A stretch of DNA of 64,000 nt, taken from assembly GCA_019096065.1 (NCBI GenBank), contig JAGUCH010000007.1:3618501-3682500 (forward strand), read 5' to 3'. This document shows, piece after piece, positions 1-64,000 of this stretch. Each line of letters begins with the position of its first letter. Positions within the stretch are counted from its first letter, which is position 1. Made by a program: the position numbers and the translations under genes. The notes beneath the pieces are model-generated. The model saw only the letters and a list, made by a program, of their open reading frames with translations. It was not told the DNA's origin and did not search any database. The stretch comes from Paracyclopina nana. Lineage: Eukaryota; Arthropoda; Copepoda; Cyclopoida; Cyclopettidae.

Positions 1-3000
1 GTCACATCCACTCCAGGTCCAGCCAGCTCTGGTTTTCCTGGCAATAACTCCACCTTCGTTTTTCCATCTGAGGTGAAAAAGCCTCTGATTCCTGATGCAA
101 AAATTGAGGAAGCCAAGCGAGTCCTTGCTGAGGTTGAAGATCTCGATGGTGAAGATGATGATGAGACAATGAAAAAGTTGTCTGACATCAAGGAGGAAAC
201 TACTATGGCTGCCTCATCAAGACATTCCAACGTGCCACAAGATATCGACAAGTTCCTGGAGATCTCCGGAGTCGACTTGAGCCTCAGCCCTGAGAAGAAG
301 GACATCAGTGGCTTTGATGTGATCCTTGAGCAGACAATGTCACAGCCACCCAGACAAAATGTCAGTGTGAAGCTATCACTCAGCAGTGGCAACCACACTG
401 ACACTGATGGCAAAAAGTTGAGCTCACAAACCTTTGTTTGCCAAATGATGGACTCCACTACCAAGGCTGATGACGAACTTCAGCACCAGCCACAAAATCA
501 ATTAACGTTTGAGGTACCAGCGATTGTGGAAACATTGATTGCTCCCAATGACAAGGAAGTTCTCTCTGTGAGCTTCAAGGCTGAAGAAGATCGTTTCAAT
601 ATCAGCTCGGAAACCTATGTCAAGTCTCCCATGTCGAATTTCGCAGACGAAGAGCTCAATTTGAGTCACTTGAGCACGGGCACGTATGTCAAGTCGCCCA
701 AATTGGCTATGATTGTAGAGGACAATGAGGACGATGACGACAATGTGGAGGTAAATCCTGATAGGTTGGAGCAAATAAAAAAGGACATTTTTAAGGACAT
801 TGACGTTATTGATGAAGATTTTATGAAACTCGACGATGACAATGAGTTGATCAGCGGCACATGGACAGTTGTCAAGTCTACGACGGATTTGGAACCAGAG
901 GTCAGAGATCAAAATGAGTCAATCCACTCATTGAATGATCTTGAGCTCAGTTCAGCTTCTTCTTACGAGAAAATCGAAGATGTTGAGACATTGAAGGAGG
1001 AGTTCAAGCTGTTGGATGACAAAATTGAAAAGCTAGAAATCAAGTCTCAAAATGACATTCAAGATGAGGATCTTGGTTCAGTTGCCGTTGTTGAGGCTGC
1101 ACCTGTTGTTGAGGCAGAAAGGGATGTTGCTGCAGTCCTTGATAATACGAGCGAAAAGGGGCAGGATTCTATTGCTGAAATTCTTTTAGAAAGAGGCCCG
1201 GAAAACAAAGAAGAAGTCGAGGAACCTTTTAGTCACAACAACGAAGAAGCTGTGGACGTGAGCTCCAAATCTAACTTGAAGGCCGAAGACCTCAATGTAA
1301 GCTGCAGAACTTATGTGAAATCCAGGCATTGCAGCTCAGATGAGAAGCCTATTTCCGAGGCCAATAGGTCTCTGGATTCCGAACTCAACGAGGAGCCTTT
1401 GAAGCCACAAAGGCAACCAGTTCTTTCGACTTTTATCAAATCTCCGACGCAGCAGGAGCCTCAGCATGGAAGCAAGTTTCTGACCTCAGAAGTCAAAGAG
1501 AATGTGTGTAAAGCTCCTGTCTTGCTCAACATTTCTCCAATCCGAAAAGCATCCTGCATTTCCGACAGAAAGCCCCTGCATTCGGCCAAGAAAGATGGCA
1601 TTGCTAATTCTACGTTCAAAAAGTTTGCCGAGCCTGCTCCAAAAGTCACCTCGAGAAGGTCCATCGATGTGGTTCAAAGGCGGCCTCCGGCTTCCTCTAC
1701 TGCCACAAAGCGAAGGTCACTGATGCCCCCAAGCAGTTCCAACAGGCTCACCCTCATCAAGCCCATGGCCAGCTCCAGGATTGTCAGCCATCCCAATCCA
1801 TATGCGGCTCGTAATATGTACTATGACGAGCGTTGGATCGAGAAGCAGGAGAATGGGTTCAAGAAATGGCTCAACTTTGTCCTCACTCCTCCAGATGATT
1901 GGGAGACGTCCATTCAGCCTGGAAAACTAGATGTCGCAAAGCTGTGGAGTGCTTGCACCAAAGACGTCAAGGTTCCTCGTGCACCAACTAGAGAAGTGCT
2001 GTCTGTCAGGGCTTATACGACAATCAGGGAGCTCAATAGCCTGCGACGGAATGCATGCTTGCTTTGGCAGTCTCCAGCATTGGCTAAAGTGGTTGCCAAG
2101 ATCGAGACTGAAATTGAAATGCACAGGATCATCTTGAGGCAAGACAGGCAAATTCACAAGGACTTGGGCGTGAAAAAGAAGATGCTGCTATTGCTGCTCA
2201 ATTACAACCCTCTCTGGTTGAGGATTGGCCTCGAAACCGTTTTTGGCCAGATCATCCCCATGGAAGGGGCAACAGATGTGGTGTCCATCAGTCAGTTCGT
2301 TTTGCACCGATTGTTGTCCAACCCTGACATTTTGGCCATGTTTGCTCACCCCACAGTGCCACATCATTACAGGGAGGGACACGAGCAAGCACTCCGCAAG
2401 TTTACCCTCAAGAAAATCCTCAGCTTGATCTACTTTCTGGACCAAGCCAAAACTATCAAGCTGATCAAGCACAACCCTTGCTTATTTGTCAAGGACTCCA
2501 ATATTAAGATGTCCCGTGATCTCCTTGTTGCCCTGTCCAAGGACTTTTTGTCTGGTGAGGGAGATTTCATCAAGCATTTGGGCTACCTCGGATATGAGGT
2601 GAAACACAAGCAAACCATGCTGGATGAGTTTGATTTTGCTGTGACAAATATTGCTACTGATCTCAAGTGTGGAGTTCGCCTCTGCCGCATCATGGAAATC
2701 TTGACTCATGAAAACATCACTGAGAAGCTCCGCATTCCTGTTGTTTCCAGGCTTCAGAGTATACACAATGTGGAACTTGCGTTAAAAGCTCTTGCCAGAT
2801 CAGAAGCTGGGATGCCACCAACTGCGGAGATCACCTCAAAGTAAGCTCATATCCTTAAGTAATTTTAATTATGTTACAAATTGTTCGATTAGGGATCTCG
2901 TCAATGGACACATGGAGAAGACACTGGCCTTGTTGTGGCACCTCATTTTCGGTTTTCAACTTGGCCTAATCCTCAATGAAGACAGACTGACAAAGGAAAT

Positions 3001-6000
3001 TGCCTTTTTGGAGAAAAGCCTCAAATTCAAGGCCAGCTTCAGCCCTGAAGCCAAGTCTGGTCTTTATTTCATTGGTGAGAAGAAGAGGAGGGATCTCCAG
3101 GATCAGTCTAGTGGATTTGAGTTTCTTCAAGCAGACTCCAAGAACGACTGGGCCAAATCAGCCAAGTTCCAGCTTCTGTTAAAATGGGCTAGTCTTGTGG
3201 GAGCTCACTACGGTCTTGAAATTGAGAATTTGTCCACCTCATTTTCTGATGGAAGAGCACTGTGCTTTTTGGTGCACCATTACTACCCCGAATTTTTGCC
3301 CAGATCCGAGATCCATTTACAGACCACTCAGCATCAGATCCAGAAGCAAAATCTTGACTCATCCCTGAACAATTCTTTTGGTAAAGGAATGACCTACTCT
3401 TATGGTCAAAATGGAGAGCATCTCAAGTTTTTGGCCAATGAGAAGGAAAATTTCAAGATCTTGCACATGAAGGTAATTTTTTGGGCATTTCTTGCATTTC
3501 TTCATTTTTGTGACACTTGAGTCTGCTTTTATAGGTTCAAGAGTTGGGAGGAGTTCCAATGCTGATTCGCAGCACTGAAATGTCCAATACGATTCCCGAC
3601 CAGAAAGTGACAGCCACGTTCTTGACTTATTTGGCCGCAAGATTGTTGGACTTGTCTGTGGAGATGCAAGCAGCCCGGACGATTCAGTTTGCATGGAAGA
3701 AATTCATCAGTGCCAAAAGAGAGGCTCAACTCAAGGTGAAATATCAATGTTTTTAACCCACTCTTCTGTGACTCGATACAACTTTCTAGTTTTATTTGAA
3801 TAAATGTCTGCTTCTTTGACTGTTGATTTGAAAAAGATTCTCTCTTTGATTTTGTAGGTGGAAATCAGGGCAGCAACCATCATACAAAACAAAGTGAGGA
3901 TCTTTTTGAGAAAAGTTCGGATTCAAAAGTATCAAAAAGCTGCGCTCACCCTTCAAGCTAATTTTCGAGGATTTTTGGCCAGGAAAAGGGCCCAAGAGAT
4001 GCGGCTTCAGATTAAGTACGAAAACCACTTGAAGGCCACTGTTTTCATCCAAAAGTGCATCCGAGGCTTTTTGGCCAGAAAGGCATACATGCAGCAAAAA
4101 GAGGCTGCCTTGACTATCCAAAAAGTTTGGAGAGGATTCATTGCTCGAAAGCATTTTCAATCAACTCTAGCTGGGATTATTCTCGTCCAATCTTTGGTGC
4201 GCCAAAAGCTGGCCCAGAAGCAGTTCAAGCGCTTGTTGAAATCCAGATGCGAGGCTGCCACCAAAATCCAGACTTATTTTAGAAGGCATTTGGCAGCTCA
4301 GAAAATAAAAAAACTCAGGCAAGAAAAGGCTGCTGTGGTGTTGCAAAAACATTGGAAAGGCAAGGTGGCTGCCATGCGATACCAAAAGTTGAGGACAAGT
4401 GTGATTTCTTTGCAGTCACACATCAGAAGATTGCTCGCCGTGAAAGCCTACAGGCAGAAAATCGAGTCCAGGTCCAAAGCTGCCATACTGATTCAAAGCC
4501 ATTTCAGGCGATATCAAGCCACGAAGCATGTGGAGTACTTGAAAAGGTGCCGAGCTGCAACAATGATCCAAAAGACGTTCAAGGCTTACATTGTGAGGAA
4601 AAACTACGTGAACTATCTTCAGAAGGTTGTCAAGGTTCAATCCTTGGTGAAAATGCACTTGGCAAGAACTAAATATGTCAAGACACTCGAAGCTGTCATT
4701 GTCATTCAGAAAAACTTTCGGATGGTTCAAGCTCAAAACCTTTTATTGGAACTGCGAGCTGAACGCGAAGCCGAGGCACAAAATGCTGCAGTGATGATTC
4801 AAAAAGCGTGGAAAATGTATGCACAACGTCGAGCATACATCACAATCAAGCAGAGTGTGATCGTTTTGCAGTCTTTTGTCAGGATGACTATTGCAAGAAA
4901 GAAGCATCAAGCCATTGTTTCACTAAGGCACGAATCTGCAATCATCATTCAAAAGAACTTTCGCCAATATCTTGCTTTCAAGCAGTTGACAAGCCTAAGA
5001 AGAGAAATGGCTGCCATCAACATCCAGAAAAATTGGAAGGCGTATTTGGCTCAAAAAAGCTACCAAGACACTCGAAGCAAAATCATCAAGGTCCAATCTT
5101 TGGTGAGGAAATGGAGAGCAAGGAAAAATTATGTGCAAGCTGTGGAGCAAAGAATCAATGCTGCCATCGTCTTGCAAAGCTACCTTCGTAGACGAATGGC
5201 AAGGAAACAGCTGGAATTCCTGAAGAAAACCAAAGCTGCCACCATGATCCAAAAGCACTATAAGGGCTATGTGAAAAGAAGCCAATTTATGAAGGTGAAA
5301 AAGGGCTTCACTCAACTCCAAGCCTTGGTTAGGATGAGAGTGGCCAAAGTCAAATACGCTCAAATTTGCAGATTGCGTCAAGATTCTGCTGTGATGATTC
5401 AGAAGCACTTCAGAGGATACCTGGCTCGTTCGCAAGCTCAAAAGTTGAGGGAGGAAAAGTCGTCAATTATTTTGCAGAAGTATTGGAGAGGTTACGTGCA
5501 AAGATCTCATTATGAGCTAATGAGGAAAAGCACCATATGCATTCAATCATTTGCACGCATGTGCATTGCAAGGCGAAATTACCTTGAAATGCTTGAAAAG
5601 AGGGAAGAATCTGCTGTCATCGTACAATCTGTGGCCAAAATGTTCCTGCAAAGAAGAAAATATGCAAGAGCTCGGAAGGCTGCTGTAACCATTCAAAAAA
5701 CTGTGAGAATGCATCAAGCAAAAGCTCTAGCAAATCAACTTCGCATTGAGAGGGAACACCTGAGAAATCAAGCCTCCATCACTATTCAAAGCCATTTCAG
5801 AAGGTATTTGGCTATGAAGCTTTTGCAACAGATGAAGGTGGAACACCAAGCAGCCTTGACTATCCAAAAAATGTGGAAAGGCTACTGGCAATGTCGCAAT
5901 TATAACACAAAGCGTTCTGCTGCTATTTGCATCCAAAAGAATGTGAGAATGTGGCAAGCCCAAAAGCTGAAAACTGAATTGGCACGAAAGAGGGCTGATA

Positions 6001-8987
6001 TGAGAAATGCGGCGGCTGTCATCATTCAATCTCACCTGAGAAGGCACTTGGCTCAAAATGTGCTCAAACAGTTGAAACTGCAACATAGTGCTGCAATTAT
6101 GATTCAGAAGACTTGGAAAGGCTTTTTGCAGCGAAGGCAGTTTGTGCTTTTGAAATGCGCAGTAGTGAAGCTGCAGTCTCAAACTAGGAGGATTTTGGCG
6201 CAAAAGATGTATCGAAGCATGTTGACACTCAGGAACACTTCTGCCATTACCATACAGAAAAATTTCAAAAGGCTCCTTGCTCAAAACAAACTTGCGTTGC
6301 TCAAGAAAGAGAAGGCAGCGACAATCCTACAAAAGCATTGGAAAGCTCATAGAGCCAGGCAGCAGTATTATGAGCATCGCCTTCAAATCATCAAAGTTCA
6401 GGCTCAAGTACGTCAATGGCTCGCTCGTAAACGATATGTGAACTTGCTGGAAGAGAGAAATTTTGCTGCCATTCGCATCCAGTCACATTTCAGAAGACAC
6501 ATGGCCCAAAAGGAATTGGAGAGACTGAAGCAACACAAAGCGGCTGTCATAATTCAAAAGCATTACAAGAGTCTACTCCAACGGAGACGTTATAAGAAAA
6601 CTATCGCCAGCGTTGTCAAAGTTCAGTCCATTGTGAGAAGGAATCTTGCAATGAAGAAATTGCAACAAACCATCCAGATTCGCAATGAGTCTGCTGCGAT
6701 GATCCAAAAAGTTGCCCGAGGGTTTCTTGCCAGATGCTCGGCAAAAAGGCTCAAAAAAGAAAAAGCTGCTATTTGCTTGCAAAAGAACTGGAGAGCTCAT
6801 GCTCAAAGGTCGCATTATCTGTTGTTGAGGAACAGTGCCATTTTGATTCAATCTGTTGTGCGAATGAGGATTGCCAAGAAGAGATATCAAGAGCAACTAG
6901 CAAGGAGAGATGGATCAGCTACATTGATTCAAGCCACTGCGAGAGGATTTTTGCAAAGGACCAAATTTGCCAAGATGCTTAAGGCTGCAACTTGCTTGCA
7001 AAAGAACTGGAGAGCTCGTGCTCAAAGGTCGCATTATCTGTTGATGAGGAGCAGTGCCACTTTGATTCAATCTGTCGTGCGAATGAGGATTGCCAAGAAA
7101 AGATATCAAGAGCAACTAGCAAAGAGAGAAAGGTCAGCTACTCTACTTCAAGCCACTGTGAGAGGATTTTTGCAAAGGACCAAGTATGTCAAGATGATCA
7201 AGGCTACTGTGTTAATTCAAAAAATCTTCAGAATGCACCTTGCCCAAAAACTTGCTTGTGAGTTGAGGGTGCAGAAAGAAATTGAGCGGAATCAAGCTGC
7301 AGTGACAATTCAAGCCAACTTTAGACGGTTCTTGGCCCAAAAGGAATTGATAAGACTGAAGCTTAGAAATGAAAATGCTGCCATTTGCTTGCAAAAGAAC
7401 TGGAGAGCTCATGCTCAAAGGTCGCATTATCTGTTGGTGAGAAACAGTGCCATTTTGATTCAATCCGTCGTGCGAATGAGGATTGCCAAGAAAAGATATC
7501 AAGAGCAACTAGTAAAGAGAGAAAGGTCAGCTACTCTACTTCAAGCCACAGTGAGAGGATTTTTGCAGAGGACCAAGTATGTCAAGATGATCAAGGCAAC
7601 TGTGGTAATTCAAAAAATCTTCAGAATGCACCTTGCCCAAAAACTTGCTTGTGAGTTGAGGGTGCAGAAAGAAATTGAACGCAATCAAGCAGCTGTGACA
7701 ATTCAAGCCAACTTCAGACGGTTCTTGGCCCAAAAGGAATTGATAAGACTGAAGAGGGAAAACCACGCTGCGGTCACAGTACAAAGAAGTTGGAAAGGAT
7801 TTATCCAAAGGCGAGAATACTTGAGAATAATTCAAGCTGCTATCACAATACAGAAAAATGTGCGCATGGTTCAAGCTCAAAAATGTCTTTGTGAGCTCAG
7901 GAAGCAGATGAGCATACTGGAAAATCATGCTGCAATCCAAATTCAATGCTGCTTTCGAAGGTATCTTGCCCAGAGAGTACTGAAGCAGCTGAAGAAAGAA
8001 AAGGCCCAATTTGAACTTCATCAGCACCAATCTGCAGCTCTGATTCAAGCCACTTTCAAAATGTACCAGGCCAAGCAATTGTTGAAGCAAATGAAGGCAA
8101 GAAAAGCTGAAATCCTTGCAGCTCAGCAGAAAGAATTGGCCAAAAAGCAAGCCAAGGCTGCATTCATTTTGCAGCATGCTTTTAAAGGTTGGCTAGTGCA
8201 AATTGCATACAGAAGGCAGCAAAGAGCAGCCACTTTGATCAAAGCAGCTTGGAAAGGCTACAAGCTTAGAATGGCTATGAAGAAAGCTGCCATTGCCAAA
8301 AGGTTGGCAGAGGTGCAAAAGAAAGTCTCGGATGCCAACAAAAATGCTACTGAGGAGCAGAAACTTTGCAATAGGACAGCCTTTGCCTTGGACTACCTTT
8401 TCGACTACAAGGACATGGCTATGCTTATTGTGGCTCTTCACCATTTGGATGTGTCGCTGCGATATTCGACCAATTGCTGCAGCAGAATGTTTGAGAACGA
8501 CTCGAGAGCCATTTACAACCTCATGGATTTAATGGATGGCCTCAATCGATCTGTGCCTCATATCGAGGTCATGACCATCATTCTGGACATTTTGATCAGC
8601 TTGGCAGAATTCCACGAGACGAGGCCCAAATTGGCTGAAATCGGGGTTGTCTTTGACTCTGTATTGACTGCATGGAACAAAGGTGACAAGAACGCTGAGC
8701 TTTTTGGCAAATGCTGCAGCCTCTTTTGGAGGCTGGCCGCTGAACCTTGCGCCCTGGATTACCTGAAAGATGACAAGATTTTCAAGAAGCTCTCCGAGTT
8801 TGAGGCCGTTCAAAATCGGAAGAAAAAGACTCCTAGCTCTACCTCGTTGTTGACAAGCAAAGCCATCAAGCCAAAAGTGAAGAAATTGAGTACAAAACAT
8901 GGATGCCAATTGACGGACAGCATTGTCCGTTTTCACTCTGACCCACACGTGGCCATTGGCAGCCTCATGAAAAGACTCCGCAAGTAA
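1..8987 (+). CDS. ASPM: ASPM / abnormal spindle protein, 5' end outside window
   Basis: Spindle-pole and microtubule-minus-end protein that binds calmodulin through IQ motifs. The reading frame is open from base 1, so the N-terminal ASH region lies outside the window. Exon model: 1-2840, 2893-3472, 3535-3735, 3858-8987, with gt-ag introns of 52, 62 and 122 bp in matching phase. The visible part is about 2,900 residues. First comes an acidic, low-complexity N-terminal region with repeated TYVKSP-like motifs. Two calponin-homology regions follow: the first at about 2400-2960, with DLKCGVRLCRIMEIL and the ASPM-typical NGHMEKTLALLWHL across the exon join; the second at about 3170-3720. From about 3690 to 8330 there is an uninterrupted IQ array of about 60 motifs (estimated from array length and 23-residue spacing, not counted one by one). 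A helical, ARM-like C-terminus ends the protein. AATAAA lies at 9028-9033. The family assignment is firm. The array is longer than I recall for insect Asp. Confidence 0.95.
6765..7756 (+). repeat. recent tandem duplication inside the ASPM IQ array
   Basis: A block of IQ motifs starting with CLQKNWRAHAQRSHYLL occurs three times, at about 6765-6980 (short copy), 6981-7372 and 7375-7756. The last two copies are about 385 bp each and nearly identical in DNA and protein, including the stretch ending FLAQKELIRLK. Neighbouring IQ motifs are far more diverged, so these copies are the youngest part of the array. Confidence 0.9.
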
Positions 8988-9219
8988 CCTTTCAATATAT
9001 GACTTTTTTCGTAGGAGAAATGTTGTAAATAAAACTTTTCTAGTAAAGTTCCCTATAGTAGCTTTTGTTCTTTTTTTGTGCTAGTCATGGTGAATAATTT
9101 GTAAGGGCTTCCCTGAAAATGTGATAAGCTTATTTACTGCTATGAAAAGGTTATCACAGAGCCGGAAGTGAAATTGCTGAAAAGTCACACATTTTGCGTC
9201 AGAAAATCAGTTGTAAGCA

Positions 9220-10415
9220 ATGAGGAATAATGGTTACGTGTCTGTGGGCCATTTGATTGGACACAAAAGATCTCGTGTGGAATATGTCAGCACTCTGAGG
9301 CATTTTGTCAAAATGCTCAATATCACCCTGGACGACTCCGTTGTGGACAAGCCCTCCACCATGTGGAAATACGAGGAGTTTTTCAAGTCTGCTGACATTT
9401 GCTTGCAGAGCTTCTCCAATTTCCTCAATGGCATCATGAGGAAGCCTGATTCTGATGAAATTCAGCTGCAACTTTTGGTGGAGGAAATCGTGTGGAGCAT
9501 GGTGAAGACCAGTTGGAGGGAAGACTTTCATTTCAAGGCCTTTTGCATCTTCAACCGATTTTGTGATCCCATGGTCCTCCCCCTGGAAATAGGGCCAAAC
9601 GGAGTCCATTTTGTGTTCAAATATTTGGACTTGGTCGTCCCTGCCAAACTGAGTAGCTACAATCTGGGAGACTTTCTCGCATTAATCGAGGACCAAAAGA
9701 TCTGCCATACAAAATTGGACAAGCTGTTTGAAGAAGTTGTGCATGACACGATTTTGTCCGGAAGCCTCAAAGGGAAACTAGTAAAAGGGTACAAAACGAA
9801 ATCATAATGTTATAATTATCAGTAATTTATTTTAATTTCAGCAAAAGCAATCGGTCAAGTTTATCAATAATGTCAATGAACCCGATGAGTTTAAAATTGA
9901 CCTCACTCTCATTGACCGTTTTGTTGCACAACCAAGCTGAAGAAATCCTTCCTCTTCACGGTGCTGAAATTTTCGTGACCAAAAGCTCATCCAGGTGTGG
10001 ATTTCGTGTCAAAAACTCCTCCATTTTGCACCTGAGCTCCATATGCGGCCAATATTATTTGTGGCTGGCTTTCGACTCTCCCAAAGAAGACTACCTGGCC
10101 TTCAAATGGCACTCAGCTTTGCAGGAGACCATCACGGATCTGATTCCCAATGGCTTGAACAGGCTGGCCAAAATCTACCAAAAGCATGAGATCAGAGAGA
10201 GTTTTTTCCACACGAAAGGATCGCATTGCAATCGATACCTTGAGTTTGAGTACAACTCCAAATCCGAGACTGACATCAATGGCCAGGATCAGGAATTTCC
10301 TCTGGAGAGGCGAAATTCATACTCTGAATTTGGGCATGAAAGACAAGTGTCGGCCAAAAAGCTTCGATCCAGGAAATTAGGTGTTATACATCATGGATAT
10401 TACCTCGACTCGTAA
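9220..10415 (+). CDS. SWAP70/DEF6-like PH-domain protein, short form
   Basis: Exons 9220-9788 and 9842-10415 give about 380 residues. The donor gtacaa at 9789 is in phase 2; the alternative donor at 9781 leads to an early stop. The N-terminal half resembles the EF-hand-like region of SWAP70/DEF6 (VEEIVWSMVKTSWRED, then FNRFCDPMVLPLEIGP), followed by a linker and a PH domain. The PH domain starts at SGSLKGKLVKG, spans the exon join and ends with the conserved Trp and helix of FKWHSALQETITDLI. Family members bind phosphoinositides and regulate Rho-type GTPases and actin. Here the protein stops about 70 residues after the PH domain, so the long coiled-coil/DH-like region of vertebrate SWAP70 is missing. 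It lies 230 bp downstream of ASPM on the same strand. The family call is by alignment in memory; sequence similarity is low. Confidence 0.65.
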
Positions 10416-10532
10416 AAATTGATTTTCAACTCTAGTAAATATAGTAAAAAATCCTGATTAAATTAGCTTTATTGACGAGAAGCAATGCAGTTTTTGCCAG
10501 ATTCATGTCAGTGCAGCCAATAATTTGTCACA

Positions 10533-10965
10533 ATGAAGGCCTATTTGCTTTTTGCTACTCAAATTCCATCTTTGTTTGCCCTTTCTTGCTTTACTTGTAA
10601 TGGCCCCGAAAATGCTTGCCTTCAACCTAATGATTTTGGTTCAATCACAGAATGCGAAGCAACGTTTGGTGAGCCGTATTTTTATTTTTATTTATTAGTA
10701 ACTAATGTTAGGCATTACAGCCAGTTGCTTCAAAGCTGCAATGTTAGGCTCCACTTTCCGTGGCTGCTACACGACAAGAACCGCAGATGCTTGTGTTTCT
10801 GGTGAGGATTTGAAAAGCTCCTATCCAGCCCTGGGAATGATCATTGAAAATGATGACGAAATTTGCTTTTGCAACTCTGACAATTGCAATTCTGCAAATG
10901 TTCACTTGCCTTCAGCCATTTACTTTATAGCTGTGCTCCTTTTTCTTTTTGGAGCATTTCATTAA
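10533..10965 (+). CDS. Ly6/three-finger protein, probably GPI-anchored
   Basis: Exons 10533-10668 and 10712-10965 join in phase 1 and encode 129 residues. A signal peptide (MKAYLLFATQIPSLFALS) leads into CFTCNGPENAC. Ten cysteines follow the Ly6/uPAR pattern and end in CFCNSDNCNS, the usual C-terminal CxxxxxCN box. The last 20 residues are hydrophobic (SAIYFIAVLLFLFGAFH), as in a GPI-attachment signal. Such proteins sit on the outer cell surface and in arthropods include septate-junction and ion-channel modulators; which subgroup applies here cannot be told. AATAAA at 10968-10973 starts 2 nt after the stop codon, so the 3' UTR is very short. Confidence 0.8.
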
Positions 10966-10973
10966 AAAATAAA

Positions 10974-12352
10974 TTAAATTGGCGGTGCAATGTCAAAATT
11001 ACAACCTAAAACTGTGTCACATTTGAATGTTAAGGCCTTTCTACGAATTACGTACTACTCGATAAATCCTGGATATGGAGCAAAAATTAATATTAGTGAA
11101 ATTAATTCAGCCCAATTTGTAATTTTTCAGCCAATATGGAAAGCTTCAAGATTTTCGTTCTTATAGAAGCATTTCTAGAGTTTGAATGTTCCGCCAAAAC
11201 ACAAGAAAGTACACTTAATTTTTTATTAATTTTGCAAGAATGCAATTTTCATCGAATCGTGCATAGATGAGATTCTGCGAAATTACACATCAAGGCCCAT
11301 GAAAAGTGGCGAAACGGTCGACACCCCATTGCGATTTGGTGTTGTTGCTTGCCAAAAAGTTAATACGTCTTCAAGAGCGAGATGAAGCTCATTAATCCAT
11401 TAATTGAGGGTAATGATTCGGGTTTTCCTTTGGGGGTCTCAATAGGGGTCCTTTGTCAGATCTATTGTCTTATAGATACTATGATACTTTTGAAGAATTG
11501 ATCATCATCATCCTCTTCGTTTCGTCGAAATAACACTTTGTCTGCAACCATTGTTCATCAGATCATCTTTTGAAAAAAATCCAACTTTGACCACAATCCA
11601 CATTCTGTGTTATTTGGTGGGGTGAAAAAAATTGTTGAATTTGCAATATCACGCCCATTTCAGTTTGTTTTTCACGTTTCCTGCCATAGTCCTTTTTATA
11701 AGGGCGTGTACGCGTTTTTTGTCACATTTCACGTATACGTAGCAACATTTCAGCCCTAATTTGGCTATAAATCTTTTTTGCCATGACATTACTACTAATG
11801 CATAATAATGGAGGGAAAAATCCACGTCACCAAGGAGTGTTCGTCTAATGGAAGTGACATTTTAAGTGATCATCTCGTTAATTACTCGTCATTAAAATTC
11901 CTCTTTTTATCTACTATAGTGGAATGCGAATTAATAAGTTTTCAATCTTCTTCGCCGTGAAGAATTGAGTCAGTTGATGGGGTCACGTGAACTGACAAAT
12001 TGATTCTCTACTTATAATTCCATTTAATTTTTTAATGGCATTTGGTGCTTATTGCTCCACTTTCGTTTGGCATCCAAATCCACGTTATGTTTACACCATG
12101 GCTAATTACAATGCATATGCAGGTTATTTCACGGTATATTTTCAAGGCAAGCCTTGACTTTTTTTCGGCTCATTCTTTCAAGATTTTCCACGAAAAGGCC
12201 ACATGCTAAATTCACATTCATATTAAAATTAGCAAGGATGGGTGCGAAATACCTTTCTTCTTCTTTGCATGTATATTTACTTTGTTTGTTTTTGCTGAAT
12301 TTACAGTACAGAAAAAAATGATGGCACAAATTTTGTGATAGAGTGTGTCAAT
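10974..12352. other. intergenic, no gene seen
   Basis: AT-rich sequence with stop codons in all frames. I see no plausible splice-bounded exon, RNA gene or repeat. It separates the Ly6 gene from the convergent minus-strand secreted-protein gene. Confidence 0.6.
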
Positions 12353-15300
12353 TTAGATTTGCTGCTGTTGGAGTTGAGAGAGCAGAAATTGGTCCAAAAA
12401 CGAATCTTTGCGGGGCTTCCTGCAGAATTTCTTGGTCATTTTCTTCTCCACTGCATGTGGATTAACTCGTTTCTTCTCGCACTTTTGCTCTGGCAGCATT
12501 TGGCACACCACGGTGGTTTCAATTGGCGTTGAAGGTTTGCCAAAATTGCGACTGCTCCTGCGAGCTTGCCTGTCTGCATTTCTGCTCAAATAATGCCTCC
12601 TTATGACGTCCCATGGATCAGCTGACCGTTTAACCCGTTCAGCTGACGACGCGTCAGCTGACACTGAATGACACATTTGCTTGGGGATCAGGGTGCATTT
12701 TTCCTCTGGGACAATTTCATTCACCTGCAAGAAGTGTGAAAAATACACTATCAAATCAAAAGTGTCTAGCCAAGTTCACATTTTATTATAATCAAACAAG
12801 AATATTTGACTGACATTGTGGCCGAGGTTTATTATTTCCAAGGGAGTGCTGACAGTTCTCCTAAAATGTTTTACTGCTACAATGAGACTTCTATTGCAAC
12901 GCAACTGCAATTCAGAGTAAAAAATCATAGTAACGAAGAATGATATGCATCCAAATCTTTTTTTTTTCATATGTCTCATTTCCTTAAAGAGCTATACTTT
13001 TTTAAAGTGCACCACTAATCTAATTGAATTCTTGAACTTTTTTGCCTGGCAAATCATGCTTGATATCCCAGTTTTTTCAAGGCCAAGATAAAAGAGATTG
13101 TGATTTGGATAAAGATTGCAATTAATCATCACAAAGATGCCAGTTGACGAGGGCCAACTTTTTTCAACAACAAACCAGGCCCACGAGTTGGATTTAGGAT
13201 TTTTTTGATTCATCTCCCTTGTCAGAGTCTCGCCATCCATCAAGAATTTAAAAAGGTTTCATTGTTCATTACATAAAGCTGCTGTTGATTAAGTTTCCCT
13301 GCGTGTGTGTTAATTTGGAGGCTTGGAAACTCCGTTTTTTGTGCTATATACATTGTTATGCAAATGGGGATATGTAAAAGTTGATGCAAGTCATCTAATT
13401 CTGCAGTCGTTCATTTTTCAACCATTTCTTCTCTCTGTTGCAGCCTTCAGTTAAATGAAACGACCGCTCTTTTGTTTAGTCAGCAAAGTTTGTGGTCTTG
13501 CCAATTGGCTAAGTTGAATATGAGCCTAAAAAGAGACCCCAAAAGTTACTTTTGCTCTGCGGGCTGGCTTTTAAACTCATTTGACTGCTCTGTAGGAGAC
13601 CTAATAAATATTGAGTCCCATCAATGAAATTGTGCAAGTATTATTGTGTGCACACTGGCCGGACTCGGATTAAAACTCTTGTGGCCAAATCTCTAGCAGC
13701 ATAAAAAAGAAGCTTGTTTGCAGATTCGAGAGACTTTAACGCACGGCTGCGCACACTGGTCTGAACTTTAATGGCCTCCTCTCTGCCTAAAAGATGTGGG
13801 TGACATTTCTAGAGCTCCTGATGATCTCTCGCTGTAAATTGGCCTTAATGGACTTGAGCTGCAAAGGTCATTTTAACCATAAACACCTACTCGCAATTTA
13901 CCACACTTACAAACTCTAAAGGGAAGAATTTTCTCCAATTTCTACGAAAAATTAAAAAAACAATTTATTATAACTTAATATTAGTCTTTTTTTGCACCAT
14001 TTAATTTGCGTGTATGGACATTTTTTCAATTTTCGCGTCGTGAAGAAGATGGCTTGCGAAAATATTTATGAGCGAAAGTGTGCGAATTTGAAAAATTACT
14101 GCCATGACAACGGTGAAGGGAGAAACTCTGCTCGCGCCCAGTGTGCATCTCTACATAAGCTGATGAGCGTTATAAAGTCATTCAAGCTCGTTGATCACGA
14201 GGAATTTAACGAAAATCGTAAATATCAGATGATAGCACAGTAACTGAGATCGAGGTTTGGCCCACTTTGATTGAAATCTTCTTTTTCGAAAAGATGCAGC
14301 TCACCAATTCAATTTGGCCTCGCCCCAATAGAAAACGAAATAAATCTTTCCGAGACTCGTGATATAATTATCGCAGCCTGAGGCTGATTTTCGTTGCTCT
14401 TTTCCCACAAAAGGTCGACATATTTACCATCACAGCATCATCACGACTACGAGGAAGTTCAATGAAGAGGAAAACGCTATTGAGCTCAATAGCCAAAAAA
14501 GACAAAATATCACGTGCACACAAAAAATGGAGTTTGAGCTAACGAGAGAACAAGTCTGCCCACCTTTAAAAATCAATAATGTACACAAAAAGTTGCTAGT
14601 CAGAGTAAACAAGTTCTCAGTTTTCCGACCATATTCAAGCTTTTCATTTTTGGCACCAAAAAAGAGATTTCTTGATGAAAACGTGAGAGATTTCACCGAT
14701 TTCACATGGCAACATAATCAATCATTAGGAGTTTTCAAAATCTGTTTCAAGCCTCTTTTTGGACGAGAATTGATCATGTTTTAGAGCGAGAGCGCGGCTT
14801 TTTTTGGGTATAAAAGGCGGCTTTATAATTGGCCCGTGTGTCGAGAATTGAATATAAAGAAGTGTCGAAGCCAAAGTTGAGGAAAATAACACCATGCCAA
14901 GCATATTTCCTCACTTTGGCCTCGAATTCCAAAGATGTCAAGCACATGGTTGACTGAGCTTTTGCGTGAAAAATAACACATTGAACGCCCTGAATTTCCA
15001 CAGGAAAATTCACTTTTCTTTATAGCAATAAGTATTTTAAAGGAGAAAATTCAGAATTTTGAGGCTAAAATGTTAAGTAAAAATAGTAAAGCAATTTCCT
15101 GCGAAAGGAAGATTCATAATGAGTTTTTGTGCATATACCATGATTTACTCCTTGCACACATGAGAAAATCCCATTTAGCTCGCAAGAAGGATGCTAAAAT
15201 ATGGTACCATATACTATATGGCCATGCCAAACATAAAACCACCTGGATTATTATAAGACTGCCCTCTAGCAGGCAGAAATGCAAATTAGTCAAGGTTTTT

Positions 15301-18300
15301 ACGAATTGACAACATAATCCACCTAAATCCCCCAAGCACAGCCAAATGGGCTGCTCAATATGCAAAGCCCAGATTGGAATCAGAGTTTTTTCGCACTATA
15401 GTAGTTTTGCCAAGGGTGCAGAGAAAATAATCCCCCTTTGTCTCTCCACTTAGATTTTGACTGCGAACCACACTGGCCACCAATAGATGTATATAATAGT
15501 GGACCCCAAAAAGGAATGAATACCCGGTCTCAAATTGAGCCATATTTTATGCCACAGCGTTTTGTAAAGGTACTCTTTTGTCGAGAATGATCATTTGAGA
15601 AAAAACACCGTGGGCGTAATTAGGGGAGAAAATGAGTTATGGCCTTGGCTCTTTTTATGGCAACGATGACACTAAAAGGCAAGAAGAAAATGGAAGACAA
15701 ATTGATTTTTTTTAAACTTGCTAAAATGTAGAGTTCTTTTTGAGTGTGTAACATCAGCTGCGGAGAGGTAAAAAATGTTATTGCAAAACCTGATCTCAAA
15801 TATGTTGACAAGATCAAGGACAAAGTTGACTGCATGCTTTGCAGTCAAGCAGTATTATGTGTCCATTTCAAGATCAAAAGATGGGAGATGCTTCTTGTTT
15901 CATTGTTCACAACTACTACTTTTGGACTTTCAAACTTTCAGCCAACAGAAGAAGATATCCATCTTCAAGTCAAGTCATACTAGTCACATCAAATTAAGCC
16001 TTGAATGTAAACTCAAAAAAAGCAAAAAAGAGTGACAGCTGAATAAACCAGACAAAAAAACCTAAAATGCTTTGCTAGTGATCAATGTGAACATTTTTAC
16101 CAGAAATATGTGCTAAAAAATTGCAATTTTTAAAGTGATCAAAATCTGCATTTTTTAAAGTCTTTAGGCCTCTCAGCCCAGTGTGCATTTTAATTTATAA
16201 AAAGGATTTCTGCTAACTTTCCAATCTGTGCATTGAACACAGATTTGATAAAAGGTAAAAGTGGCTGGTGCAACTGCAGACAAATGAGCGCTCAACCCCA
16301 ATAAAATAGAGTGATGATAATCATAAAAATGACCACCATCTGTTGTGAACCGAGCCAGATCAGATAAACAGGCAAGACTTACAATTTGATTCCTGTAGTA
16401 GCAATTTTGATCACCAGCCATCAATTCATTATTGAGCAGCTGGTCCTCTTCTTCGTCGCAATTTTCCTTTCTGCAATACTCTCTTGGCACTCGAGAGCAT
16501 CGAGACTCCGGCTTGGTCTTCACCACTGTTCGTTTTTCAATTTTGCATCGCATTGCAGGTACTTTGGTGCACTCTGAGGAGGATGACCTGAAAAAAGTTG
16601 AAATTGCTTCAAATTCCAGTAAGGATCATCATTACATTTATGGCATTTCGGATGATTAGAGCTTGGAATAATGGTGATCCAAGATCTCAAAAAGCCCGGA
16701 GCAACAAGGCAGGAAATTGATGATATTGCAGAAAAAATCCAAGCTGAAAAAATCCTTAGATTCGCAGCACTCTTTGTCTTTTGGCAATATCAGTTTTTGA
16801 CTATATCAGCTCAAGTGATCAACGGACCGTGGATTACGAATTTTTAATGAGTAAGTATTCATGTCTGTTTTCCTGCAAAAAATAGGCTTTTTAGCGAGCT
16901 TAAAAAAGGTAGGCAAGTTAGAAATTGAAGAGCTCTCTGGAGCTGAGGAGTTGGAAACTAGGAGATCTCTTCAAATAAGTCAAGCCAAAATAACCAGGAG
17001 ACTTCCGTCAAAAAAAGCGCCTCAAAATTGTATTTCGCATTAGTTTACCCAGGATGTGGATTCACAAAAAATTCACTGAGGCCAAGAATGGTGGAGACTT
17101 TCAGGATCTAAAATGAAGGTGGTTTTCAAACCTATGCTTCCTTGTTCAGGCGCGTTTTAAGTTATACAACCTGGACTATTAAACATAATGATAAGTGTAG
17201 CAGGATCCCGAGCCTGCGCACCTGCGCTCTCGCCTCCTTCTCGTGCGGTAGCACTACAATTGTACGGCAGTAAATAAACGACTATGCGCGAGCAAACAGC
17301 TCGACGACACATATCCTTCCAACTAAGATGGAGTCTTATAAGCTATAAGTTAGTAAGGTGTAACGCGTAGGTCTCAGAGTGTTCGAACCCCTACAAATTG
17401 GCGCGGTGCTGAGGACAACTCTTCGAGTACCGCAAAACACGCGACACCTTCGCTCCCGCCTCCATTCCTGGGAAGTCGTTGTTTCCGACAACGACCAAAT
17501 AAGACCGGGAAGAGGAAGCAATATTAGTGCGTTCCGGCTGAAAGTATGCCACGAACATCAACCTCACCCTCGCTGAGGCTACGGTGGCTGAGGCTACCAA
17601 AAGCTCACGAGAGGGAGCAACTTGGGCAGCAGATCCCGCCACCCGCGTCGTCCCCCGAGACACCGAGTGCGGATGCTGTGCCCCCTGGGTCCAAACACCA
17701 GGACCGTTTCCGCGTCGAGGCCGGGGTGCCCTTGAGAAGAGGCCGTCTACCCCGGGCCACCGGAAGCGCGCCACATAGTCGGCGCTGCATCACTCTGCAG
17801 AAGGATGTAACAAGCCACTAGTAATAATCGGTCACTGTACACGCATCGCGAATGCCAATAAACTAAATGTGACTAAGTTGATCAATCTATCGCTCACTCA
17901 TGCTCCCAACTTAATTCGAATACCGCGCAGCGAACTGCCGGTCGGCCACGCTCACGCACGATCATTGGCCCGAGGCCACGGCCTCCGGCCGCCCGGGCGG
18001 GTCACAACCCCCCTCAGGGCAGAGACCCAAATCACTGCAATCCAAGGCACTAAATGCTGCTCTGCTCCAATGCATTCCACGCGTAATTGCCGTGGTGAAT
18101 AGAGAAGCATTGGCCATCCTGCATCAAAGCAAGAGAGCAGTACAAGCAAGCCATAAACTGGCCCCTTTATGGGGGCTGCATGTGGCGCTTCACATGTGCA
18201 GAGCAATTAGCGGATTGTCTGTCAACGCACTAAAAGCCATTATTCTCAAATGCGCAGCATTCGCTCCAAACAACCTTCTTGTTAACGATCGTAAAACATC

Positions 18301-21300
18301 TCCTATCGGGGACCGGATCGCACAAACAATTCTAAATTGCTACGCTAAAACGATCCCCGAGGGTCGGAGAATTACAACGGATGCTGCGGGTGAGCGGCCG
18401 CTGCATAGGGGACAAGAGAGGCTATAAAGATCGAGTACCAGGGGAAAAGTCACAGTTCTTTGGATTTGCTCCAAGTTGCTACACCCTGCTCTCGCGCTTT
18501 TTACGCCATTCTTGGTAATTATTCCTCTATTTGCTACGCTAGGGCTTTGAAATCAACCTCTTTCACTTATGCAGCCGCCGCTCGCTCATCATGCCTGTCG
18601 AACGATCTCCTCCTCACACCTCCGCAAACGAGGAGCTCGGGACGTCCCCAGACAGCCACGAGTTGGGGCCACACCCCACCGGGCTCCAACAACGCTTCGA
18701 AGCCGATTTAAGCACCCTCGGGGCCCACGGGGCCGCCGCCGGGAGCCGTCCTGGCCTAGACCCGCTTGGGTTTCCGCGGAACTACGGATCGGCCGCTGAG
18801 GCCGCCACTGGGACCAGGCCGCGCCCCGGGCCCGGGGCTAGGGCGGATCCGCCAAACCAACCAACTGAGACCGACCCGGCTGGCGCCAACCCCGACACCG
18901 AGGGGCTGTCGCAGTCGATGCTGCTGCAATTCCTGAAGTCCATGGAGGCCCAGCGGCAGGCGGATGCACAGGCCCGCAAACAGGAGGCCGAGCTACGGCT
19001 CCTGGAGATCAACACCCGCCGTCTCGAGGCTGAAAACGCCGCTGCTCATTCCGGGCGCAAGCGCAAACTCGAAAAGTTCGAGGACACGGAAGCTGACAAG
19101 TGGCTCACCTTCCGCCTTCATGTGGAGGCCACCTTCTTGGGGTCCAAGGACACCGAGGCCACCAAGAAACTGGAGGTCAAGCATGCCATGGTGGGCGCGG
19201 CACTTCGTACTATCAATGAGGTAGATCTGTTCCTGACGGACGAAAGCTTCACCCTCAAGCACCTGCTCGACGCCTACGAGAGGTTCTTCGTCACCGCTAC
19301 GTCGTCCCAGGTGGCCCGTATAGCCCTCGAAACGGCCCATCAGCGCTCTGATGAAGGGATTCCCCAATGGCACGCTAGACTGCGCAGCATCTTCGTCCGC
19401 GCTAAGCCTGAGCTGGCCAAGGAGGTCGAGACCTACCCCGACTTGACCCGCTTGTTTGTGACCAAGCTTCACCTCAAGGATGTGGTCATGGGCATCGCCG
19501 GGCACAAATTCACCACCATGGCCGACGCCTTGGAAGCTGCCAGTCAAGCTGAATGTTGGTTGTCGTTGGGGCAAGGTAAAGGCCGCATCGCCGCCATGAT
19601 TCCCGGAGCCGGCGACGACTCCACGGTCGTATGCTTCTACTGCGAGCGTAAGGGCCACCGCAAGAGCGAATGCAGGACCCTCGACTCCGACAAGCGTAAT
19701 GGCCGCTACGACCCCAAGATCGACAAGTGGGCTCACGCAGCTTCCCTCAACAAGGACCAGGCGGCTCGAGGACAGAGTTCCCGAGGTCGAGGACGAAGGC
19801 GCACCTCCGACCAGAAAAGGACCTCCGATCGGCAAGGCTCGTCGGGCAAGACCAACAAAAGGTCTCGAGTCAATGAAATCTACGAGGCCAAGCCCAAGGA
19901 AGAACCCGAATCCGAGGCCTCGGATGATGCGGCACCGGGAAACGACTCGACCCGGTTGTAGAGAGCTCCAGCCGGGTCCCCTCACCTTCCTCCATACTAG
20001 CAGCTCTCGACCACATCGCCAGTCATCAACGATTCATGGCCCAAGTCCCGATCCGCATCGGCAAGATCAAAGCCAGGGCCCTGGTCGACAGCGGCAACAG
20101 CTGGCGCACGTGCATCTCCGAGAATTTTGCCTGCCGACTTGGAGTTCTTCCACACGGTCTCCGGCCCATGCTCGACATGCCCGCGGTGGGCACCGCCCAC
20201 GCGCAGCAACGCCTCCAGGTCCTGGGGGAGTTACGGCAGCCACTGCGAGTGCAGCTGGGTAATCACCCTCACTCCTTCTCTATCCGACCCGCAGTGGTAC
20301 GGAACCTCTCCATGGATTTCAACTTGTCAGGGCCATTCTTGAGCCACCACCGCATCGACCAGCTCCACTCCCAAGGGACCCTGCGCGTGCACGGGAAGCA
20401 GATCCCGCTGGTGGGCGCCCTCCAACCCGCTGAGGATCAGGAAGAGTACGAAATCCGGATTCTGCGGCCCGTCAATATTCCAGCCCGCACTGTCACCCTG
20501 GTGGCCGCCGTAGCCCCTCACTGGCCCCACGGGTCCACGCGGGCCGCCGCCCTCGAGGCAGGGCCCCAGTTTGCCGCGCAGACGCAGCTGGCGCCCTGGA
20601 ACATTGCATTAGTCCAGCCGCGGGCCGGCGGCAGCCTGGCAGTTGGGGTGCTGAACCCCCTGGATCACCCGCTCCGCCTTAAGGGCGGAGTGATCTACGG
20701 CACCCTCCGTGTCTACGAAGAAAACGAGGGCCCCAGCGGAACCGAGGCTACTCCCTCGGTGCACGCGGTGCGCACGCCGGTCACCACCCGCAGTACCAGC
20801 CGGAAGCAGTCGGAGTCCGATGCCAAGCGCCGTTACGAGCAAGCCAACCTTATCATCGACACCTTCAAGCTGAACGAGAACGACATGCTCAAAGATAACC
20901 CCAAGCGGCTGGCTCAAGCCGCCACCCTGCTCGCGGCCCACGTCGGAGCCTTTTCATTTGACGGCCGCACGGGGCAGACCACACTGGTCGAGCATGCCAT
21001 AGACCTCAAGCCTGGGACAAAGCCCATCAACATCCGTCGGCGACCCATCAATCCGAACCTCGAGGCGTCCCTGAAGGAACAGATCCAGAAGTGGTTGGAT
21101 GAAGAAGTCATCACGCCCATCACTTCGCCGTGGTCCGCGCCTCTTGTTCCCGTCCGCAAGAAGGATGGCACGCTGCGATGGTGCGTAGATTATAGGGAAC
21201 TCAACAAGGCCACTGTAGTCGACTCACACCCCATCGGAGACGTCAGGGACAACCTCAGCCGACTGGCCCGCTCCACAGTGTTTTCAACGTTGGACGCGGT

Positions 21301-24300
21301 GGGTGCCTTTAACGTGGTTCCCATTCGGGCAGAGGACGTGGAGAAGACCACCTTTTCCACAGGGGACGGCTCATACGCCTTCCTCAAGATGCCCTTCGGC
21401 CTCACCAATGCGCCCAAGACATACAGCCGCCTCAATAGGATGGTTCTGGAGGGCATATCATGGGACGTTGCCCTGCCATACCTCAACGATTGCTTAGTCC
21501 ACTCAACCGACTTTGAGTCCCACCTCCGCAACTTGCGCCTGGTGCTGCAGGCCCACGAGAAAGCAGGACTTCTGCTGAAGCCGTCCAAATGTCACCTGTT
21601 CCAATCCAGAGTGACATACTTGGGGCATGTTGTCACTCCTCAGGGCCTCGAGGTCATGCCAGCCTACATTGACCTCATCCGTGAATGGCCCTTGCCTAAC
21701 ACCAGGAAGCAGCTGCGTATCTTCCTTGGCAAGGCCAATTATTACCGATCCTTCATTGAGAAGTACCAACATGTCGCGGCGCCCCTGTCGGACAAGCTCT
21801 CCAAGGACGACGGCACCAGCGACAACCATGTTTTTCAACCCAGCCCGGAGTTCCGGGCCGCTTTCGACGAGCTCAAGAAGAGGCTGACCTCTGCGCCTGT
21901 ACTGGCCTATCCGGACTTCGCCTCGCCTAACCCCTTCATCCTGGATACGGATTTCTCACAAGAAAACAGGGCTGTTGGGGGGGTCCTTTCCCAAGTCCAA
22001 GATCGCAAGGAAAGAGTCATCTTATACGGTGCCAAGAAGCTGAACGCCGCTCAAAGCAATTATTCCGCTAATCAGGGCGAGCTGGTGGCCGTAATAATTT
22101 TCATCAAGCAATTCAAGTATTACCTGCAACACCGCCGTTTCATCCTGCGCACTGACCATCGGGCCCTCCTCTGGATCCGCTCCATGGAAGCGCCCACGGG
22201 AATGCTGGGCCGATGGCTCGACACCATCTCCAACTACGACTTCGAAGTGGTACACCGGGCAGGAGTGAAGCACGGCAACGCCGATCCCCTCAGCCGAGCG
22301 CCCCACCTGGCACAGCGGGGTGACCATATCAGCTCAGACGTCTCTGATGATGACTTTTTCCGGGTGGCTAATCTCAAGCTGATTCCCACGAAGCCGGAAG
22401 CGTGGGCTGCGGCCCAGGAGGAGGACGACGACCTGGTCCTTCTGAGACAGCTAGTCCGACTGAAACAATCGCCTTCGCAGGAGAACCTCAACGCCGCATC
22501 ACCTCGAGGTCGCGTGCTACTGGAACTACTAAGTTCCATGACCATGGATCGGCAAGGTGCTCTTCGCTTGCTGGATCGGAAGAGGCAAACCTCGCGACTG
22601 GTGGTGCCCCGCCAGTGGCAGGAAGCCAGCCTCCGCCACGTACACGACACCATGGGACACCAAGGGCGCGACTCCGTGGTCCACAGGGCAGCTCAGCACT
22701 TCTACTTCCCAGGCATGACGCGTCTGGCCGATGAAGTCGTCAAGTCCTGCCTCCTTTGCCAGCGGTCCAAGCCGGGCCAGAAAAACCAATTGCACACCCT
22801 CAAATCGCATTACGCGGGCTACCCGTTCCAGATCTTGAGCCTCGACTACGTAGGGCCGTTCCAGCCTTCGTCGAACCGTCACCGCTACTTGTTCACTGCT
22901 AAGTGCGTCTTCATCAAATGGATCGAAGCTTTCCCGTGCGGTTCCAATGATGCTGAAACAGCCGTGCGGTTTTTGACGACCGAAATCATCCCTAGATTTG
23001 GCCTTCCAGAGAGACTACACACCCGATCAAGGGACTCATTTCACGGCCCATCTCATGCGGGAAGTATGCGCGGCCCTTGGGATACAAGCCACCACTACTC
23101 CTTCATACAACCCGCGCAGCAACCCGGTCGAACGGGCGCATCGGGATCTCAACGAGCTCATCAGGAAGATGGTCAAGGGTCGATACGCGGACTGGGCCGA
23201 GGTCGTTCCCTTCGCCCTCTTCGTCCTCCGTACCACCAAAAACCGCTCCACGGGCATGGCACCATATGAAATGGTTTTCGGTCGCCAACCGTCGACCAAC
23301 CTGGACTTGATCTTTGGGGACCCGCAGCCGGCTGTAGCAAAGGCCACGCAAGCAGGCCGATTCGCCAAGCAACTGAAGGAGCGAATACAACTGGCGCATG
23401 AATGGGCACGGAAAAACATCTCCAACTCGATCGAGCGACAACGACGGGCCTACCACATGGACAAGCGTGCGTTCGTAGTGGGACAGAAAGTGTGGCTGTT
23501 CACCCCGAAGGTTATTCCACGCATCTCCAAGAAGCTACAAACCTTCTGGACGGGACCTTGGACAATTGAAAAACAAGTGAACGAGCTCACTTACGAAATA
23601 GCACCAGACCCGTCTTGGGCTCGAGCGCGAAACCAGGTCGTCTCGGTAGACCGCCTTAAGTTGTACATCCCACCTGACCAAGATCAAGGCAACGTGTCTA
23701 CTGCACCACCGGCCGAGGATTTGGATCTGTCCATGTTAGGCGACGAATCCGCCGAATTCCTCGCGGACCCACAACATGAAGTCGCGGCGGAGCCCGCTAA
23801 TGACCTCGCTGTGCCTTATGAATATGCGGTGGCCCCGACGGACAGAGAATATGGGTTCCCAGAAGCCCGAGATGACCCCATCCCGGCCTTCAACGACGAC
23901 CCCACGATACCTGAGTACGACTGCACCCGGTACCAATCCAATCCGGATGAACGCCCATCCACACCGGATAATGAGTCTCCACAGAATACTCCGCAACTGC
24001 CAAGCCCTCCTACAGATGATGATGAGCCCAGGCGCACTAGCACAGTGGTGAAAAGGAAACGACGATCAAATCCAGAAATGTTGCAGGCTGACACCGAGCG
24101 ATTCTTAGGTGGACCAGAGGCGGTCACCAAACGGTCTAGATCCAAAACACGCAGCGGCGACAGGAGAAGCACGACCGACGAGGATACGTTGCCACTGCAG
24201 CATTTGCAGGACAACCCGCCAACCGTGCATCAAGCAACTAGATATCTGCTCCCACCGCTAGAACCGCGGCCACTACCTCTTCGACCGACCATTCCGTCAC

Positions 24301-27300
24301 CAATCAAAGAGGCCTCTCACTCAACATCATCATCGGCACCGTCAGCAGCTACCGCAGAAACGTGCGACGACGTGTTCCAGGACTAATACAATATTGCTCC
24401 CTCATGACAAAGTTTGGGGGGGTGCACACACATTTATGCCACATTCATGCCATATTTCATATCACATATGTATCATAACCGCATTATTAACACATGCTCA
24501 TGCTATATAAACCATGACATTCGGGCGCAAACACTAACAAGACAAACAAGCGTATAATAATCATTTACCTTCTCTCTTGCAGTCTGAGTTAATAACCAAC
24601 TACCTCCTAGCGAAGGGAATTTATAAAGTGTACACTAGCTCACCACTACGTACTACGTCCACCATGCATCCAGGTCATTGTTTGTGCAGTCCCACGCTGA
24701 TGCTCCTCGTCTTCTTTGGATACAGCTACTGGATCCTCCTCAACGAGGTGGCCCAAGCAGCAGCCTTCCCGGGGCAGTCACCACGACCAGCCGATTTGTA
24801 CACCCCAGACGCCAAGGTGACCTCGTTCACCACCTATGACTGCGCGCATCCAGATGCCATGCACGAAGCTATCGACCTGAGCCAGCCTGAACTCTGTGAA
24901 GATATTCGCAGCTCTTACCAGTCGCCGGTTAATATCACGATTCAGGTACTGCAGACGGCCTCGACCCTCTCCGTTAAGGCATACCGGTGCCGAGTGCACA
25001 TATCGCGGGAAGTTACTCGCTGTGGATATGATAGCATCAGTTATGGGAGTCAAATGACGGACGTAAATAGGCCCTACCTGGTAACGCCGCAAGCCTGCCG
25101 AGACGCCGCCGAGAAACGCTTCCTGCTGGTGGAAAATAAGAAGGTCCAAGTCACGCTCAATACCCCCGTGTCCCTGTCGTACTTCTCCAAGGGTGGGCTC
25201 GATAAGGATCACAAGTGCACGACGACTACTTTCATCAGTGGTGGCGTGACATTCTACAAATTGTATGAAACCACCACGATCCATGCGTTGGTGGAGCCGA
25301 TCTACGGGAAGCTAAACACGGCCAATGGGCGGGTGGTCTTCTCCAACCACCTTACAGCCAACTTCCAGGACTTGATCGTACAGGACGACGCCGAAGGCAC
25401 CATTGTGTGGCCTAAGCGCAAGACCCCCCGCTGCGAAGATGAACTGAGCGAAGTATACAAGGGGCCGGCCGTTCTGTACCCTCACCGCAACTCGTCCAGC
25501 TTCAGCGGCAACGCGGGTCACCTAGGAGACCTGCTCCTCCTCGCCCACGAAGAAGAATCGCGGTTCGCGGGATTCGTCCTCAAGGGCGTGCAGTCCATGT
25601 GCCAGCGGCGGCTGTTCACCACTCAGCTCCGCGACTTCGCCGTCTTGATCGTGGGACCCGGGGATGGACCCCTCCAAGCCAAGTACCTTCACCCGGAGGA
25701 CATGGGACGGTGCGAATATACAGACACAGCTGGCATTCGTGCATTCGCAGCATGCGCTGCATATCCAGGACCGGTTCAAGTTCCTCCAGGAACTTATCTG
25801 CAAGAACGAACGATCGATCCTGCACTCCAAGCTCAAGAGTATGGCTTCCGGCTCCTCATCATACGCCACCCTTGATAGCCACGGACCAGGCCATCTAGTC
25901 ACCCGTGCCGGGGCCGTAGCCTATGTTACCTCCTGCTACCCGGTGCAAGCCGTCACCAGGTCTATTGCGAACTGCACGCAGGAGATTCCCGTGCTGGTGA
26001 ACAACGAGACACGATTCGCGGACCCTCTCTCCTTTGTGCTGACTGACCGGCCCAGCGTGGTCCCATGCGATTCCATCACCCCGATTAAATGGAAGATCCA
26101 CAATCAGTGGATGTGTGCCACCCCCAGATCCACGCCTGTATTGCCCCTATGCAACTCAACCCCATGTCGGACGCGGCTCCCGGAGCGGACATTACGACAT
26201 CAGTCGAGGACTAGGGGGTGGAGTGTTCTCGGCGGAACAGCGGGCTAACCATATCCTCTACCTCCACTTGTTTAGCAGTCGGGAGGCCGTGGTGAACACT
26301 ATCACTAGTAACGTGCTCCACAACTCGCTTATCACGGGCAGCAGGTCGACTACGCTATGGACGCAGGAAGACATTGATCAAATGGTGGATCATGTCGGCA
26401 GCGCAATTATTCCTTTCTTCAGCTCAGTAGGGAAGTATTATTCCTACTTCACAGGGACTCTCATCACCATCGGCCTGATCAAGTTGATCCTCGGAGCCGT
26501 CATCCGGATGATCATCCTGTACCGACAGCGCGGATTGGGTTGGTGGATGTTCTTGGCTCTGTGGCATACGGCCTTCCTTATGGTCGAGATGCCGTGGCGG
26601 ATGCTTACCAACCTTGGGCACGACCAGATTCTATTCCCTGGCGGGGACGACGATGACGAGGATCAACCCCCAACACGCGGCAGGCGCCGACCTCGAAACC
26701 GGGAAGGACCCGAGGCGTACCCCCTGGCCGCCCTCAGCGACGGAGACGAAGAGGATGACGACGAGGCACCCCCTAAGTACGGGGCCGCAGAACCGGGAGA
26801 AACCGATGGACCCCGCCGGTCTGGATTCCGCCAACGCATGAAGGAGGCTCTATTTAAAGAACAAGACGGCCTCTACCGGAACCTGCAGGCACAGGTCGAC
26901 GCGCTGGCGAGGCAGAACGAGACTATGCACAACTACATTATGGCTGTGCTCCCCTCGGCTCCGGCGCCCAATACTGTGGCCTCCGCGACCTCGACGCCCC
27001 TGAAGTCACCGATGGAAGGAGGAGCGACCACCGGTCCACCTATCTCCCCTGTACCTCCGGCCACGGGATCCCCCCGACATAGGGTGCCAGCATTGCGCCG
27101 TGAGGACACGGCCACGCTTCAATAGGGGGAAATTGTAGCAGGATCCCGAGCCTGCGCACCTGCGCTCTCGCCTCCTTCTCGTGCGGTAGCACTACAATTG
27201 TACGGCAGTAAATAAACGACTATGCGCGAGCAAACAGCTCGACGACACATATCCTTCCAACTAAGATGGAGTCTTATAAGCTATAAGTTAGTAAGGTGTA

Positions 27301-30300
27301 ACGCGTAGGTCTCAGAGTGTTCGAACCCCTACATAAGATATCAAGATTTAACCGGTTAGAGTTGAAGATACAAATTGAAGAATCACAATTTCACTTTCCC
27401 AGCTTTCTAGATCTAGCAATCTGGCATTTAAGATCTAAAAACATGACTTTTAAGATGTAATTGATTCAAGACAAGATAGTTTGCACATCCTCTCTCAATA
27501 TGAATATCGCAGGAAATCATCACTTAATCTCGAAAATCATGATCAAGTTATGCAACTCCCTTATGTTTTCCCTGTTTTAACACCATCTTATGAAAAAAAT
27601 CCTGCGTAACTAATTAGCTTTTTTTGACACTCTGCTCCAGAAAGAGGCTCCCAAATTGTTACACGGTTTTGACACAACATCATAATTGGAATCTTTGCAG
27701 GCACATAAACATCCTAAGCAGAGCTACAAATTAGTAGTAGTTTAAAAAAGATAAGGTAGAAGTCGAAATGGTTATTGAGCTCATCTTAGCTATTGGAATC
27801 ACTGGAAACCTTTTGGTGACAACCAGTTGCACCCTCATCATCTTATCGCATGTGAAACATAAACAACCAGGCATGCAAACACTTGTTGACTACTTTGCTT
27901 ACAATGGTTTGATCAGCATGCTTGCACACGAAGCTTCCAGAGGAATGGCAATGGTATTTATTTTGTTGGGGGTAACCACTAGCAACATAACAGCCATGGT
28001 AATTGCATTAGCCACCTCAATAGCGAACAGTATGAAAGTACTGCACCTCATTGGCTACATGGCTGTAAGGTATCTCTATGTTTTTCATCCTAACAAATTA
28101 GAAACTTCGATGGATGATAAAAAAGTTATCAAGGCATCTACATGTGGAGCTTTACTTTTGTCACTGATCATTGTTGGACAAGAGCAAACATTTTTTGTGC
28201 CTATTCAGGACTCATTCTTTGGTGTTTTGCTATCAGCTAACGCTTCAACCCATACTTATAAAATGTTCAAATTAAGGAGATTCATAAGCTTTCTGTCTAC
28301 AAGTATATTGATTGCCATTCAATTCAAGCTTTGGAATCACAACAGAAAATTCAAAGAGAGGTTCAAGCATCAAACAGACAATGAAATTGAGTGGATGAGC
28401 TTCAATTTGAAGTTGATAAGGCAATATTTACTCCCCATTCTTTTGATTGGAGGTGCATATGGCTACATTTATTTCATTCGAATGTCCAATCATTTATTGG
28501 CGATTTGCTTAAGTTTGTTATACTCAGCAACTTTGAACTTTGTGCTGATCTCATTCATTGCTAAATACTCCTTATTAAAAGAACATGCAATGAAAATACT
28601 TCAATCACTAAGAGGAAAAATTGTTTTTTATGCAACCTTTCTCAAAAGATCCCCAATTGTATATGATGTCAATGAATAAATACATGTACAAACATATGTA
28701 TGTCCAAGGGATGCATGATTCAGTTCAATCGTAAGATCTAGATGATTCAACTCTTACTTATGCAGTAAAAAGCGCGTTAACTTAATGTCCTGTTCATGTA
28801 CGCCCCAAACTCCTTAGGAAAATGCACGAAAAACACCTCAAGGAAAGGAGAAAAATTGTCTTATGACAAGCGCCAGCTGATACTAAAAAAATCAGATCGA
28901 CTTTAAGCCAACTTGAAAGTAAACAAATCTAATTTCGGCTATGAAGTGCTCCATATTTTAGTCCTTTTGAGAAAAATCAATCGTTAAATGTCGTCTTTTA
29001 TCAAAGAAGTATGATGACAGATAGTTTGTTACGAAATATGCTAAAAACCATGAGACAAAACAGCAATAATTGCCAATAAAAACGCTGCTCGGCCTCAAGC
29101 TGAACTTGTAGAGCGGCAGTTAGCAACAGATTCACTTTTCCTTATGACAATTTTTTCCATACCTTGAGGCATTCTTAATACATGAACAGGGCATTAGACA
29201 AGGCAATTATATTTTTCATCCTCAGGTATTTGACACTGATATGGATGATACAATAGTTGTCAAGGCATTTACATTTGAAGCTTTACTTTTTTCACTGATC
29301 ATTGCTGGAATAGAGCAGACGTTTTTTATATTATATTTAAATATTTACTCCCTGTTCTTTTGTTAGTAGTTGCATATGGCTACATTTTTTTCATTCGAAT
29401 GTCTAATCATTTATTGGTGATTTGCTTAAATTCGTTATACTCGGCAACTTTGAATTTAGTCAGGATCTCATTCATTGCTAAGTACTCCTTATTAAAAGAG
29501 CAAGTAATGAAAATACTTCAATCACTAAGAGGAAAAATTGTTTTTAATGTAACCTTTCTCAAAAGATCCCCAATTGAATATGAAGTCAATGAATAAATAT
29601 ATGTGCCCAAGGGTTGCATGATTCAGTCAATTGTAAATTGTAAAATTATTTATTGCTAAATTCTACTTGTTAAAAGTTACTGAAAATCCTTCGATGACTA
29701 AGAAAAATTGGTGTCGATTGCAACCATTTTCAAAGGATTCCCTACATTATACGAAGTTAATTAATGATAATAAACAACATTAACTATCATCAAACACCAT
29801 TTTGCACTTAAAATCCTTGGCAGCGCAGCATCAAAATTGTTCGATTATATTGAGCGTCTTTGCCTAAAAGTTTGGGTTCGAGTGGCGGATATTGGAAAGA
29901 AGATTAGCTTTCCGTCAAATTTCACTGCTTCTTTGTTTTCACTTCCGGTCGAGCGGAAATGTAGCAACTTTCGCGGGCAAATACTTAATTGGTGCAGCAG
30001 TAGAAAAGGTAACACTTACAGACTCGTCGTGTTTTCTGGGCATTTTTCCACCATTTCCACTTGACATTTGGGGTGATCTTCTTCCATCGTCTGCTGGATT
30101 TGCTCCGTGATGCATTCTGTCGAGAATTTGGTGGAGCAAACGGTTCTTCTGCCTCTGATGCACTTTTGCCTCGTTTCACCCACAGTCGGAGTCGGCCTCA
30201 CATCCAGGACAATGTTGTCCAGACTGAGGTCATTGTTGTAGCCAAATGGTGATTTGGCAATGTTGAACTTTCCATCAGGACACACCCGAACTCTGACCTG

Positions 30301-31047
30301 AAATGGCATCAATATTTCTTGACACACAAAAGAATTATTTGCTGCTGTCAGCAATTGTGACAGATTCCAGTCTTGACGGAGTGACAAAGAAAGATGCATT
30401 ATCATTGCATCGAAGATGAGACACTTCAAAATTGATTCTAATTTGCCAAGATTGAGAGCAAAACTCGAGTGTTCGAGGGCATCGATCTTTGGGCTTTGTC
30501 GGTCGCGCCAACCATTATCATTTCTGAGCTCAAAAATCATAGCCAATCAAACGATCAACGAAATTTGCCTCTGGGTCATCTTGCAACTGCTAGCAATGAA
30601 CATCATTATCATAGCCAAGGCAGTTGAAGAATTTGGACAAAACAAAAAATGTTCTTAATTAAGATTGACTATCAGAAGGTAATTCCTACTTTGCTGCTGT
30701 GTGGCCTCATAACTGTTTTGCATTTTTTCTCGTAAATTGTGTGGCATGCCTCTTCGTCGTCATCTTGATTAGAATGTTGAGCAACCGGTTGATTTTCACA
30801 CTTTTTCGTCATGGACACGCTGCACCTGATGATCGTGTCGTATTCAGTGTCTTGGACCGTCTCCAGCTTGTCCTGGCACAAATTCCCATCCTGGTCCAAG
30901 TAGGGCTTGGAGTCGATTTCCTCATCATCTTGACTCAATGTTGCGTCCACAAGAAGTGAGGCCACGAAAAAGAGCAAAATTCCCACCTATCAACTTGACC
31001 ATTATTTAGTGCTATATCAAAGTGGTAACATTACTCACCCTTCGCAT
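12353..31047 (-). CDS. secreted cysteine-pair protein with giant intron, uncharacterised
   Basis: Five minus-strand exons: 31047-31039, 30986-30690, 30297-30020, 16587-16383, 12724-12353. All have gt-ag borders and phases that fit, giving 386 residues. It starts MRRVGILLFFVASLLVDATLS, a signal peptide. The body is built of repeated short cysteine pairs (CSVSMTKKC, CHTIYEKKC, CQVEMVEKC, CTLIPKQMC), reminiscent of arthropod extracellular proteins without a named domain. The last exon holds a furin-type site, RVKR before SADPW, so the C-terminal part could be released as a peptide; it ends in a basic and Gln-rich tail. Introns are 51, 392, 13,432 and 3,658 bp. The 13.4-kb intron contains the LTR element and the receptor genes, all on the opposite strand. 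Function unknown. The exon chain is well supported by phase, but unconfirmed by transcript. Confidence 0.7.
12725..16382. other. intron of the secreted cysteine-pair gene, nothing else recognised
   Basis: The 3.7-kb AT-rich intron lies between the last two coding exons. Short open frames (for example 13992-14243) have no signal, motif or splice support. A TATA-like string near 14811 has no gene after it. Confidence 0.5.
16588..17191. other. intron sequence between exon 4 and the LTR element, nothing recognised
   Basis: About 600 bp of AT-rich intron sequence of the minus-strand gene, ending at the target-site copy TAAG (17192-17195). No gene or repeat seen. Confidence 0.5.
17196..17395 (+). 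repeat. 5' LTR
   Basis: 200 bp, starts TGTAG and ends CTACA; AATAAA at 17273-17278. It matches 27134-27333 with no difference that I can see. Confidence 0.95.
17396..18590 (+). other. long GC-rich untranslated leader of the LTR element
   Basis: A TGGCGC string at 17399, three bases after the LTR, looks like the start of a primer-binding site, but only about six bases fit a lysine-tRNA primer, so the tRNA is not identified. Open frames such as 17546-17821 (91 codons, Arg/Pro/Ser-rich) have no recognised motif and may simply reflect high GC. The 1.2-kb leader probably carries packaging signals and the splice donor for env; neither can be pinned down. Confidence 0.5.
18591..19961 (+). CDS. gag: gag polyprotein of the LTR element
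   Basis: 456 residues. The N-terminus is Pro/Gly-rich, followed by a charged coiled coil (MEAQRQADAQARKQEAELRL) and a helical capsid-like region from about residue 160 to 330. Then comes one zinc knuckle, CFYCERKGHRKSEC (CX2CX4HX4C), and a basic Ser/Arg-rich tail. It packages element RNA and forms the particle. Its last codons overlap the -1 frame that leads into pol: the heptamer G GGA AAC sits five codons before the gag stop. The reading frame is intact, unlike those of pol and env. Confidence 0.9.
   Translation: MPVERSPPHTSANEELGTSPDSHELGPHPTGLQQRFEADLSTLGAHGAAAGSRPGLDPLGFPRNYGSAAEAATGTRPRPGPGARADPPNQPTETDPAGANPDTEGLSQSMLLQFLKSMEAQRQADAQARKQEAELRLLEINTRRLEAENAAAHSGRKRKLEKFEDTEADKWLTFRLHVEATFLGSKDTEATKKLEVKHAMVGAALRTINEVDLFLTDESFTLKHLLDAYERFFVTATSSQVARIALETAHQRSDEGIPQWHARLRSIFVRAKPELAKEVETYPDLTRLFVTKLHLKDVVMGIAGHKFTTMADALEAASQAECWLSLGQGKGRIAAMIPGAGDDSTVVCFYCERKGHRKSECRTLDSDKRNGRYDPKIDKWAHAASLNKDQAARGQSSRGRGRRRTSDQKRTSDRQGSSGKTNKRSRVNEIYEAKPKEEPESEASDDAAPGNDSTRL
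19937..20008 (+). promoter_or_regulatory. predicted -1 ribosomal frameshift signal (gag to pol)
   Basis: Heptamer GGGAAAC at 19937-19943 is in the correct register (G GGA AAC) for gag. After a 5-nt spacer, 19949-19958 can pair with 19969-19978 (10 bp, one G-U), with the gag stop codon in the loop. Loop bases 19961-19967 (GAGAGCT) are perfectly complementary to 20002-20008 (AGCTCTC), which makes an H-type pseudoknot. The -1 frame is open from here into the protease. The same heptamer class drives gag-pro frameshifting in some vertebrate retroviruses. Confidence 0.8.
19943..24386 (+). pseudogene. pol: pol of the LTR element: protease, RT, RNase H, integrase; broken in integrase
   Basis: Reached by -1 frameshifting from gag. 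Order: aspartic protease (LVDSGN near 20080), reverse transcriptase (about 21050-21650; LDAVGAF then YLNDCLV), RNase H (about 21930-22300; LDTDFS, QGELVAV, RTDHRALLW, NADPLS), zinc-binding HHCC (HDTMGHQG ... CLLCQRSK near 22640-22770) and integrase core. The YxDD box has Asn in place of the first catalytic Asp. The first frame runs to a stop at 23269, but homology leaves it at about 23020 and continues one frame over (to 24386), so the integrase core is split by a one-base frame change. The second part holds the rest of the core, a GPY/F-like segment (WTGPWTIEKQ) and a long Pro/Ser-rich tail; no chromodomain is seen. Family membership is certain; activity of this copy is doubtful. Confidence 0.9.
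24563..24582 (+). promoter_or_regulatory. putative splice acceptor for a subgenomic env mRNA
   Basis: A clean pyrimidine tract ending in tctctcttgcag lies just after pol and 82 bases before the env ATG at 24664. Its donor, expected in the leader or gag, was not identified. Confidence 0.55.
24664..27125 (+). pseudogene. env: env-like membrane glycoprotein, chuvirus-like, frame-broken
   Basis: The third gene begins with a signal peptide (hydrophobic run LMLLVFFGYSYWILL). The ectodomain starts with FTTYDCAHPDAM, later YRCRVHISREVTRCGY; this Cys spacing resembles glycoproteins of arthropod chuviruses and related captured envelopes (presumed class III fusion proteins). N-glycosylation sites are present. 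The reading frame changes at least twice, between about 25,640 and 25,730 and in 26,100-26,220, so no single frame spans the gene. The last frame holds a transmembrane segment (ITIGLIKLILGAVIRMIIL, about 26,460), a second hydrophobic stretch and a cytoplasmic tail of about 180 residues with an acidic run, a PPKY motif and a short coiled coil. Not an insect errantivirus (baculovirus F-like) env. The relationship is inferred from pattern memory. Confidence 0.65.
27124..27130 (+). other. polypurine tract before the 3' LTR
   Basis: AGGGGGA three bases before the 3' LTR, the expected plus-strand primer position. Confidence 0.7.
27134..27333 (+). repeat. 3' LTR
   Basis: 200 bp, TGTAG to CTACA, apparently identical to the 5' copy, followed by the target duplication TAAG. 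Confidence 0.95.
27338..27767. other. host intron sequence between LTR element and receptor gene
   Basis: 430 bp of AT-rich sequence. It presumably contains the receptor's promoter; no recognised element. Confidence 0.4.
27768..28679 (+). CDS. divergent single-exon 7TM receptor, nested in an intron
   Basis: 303 residues without introns. TM1 carries a GN pair (ILAIGITGNLLVTT), there are seven hydrophobic segments, and TM3 ends in AVRYLYVFHP, in the place of the DRY motif of rhodopsin-class GPCRs. The NPxxY motif of TM7 is not recognisable (SATLNFVLISFI instead). The short N-terminus, single exon and decayed neighbouring copies suggest a fast-evolving chemosensory-type family. The gene lies in the 13.4-kb intron of the secreted-protein gene, opposite strand. 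Ligand and pathway cannot be inferred. An alternative is a non-GPCR seven-helix protein. Confidence 0.6.
   Translation: MVIELILAIGITGNLLVTTSCTLIILSHVKHKQPGMQTLVDYFAYNGLISMLAHEASRGMAMVFILLGVTTSNITAMVIALATSIANSMKVLHLIGYMAVRYLYVFHPNKLETSMDDKKVIKASTCGALLLSLIIVGQEQTFFVPIQDSFFGVLLSANASTHTYKMFKLRRFISFLSTSILIAIQFKLWNHNRKFKERFKHQTDNEIEWMSFNLKLIRQYLLPILLIGGAYGYIYFIRMSNHLLAICLSLLYSATLNFVLISFIAKYSLLKEHAMKILQSLRGKIVFYATFLKRSPIVYDVNE
28783..29196. repeat. imperfect foldback repeat between receptor copies
   Basis: 28783-28800 and 29179-29196 are inverted copies with 17 of 18 bases matching. Weaker inverted matches continue inward (CCTCAAGG and AAAAATTGTC blocks). It looks like an old MITE of about 410 bp; target duplication not resolved. 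Confidence 0.5.
29210..29596 (+). pseudogene. decayed copy of the 7TM receptor
   Basis: 29210-29330 matches the TM3-TM4 region (FHP ... DMDD ... VVKAFTFEALLFSLIIAG). After a deletion, 29350-29596 matches TM6 to the C-terminus (RMSNHLLVICLNSLYSATLN through SPIEYEVNE). The 3' flank (CCAAGGGTTGCATGATTCAG) also matches that of the intact gene, so a unit including the 3' UTR was duplicated. No start or complete frame remains. Confidence 0.85.
29640..29765 (+). pseudogene. second, older relic of the receptor C-terminus
   Basis: Sequence reading like IAKFYLL followed by frame-broken remains of the terminal SLRGKI and RSP segments, ending in GAAGTTAATTAA. It matches the last 40 codons of the receptor only in pieces. 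Confidence 0.55.
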
Positions 31048-31917
31048 TTTGTTGCTGGCCTTTCGTTTTTCGGTTGCTTATAGGTGGAAATGGTAAATTA
31101 CATCCTGTGCACTGTGTGTTTTTAGCACCTGCACTTTTCTTCACTGAAGAGGAGTTTTAAGCAAGCGTTTTGATGCAGAGTCGCGCGCGGTTGATGTCGA
31201 CGGCGAAATCGCGCACTGTGCAACAAACGGCGCACGGCGTTCAAATCACCAGAGCATAACTCAAAATCACAAATCTTCTTGGGCGATAAGCCAGCAGCTA
31301 CTATACACCCTAATAAACGCTTCACTGACTTCTTTAAGCTGAACAGGATCATCTTTATTTAGACTACTCCCATCCGATTTCCAAATTCAAGATTTTCAAA
31401 TGAGAAACTCGGAAAACGTTTACGATACCATAATAAATAGGAAGAGTTTTATGGTGGCTGCTGCGAAAATGAGCCGCTATTATTACCATTGCCCCAATTT
31501 GAGTAATTGACACCCTTGCGAGAATGTCTGACAAATGTTGATGCACTAATTGGCAAACGAGTGGGTAGGTCATGTTAATTCGCAATTTATTTGAGCGCAT
31601 TCGCAGAACTCGATATCGAAGTCAGGAATGTCACACATGACTCACTTCTTTGCCGAACAAAGAATTATGCAGACTTTTTTTGCAATCAAGGCTAGAAGAA
31701 AAGGAGGAAAATTGCACAAAATACCATGTGAAAAAGCTCATTGATCATCGAACTGTGTCTCGCATTTTTTGCAGTAATTGTGGGGGCTTTTTTGCGCATT
31801 GTCACACCTTGCTAGTTTTGCGTCAGCGATTGAAGGTATAAAGAAGTTAAAGAACCCTAACTTTATTGCAACACATGATTATCAAGTCAAGTAGCGCAGA
31901 AATACCATCATATTTTG
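31048..31917. other. intergenic, no gene seen
   Basis: 870 bp between the start of the secreted-protein gene and the end of dCMP deaminase, both on the minus strand. Its right part must hold the deaminase 3' end and its left part the upstream promoter. No exon or repeat recognised. Confidence 0.5.
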
Positions 31918-32537
31918 CTAAATATTAATTGAATCGAAATCAATGACTACCTGACTTTTCTTGGGTTGGAATTGTCTGTACGTGACGCCAGACATGTCAA
32001 ACATCTTCTTGCTAGCAATCGTTTCAGGTTTTGAGGCATGTTTGTCCGAGTAGTACACGATTTCTTTCAGCCCAGACTGAATTATCATCTTTGCGCACTC
32101 ATTGCACGGGAAAAGAGCGACATACATGGTGCATTTCTCCACGGAGGCCGCATTTTTGTTTAAAATTGCGTTCATCTCCGCATGACATACATACATGTAT
32201 TTGGTCTCGGAGCGATCGGTACTCTTTTTCCCCCAAGGAAGAATATCATCCGAGCATCCCCTCGGAAATCCGTTGTAGCCAATTCCCACAATGCGGTTTT
32301 GCTCATTGACGATCGTTGCTCCAACCTAGGAAAGATAATTTAAAAGCCAAAAACGAAGGAAATTTTCACGGTTACTTGAGTGACAGGATCTTTCGATCGC
32401 ATGGCAGATAAAAAAGCAACAGACATGAAATAATCTTCCCATGGGAGAAAATCGGTCCTTTTAGCTGATGTCATGTTGCCATTTATCTCAGGGTCGTCTT
32501 TTAGCGGTTCAGTCTTGATTTCAACGACGTTAGACAT
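31918..32537 (-). CDS. DCTD: deoxycytidylate (dCMP) deaminase
   Basis: Converts dCMP to dUMP, feeding thymidylate synthesis; zinc enzyme of the cytidine-deaminase fold. Exons 32537-32376 and 32325-31918 with a 50-bp intron in phase 0 encode 189 residues (human DCTD 178). The zinc site is complete: CHAEMNAIL with the catalytic Glu, and [19 protein letters not shown] is the family's substrate loop. The start at 32537 ([11 protein letters not shown]) was chosen over open sequence further upstream because it is the first ATG close to the homologous region. It is divergent from the Ser-rich gene at 32969. Confidence 0.95.
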
Positions 32538-32968
32538 GGTAAAACCCGTGTTTCCCTTCCTTTGAGGTCTGTGATGGTTTTTGATATAAAACAGTTTTTT
32601 TGGCTGAGTAACTCTAAAAAACCGGGCCTTGAATTTCAAGTCTACTCTGACTTGAGTACGAGCAAATTTTACATTATATTTGATGAATCTCACTAATTAA
32701 AAAGAGATAAAATGCATCAAGAAGTTTTTTGGGGTCACAGATGTTTCGAGAATATTCAAATTGGCGTCTGCGTTTCATTAGCAACAGATTCGTTCATTTT
32801 AAATCGCCTTAAATTACTCTGCACTGCTATCTCACTAGCTACACTTCACACTTGAAAGAAAACTCAAAATACAATGGTTTCAAGTGGGCAAGTGTAGCGG
32901 ATAGCAAATGTTTGAAAACAACCGCGTTGTTGTCGTTTTAAAAATTCAGCGAAATCGAAGGGATCACA
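32538..32968. promoter_or_regulatory. shared divergent promoter region (dCMP deaminase / Ser-rich protein)
   Basis: The 431 bp between two start codons facing away from each other must contain both promoters. No TATA box or known element stands out. Confidence 0.4.
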
Positions 32969-34265
32969 ATGTCGTCAATTAGCAACAACAACAATTATCC
33001 TCTGGTAGACTTGAGTGACATTCCTGCCTGTGACACTCCGCTTCTTTTTTGCTCAACTTCTTCATCGACGTCACGGATGGCGACCTCAACAGCGACAAAG
33101 AAGCGAATCAGCTCCATTTTCTCTTCAGCGTCTACCTACGACAGTGACGACGACCCATTCGATTTGAAAGCGTCCGCTCGCAAATCCAAGGCCAAGCCTT
33201 TCAGACAGTCCATAGTGAACACAGCCAAACTGATTGACATCGAAGAAGCTTCGGCAGGTTTGGGTAGTCCCGACTTGGGGCTCACGGATTGGAGCCGCAT
33301 GAAAGCCGAAGCTCATGCCATTGCCGGAGAAATCAAAAGTGAGCGCAACATCAACCTGAATGACCTGCTCAACAAGAGTCCGTTGAATAGCAGTCCCCTT
33401 TGCATGACAAGCGAGGCATCTTTGTTGTTCCCTTCCTCTCCAGGCAACTCGCCACGAAAGGCATTGTTCCTTAACGAGGATCCAGTGAAGCGTGTGAGAC
33501 ATGAACCTGTTGCCAAGGAGAATGTGCAAAATGTCCCTGAAGTGTACTTAGATGACCAATTGGAGAAGGCGATTAATATAAATAGGAAGCCTTTATCAGG
33601 CGTGAATTCAAGGCCAGCCAATGGGCCGTCAAGGAGAGCTCTCATCAAGCCTGCTATGACTCCATCAAAGCTGGCAATGACCCCTTCTACCAATGGGAGG
33701 CCCGAATTAAAGCCAATTGCCTCAAGGGACAACCAATCTGTCAAAGCTAGGCTTGACAACATTAAGGCTTTGGCGGGAAGGCAGAACCTATCCATGACTC
33801 CGTCCAAGCTGCAAACTCCAGTGAAAGCGAAAATTCCAGAAAGACCTAGCTCAACCCAGCCTAGGCGATCTTTGTTGCTGTCTTCCGCTGGACCGAGTAA
33901 GTAGCTTAACTCATTATCTGTATATGTACATAATAAGTGAGTTTTTTTCACTAGGAACTCCATTGGGAAATTTGCAGCCAAAAATGAAGCCACCAGTTCA
34001 TTCAAACGTTCGAAGGTCCATCATGGGCTCTTCTTCAACCCCAGGACCCGTTATCAAACCTGTCATGTCTACCCCTGGGTCTATCATCAAACCTGTCATC
34101 TCCACCCCGAGGACGTCGAGTTTAAGAAGGTCCATGCTTCCGTCCTCTTCATCATCTTCAGTTTCCAACCCATCTAACACAAAAAGGCCACCAATCGCGC
34201 CTTCTTCGAAAACCAAGTTCGGCCTCAGAGGCCAAACTTTGCCTGTCAAGGCATTTCAGAGATGA
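32969..34265 (+). CDS. Ser/Pro-rich protein with KEN box and repeated TP motifs, unrecognised
   Basis: Exons 32969-33896 and 33955-34265 (phase 1) give 412 residues. Largely disordered. Several TPSK/STP motifs (AMTPSKLAMTPS, LSMTPSKLQTPVK) and a near-repeat (STPGPVIKPVMSTPGSIIKP) look like proline-directed kinase sites. VAKENVQ is a KEN box, and RRALI is a possible weak D-box. This combination is typical of cell-cycle proteins degraded by APC/C, but no named family is recognised. The conserved-looking segment LGLTDWSRMKAEAHAIAGEI may be the core motif. It ends 79 bp from the convergent PTPS gene. Confidence 0.75.
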
Positions 34266-34344
34266 CTTTGAAAGCTTCGATCTCAGCTATTATATTTATT
34301 GAAGCCACCATCTACGCTATCATGAACTAGAAATTGCAAATAGA

Positions 34345-34761
34345 TTAGCCGTAGTAGCTCACGATGTTCTTGTCAGTCTCCCATATTTTCACCCGGTGTA
34401 ACTCAACATTTTGGGGTAACTGGCGAACAACTCCATCCCATATGAAAATGGACACATTTTCAGTTGTGCTCACGACTTGTTTGAAGTAGTCCACGTCAAG
34501 ATCGATATTTTTGTGATCCAGTGGGTCCATGACAGCTTTTGCAATGATCAACTTCAAGTCTGTCAAGTTCATGACCATGCCAGTTTTGGCATCTGGTTGG
34601 CCTTTAACTGTGATTTCAACGGTGTAATTGTGGCCATGACCGTTGATGTTGTTGCACTTTCCGAATACCTTGCGATTCTCTTGGTCATCAAGGCTGGCAG
34701 AATGCAACCTATGACAAGCACTGAACGTCTCGCGACGAGTTAAATAGACTAATTTAGACAT
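34345..34761 (-). CDS. PTS: 6-pyruvoyl-tetrahydropterin synthase
   Basis: Second step of tetrahydrobiopterin synthesis, cytosolic. Single exon, 138 residues, close to the family's usual length. Zinc ligands are visible in SACHRLHS and NGHGHNY; the catalytic Cys lies in [14 protein letters not shown]; the C-terminus [15 protein letters not shown] is typical. Its ATG lies only 9 bases after the stop codon of SDHAF4 on the same strand, so it is probably read from a shared transcript or depends on trans-splicing. TTTAACGCCCACC before the ATG gives a good start context. Confidence 0.95.
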
Positions 34762-34769
34762 GGTGGGCG

Positions 34770-35186
34770 TTAAAAGTCTGTCACTCGGCCTTTGCGTTCC
34801 CAATCACCAAATCTTGTGGGCTCGGGACCTTTAGGGCCTCCAACTTCACCGGTATTTGGGTTGACACCACCAGGCCAAGGTTTCAAAGGCTCTTTTTCTT
34901 GAAAAGGATGCGAGCCTTCTTCGAGTTCCTCTAGCTTTCCGATAGGCGTTTTGGCCCGCAGTTTTTTCGCTTGTTCGTCAGCTTTTTTGGACCTTGAACA
35001 GGAATCTATTTGTTCATCATTATTCTTTGAGGAGAGCGAACGAAAACTGGAAATTGGGGAAAACAACCCAAACTGGAACACAAAGAAAGTAAAAGCTTAA
35101 ATTAAAACAGAGATTGTACAGAGACGCCACCAATGACTCACAGATTTGCCCCCTCGAGTCAACTGGAGAACGGTTCGCAAACTCAT
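34770..35186 (-). CDS. SDHAF4: succinate dehydrogenase assembly factor 4, mitochondrial
   Basis: Chaperone of the flavinated SDHA subunit in the mitochondrial matrix. Exons 35186-35142 and 35072-34770 (phase 0, 69-bp intron) encode 115 residues. The N-terminus ([15 protein letters not shown], then FRSLSS) fits a mitochondrial presequence. The signature C-terminus [19 protein letters not shown] is nearly the same as in other animals. The first exon of 15 codons is supported by gtgagt/ttccag borders. It is followed at once by PTPS on the same strand. Confidence 0.93.
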
Positions 35187-35452
35187 TCTTTATGACCTTT
35201 ATCAAATTGGCGGAAAATTAGTCCTCAGCCAAATGCTCAGTGAACAGTGATTTTAATATTGACTATTGAGCTGTTACAAATTGCATAATCAGCTGTTTCA
35301 CTTCATTACAAAATAGACGTAAAATGTCAACATCATTATTTTTTACAAAATAAAACCATATAAAAGTAAAGGAAAAAATACTTTTTTGAATCATTTTTTG
35401 TATTTATGTAAAAATGAATGTTTGATACAGGCTTTAGCTCCGTAAGAAAATC

Positions 35453-35664
35453 ATGGAGCTAAGATTGTTCCCAGCAAGCTTTAGAGCCTCAAATTCGTCG
35501 TCAGCATCATCGTTAATTCCCTCAGTTTCAGAAAAAGACGCCCATATTTCAAATTATCCCTCTTTTAATGCCGCGACATTGACATTTTCTACCAGGTAAA
35601 TGACTTCTGATTCAATTTTATTTCGGTTCTAAGGTCTTTTCCACGGCTCAATAGGAATGTTTGA
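35453..35664 (+). CDS. small upstream reading frame leading the ENY2 cluster, unrecognised
   Basis: ATG at 35453 opens a Ser-rich frame (MELRLFPASFRASNSSSASS). A gtaaat donor at 35596 and an acceptor ending at 35633 give a 38-bp intron in phase 2; exon 2 adds SFPRLNRNV and stops at 35664. The product would be 58 residues, basic and Ser-rich, possibly a mitochondrial presequence type. The stop is 6 nt before the ENY2 ATG, like the spacings between the next genes. It may be a real cistron, a regulatory upstream frame, or chance; the very short intron is the weak point. Confidence 0.4.
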
Positions 35665-35670
35665 CTAATC

Positions 35671-35955
35671 ATGTCTGGCGATTTGCGTGCTTCGATTCAT
35701 CACAAATTGGTGGAGAGCGGAGAAAAAGAGCGACTGAAGGATCATTTGCGTATGCGACTCATCGAGTGCGGCTGGAAGGATCAGCTCAAGCTTCACGCTA
35801 AAGACGTCGTTCGTGAACGCGGCCTGGAGCGCATCAAGCTCGAGGAGCTCACCAAGGAGATCACGTTGAAAGGTCGCACTTTGGTCCCGGATTCCGTGAA
35901 GAGAGAGCTCCTGGTCAAAATCAAGGAATTCTTGGCCACGCAGCAAGGCCTCTAA
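35671..35955 (+). CDS. ENY2: ENY2 (SAGA DUB module / TREX-2 subunit)
   Basis: Small helical nuclear protein shared by the SAGA deubiquitinase module and the TREX-2 mRNA export complex. 94 residues in one exon, near the family's usual 100. Hallmarks: [35 protein letters not shown] and [14 protein letters not shown]. The stop codon is separated by a single A from the ATG of the next gene. Confidence 0.96.
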
Positions 35956-35956
35956 A

Positions 35957-36436
35957 ATGACGACTGAGGTCGAAGAAGTCCCATTTCAATTATTACACGG
36001 AGAATTAGTGAAGCTCGTGCTATCCAAAAGTGCAGGACAGGATCGTGACAAGGCTTTGTCTGACATTGAATCCATAGGCTTCTCCTGCGGTTACCGCCTC
36101 GTTGAGAGAATCACCCGCGAGCATCCCAAATTCAAGGACGAGCTCGAGTTGATGAAATTCATCTGCAAAGACTATTGGGTGTGCATATTTCGCAAGCAAA
36201 TCGACAATTTACGTACCAACCACCAAGGAGTGTACGTGTTGCAAGACAAGAGTTTCAAGTACTTGCAACAAGTGTCTGGAAGCAAGCAATACTTTGAGGA
36301 CTGCTCGCTGTTCCTCGTTTACACGTGCGGCCTTCTGAGAGGCAGCCTCGCCAACCTTGGCATCAAATCGGTTGTCACCACTGAGGTAGTGAGCCTTCCT
36401 GCTGTCAAATTCCAGATCCAAGTTCAACGCAACTAA
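35957..36436 (+). CDS. TRAPPC6: TRAPP complex subunit 6 (TRAPPC6)
   Basis: Subunit of the TRAPP tethering complexes, Golgi and ER-to-Golgi traffic. 159 residues, single exon, usual length. Family motifs: ELMKFICKDYWVCIFRKQID, NLRTNHQGVYVLQD and LRGSLANLGIKSVVTTEV; these fit TRAPPC6B better than TRAPPC5 or TRAPPC3. It starts 1 nt after ENY2 and ends 6 nt before ZNHIT1. Confidence 0.95.
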   Translation: MTTEVEEVPFQLLHGELVKLVLSKSAGQDRDKALSDIESIGFSCGYRLVERITREHPKFKDELELMKFICKDYWVCIFRKQIDNLRTNHQGVYVLQDKSFKYLQQVSGSKQYFEDCSLFLVYTCGLLRGSLANLGIKSVVTTEVVSLPAVKFQIQVQRN

Positions 36437-36442
36437 ATCAAG

Positions 36443-36978
36443 ATGGCTTCAATGTCCAAAGGGTCCTCAAGGATCAAAGAGCAACGACGGGTTTTGGACG
36501 ACGCTTCACGGCAAAGAAGAGCCCGCAAAAACCTTGAGAGCCTTGAGCAAGACAACTTTCATGATGACCCTCATGCCGATTTGGTCATGAGTAAAAAGGC
36601 CCTGTCCTTGTTCCAGGATGGCGAGACGAGTGCCAAAGCGAAGGAAAAGAACCGCAGGAAGTCTCGTAACGCTGAATACTACAAACAGAGGTACTGACGG
36701 CTTTCTTAATCAGCCTTTATAATGGTTTTTAACATATGATTAATTTAAGGTTCCGCAAGAATTTTCCCCAGTTGCTCGAGGAAGATGCTGTGCAAAATCC
36801 AGACCCTCCAAACTACTTGTCTGCTCAGGCTGGAACGTCAAAGAAGCCGAAGAAGCATTTATGCTCTGTCTGTGGGTACATCTCCAACTCGTACTGTCCG
36901 TACTGTGGAATAAGGTACTGTTCCCTTAAATGCTACGACACGCATATGGAGACAAGATGCATGAAATACACCGCGTAA
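36443..36978 (+). CDS. ZNHIT1: zinc finger HIT domain protein 1 (SRCAP/SWR1 subunit)
   Basis: Subunit of the SRCAP/SWR1 complex that deposits H2A.Z. Exons 36443-36690 and 36750-36978 (phase 2, 59-bp intron) encode 158 residues. N-terminal RRVLDDASRQRRARKNLESL and DNFHDDPHADL match the family; RFRKNFPQLLEE spans the join. The C-terminal HIT finger is complete: CSVCGYISNSYCPYC, then RYCSLKCYDTHMETRC. Its ATG follows the TRAPPC6 stop by 6 nt (ATCAAG). Confidence 0.96.
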
Positions 36979-37025
36979 AGTTGCTCTTGACACTCACGTT
37001 TATTCTCTTCATGCGACGTCACTCT

Positions 37026-38045
37026 TTAAAAACTCTCGAAAAGTACTATTTTCTCATCATCCGCATTAAAAACATCATTAAGTGATAAAAGATCCTCTGG
37101 GAAATCCTGACTAGATCCCAGCATTGGATCGCAAAAAAGTAGACCTTCTTCAGCCCAATCAAGGCTTGTGTCTTCATTATTGGACCCCTTACATAGGTCC
37201 CATGGGTAATTATGCTTTTCTTCTTCTGTTTCCGGGGTGTTGGGCGTTTCGTCGTCCGCAATTTGGTAGAGCATTTCTATGCCAGTCACCTTACTCGTGA
37301 AGAAATCCGGTACCAAATTGGTCTCCAGCAGGACATCATATTCCAGCCCCAAGAAACTATAAATGAAAGGCTGTCGTGATCTCAGTGCAAGCACGTGATC
37401 AATTTCAAGCCCTTTGTGGACTTGCTTAAGGAGTGGTCTTGCCAGAATCCCGCACCGGTCGGCCTTTTTCAGCACACAATCATAGAGGCTGTCGTCACCT
37501 CCTTTGCTATAGTCAACCAGGTGCAAGAACTGATTCGAGAATCCCCACTCCTTCTGTGAGCCTTTCCCGGAGCCAGTTTTGGTCGACAAGCAAAGTGCGT
37601 AATGATTGGAGTAATTGCGAGCAGCTCTGGAAAACTTTTCATAGTCCATGAATCTGGCTCGATTCCGTTCACGATCAAAGTTGCGATCACTTTTGCCAAT
37701 TTTCTCCATGGCTATGCAATAGTTGACGAGAGCCCACAATTTTGACAATTGGCCTGAATTTTTCACTATGAAGCAATTATTGAGCTTTGGATGCCATTGG
37801 AGTAAGCTTCTGAAAATTATACTTTGAGACTTTAAAATGAGTCATTGGTAATTTTTTCTGCATATGTACTTATTTCTAGAAATGGTCATCACCACGAAAT
37901 GAAGCACAGTGACTTTTTTGGACCGGCCGAAATTCTTTCTGATGACTTCTGGCCCAAAGTCTATACCACTTTGGTTGAACTCCTCCAGGGTCATGTCAGC
38001 CCTGTGACCAGATTCACTCTTTTTCTTCGTGTTATTGCTCCTCAT
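37026..38045 (-). CDS. orphan protein, acidic C-terminus
   Basis: Exons 38045-37870 and 37809-37026 (phase 2) give 319 residues. The N-terminus is basic and Ser-rich (MRSNNTKKKSES), then EEFNQSGIDFGPEVIRKNF. The middle part looks folded (LLQWHPKLNNCFIVKNSGQL, SKLWALVNYCIAMEK, FSRAARNYSNHYALCLSTK). The C-terminal 80 residues are acidic. No family recognised. Start and donor (AA before gtacat) are the best fit by phase, but not certain; open sequence upstream of 38045 runs into the neighbouring foldback repeat and is unlikely to be coding. It is convergent with ZNHIT1, stops 47 bp apart. Confidence 0.55.
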
Positions 38046-38104
38046 TTTATTTGTGGCTTGTGCTGAGACTTGAATGCAGTTTTTGCTGAAAAAATGGGTA
38101 CATA

Positions 38105-38867
38105 CTAAATACCGCACACAAACGCAACGCAACGCACACTACTAAATACCGCACACTACTAAATACCGCACACTACTTTTTATATTTTATTATATCTATG
38201 AACTAATGAAACTGGCTGGAGGAAAGCACAAATTATTTCTTTAGTGACTAGTAACACAAGTAAGCATGAATACATGAGTGAATCCCGATAGCTCAATCAG
38301 AATCTGGGGTTTTTTTGTGGGTTTGTTTGCCTTTATTGCTGTTTTTTAGTGTGTGCGGTATTTAGTATGTTTGCCTACTAAATACCGCACACATATACTG
38401 TATATAGTCACGAATTAATCAAAGGATGAAATTTGGCTGAAAAAGTGTCCATTTTTTATCCAAAATTACTTGCAAAGCAACAGAAAATCATTGTTTGACA
38501 CTTACAAGCCTTTTTGACGGTGTTTCAAAAAGCCTTTTTCACAGGCATGATAATTTCTGAATTAGTCGCCAAATTCTCATTTTGCCACCCAAAAAAAACT
38601 GCTATAGCCCATTTTTTCCATCACTGAAAATTAGTTTACGCGCCAAACCTAATTATTTAACTAGCAGTGTAAAGCACTGAGTGAAACAATTTATTTTTAT
38701 CATGGGTGTATTAGAAAAATAATTGCCAGTCAAATTATTTCAAATGCATTTCCATTTCCTAGCTGTGTGCGTTTTTTAGTAGTGTGCGGTATTTAGTAGT
38801 GTGCGGTATTTAGTAGTGTGCGGTATTTAGTAGTGTGCGTTGCGTTGCGTTTGTGTGCGGTATTTAG
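38105..38867. mobile_element. foldback/MITE-like element made of inverted CTAAATACCGCACAC arrays
   Basis: The left end (38103-38176) and right end (about 38775-38869) are inverted copies that each contain several tandem units of the 11-mer CTAAATACCGC with CACA and CGCAACG spacers. The centre (38348-38394) has another inverted pair. Both outer ends are flanked by TA, fitting a TA target duplication. No transposase. It starts 60 bp upstream of the orphan gene's ATG. Confidence 0.8.
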
Positions 38868-38959
38868 TATATACGGAAAAAATGCGGCACCTCTCATGTG
38901 ATTCACGTTTATTTTCTGCAAAATACGATATTTTCCATATGGGATAAATTGTGACTTTT

Positions 38960-40329
38960 TCAACGCCTCGTTTCCATGGTTGCCAATGGTGAAGTTTCGT
39001 TAGGAATTTGATTTTTCCTGTACAGAATGTAAAATCCGAGGGCAAGCACAATAAGAGCTACAATGCACACAATAACTATGACAACTGCAGCATTATTAGG
39101 ACTCGTGTGTTCAGGTTTGTCTGGTCCATCATCGCCACCATTATCTTTGACAAGGACTTCGAAAAAGTACTTTTGGACTCCCCTGGCATTCTCCACTTCA
39201 AGATAATATTCATCACTCTGATCAATCATTTTCAGATCCAGGATTTGCAATGTTGTTGCAAAGGTAATGCCATCATCCTTTTCCTCAGTTTCGAAAACGA
39301 CATATTTGCCATCATCATATCCAGGGCTCAAATTCACAGTTTTGCTGGAATTTGCTAGGTCCCCATTCAATTCCTTCACCAAATGGCTATATTTACGAGA
39401 TCCAACTACAGCGGGAATTGTGATGACCCAGTTAATCCTGGTGGGCATGGGATTGGCCATAAATTCAAATTCTATGGTGACATTACCACCCTTATCAGCA
39501 CTTTGGGTTTGGTTCTCTTCTTTTTGGGGAGGGAAAGTCACATTTAAAGTGAGCTCTTTGATTGTCTCATTGAAGAGTTTTTTCCCTAAATTATCCAATT
39601 GGTAAGCCTTGCAAGTCACATTTGATCCATGATCCTCAATTTGGGGCTTTACTGTGATATTCTGCGTTATTGTGTACAAGCCTTGTCCATCTACAGCAAA
39701 AATGTCATATACCATAATTAAGTGAATTATCTGTTAATTTTTTTACCTATTTCCCAATCAATAGTGTTATTAACGATGATGTCATCAACCTTGTTAATTT
39801 CAACGTGAGGCTCTGGCCTTCCCCCGGGAATGAGACAAATTAATTTTCCAATCTCGCCTGCGATCAAATCAGCTTCGCTCGTGAAGTTGACAGCGGTGAC
39901 AGGTTTGGCCACAGTGATGTTAATATCAGAGTTGAGACGATCCGTGTCGAGCCGTGCGGACCATCCGCAATTGAAATCCTCAGTGACATTCGAGGCTGTT
40001 ATGGTGCACTCTTTGGGATCAGTTCCCGTGTAACTGATAAACTTTTTGGCATCTTCTGGCTCGCACGAATGCATGCTCACATTGCCAGTTGCAGGGTCCT
40101 GATCAAACGAGCAGTGGTAATTATGGGCTGAATCCGAGGCATGCTCGTAAACGAACCAATGACAACGGTCCCAAGTTTTGCCAACCTTCATGGAGAGCAC
40201 CAGATCCTCTCCAATTTTGACAATGCCTCCCCCAGTAGCCGAGATGTTGTAAGCATCGACATTGCCTTTCCAAGAAATAATGGCACAAAATAAGAGGCAA
40301 ACGACGAGCCTCATGTTGCGTGTATACAT
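38960..40329 (-). CDS. Ig-like type I membrane glycoprotein
   Basis: Exons 40329-39747 and 39690-38960 join in phase 1 to 437 residues (an acceptor at CTGTAG fits; a nearer CAG gives a stop). Signal peptide around MRLVVCLLFCAIISWKGNVDA. There is an N-terminal cysteine-rich beta region with many N-glycosylation sites, then two Ig-like segments (one with NVTCKAYQL, one ending with SDEYYLEVENARG). A transmembrane helix (AAVVIVIVCIVALIVLALGF) follows, then a short basic tail with LATMETRR. Extracellular recognition or adhesion is likely. No named family recognised; the second Ig lacks clear canonical cysteines. Confidence 0.75.
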
Positions 40330-40980
40330 CCGCAAAAGAAGCTATTGCAGCACTAGATTAAAAAGCATCTGTTACAGTATTCAGCTTTTCGGCTGCTTCA
40401 GCAGCTATATAGTGTAGGGAAAGCAGCAAAAGGGACAAAAGGCAACATCTTTTGATACACTCACTGCCATCAAAAGCAAATCACAGGTGTTTTCCGCTTA
40501 GTTATCACATACGACACAAGAGACTTTTCACACGTGAAATTAAGTGAGATGACGCAAAAAAAGAGCTCAATTTTGCATCGTAGATGTCATGTATGAAAAT
40601 GTGTCGAGATTCTTTTTGACAATTTTCACAGTCGTATGAAATGGCCACCATGGCACACATTGCTGTTGCTGGTTTGAATCCAAATGCACCATGGAAAATG
40701 GTTATTGCTTGCCATTATGACAGCAGCAGCGGCGAAAATCTCGCCTAAGGGGATATTAAAGGAAGCTTCTAATTCTTGCTTTCGCCAAGTTTTTCTGGCT
40801 TGCATCTCAAGAGAGGTACTTTCGAAATTGAATTTCTTTCCAAAAATGTCTACGCATGCTTTGCATCACTTTTATGCATCGCCATTTCCATATGAAATGC
40901 AAAAGGGACTTGGACGTGCGAGCTAAAAATAGATCTGGGATCGTTATTATTTGCGGAGATTTGGAATATAGTAGCATGTC
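40330..40980. other. intergenic: promoter of the Ig-like gene, nothing else seen
   Basis: 650 bp between the Ig-like gene start and the CTP synthase stop. Small plus-strand open frames (40684-40926) have no features. Confidence 0.5.
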
Positions 40981-43017
40981 TTATGGAGTCGCTGTTCCGG
41001 ATCGAGGGCTGTCCACGGAGCCCAAGCTGGATCCTGCCTTCTTGTCTCCTTCCAAAAGTCCCGAAGCGTGACGTGAAAAAGTCGACTTCACCAAACGAGA
41101 CAGAGCTTCATCCTCATCGTCTTCGTCTTCACTGCACTCATCAGTTCGAGTGGGATCAAGAGTTTGGCAGCCCTTGGCCAAAAACGTCTCAAGCTTCCCG
41201 GTAGCTGCCAAAATGAGGCCTAAGTAGGGAGGTGAGGGCCTCAGTGGCCTTGACAAATACTCGGGATGATATTGGACAGCCACGTAGAAAGGGTGGCCTT
41301 TGAGCTCCATGATTTCCATTCTGGTGGCATCGGCGTCATGACCAACAAACATCATGCCGGCCTCCTCAAATTCGGGCACCATGTCAGGGTTGACCTCATA
41401 GCGATGCCTGTGCCTTTCTTCGATCATGTTCTCGTTGCCATAGAGCATTCTTACGACAGAGTCCTGAGTCTTGAAAATGGTCTGCCTTTTGCCAAGCCTC
41501 ATGGTGCCGCCAAGTTGGCCCTGATTGTGCTCAGGCATGTCAATGACCACCGGGTGCGGAGTGTTGGGGTCGATTTCGGTGGTGTGCGCATTCGTCTTGC
41601 CCAGGACGTTGCGGGCAAATTCAATGACAGTACACTGAAGGCCAAGGCAAATGCCCAACAATGGCTTACCATTAGTCCTTGCCCATTGTGCTGCGGCAAT
41701 TTTGCCTTCCACTCCTCTGGACCCAAATCCACCCGGAATAAGAACGCCTATAAATAGCCCTTATTAATGTGGCCTTACATCACCAAATAAGCCTCTTACC
41801 TTGGCATTGGCACAATGACTTCCAGGCCTCGTGAAACTGCACCGGATTTGTGGCCTTTGTGCCACTCTCAAGGTCAGCCGCGGCTATGTATGTTAATTTG
41901 AGGCGATAATTGGAGGCGAGGCTGGCATGATCCAGAGCCTTGATGACGGAGGCATAGGCATCCTCCAACTTTGTGTATTTGCCCACCAAGGCAATTTCCA
42001 CGTTCTGAAACGATGACAACGTCAGTTTTTGATGGGAAGCAATTTGAATTTCTGATTACTTTTCTCAGATGTTCTGCTCGATCGGCGAGATTCCTCCAAT
42101 TCTTCATAAATCTTTTTGGCACCCTCATTCCCAGGCAAAGTCGCTCGTTCAGCAAATCGACGAGGCCTTGCTCGTGAAGCACCAAGGGAACATGGTAAAT
42201 TGTGGGGCAATCGTGAATATTGATCACTTTCTGGGGATCCACGTGGCAAAAGAGGGATATCTTCTCCTTGACAGATTCGCCAATGGGTTTCTCACTTCTG
42301 CATACAATTAGATCGGGGCTGATGCCAAGGCCTCGCAGCTCCCTTACACTGGCTTGCGTGGGCTTGGTCTTGTGCTCTCCAGTGGACCTGGGCTGCGGCA
42401 CCAAGGACACGTGGATGGAGCAGAAGTTCTCACGACCAACTCTGAACTGAAATTGCCTGAAAAATACACATGCAGCACTACATAGTATTGAGCATATGCA
42501 AATTGCCAATTACGGTATACCTGAAAGCTTCAATAAAAGGCATGCCCTCAATGTCACCAATGGTGCCACCTAATTCAATTATGCAGACCTCGGGCTTTTC
42601 AGCCACCACTGAGCTATTCACGGGCACCTCGGCCACCCTCGACACCCAAGATTGGATGGCATCGGTGATGTGGGGAACAACTTGGACCGTTTTGCCCAGG
42701 TAGTCCCCTTTGCGCTCCCTCTGGATGACTTGCTGGTAGATCTTGCCAGTCGTGATGTTATTGTCCCTGTGCAGTGTGATGTCAAGGAACCGCTCGTAGT
42801 TGCCAAGATCCAGATCGACTTCTCCTCCGTCGTCCAAAACAAAGACTTCGCCGTGCTCGTAGGGCGAAAAGGTGCCAGCATCAATGTTGATGTAGGGATC
42901 GATTTTGATGGATGTGACAGGCACGTTGCATTGCTTGAGAATCACTCCCACGGAGCTGGAGACAACCCCCTTGCCAATGCCGCTGATGACACCTCCGGTG
43001 ACCAAAATGTACTTCAT
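40981..43017 (-). CDS. CTPS: CTP synthase
   Basis: Makes CTP from UTP, ATP and glutamine; cytosolic, forms filaments. Exons 43017-42521, 42456-42060, 42004-41800 and 41747-40981, all gt-ag and in phase, encode 621 residues (human CTPS1 591). Synthetase domain: [24 protein letters not shown], then [25 protein letters not shown]. Glutaminase domain: [11 protein letters not shown], nucleophile in [10 protein letters not shown], His-Glu in [11 protein letters not shown]. The C-terminal tail has an acidic run ([12 protein letters not shown]) and Ser-rich end, as in regulated animal enzymes. Confidence 0.97.
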
Positions 43018-44156
43018 GACGGGGACACAGTTGGATAGCAACTGAAGTTTAGGTTGTCTTCTTGAGCGTGGCGTGGCGCCGGCGATTATTGGTCAAGGTC
43101 AGGCTCGTCCAAATAAAACCGGTCATTAAGGTGCGTTGACCCGGAGCGCGTTGGCGTCTTCCAAGCTTTTACAATCTTGTCCAATCACGCCTAAACAGAA
43201 TGGCCCCAAAATTGGATGAATATCAGGTTTTCTCGCCTTCCCGATTTGACGATGATAAAGCGAAAAGTGTCACTGCCGCGGATCACTGGAGCAGCGGCAA
43301 AAAAACACTCGCGGCCGACGAAAAGGCTGCTGTCACTTCTTCGCCAATTCACAGCCTTTCTCAATTTTTCCTCGAGCGTGGTTCTGTTGTTTTGCCAGTG
43401 TGACGTCATAAATTGGGAGATCGAAAGTTAGCTCGATTGCTTTGTTTTGATTTGACTGGTCCGTGTCATTTGGCGGGAAATTTAAATGGTCACGTGGGTG
43501 AATAAATTGAATTTGTTAAACTCACGCACTGACCTGTATACCATTGGAGGAGACCTTTTTTTTAGAGGCCAGAGTGGGTACAAATAAAAAACTTGCAATA
43601 AAAAACAGTTGACATTGTTGCAGCTTCAAACGTTTAGCCCTAGAAGTGCTGGCCTGCTTTCTCATAGCTATATACCCAGCGATGATGTTGCAAAGAGAAA
43701 GCCATTCATTCTATGTACGCTCGAGCGTTTGAAGTGCGCACGACGTTGATCATTTATTCACAAATGCTTTTTCATGTCCATACTGCATGCATCATAAAAA
43801 GGAAATTTTCGGTTCCCTTCCATTTGCGGTGATCCTGTCATGGTTGCATGGACAAAAAGCATGCGCGAAATTCACTAGCTCGCCTAGCTTTTTTAATAAT
43901 GCTTAGTAAAATATTTCTCCTCGCTGCTAAATGCTCAGGCAATATAATGACAACCATCATGGTTCGTTGCACCCTGCGTTAGTTTTCGCCTGCAGTCTAT
44001 GGCAGTAGGCCCTCTTGAATGATGCCCACATGTGGGAAAAGTGTATGGTTATTTTGTGAACGTGCTGCTACAAAAGCCCTCGAACTCAAGTCAGTCGGCT
44101 AACAAACATCACCACCGCGCATTGCTTCATTGTTATTGCTCAGCAGCAGCATCACC
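43018..44156. other. intergenic: promoters of CTP synthase and the chitin-binding gene
   Basis: A 67-codon frame at 43200-43403 is too weak to call. The rest has stops in all frames and no recognised repeat. Confidence 0.45.
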
Positions 44157-45696
44157 ATGCATTTGGTTAAATCCCTGGTGTTCCTTTATTACACCGCCGT
44201 TTTGCTGGCAACGGCTCAAAAAGTAAGATAACGCGAGCATCATTATACGTTACTTGGTACGTAGTGTGTGGCCATGCTCTGAAATTTATACAGGAGATCC
44301 GCCTCATTTCTTGTTTGTTGCTTAATCTAACATATCCCCCTCCCTCTCGTGAAATAGGGTAATAATGACAGGCAACCTTCGTTATGGGAGATTATATTAG
44401 GGCCATCGCCATCGTCGCGAAATGGAGGATTCACTAATGACAGCAAGGCAACAACATCAACAGCAAGGGCCATAACTACTGCAAAAACAGAAGCAAGTTT
44501 GCCCATTGGTGACAACAAAGATATGCTCACTAAAGGTGAGAGTGTACGCGTACTTAATCCATGCGTGACTAATTCCAACTGCATTCTAGTCCGAGATTTA
44601 TGCGTTTGCTTCGTTTTGCAGTGGTGAACTTGAGCAGCAATGGTGATCCTGCTAAGGACGAGAAAAGGCCACCGAAGGCCAAGAAAAGGGTGGTGATTGA
44701 CTTGTCCTACACTTTAGGGTGTACTAAAGAAGGTACACATAAAGTTGAACTCCGATCTCGCAGTTTTTTCTCTCGCCAAGCAAAAAGTTTATTGTAAGCT
44801 CAAGATTTATGAAAATTGTTTCTTGCTCAAGAGTCAAGAAAGCGTATAAAACGCACTAAAAAAGACTTTGTTGTATGTAGAGCGGGCGAACTTGGCAATT
44901 CATATATGGTACGTGTATAACACACAGATTTTGCAGTGTAATACGCATAGATAGAGTACGGTGAGATATGCTCATGTCGCGTGAGATTGATGTAAAAAGT
45001 TGCTTGATTTATGACCCACGATCAGCACACGTGCCAAGTAGTCAAAAAGTCCTGGATGATGTTTCCATTATTAATGCACTGACACTTTACATCAAAAGCA
45101 AAGGCAAAAAAAGTTTGCTTCTCAGTATGCATCACTCAAGCAGATTACTGAATTAGCAGCAAAATTTAGAATTATAGCGTACATAAAGTAGCTGGCTTAT
45201 GGCAAAATGAGTGAATTTGCAAATCAAGTCAGGATCCCAGAGGAATTTGAAAAGTCAGAAGTGGGCTGCTTATTACCTATTCAGTAGGCAGCAGCACTCG
45301 AGAGTAGCAAAATACACTCACAAAGAAGCTAGGCTGTATTTCTACAGCAGGGGAGTTAATGGAACATTTGGTTGCATGTTTCAGGCTACTTTCCCTTGGC
45401 CAAGAGCTGCTTTCACTTCCTGCATTGTCAGAAAAGCAGCCTGAGCAGTTCCATCGGCTATCGAGGATTCGTTTTCAGATGCCCCAATGGATTCGGCTAC
45501 GTGCACAGCAATGATCACGACGGGTATTTAATTTTCACGCCACATAAAATGAAAGTGATCATCCCCCCTTTTTTCCTGACACAGCGCCAAACTCAAAGGT
45601 CCGAGATGCCAACCTCTGTCGAAGGAGGCACCCAAGTGCGACCAGAATACTAATGATCCTCCTCAGCTTCTGGATGTCCCAAGAGACATAATTTAA
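44157..45696 (+). CDS. secreted chitin-binding type-2 (peritrophin-A) protein
   Basis: Assembled from five small exons: 44157-44222, 44358-44535, 44622-44732, 45385-45523, 45585-45696. Phases 0, 1, 1, 2 all match and give 201 residues. Signal peptide MHLVKSLVFLYYTAVLLATA. A Thr/Ser-rich linker, then a basic stretch (KRPPKAKKR), then one ChtBD2 domain with all six cysteines: GCTKEGYFPLAKSCFHFLHC, FRCPNGFGYVH, GPRCQPL, APKC. It probably binds chitin in cuticle or peritrophic matrix. The exon chain rests on domain logic and phase; exon 1 and 2 borders are the least certain. Confidence 0.75.
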
Positions 45697-46466
45697 TCCT
45701 GGGCTTTGCAAGAATGGACACTGGATTTGGTGTCGCCGACCTCTGCCCGCAAAAATCACACACCCACTCTCGCATATTACCATAAAAATAGATTGCTCAA
45801 GTTATGAAATTTAAATGTTGCTACCAGTGCCCTAGATTTAGAGGCACGCTTCGCTTTATTGGGTAATCTGCCCGAAAAGTAAACAAAGTCAGCTGATAAA
45901 CAACAGACACGTCACACGTGCGCGTGCTCATTTCGCGAGTGAAAAAAAAACAAGAAGTAATAGGTGAACATATATATAGCAGGCGGACTACAGTGGGTGA
46001 AACGTGTTTGGAATAACAAAGAGGTTTCCTTTTCATCTCCTTGCCTCAATATTTCTCTGATGATGTTGAGCCAGCCCCTGCAAAATGGTTGAACAAAAAG
46101 AAGCGTTTTCCTCTGTCTCGGTCAAAAGCCCCGTAACCGAATTATTATCGGAAGAATTTGAATTGGTCGTGGTAATACCAGTGGGAAAAGGCAAGTGCGG
46201 CAATCTTATCTGCCAGGATTTTGGAGGAAATCGAATTTTACACTGACTCTGTGGTGCTGTCAGAATTCAAATTCGAGTCTCCATGAAAGATACCAACAAA
46301 CTGTAAGTGAAATACTCTATGCCATTTATTAGTAGTATATGCAATATTTAAACTAGCATAGTTTGGATATAGTTTGCGGAATAGTACTATTCATATATTA
46401 TATATGGAATTGTTGCTGTTGCAAGGTGTTGTGCAATTAGAATTGGGTGTTTTTGAGTGTGGCTCT
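45697..46466. other. intergenic between convergent chitin-binding and OIG-4-like genes
   Basis: 770 bp, AT-rich. No exon or repeat recognised. Confidence 0.45.
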
Positions 46467-48161
46467 TCAATCAAAGAAAATGTTGTAATCGGTTCGAAAG
46501 CTCCTCATATCAACTGACCACTTATTGTTGGCATGGCACTCGTAAATACCGGCGTCTCCCTGCAAAAAATTGCCTTGATTCAAGCGTGAAAATTGTGCAT
46601 TTGGGGCTGATCCTCACCTGAGTTGCAGGATCAATCTCCATTTTGGACTTGAGCCGTCTTTTGCCTTTGTACCATTCACTTATCTGAAAAGCAGAAAAGC
46701 AAGGAAGCTCGCGGTGAGGCCATTTGGGATTTGCTAAAAGAACCCCCCCGAACCATTCCGATGATATCAATATCGTTCTTCCCATATGAAAGCCAAGAGA
46801 ATCTTGGCAGCAAATACCACCTATAAACTGCTTGAATACTTTTGCTTACATGAAGGTAATGATGGTCGTAGAGCTCTCTGCCGTCCTTGAACCAGATGAT
46901 TTTCGGCCTCGGTTTCCCCGTGGCCACGCAAATGAACACGATTTTGTGGCCCAATACGTACTCATAGTCGAAGTGAGACGCCTTTGTGATGCGGGCTCCC
47001 TGACGTATTAAAAAAATGTCAGTAATTATTAGCATATTGAAATAGCAGGATTAGGTGGAAATAGTGACTATGAAATACGCGGATACAAATACTTTCAACA
47101 ATACAACAGGGTTTTTTAGATACAGCTGAGAAAAGTTATTAAGATACATACTAGTATCTGTGATAAAATACTGTCACGAAATGAAGACAAATATTGTGTT
47201 AAAAATGCAGCAGTCTTTGGTTTTTTTATCAACAGTGCATGTATTTTAGAAAAATGCACAGTATTGTGCGCTGCATAGAAAATACAGCCAATAAATTGGA
47301 TGAAATACAGATATGCTTTGTAAAATACCTACATCAGGTTTTTTTTGAATAAAAATATCGTATGAACTGATAAAGCACATGCTTTGTACTTTTGAGTGCA
47401 CTGAAAAAGTAGATACTTTAGAGTATTACAGCTATGTATTATAGAATACATATCTGTATTTCTCCCAAGTACATGCTTTGTACTTTTGAGAGAATTGAAA
47501 AAGCAGATACTTAAGAGAATTTCAGCAATGTATTAAAGAATACATATATCTGTATATAATGCAAAAAACACACTGTAATCAACAAGCATGTGCACTTTCG
47601 AGGATTGTGGCTACCTTGGGGTGTCTGTAATACTTCTTGGAGTCATCTGAGATGTATTCTCCGGAGGGAGGAATCCGGACTTGGCTGTAGGGCGTGTACC
47701 TCCCAATGGGCTGCTCTCCAACCCTCAATTTGTAGTTGGTTCTCACTCGACTGGTCTTGGTGTCGTTACCCTAAAAGCAAAAAAGCCTCGTATACTTCTG
47801 CTCCTCACTATCGGCCATAAATCAGACCTTCCCCTGCTAAATGACTTTCCTATGGAAATGGGGAAAGGCCATATGTGTTACCACCGCGATTTGCTCCGAT
47901 CTTAAGAGCTTTAATTGGCAGCCTCCCAAATCTTGAGCTAATGAGAGCATTTGATGAGGCCAGCAACTTTTTCTCTTTTTTGCCAGCCTCGGCAATACTA
48001 CACTACTTCCAATTCTAATGTTACGTGACTCGAGCATTAATTAGCAGGGCCAGCTGAATAGGTGTGGTGAGACTTTTTTTTACCTCTGGTAAGAAGATGA
48101 GTAAGGCCACAACCACAGGGAAGGTTAGTTGAGAAAAATCGGCCCAGGGAGAAAGCCTCAT
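46467..48161 (-). CDS. secreted single-Ig-domain protein, OIG-4-like
   Basis: Five phase-0 exons: 48161-48084, 47770-47615, 46999-46850, 46683-46618, 46559-46467; 180 residues. Signal peptide MRLSPWADFSQLTFPVVVALLIFL. A linker (YTPYSQVRIPPSGEYISDDS) precedes one I-set Ig domain: KIVFICVATGKPRPKIIWFKDG, then KSKMEIDPATQGDAGIYEC and HANNKWSVDMRSFRTDY. This matches, from memory, the OIG-4 family of secreted proteins; in C. elegans OIG-4 stabilises acetylcholine-receptor clusters at muscle synapses. No membrane segment. All borders are gt-ag. The longest intron (47000-47614) holds a tandem repeat. Confidence 0.8.
47377..47557. repeat. tandem repeat, two copies of about 94 bp, in an intron
   Basis: ACATGCTTTGTACTTTTGAG starts at 47377 and again at 47471. 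The two units continue in parallel (AAAAAG-AGATACTT, TGTATTA-AGAATACAT) with about 85% similarity by eye. Confidence 0.8.
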
Positions 48162-51100
48162 ATTGGCGCATATCCGTGGACGCGATCAGCCCCTTTTCCG
48201 TTTTGTTTATATCCTGGATATTGTTGTGGGGGAGCAGGGCTGCAATGTAGAGGAAGATCATCGTCATTGGGAGTGACAAGTGGAAAATGAATCTCCACCC
48301 TAGCTGCAGCAAAGTAGTAGATAAACTAACCAACAAGAAGTTGGGTCAATACTTCAGAACAATGCGATGCCAAGACATGACAACCTACTACAATCTTCAT
48401 CTGGGTGCCAAAAAGCGATGGCATTTATTTTTGCCTCATGTCAGCAGCAAAAGGCAGTTTACCATTTTTCCTTTTTTAATTGCTTTGAAACACTTGAAAG
48501 AAACACTAATGAGAAAAGCCTCTGCAGTGGAGCACCTTTTATGCATAAAAACCAGCAAAAGTCTGCTTCTGTTGGTTGTTGGTGAATAATGATTTTTTAT
48601 GTATCAACAACAGAGCTGGCTTCTGGGAAAACGAGGAGAAAGATGGTGGTGCTCTCTCTCTCATGGACAATTGAATATTGGGTTACACACCATATAGCTA
48701 GTTTAGTTGCAGATCCCACAGGAGGTCGTTATAAAGGCTCCATCCAGACTCTGAATTGTAGTACAAGTATCCTATGATTAATGGCTCTCACCTCTGTTGC
48801 TCCAGGAAAAAAAAGCAATGTGCAAAAGGAGGTGCTCACGCCAACATAAACATCTCAAATGCAGATGTTCGTTTTGTTGGGCGATTCAGCCATAAATTGT
48901 CTAGAAATAAGGCATGCAAGCAGCTTTTGAGCAGTGGTAAAACATGCTCTCACTTCTTCGGGCTAATTTTGCGCAAAAGGAAAACTTTGCTGATGCTCAG
49001 GGGATTAGTGAGTGAATTCTCGCTCCTTTTTTTAAAGATACAAGTAGTATGTATAGCTAAAAAGGCTACTTTTTGAGGGAAACGTCCCAAGGGACTTTTC
49101 GACCAGGAGCAGTGAAGAAAACTTCAATCGTTCGTGCCTTATTACCAAAACTTGTACCGCTACGCAAGGATCACTCCGATTTTCTCTCTTTTTTGGGAAG
49201 CAACATCTTTACAGGAAAGGGGGGATTTACCCAGGGTTTTTTGCTACTTTTCAAGGAGATGGGGGAAATTCTTCAACCAGCTTTCCTAGATTACCAGGAG
49301 GTCCTGCTGCTGAATTTCTCTTTACGAGGAGATGTCAGCTTGATGGCAACATTTATTTATGTAGAAGTGTATATATACGTTGGCTGGACTGTAGCCTATG
49401 CTTGGGATTCTACAACAAAATTACATCCAAGCCTATATAGCTTAATGTTTCTATAGGCAGTAATTCTACTCAATGTAATTTGCAATAGTGACACTAAAGG
49501 CTCTACTATGAATACTTTTTGTTGCTTTTTTGAAGGTATTTCATTCATACTTGGCCAGTCACTTGAAGAAAGCACCTTTAAACTCTGATCCTGTAAGTGC
49601 CTGTGAAAACAGGATTTCACACGACCATATATTGCATTCAATGGCTTTTGTATTGGTTGCATTCAATTCAGCCACTGCAGCAAATCCATTTCAAATCACC
49701 TCTTTTCGGCCCTATTTACTCTAGCTTTTGTTGACTCCCCAAAAACCGTTTACGCCTCATTTGCAGCCACTTCAGCCTGTTGTCGTTGTGAGCACTTCCA
49801 CCAAATACTGCCACGCTTTTATTTGTTGTTTTATGGGTCTGTAGGCTAATCTCTATTGTCACTTCTATATAAGACCCTTTATGTTATAAAGCAAAAAAGG
49901 CCCTTTGTAGATTTCTCTCTTCGCCATGGTGGAGGCTGACAATCAGATCTCCTTTTAGGCCATATCTTATGTGGCCGCAAAGATTTAGGGATTACATTTC
50001 CTCTCGGCCATTTCAAAAGTGAAAGCCCGAAAAGACCGATGGGAAAACAAAGGGGGAAATCTGCAATGCAGCAGAATTTTTCGCCAGTACTTCACTTTAT
50101 TGACTGGCCAAGCCTTGAGAAAAAAAACATTATTATTATGCTGCAATTTTGAATGTAGAGGCATTTCGTATTCTATTTAATGTATCGAAAATGGAAGGCT
50201 GGAAACCACAAAAGAGAGGAGAAGAGCAAACCTGAGTGGTTTACATCACACTCAAGCCAGGATGTGTTTTCTAGCAATAAAGGAATTCTAAGCTAGTCTA
50301 TGCTACTTCGTATATAGTAGTGCTAGGGCAAACATCGATAATCTCGAGAAAACCCAATGCTGTTTTTTCTCATATATAACACGATTCATTATCGAGGAGC
50401 ATAAAGGCTCTCTAGCCTATACAGCTGTAAAAATGCATAATTGCTTAATTAAGAAAGTTCTAATTACATTCCACACTGTAAGTAACTTATCTCGAAGAGG
50501 AAAGTTGCTCACTGTAAATGGTGTTTCTGCTGTGTCAAGGCTACTTCAAATGTTGCCTGGACAAAGTGTGGTTTTTTGCCCTCTAAGGTGAAAATTCCCC
50601 CTAGCCCATGCAGCCAAGCTTATTTGCTTTCAGCAGCATTTTCTTCTTCACGGAATTGATAGGCTATTCAATGTAGCTTCCCTGCCTATATATGTATATT
50701 CAAGTAGCCCAGCCTTAATTCTCTTTTATGCTCGCACAAACTTTGTTAGGAATGAAATTATCTTGAGTATACAGTGAAACGTAGCCTGGAGGAAAGCATA
50801 ATGTTTATGTCTCTCTTACTCATAAAGGATATCTTCTCTTCCAATTGGTCCTTTTTTATAGCCCATGGCTTTTACGAGTGATTTGGGCATTTTCAATTTT
50901 GCCCGATAAGGAAAAAGATAACATTTTTTTGAGATGGCCACATTTGTGGCACAAAAGGTTATGATATTTTTTGCTGCGAATATGAGACCATGGGGGAAAA
51001 TGCCCCATGTTACCTCAGCAATTTGCCACTTTTTATTGGCCAATTTCGGCTGCTGCTGGCAGTTATATGTAGAAAGCATTCATATAATGCCATTAAGCTT

Positions 51101-53400
51101 GAATTGTTTTTGGCAGAAGAAGAGTTGGGCTTCGCAATCATAATCCCTTGCTGTAATATCTTGACATCTTTGTTGAGCTCCTTGACACCCTACAAGTTTC
51201 TACGAGCAGCCTTCTTCGCAGCCTTATTGGCCTTTATACAACATCTGCGACTTCTCCAAGACTGCGCGAGCCTTATAATTCCCCCCTCACTTCCTTTATG
51301 AATGCATAAACGACACAGAAAATTCCCAGCCTTGTTTTGATACAGACTGAAGATGGTTTTTGCGCGAGGGGATTAATAAGGCGATGATCAATCTTGGTAG
51401 GATGATCGTTTTTGCTCTTGGCACTATTAGACGAATCTTTGCATTTTGCGTCAGAAGATGTAGGACTTTCGGAAATTGCACAAGATCACATCTTGCTCGT
51501 CGACTGTGTCCCCATTTGGGCTTTTTACAGCTACTATCTTTATATGCACTTATCGTGGTGTGTACTACATTCAACCAACTGGACGAAAAAGCCAGTTTTC
51601 CATTATATATTTTTGATTTTCCTACCACTTTGCATCGAAATTTCAATCCGAGGCTCAGTCTCAGTTAGGCATAAAATATAGTGGAAAATCAGCTCTAGAC
51701 ACTGAGCCTAAGTAGCTATTTTTCCCTAGTTGCGTTGTGTGCTTACCAAACGAGTTGAGTTATGTAAAGTAATCAGGTCACTGACAGTTGGGTAATTGAA
51801 ACTGAAGGATATATAGTAGAAGAACAGCAGTAGTTGTCTTGTCGAAGGCCACCGCGAAAGTGCGACGACCAAGACCAAATAAAGGTTGCGCTTTCGAAAG
51901 CCGTACGACTCGCGCGAGCGCTCACTTCTATGTATATACTACATAGTATATAGTAAAGCATAGCACGGTGGCTCTTTTTTTACACTTCTTGTAAACTCCA
52001 GGATCCCACCAACAAAGCCCCATTTTTCGAGTGTGTACCAAATAACATACAGCATTCGAGATGTCTGGGCCTTTATCTGGATTTGACCACCGCCAAATGG
52101 AAGCTTTTTTCCTCAACTGCTTTGCTTATTATAAGGCATAAAATAGGACATGCTGCTTTACTATGTGAATAGAGAATGAAAAGGTTCCTGTGAATGGGAC
52201 ACGCATTTCAGCATATGCGCGAGGCTTTTGTATTATTATGAGCTACTACAGCATAATACAATAGTTTTATGAACCCTAAAAAGCTGGATGTTTCATTTGT
52301 GCTGCCAATTATGTTCTATTAGCTTTGTAACTTTCGCAAACGCCCAATCTGAGAAATAACAGAGAAAATATTGGCTGCAACCAGGAAAAATTCAATTAAA
52401 ATAAATTCCTAGCTTGTGAAATGTCTACCCAAATGTTCATGGCATTTGGACCTCAACTTTCTTTGTGCCATTGACCTTGGAGCTGAACCACATTAATCCA
52501 TAAATAAGCTAAGCTGACCTTGTCTCTATAATCAGAGCTTTATTTGTCCAATGCTCTCCATAAAGCAGCATAATGTAGTGAAAATCACATACTCAACTTA
52601 TTGTGTATCAAAGTTTAGGTGCAAAAGTTTCACTGTTTGCAGAAATGCACAAAAGCAGGAGTAGAGAAGGACAAACTCGTGCAAATACAAAGTTTGAGGT
52701 AAACATGTGACGTAGTCGCAAATGTGTTAAGGACATCTGAATTCAATTCCGTGAGCTATTTCCACAAGCAATTGATTAGCCTAATCTTTTTGTATGCTAC
52801 GCATGTTTTTCAGCCAGGAAACTTTGCCCGACATATCTCTTTGTACAATCTAGTGTACACAACAGCATTGTAGTATAGTTTGCTCTATGTATATAGTAGT
52901 ATAGCTGTAAATGAGCTCTACATTCTTTTATTGTGTAAATTGTCAGTGTACTGCAGTGTGATAACACAAAGAAGATATCCAAGAAAATAAAGGACAAGCA
53001 GAAAATGCATCAACTTTTTCAGGTAAGCTTTTACTTAAAAGTATTCTTCATTGAGCCTTGTGACTATAATTGGAAAGTAGCATGAAAGGTTGCGTGACTT
53101 TCTCCATATTCCAGGCTTCTATGGCTTTCACTCTCAAACATGAAAGGCAACATTAACCCCTCGTCGCGTCGTCTGCTGGCGTTTTCCTCTGCAGTACTTA
53201 GGTACATGGCAATCAGCTGTTTTGTGGCATTATTCCCGCAAATACGAGAAATGCGAGACAAAACTGTGATAAATCAATGCGATAAGGACTTACTACTGCA
53301 TACAGACAACAGACTAATAATGTCACCACGCATTTAGACACGAAGAAGAACTGAAGCATAGAAATTGCTGATTGTAGCAGAGCTGATAAAGGAGCAGAAA
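48162..53400. other. gene-poor stretch, no gene supported
   Basis: 5.2 kb of AT-rich sequence upstream of two divergent genes (OIG-4-like and Patched-related). Open frames such as 48287-48589, 49073-49456 and 51360-51668 lack signal peptides, motifs, codon regularity or splice partners. It probably contains regulatory sequence for both flanking genes. Confidence 0.5.
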
Positions 53401-56400
53401 ATGCTGAACGGGCCCAGTGACAATCCTGTGCAGCTTGTCACGGATAAGGAAGATCGTCATCACATTCACTTCGTCGTTCCACAACTTGTCTCGGAAAAAT
53501 GGAGAACTCCATCCAAAGTCCTCGAGGATCTCTTCCAAAAGTAAGATTATTACTTTTCTCGTCAAAGTTACGTAATCATTTTTGATGTAGGCATGGCCGC
53601 ATGGTTGCGACTTACCCATGGGTGTACATCGTATTCTGCTTTCTTTTTACCTTCGTGAGCTCTTTCGGCCTGATTGCCTTCAGGTGGGAAAACAACATCG
53701 TGAGGCTATGGAATCCCACTGAATCGGAAACTGGCCAAAATTTTGCTTGGCTTTGGAAAAACCACCCACCTGACCTGAGAAGACATTCCATCATCTTCCA
53801 TTCTGAAAATGTCTTGGAGCCAAGCTCACTCATGAAAGTAATTCATACCAATTTTTAACCATATAAAAAAAATTATTCTTATTATACAAATTAGATGTAT
53901 AATGTGAGGAAAATGCTGTATGAGGCTGTGACCAAGGAGAATGTGACTTGGAGCCAAGCTTGCCTCAAAGTTCCACTGGTGCCCACCCAATATGCTGAAT
54001 TTTTGGCTCCAAATAATAAAAAGTCCAAGCCGGATGAATCAGATCTGTTCTCTGGATTTGGCAATGATGACTATGAGGAAATCAAGGAGGTTGATCTCAG
54101 TGTTGAATACTATCCTGATCCATATTGCAAAGTCTTCAACAGTCTGGATGACGTTTGCTTCGAGGACTCCATTTTTGAACTATTTGCTCAGCATGGAGAG
54201 CTCACTGAAATGATGATCAGTAGCCAAAGCCAGGAAGATATCTTGGACAAAGTGAATAATGAAGAGCTACGTAGTGGCATTTTCTCGGTGCCCAAGGATT
54301 TCCAGGAGCTTCTTGGTGGCATCTCTTATGATGCCAGCGGTCGAATCATTGGTGCCAAGGCAGTCAAATTTAGCCTGTATGGAAAAATGAATGCGACTGA
54401 GGCTCACCTTGAAAGTGCTCAAAGGGATTCGGTTCTCGGTGATCAATTGGCATTGGAGCAGATCGATGATGTCACCAGATCCATTGAAGATGAGTTCATT
54501 TCCATCTTGACGAAGTTGAAGGCCGACAAGAATGAATCTCTCAGGGTGGATTTCATCGTTGCCAAGAGCTTTCCGGATGCTGTCAACGAGAGGATTACTG
54601 GAGATATCCCCAAGGTGGCTGGCAGCTTCATCCTTATGTTTATCTACGTTGGATTGTCTTTGGGAAAGCCCAATTGTGTGGACAACAAATCTTTGCTAAG
54701 CTTGGCAGGATTGGCGTCAGTGCTAATGGCCTTGATCACATCCTATGGCATTTGCAGTGCATTGGGCTTCTTCATCAGTCCACTCCACAATTTCATCCCT
54801 TTCCTGCTCCTCGGTCTCGGAGTGGACGACATGTTTGTCATCATTCAGGCTTTCGACCTTTTAGAGCCTTTAAAGGCCAAAGCCGACATTCCGGAGAAAC
54901 TGGCTCAAACCCTTCGGAATTCTGGAGTGGCCATCACTGTCACTTCCATCACTGACTTTTTGGCCTTTGCTGTTGGAGGAACAACGGTATATCAGATCTT
55001 AGATATAATATGAGCCTTTAAATGAATCTAATATGTACTGCAGACTGTTCCTGCGTTGCATTCGTTCTGCATTTACTGTGGACTGAGCATTCTCGTCGTC
55101 TATGTGTATCAGATTACCTGGTTTGCTGGTTGGCTCGTGGTTGATCAAAGGAGAATGCTAAGTGGAAGAAATGCCTGCTTACCCTGCTCAAAAGTGGACT
55201 CGAACAAAGCTGCAGCCAAATCTGGCTGCTCCCAAAAATTTGGAGGGTATGAATAAATTCCATTGGAAAATATTCCAATTTAAAATCCTTTTCTTCAGGT
55301 GGGATCTCATAGGAAAATATGCAGACTTCTTGACAAAGACTCCTGCTCAAGTTCTCATAATAGGTATCACTTTGGTCGTTTTTGCTGCCAGCTTATGGGG
55401 CAATTACTACATTGAAGAAGAGTTCGATCCTTGGCTGTTCCTCAATCCCAAGTCTTACCCAGCTCAATACAAAGCACAGCAAGATCTGCTCTTTCCGGAC
55501 AAAGGGGAGTCCGTGTTGCTGTTCTTCAGTGGAAACATCACCAAACACAACTTGGCCTCGATTGACTCTTTGCTGAGCAAGATCACTGACGATCATCATC
55601 ACTTGGTGGAAGATGTCATTTCGTGGTACATTGAATTTCAGTCCTATTATACGACGAACTTGGGTCGTTCTGAAGGACTACTGAGTGCCAATGCTTCAAT
55701 TGAGGACATTCGCTCAGACCTAGCTCAATTCTTGTATAGTCCAAATGGTGGCAGATTTCAGTATTTATTCACATTTGATCATGATCTCAAGTGTGGCAAG
55801 CCTTTGCCGTCCGTTTACGTAAGATACACATTTGGCATAATTTATATGGCTCTATAATTGTGTTCTATTTAGGTAACTATAATGGAAATCCACCATAAGC
55901 TATTTAATGGCTCAAATCAGGGCATAGAAGCAATGAACACAATCAAGCAACTTATGCGATCCTCTGGATTTGATGGGAAACTTTTCCCATTTTCCCCCAT
56001 GTATTCTGTCTGGGAAATTGACGAAGTAATTCCAACTTTTCATGCAAATTATAGCTAGATTTAATGATTTTATTTTGTAGATCATCCGAGGTGAACTCTA
56101 TAGAAATGTTGGATTAGCCACACTAGCCATCACCATTGCCACAGTTTGCCTTTTGTCTGATCTCGTCGGATCCATGTTTGTCATCGCATGTGTTTTCATC
56201 ACTTTGACAAATGTATCCGGCATCATTTACTTTTGGGGTAAGATAGTTCATTTTTCTATAATTAATTAAAATCACATAGATGGCGCCACTCGCATTTTTA
56301 GTTTTTTATAAGAGAGCGCCACCTAGTGCGTTTTATTTTAACTAGTCCCCTAAAAATAATTTTTCCATTTTTTCCTTTGCAGGGCTCAATATTGATACAG

Positions 56401-56851
56401 TGACTTGCACTGTTCTTATCGTTTGTATTGGTTTGAGCGTGGACTTTTCTGTCCATGTGGTCCATTCCTTTCTTCATTCGAGCGGATCATCCAGGGAAAT
56501 CCGCATGAAATCCGCCCTTAAAGTAAGCTACAAATGCTGACTCATAAATGTCATTTTCTACATTTTATGTGGTATATTTAGGCCATTGCTCCGGCTGTCA
56601 TCAATGGAGGATTCAGTACTTTACTTGCGGTGGCATTACTCATGTTCAGTGACGTTTATGTTTTCGTGGCATTTTTCAAAATCTTCTGCCTGGTCGTGTT
56701 TTTCGGCCTTTTCAACGGCCTTGTGCTTTTACCTGTGCTCCTCATACTCATTGGGCCACAAAGCTCCTCGCCAAGGGTCGAAGAAGAGCATCTTGGCGCC
56801 AATCCGGATACAATGCACGAACTAGTTGAAATGAAGGCTGACATAGAATAA
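53401..56851 (+). CDS. Patched-related (PTCHD-like) 12-TM protein
   Basis: Exons 53401-53540, 53591-53837, 53895-54986, 55044-55246, 55299-55818, 55873-56025, 56081-56237, 56383-56522, 56582-56851; phases match, 973 residues. RND/Patched topology: TM1 (YPWVYIVFCFLFTFVSSFGL), a large extracellular domain, and a sterol-sensing block of five TMs (SFILMFIYVGLSLG, LLGLGVDDMFVII). A cytoplasmic linker follows, then the second half (VLIIGITLVVFAASLWG), a second ectodomain and the last TM block (IGLSVDFSVHVVHSF). GVDDMF and GLSVDFSVH are the paired RND proton-relay positions. No Hedgehog-specific features, so PTR/PTCHD group rather than Patched. Upstream non-coding exons cannot be excluded. AATAAA at 56847-56852 overlaps the stop codon. 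Confidence 0.88.
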
Positions 56852-56853
56852 AA

Positions 56854-59367
56854 TCACTCATTACTTGATTTCTCCTCCTTTTCCACGATAAGAACATCTT
56901 CATGACTCTCATCATATGGGTCAGATTGCGTTGTGCCCTGAGTCAACATCCGTGATATGGCCGAGTGCTTGTGCACCATCTTCAGCAGTGCTGTTACTAT
57001 GGCTGGCTCCTTGTTGACTCTGAAAATGATGTCCTTTGACATTTTACTGACTGCGGTGACATTTGACAGCTGCTTGGCAGCCACTTCTTTGGCAGCCTTT
57101 TGGGCCTTCCGAGCCAGAAGGGCCTTGTCCTCCGGATAGTCTCTCAGCGCATCAATCAAATCCTCCTTGAAGAGCACGTACAAAGTTGTGAATCCGTGTG
57201 CCCTCACATTGGCCGTTCTGCGGTTCATGTGACCTGACCCCAGGAGAGCAATTTCTCCAAAGCAAACGCCTTTTTTTCAGGAGTGAGAGAGAGTACATTA
57301 TTGCAAAATAACGTGAACACTTTTTGCTAACCTTCTCCCAATGTGACAAAAACTATGCTGTCATTTGGTCCTCCCACAACTTGCACTGCTCCAGTTGTTA
57401 TGATGAACATCTCTTTTCCCACATCACCCTTTTTGCAAATGTAGTCACCAGGCAAAAATAACATGGGCTGCAGCCTCAAAACGAGCGCCTTCAACAGCCC
57501 TGGATCACACCCATGGAAAAGCTTGACACCACTGATGGTCTAAAAAAAAGAATATTCTCATCCATTCATAGTACTTTATCATGGGACTCTGACTTACCTT
57601 GTAATGAACGTCGAGGGCCACATCCGTTCTCATTTTGATAGGCAGGAACTCCAAAATGGCCAACTCGTCGAAGCTCTTCTGCGTTTTCCATGTGTGCTGA
57701 CACCACTCTTTGACTCTATTGACAGTCTCTTGGGGGACATTGAGCCTAAACATGTACTGGCTCAACTGGTCAAAGTTAAACATGTACTCATCTTGAGCAG
57801 CTGTGGCCTGAGCAATTATTTCCTTGACGTTTCCGATGAGAACTGCAAACACAAACACGCCAGTGACCCACAAACAGCCCATAAAAACCATCTCCACTGG
57901 GCTGTCTCGACCAGGCTTTGCGTTCTTGCCAACACTGACCATGCACTTGAGGCCTGTGTAGAAGCAAAAGGCATAAGCGTTGCCTGTTCCATCATACACA
58001 AAGGAGGTCTCCCCAATGCCCTAAAAAGATAGGCTCAACGTCGGAAACGGAAGTGTAAACAAAAGGAGGCAAGCTAGCCGGGACATGCATCAAGACTTGA
58101 GAGCAACTTTGGTCATAAAAAGTTGAAACGGAGCAATATAGGAAGTGAAAACTACAAAAAAGATTGCATTTTCCACAGTGTGGAAACAAGCTGAAAGATT
58201 GATGTCTCTCTCACTCTCTTTACTTTTATTTTTATTTTTTATTTTTTTGGGCGGGAACAGAAGCGGAAATGCCAACAATGAGAAGGCATGAATATATCAC
58301 AAAACGCAAGCCAAATTTTTTAAGAACATTTGTAAGAAATTCAAGCTAAACCTAATTAAGATTTTTACTCTTTTTATATAAAGAGGGCCAAGTAAAAGTG
58401 GTGGTTTTGTACGCGAACCGAAGCGGAAGTGTAAACAAAGAAACGTCGCGCGCGCACGTGTACGTCATGCTTTATTTTTGTACGTACCACGTAATCAGAA
58501 AAGGCATAAAACGCACATCCAGAGAGATGAATCAAATAAAGCATGATATTGACAGTCCTTCCAAGTCGAACTAGCATGGGATAGGGCAGGGCAGAGTCGA
58601 GACGCTCAAAAAGGTTGACAAAGTTGTAGTAACGCAAGAGTCGAGGCCACCGAAGCAAAGTTGACCGTCCATTGAAGCCTGTGGCCAAATAGAGGAGATC
58701 GAGGGGCAGCAACGAGGCCAAATCCCTCTTAAAAGTGCCCCTGCTCACAAAGTTACGGATGGTTTCTTTCCTTTTCGACTCATAAATGCCCTGGTCGTCA
58801 AGAAACATCAGCCTCGTGCGAATCACGACCGTGTCAAATGCGTAAATTGCGTCGCTTGTGTAATCGCAAATTGCCCAAGCCAAAGCACTCCCCTCGTTTT
58901 GGTAGATGTGAAAGCAAAAGCGAAGGGGGATTGCCCAGGCGTTGTACAAAAAAGCGCAAGTTTGCAGCAAAACCATGAAAATCATCAACTTGGACTGAGG
59001 GTGAATGGCATGTGGAAGGGTCAGATATTTTTTCACTATTTTCTGCCCCAAACTCATTCCGTCATAGGGATCTTTCTCGCTGTAATCATCTAGAATGAAT
59101 TTCTTGGATTGCTGCAACTCTTCCACCTCAATATCGAGCTTTTTGAGTTCCTTCAAAAAGAGGGGAAATCTTTAACTGTATTCACCAAAGTTATGGCCAA
59201 TTTACTTCAGTGGATGGTGTCAAAGGGTTGACAATTACGGTTTGATGCCTGTCTTGCCTGGCCTTGAATTTGGCCACGATTTCCTTCATATCTCGCACCA
59301 AACGAGCGTACCTTTGTCTCCCAATCTTTTTGTAAATCAAATCGGCCTCAGGAGTCAGCCTCTCCAT
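56854..59367 (-). CDS. cyclic nucleotide-gated channel, beta-like subunit
   Basis: Exons 59367-59206, 59150-58488, 58020-57598, 57539-57332, 57269-56854; phases match, 623 residues. Six-TM domain with a degenerate S4 (LRWPRLLRYYNFVNLFERLD), pore region and S6 (MGCLWVTGVFVFAVLIGNVKEII). C-linker (RVKEWCQHTWKTQKSFDE), then a cyclic-nucleotide-binding domain (LFLPGDYICKKGDVGKEMFI, GVCFGEIALLGSGHMNRRTANV). GIGETSFVYDGTGNAY before the pore is the CNGB pattern. The filter reads MVSVGKN where alpha subunits have TIGE and beta subunits TIGG, so it probably works in a heteromer. The tail is acidic. Its stop codon lies 2 bp from that of the convergent Patched-related gene. Confidence 0.88.
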
Positions 59368-59664
59368 CTTGACTGAAGCTTAACATATTTCATGTTCATC
59401 CTAAATGACATGCAATTAAATCATCCGGCGCAAAAGCCAATATTTCCAACCTTTCTTCAGGCCAGTGTCCCACACTGTGCGCAGTGTAATCAATACACGC
59501 GGGAAAAATGTATCACCACACGAGCGCACCACGCACCCCTAACCTGAAGTATATGCTTGAAAATCTCAAGTGAGCGAGGGGGACATGAATTGGCTGCAGG
59601 TAAAACTTGGCTTTCACCATATTAAATCAATGCTGCCTAAATAGCTCAAAGGATCTCATACGAA

Positions 59665-61643
59665 ATGATGAACAGACGCCCAACTATAGCGAGATCTCGC
59701 AGCACACCTCGGTTGGCCTCCACGGCCTCGGCTCCCAGCATTTCGAAGCAGCCTCGGGTGGACAACACGTTTTCCTGCGACCACGGGCCTCACTCAAAGT
59801 CCCAGCTGAGACACTGCTACTCGTACGTGCAAGAATTGGGCAGACTTCGCCAGTTCACCGAGTTTGAGGCCTCCAACCAAAAGAGGCTGATGAGGAGGCA
59901 AACTTTGGAGAACAGCAGCAGCAATGAGGAAAGGTTCACCCCCAAATACAGCCAAGGTGGGAATGTTTACACTGCGAGGCCGCCCACTGGCGTTGACCTC
60001 GCTCTTGGCCTCAGTGGCTATGCAAAATACGGGGCCGAGGCTGCTACGTATGAGAGGCCACCAACCACCCTCCAGCCCTTGACTGACGAGGACGAGGAAC
60101 GCAAACGGCGTGTGCACAGCCTCGAAAATCAAGAGGCCAAATACGAGCAGATGAGGGCCGAAGTGGAGGAGCGTAGAGCTCGCGAAAAGTACGAGCACGA
60201 CAATTACGTGCATAATGCGAAAAAGCAGCAACTGGACGAAAACTGCGAGGAAGCCAGAGAGGAAGTGAGCAGGCAGCTGAGCAGAAATATGGTTCAAGAT
60301 TGGAACTACCAGAAGGAATTCAAGCAACGCCAAAGGGAGGGCGAGGAAATGGGCGAGAATATTGCGGCCCTGCAGGATATGAAGGTCAATCAGGACAGCC
60401 TCGAGTTCGAGGCTGCCAAAGAGCAGAAAACCCAAAGGGAATGGTATCATGCACGAGAGGCCGAAATGGCCGGCGTGAAAAAGGCTCGTTTTCAGCAAGA
60501 AATCGCGGAGAACCGGGAGAAATTGGCCAATGCAGAAATGGCCGCGCGCGAGGACATTCGGATAAAGGCCGAGGATGATAGCCTTGCGGATGCCAAACGA
60601 ATCGTCAAATTAAGGGCCAAAGAATCTCTGGAATCGCAAATTGACCTTAAGGACCACGAGGCAGGCGAGGCTCGAAAGTACGAAAAACGGGCTGATGCCT
60701 TCAAAAACGAGGTATAACCTTTCCAAGATCAGCTAATTTTACTGGCTTTTTGTTCATAGAGTTTTTGATTGCTTTTCATAAATAGGAAAACTCTGATATT
60801 CATAATGCGCATTTGGCATATCAAGAGACTGCCATTGAAGATAATGCAAAGAGACGAGATGAATTTTCCAACTACTACAGGGAAATCGAGGCAGCCAAGG
60901 AGAGAGTTGATAGGGTATAATTAGCTTAATATGATGCTGGTATTCTACTGTAGTGTATATCTTTAAAATTTCTCAAGAATGCGGAGAGCTACCGAGCTCG
61001 CACCAACTACAACATGACTCATAGCGAGCATGATCACGTGCTGGAGCTGGAAAAAGCCAGAAAAACCAATGTTGTCAACACTTACAATCAGGTATGCAAT
61101 GTGGTACAATATTGCCAGAAGTCGATTTTTCAATTACAATTAATGAGTATTTTGGCGTTTTTTACATGCGAGTGGCCAGAATGATTTGTTTTGGATCGGG
61201 CGCACGCGCAATTTCCGTTGTAAACAAATCCCAGCGCCCTCTTGCGGATTTCAATTAAATCACTACCTTTGATAATGTCACATTTAAAGGTGTACGAGCA
61301 AATTGAGGGGCATGCCAAGGAGAGGAAGAACGAGATGGCTGAAAAGAGGTTGGCCCAAGAGGCTCGTTTGGAATCGGAGAAAAACTTCCGAGCTGAGCAG
61401 CAATTAGCCAAAGATCGGAGAATCCGCGAGCAACGAGCCTATCGCGACTTTCTCTTCACTCAAATGAACGAGAGAAAGGCGCGAGACGACCACAAGAAGT
61501 GGCAGGAGAAATTGTACATTGAAAACCGAATGCTGAGCTCCAATGACCGAAACGATGCAATCCACAAGCACGTGGCCAGCATTGACGTGAACGACACGCA
61601 ATCAAGACCCAGGGAAGTGGGTGAATCATCCAAAATTGTCTAG
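59665..61643 (+). CDS. long coiled-coil protein, possibly ciliary/trichohyalin-plectin-like
   Basis: Exons 59665-60711, 60786-60914, 60978-61091, 61290-61643; phases match, 547 residues. The N-terminal 120 residues are Ser/Arg-rich and disordered (MNRRPTIARSRSTPRLAST). From about residue 135 to 530 it is nearly all charged helix rich in Glu, Lys, Arg, Ala and Gln, with repeated RxxRE(Q)xAYRDFLF-like segments as in axonemal inner-junction proteins with trichohyalin-plectin-homology helices. Exact family not recognised. It is divergent from the CNG channel gene, starts 297 bp apart, so they may share a promoter. Both would fit a sensory cilium, but that is inference. Confidence 0.65.
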
Positions 61644-61743
61644 CATTTTATTGATGCTTGTAATAATAAATTATGGATAATGTCATCAAAATTACGCTTA
61701 CAAGTTATTTGTACTTATCTGGCTCGAATGCAGTCCTTGTTCT

Positions 61744-62430
61744 TCAATAATGCCCTTGCTTGAAGATTCGCTCGAAAAAGAGGTGAGGAAAGAGGGATTT
61801 GACACCATGAATGTGCGAGCTGGTCTCACTGACCTCCACCAATTTCAAGTTATACGTGCCATGGTCAACACTCAGGTACCCCAAACCATCCTTTTTGATC
61901 AGAAAGTTGTGGCCAATGATGTGAGCTCTCATTTGGTGGTGATGAGGCTTTCCTGGCAAATTGTGGGACTTGACAAAGAAAGAGCTGCAAAAATTAGAGT
62001 CAAGCTGTCAAAATCCTATGCAACATAGTAAAATGCTTACTTGGAACAACTGTCAAAGTGCAGAGTCTTTTTGAAGCTTGCATGGCTAGATGCTTGGCAA
62101 ATGGCATAGGTGTCACCTTTGGGATCACATAGGGTGAACAGGGCCACCAAATGTTGGTTCCCCCTGAACATTTCCTGAGTGTCCTCCAAAAATACATCTC
62201 CTGAGAGTGGATCCACTGAAAAGGCCATTAAAAATGTTCTTTTCGAAAGCCTCCACCTATTTTTTACCTACGAGTCCTTTTGCATTGTGGTTGTTGACAA
62301 GGATGAATTTATCTGTGGCACGATTGGCAAAATCACGCTCTTGATCAGGACAAACGCAATTATTGCGTGAAGATGAACCAGCAAATGTCACGTGGGCTAG
62401 CAAAAGTGAAATAAGTCCACTTTGGGCCAT
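61744..62430 (-). CDS. small secreted protein, unrecognised
   Basis: Exons 62430-62268, 62215-62041, 61984-61744 join in phases 1 and 2 to 192 residues. Signal peptide MAQSGLISLLLAHVTFAG, then NNCVCPDQERDF. Five cysteines in the first half (CVC, TLCDPKGDTYAIC, DSC), beta-rich pattern, and a His-rich hinge (KPHHHQMRAHIIGH). No membrane segment. No family recognised; beta-trefoil or lipocalin-like folds are possible, but not supported by a motif. It is convergent with the coiled-coil gene, 100 bp apart. Confidence 0.6.
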
Positions 62431-62753
62431 GATACAATTTACTAGTTGCTGCGTCGAGCTCATAATTCGAATTAAAGTAAAGGTTCGCGCTTTCGAAACG
62501 CCTTTTGACTGTGCGAGGAAATTAGTTGATAAAATAAACGCGTTAGTCACATCGAGTTCTGAGAACGCTATGGAGATAATCGTGGAATATTGTCCAAACG
62601 CAGTAATTATCATGAATTGGTAAGGTGGCAACTGACTGTAATGCAAAGAAATTAAATGTGCAGTAGATGAACGAGGCATTATTGTGGTCATAATTGAGAA
62701 GAGTGCGGTAATACATTTATAGAGGGCAGTGAATTCATTTAATGAATGCCCTA

Positions 62754-63338
62754 TACAGTCTGTTTCAGAGAATTCTACGCACTTTGAAATCAAAAGTTTG
62801 TGTTAAGGATTTGAAAAAACGTGGTACAAAATGGATATCGTTGGAAAGCTTGAATCTTTTGCCATCTGCTTTGTAGCAGTGAAAATCACAAAATAAAAGT
62901 AAAAAAGATTAGAAAATTAAACTTTTCCGTGGCAACTTTTTTAGAGCAAAATTGCAATTTTTAACCTACTGAATGAAACTAAAATCAAGTATTTTCATAA
63001 TAAAGTCAAAATCACCGATGAACCATTTGTTATTTTAATTCTGAGAGGAACAATTAATCCTTTAATGCAAAAAAGACAACCTCAAAAGTCGCAATTTTGT
63101 CCAATTTGAAATGTGTGCATTGCAAAAAAAATAGAAAAAATGGGTGCCATTTTTGAGTGCTTTTTTATTCTAGGCTTTTAATGCAAATCTTAATTAATTT
63201 TTATCAAAAGTGATATTAATAAAAAAGAAGACCAGAGTTTCAAGGTTTCCAGCAATATCCATTATGTCTAACATTTATCAAATCCGTAACACAAACTTTT
63301 GATTTCAAAGTGCGTAGAATTCTCTGAAACAGACTGTA
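62754..63338. mobile_element. MITE with long terminal inverted repeats, TA-flanked (Tc1/mariner-type)
   Basis: 62754-62812 and 63280-63338 are inverted copies with 58 of 59 bases matching, beginning TACAGTCTGTTTCAGAGAAT. Homology continues inward with lower similarity (ATGGATAT-GTTGGAAA). TA dinucleotides flank both ends (62752-62753, 63339-63340). At 585 bp without a coding region it is a non-autonomous element. Confidence 0.9.
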
Positions 63339-63867
63339 TAAGTTAGTATGTGAATAGTAAAATAGCAAAAAATGGATCTAATTGCGGTAGCTGACCTTAT
63401 TCAAAGCACTTTTTGGCCAAAAATAGAACTATGACGTCGAAGCAATTTACCATAATTGATGCCCGTAATTAAAAAGCCATCTCATTATTTACATGCAGCA
63501 CCTGTTTCTTTAGTTGTATTTTCGAAATGAGATGTAAAGTGAAGATTGGTTTAACATCTTCTAATTTATGCAACTCTTCTGTTATACATGTATGGTACAT
63601 ATAGAAAAATCAGCTTTTCCTAAGGGCATTATGTACTAAAAATGCACACTGCTGCGATCGTCATATATTGCCCAATTTACCCACTAGATGTAGTAGTAAG
63701 TCTCGTCGGAATTTTCCTACACAGCAGAGTGCCAAGCTTAAAAACTGTCAAAGTCTAGTTCTAGCAGTTTGCTCTGTACACATGCAGTACGAATAGTAGA
63801 ATGTCTGTAGCTTCAGCTGATCACAAGTAGCTGGGGACAAGATCATCAAAATATCAGCAAGGCCAAT
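63339..63867. other. intergenic, upstream region of the edge gene
   Basis: 530 bp, AT-rich. It should contain the promoter of the gene starting at 63868; nothing specific recognised. Confidence 0.4.
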
Positions 63868-63972
63868 ATGGCTATTTGGAGCTACTTTGCATATCTTATT
63901 ATAGCACATTTAGCATGTCTGGTAAATGCCAGCTCCCTCACAGTTCAAAACGAAGGCCAGCCAAATGCAGCA
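63868..63972 (+). CDS. first coding exon of a secreted protein, 3' end outside window
   Basis: ATG at 63868 begins MAIWSYFAYLIIAHLACLVNA, a clear signal peptide, followed by SSLTVQNEGQPNAA and a perfect gtaagt donor at 63973. Thirty-five codons, phase 0. The rest of the gene is beyond the window, so the product is unknown. Confidence 0.6.
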
Positions 63973-64000
63973 GTAAGTCTAAATTTGTACATAAAAAATA

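What the first reader, a model, noticed from the sequence alone, without database searches (positions are those of the whole stretch)
19937..20008. Complete -1 frameshift module with predicted H-type pseudoknot at the gag-pol junction
The heptamer G GGA AAC is in the gag register, followed by a 5-nt spacer, a 10-bp stem (19949-19958 with 19969-19978) and a 7-bp loop-downstream helix (19961-19967 with 20002-20008). The gag stop codon is placed inside the loop, and the -1 frame is open into protease. All three parts fit together by base counting, which is unlikely by chance. Many Ty3/gypsy elements use other solutions, so a retrovirus-style pseudoknot here is notable.
Basis: partly seen in the sequence, partly recalled or inferred. 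Interest (0 to 1): 0.8.

Follow-up and report, generated by a model that had tools for sequence, protein, structure and literature searches.

The report
Ribosomal frameshift signal of a retroelement
A virus-like mobile element in an animal genome, probably an arthropod's, carries a textbook signal that should make ribosomes slip back one base so that its enzymes are made; the signal looks real, but signals of this kind are already known from retroviruses and from the mammalian gene PEG10.

Summary
It sits in a recent (identical LTRs, 4-bp TSD) Ty3/gypsy element, 17196-27333, with an env-like gene. None of 3000 shuffles gave a comparable pseudoknot. Relatives in the same genome support a frameshift signal: pol codons 1-6 (stem 2 5' arm, stem 1 3' arm) are the only run of invariant third bases in 329 well-filled codons (about 1e-7). 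The six-pair core of stem 2 is kept in the window's clade and, with A-U changed to G-C, in three other lineages. Against: a large sister lineage (B) has lost the stem 2 3' arm; covariation is not above shuffles once B is included. A distant family (35% identity) uses A AAA AAC, 7 nt and an 8-bp hairpin with the gag stop in its loop. So this is a -1 frameshift signal with a probable pseudoknot, close in layout to PEG10 and CAEV: a new member of a known kind. Less expected is the chuvirus-like fusion glycoprotein gene inside a Ty3/gypsy element. Frameshifting itself is inferred, not shown.

The parts
17196..17395 (+). 5' LTR (200 bp, TGTAGC...CCTACA)
   Evidence: direct repeat; edges read; identical to 27134-27333
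27134..27333 (+). 3' LTR
17192..17195 (.). target-site duplication TAAG, 5' copy (3' copy 27334-27337)
18543..19961 (+). gag open frame (472 aa stop to stop), one CCHC zinc knuckle, weak PNMA match below the cut-off; stop TAG 19959-19961
19928..23269 (+). pol in the -1 frame (1113 aa: protease-like region with an LVDSGN motif (recalled; no Pfam protease match), RT, RNase H, integrase zinc-binding domain, weak integrase core)
19937..19943 (+). slippery heptamer G GGA AAC in gag register
   Evidence: intact in 37 of 40 near copies, the window's included
19944..19948 (+). 5-nt spacer
19949..19958 (+). stem 1, 5' arm
19959..19960 (+). loop 1, first two bases of the gag stop
19961..19967 (+). stem 2, 5' arm
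19969..19978 (+). stem 1, 3' arm
19979..20001 (+). loop between stem 1 3' arm and stem 2 3' arm (23 nt)
20002..20008 (+). stem 2, 3' arm
   Evidence: lost in lineage B
22977..24386 (+). rest of pol in another frame in this copy (matches to integrase C-terminal families below their cut-offs): the copy is frame-broken here
24538..27125 (+). env-like gene, in three overlapping frames in this copy, each matching Monjiviricetes_fusion (PF24664)

Best explanation
This is the gag-pol -1 programmed ribosomal frameshift signal of an env-bearing Ty3/gypsy retroelement. Ribosomes translating gag reach G GGA AAC with their leading edge against stem 1, whose loop pairs downstream as stem 2 to form an H-type pseudoknot. 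A fraction re-pairs one base back (GGG AAA), passes the UAG lying between the stems in the new frame and makes Gag-Pol; the rest stop and make Gag. Shown: sequence, frames, geometry, conservation. Inferred: that the knot forms, that ribosomes slip, and at what rate. The heptamer and stem 1 are the general core; stem 2 is probably used in the window's clade and some other lineages but is lost or replaced in lineage B.
For: Geometry and register. Across 11 subfamily representatives, pol codons 1-6 (19961-19978) are the only run of 3 or more invariant third bases among 329 codon columns filled by at least 9 of 11 rows, 25 of which are invariant (hypergeometric 1.05e-7). The 42 nt from heptamer to the end of stem 1 are more alike among 16 representatives than any of 249 pol-side or 194 gag-side windows, part of that being double-coded. 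Heptamer exact in 32 of 38 distinct junctions. All 40 near copies keep all S1 and S2 pairs. S2 pair 4 is A-U in the window's clade and G-C in L088, L102 and L143; the first two lie outside that clade in the tree (clade support 83/90), L143 was not placed. Without lineage B, 94.7% of cells pair (22 of 500 shuffles reach this) and the covariation score is reached by 8 of 500. S2 duplex of the window's subfamily against base-shuffled downstream sequence: p 0.005 and 0.004. A family at 35% identity has the same design with another heptamer and a hairpin. Long pol frames persist: 9 matches lie in frames of 1485 aa and 5 in 1493 aa, of 126.
Against: Lineage B (13 of 33 rows, 11 of 29 distinct, in A1) breaks 3 of 7 canonical S2 pairs and at least one S1 pair, yet has many copies, some with long pol frames; its alternative S2 (5 bp) is no better than shuffled (p 0.39, 0.46) and S2 of L091 is weak too (p 0.11). 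With B included covariation does not exceed shuffles (315 of 500 reach it); without B the counts of pairs with a double change (343 of 500) and of pair types (431 of 500) do not either. The S2 3' arm is not more conserved than pol at large (129 of 285 windows equal or better), and the S1 3' and S2 5' arms taken alone over all bases are only in the upper tail (22 of 281, 24 of 284). A stricter test on fourfold-degenerate codons had no power: no such column in the knot for 11 rows, one for the clade. Within the near family stem conservation is not significant once two outlier copies are dropped (1 of 34 against 63 of 478 variable columns, p 0.10). Two copies (L088, L147) lack the TAG at this place. 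No expression or reporter data.
Confidence: 0.87

Rival explanations
1. The stimulator is a simple hairpin (stem 1); stem 2 is incidental and the complementarity is a coincidence of coding sequence.
For: Lineage B lacks canonical stem 2 and is abundant; distant family C appears to use a plain 8-bp hairpin; the S2 3' arm is not unusually conserved.
Against: A 7-bp S2 at the right place is unlikely by chance (p 0.004-0.005 for the window's subfamily; 0 of 3000); its core is kept in the window clade and, with A-U changed to G-C, in L088, L102 and L143.
Confidence: 0.2
2. Pol is expressed by internal initiation or re-initiation after the gag stop rather than by frameshifting.
For: An in-frame ATG lies just before the protease-like motif in the window copy.
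Against: That methionine is present in 4 of 12 A/B-type rows of the tree set (window, L055, L058, L091); the others have V, A, L or P. It would not explain a conserved in-register heptamer and structure.
Confidence: 0.03
3. UAG readthrough with a pseudoknot, as in gammaretroviruses.
For: A stop codon beside a pseudoknot.
Against: The gag frame meets another TAG at 19998-20000, 12 sense codons on, and does not enter pol; the stop lies inside the structure, not 5' of it.
Confidence: 0.01
4. A decayed relic: the junction is alike only because the copies are young.
For: LTRs identical; 39 of 40 near copies 95-100% alike over about 300 nt, L048 90%; within-family stem conservation is not significant; this copy is frame-broken in pol and env.
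Against: Subfamilies down to 56-57% protein identity still share the module, with runs of third-base conservation restricted to it.
Confidence: 0.03

Closest known systems
PEG10 (mammalian gene thought to derive from a Ty3/gypsy element) -1 frameshift signal
   Same: G GGA AAC heptamer, 5-nt spacer, pseudoknot, gag-like to pol-like frame (PMC2800197 and PMC4598141, passages read)
   Different: PEG10 is a host gene; its stem lengths were not compared here. This is a multicopy LTR element with an env-like gene.
Lentiviral and betaretroviral GGGAAAC + H-type pseudoknot (CAEV, visna, FIV, SRV-1, MPMV)
   Same: Heptamer and class of structure; in Table 1 of PMC3835772 (passage read; column order worked out from the text) CAEV reads spacer 4, S1 10, S2 7, L1 1, L2 15, L3 0, against 5, 10, 7, 2, 23, 1 here
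   Different: Retroviridae of vertebrates; longer crossing loop here; one sister lineage here without canonical S2.
PNMA3 (Ma3) frameshift signal
   Same: Classical heptamer with classical H-type pseudoknot (PMC5009743, section 12); gag here weakly matches the PNMA profile
   Different: The PNMA match is below Pfam's cut-off (19.9 against 25 bits), so kinship is not shown.
Animal LTR retroelements with pol in the -1 frame
   Same: 28 of 51 surveyed animal retroelements are so arranged, many with classical heptamers (PMC5009743, section 11)
   Different: That passage does not speak of pseudoknots for them; the env-like gene here is Monjiviricetes-like.
Anakin (BEL-Pao element with a chuvirus glycoprotein; PMC7642597, abstract)
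   Same: LTR element with a chuvirus-like glycoprotein within its LTRs
   Different: Anakin is BEL-Pao; the RT here is closest to Ty3 among solved structures.

Membership tests
Canonical -1 frameshift signal | X XXY YYZ heptamer in the upstream gene's register | tested here: met
   G GGA AAC 19937-19943, the only in-register heptamer in gag
Canonical -1 frameshift signal | Downstream frame open at -1 | tested here: met
   19928-23266 open, 31-nt overlap before the gag stop
Canonical -1 frameshift signal | Structure at a suitable spacing | tested here: met
   S1 starts 5 nt after the heptamer, as in PEG10; PMC3835772 typical but lists 4 for CAEV
Canonical -1 frameshift signal | Measured frameshifting | not testable with these tools
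   no reporter or proteomic data
H-type pseudoknot stimulator | Both stems kept by compensating changes | tested here: inconclusive
   one S2 pair with a double change in three lineages; lineage B breaks S2; S1 has one-sided changes only
Ty3/gypsy (Metaviridae) | RT closest to Ty3-group RT | tested here: met
   best solved-structure matches: 4ol8 (Ty3 RT, name recalled; E 4.8e-76) and 7q5b, named Ty3-G Gag-Pol (E 8.4e-76); no tree with other groups was built
Ty3/gypsy (Metaviridae) | Order RT-RNase H-integrase, LTRs, short TSD | tested here: met
Errantivirus (env-bearing insect Ty3/gypsy) | Env likely from baculovirus (PMC12440569, passage) | tested here: not met
   env pieces match PF24664 Monjiviricetes_fusion
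PNMA/PEG10 gag kin | Gag matches the PNMA family above its cut-off | tested here: not met
   19.9 bits against a cut-off of 25

The most novel reading that the evidence does not exclude
One animal genome, probably an arthropod's, holds a natural series of frameshift stimulators in one group of Ty3/gypsy elements: a full pseudoknot (window's clade), a lineage that lost stem 2 and still multiplied (B), and a distant family with another heptamer and a plain hairpin (C), each typically with the gag stop inside the stem-1 loop; lineages A and B also carry a chuvirus-like envelope gene, a capture for which a 2023 survey found no clear evidence in Gypsy elements.
Probability: 0.4. Interest if true: 0.5.

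Novelty: new member of a known kind. Interest (0 to 1): 0.36.

Why it matters
It adds an invertebrate case with comparative support to the known pseudoknot frameshift signals of Ty3/gypsy-type elements, and the related lineages offer natural variants (stem 2 kept, changed on both sides, lost; hairpin only) for asking how retroelements trade one stimulator for another without losing the balance of Gag and Gag-Pol.

Tried and rejected
Near copies (40 fetched, the window's included) are too alike to test pairing. A first within-family count gave p 7e-6 for stem conservation but was inflated by divergent or misaligned copies; with L022 and L048 dropped it is p 0.10, so I do not use it. A first third-base count without a filling rule showed two other runs of six (from codons 223 and 245); they go when columns must be filled by 9 of 11 rows. 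A regex scan matched nothing and was replaced. A first look for chance pseudoknots sampled every seventh base of the element and was replaced. A nematode host was considered and the recalled SL1 leader sought: no exact match; 5 of 6 contig ends read carry TTAGG repeats, so an arthropod is more likely (recalled link). IMG/VR gave no relative. Protein database searches found one gag relative, one env relative and 339 pol relatives, best 120 listed, without DNA context, so they could not serve as junction comparisons. Env exchange between lineages A and B was considered because env is mostly 83-85% alike and the protease region 61-64%, but RT is 88% against one B copy, so nothing special is needed. 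Literature: nine searches answered; the 2003 survey of LTR-element recoding was not read, only the review's account of it. Rows dropped: five of 38 distinct junctions (L046, L047, L050, L098, L100; indels or shifted heptamers) were left out of alignment A1; of the ten loci, L143 and L147 were added to A4, L141 (indel), L142 and L144-L146 (lineage B sequence) and L148-L150 (same as L143 or nearly) were not; A4 leaves out lineage B on purpose. Not every match had its junction fetched.

Full report
What is there. The window copy is an LTR retroelement at 17196-27333 with 200-bp identical LTRs and a 4-bp TAAG duplication. Gag (18543-19958 open) has one CCHC knuckle and a weak, below-cut-off PNMA match; pol in the -1 frame has RT, RNase H and integrase domains in Ty3/gypsy order, and the RT's best solved-structure matches are 4ol8 (E 4.8e-76; Ty3 RT, recalled) and 7q5b, named Ty3-G Gag-Pol. 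Downstream an env-like gene matches PF24664 Monjiviricetes_fusion in three frame pieces. In this copy pol and env are frame-broken; other copies are listed with longer frames. The host genome is 92 Mb in 10 contigs with TTAGG repeats at 5 of the 6 contig ends read; an arthropod is inferred.

The observation. All stated coordinates are right. The only correction is small: the stop codon's last base is the first base of the stem 2 5' arm, so it lies across loop 1 and stem 2, and stem 1 holds one U·G. The pol frame opens at 19928 and gag ends at 19958, so a -1 shift has 31 nt in which to happen; the one in-register heptamer of gag lies there.

Chance. Among 498 slippery-type heptamers on both strands, six have any pseudoknot with S1>=8 and S2>=5 behind them; the module (10+7) and a poly-T site (12+5) both reach 17 pairs. 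None of 3000 dinucleotide shuffles held any such pseudoknot. Energy of the nested fold is not exceptional (z -1.57): the case rests on register, spacing and knot geometry, not on stability.

Relatives. A DNA search scored 40 of 110 candidates, all 93-100% alike; a protease-region protein search gave 126 matches from 119 scored of 289 candidates, down to 35% identity. I fetched 100 junctions: 95 carry the module by an ungapped score, 5 do not (L051, where none was found in the stretch, and the four family C loci L103-L106), giving 38 distinct sequences, 32 with GGGAAAC. All 40 near copies keep every S1 and S2 pair and 37 keep the heptamer, but these copies are young and the within-family contrast with the flanks is not significant once two outliers are removed (p 0.10).

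Selection at RNA level. In 11 subfamily representatives (window's clade, two lineage B, L088, L102) aligned by codon, 25 of 329 columns filled by at least 9 rows have an invariant third base; six of these are pol codons 1-6, which hold the S2 5' arm and S1 3' arm and no longer overlap gag, and this is the only run of three or more (hypergeometric 1e-7). First and second positions of some of these codons do vary, so protein constraint is a poor explanation. A fourfold-degenerate test had no power there. The 42 nt from heptamer to stem 1 end are more alike than any flank window, though 22 of them are double-coded. This is the strongest evidence that the heptamer-stem 1 unit is functional RNA.

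Stem 2. In the window's clade the S2 core (6 pairs) is kept, in L091/L092 with a G·U; pair 7 is absent in 8 of 20 distinct rows of A4. Lineages L088 and L102, which branch outside that clade in a tree built without the knot columns (clade support 83/90, their own place unresolved, L102 on a long branch), and L143 (not in the tree) have G-C in place of A-U at pair 4. Without lineage B the covariation score is reached by 8 of 500 shuffles and the 94.7% of paired cells by 22, while two other measures are not above shuffles; with B none is. Lineage B keeps nine of ten S1 pairs in most rows, but its S2 3' arm reads differently and only four of seven pairs can form; the next best partner gives 5 bp at p about 0.4. 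So the pseudoknot is probable in the window's clade, and B either uses stem 1 alone or another partner.

A second solution. Family C (35% identity) also has pol at -1, with A AAA AAC in gag register, 7 nt, and an 8-bp hairpin whose 4-nt loop holds the gag UAA. Of 18 family C junctions compared with L103 over 65 nt, 9 are identical; L121 differs only outside the unit; L122 and L123 have one stem change; L131 has an insertion in the stem; L126, L127, L129, L130 and L133 have altered heptamers (my reading of the listing). Family D-like copies (L143, L148-L150) keep knot arms but lack the canonical heptamer; at least 10 such copies have only a 104-aa protease-like frame.

Mechanism. The best reading is -1 frameshifting at GGGAAAC stimulated by an H-type pseudoknot, making Gag and Gag-Pol. 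Readthrough fails on frame (a second in-frame TAG at 19998-20000), and re-initiation at the nearby ATG fails on conservation (4 of 12 rows). Frameshifting itself is inferred, not shown.

Against the known. PEG10, thought to derive from Ty3/gypsy, has the same heptamer and spacer and a pseudoknot (PMC2800197 and PMC4598141, passages). CAEV has nearly the same stem lengths (PMC3835772, table passage). Animal LTR elements with pol at -1 are common (PMC5009743, sections 11-12). The listings of two searches joining gypsy elements, pseudoknots and frameshifting showed no title or abstract on this element family, but the library is partial. The env-like gene is the less expected part: a 2023 survey reported abundant Gypsy fragments beside Jingchuvirales glycoproteins in insects but no clear capture by Gypsy elements (PMC10084718, passages); here 95 scored candidates of 526 gave 98 env matches in this genome, the window copy's lying between identical LTRs.

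Verdict. Observation confirmed; interpretation mostly right in mechanism, overstated in rarity, and the pseudoknot's second stem is not universal in the lineage.

Noticed in passing
window 24538-27125: Env-like gene of the element matches Monjiviricetes_fusion (E 5.8e-29 for the first piece), a chuvirus-like glycoprotein inside a Ty3/gypsy element; 98 matches in this genome, many near lineage B pol copies in frames of about 830 aa.
   Followed up: partly
L114:3700-3830, L103-L106, L121-L134: A distant family with A AAA AAC, 7-nt spacer and 8-bp hairpin with the gag stop in the loop; 5 of 18 junctions compared have altered heptamers.
   Followed up: partly
L143, L148, L149, L150: At least 10 short copies with only a 104-aa protease-like frame; those read keep the knot arms but not the canonical heptamer: perhaps a non-autonomous derivative.
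   Followed up: no
L112, L113 (C2:6434400-6438600): Two decayed copies with the changed stem 2 (G-C at pair 4) lie on one strand, about 1.8 kb between their protease-region matches.
   Followed up: partly
window 3858-8981: A 1708-aa open frame rich in IQ calmodulin-binding motifs (likeness to ASPM recalled).
   Followed up: no
L135 (C1:1-3000): One contig end is a CTGGC-type repeat instead of TTAGG.
   Followed up: no
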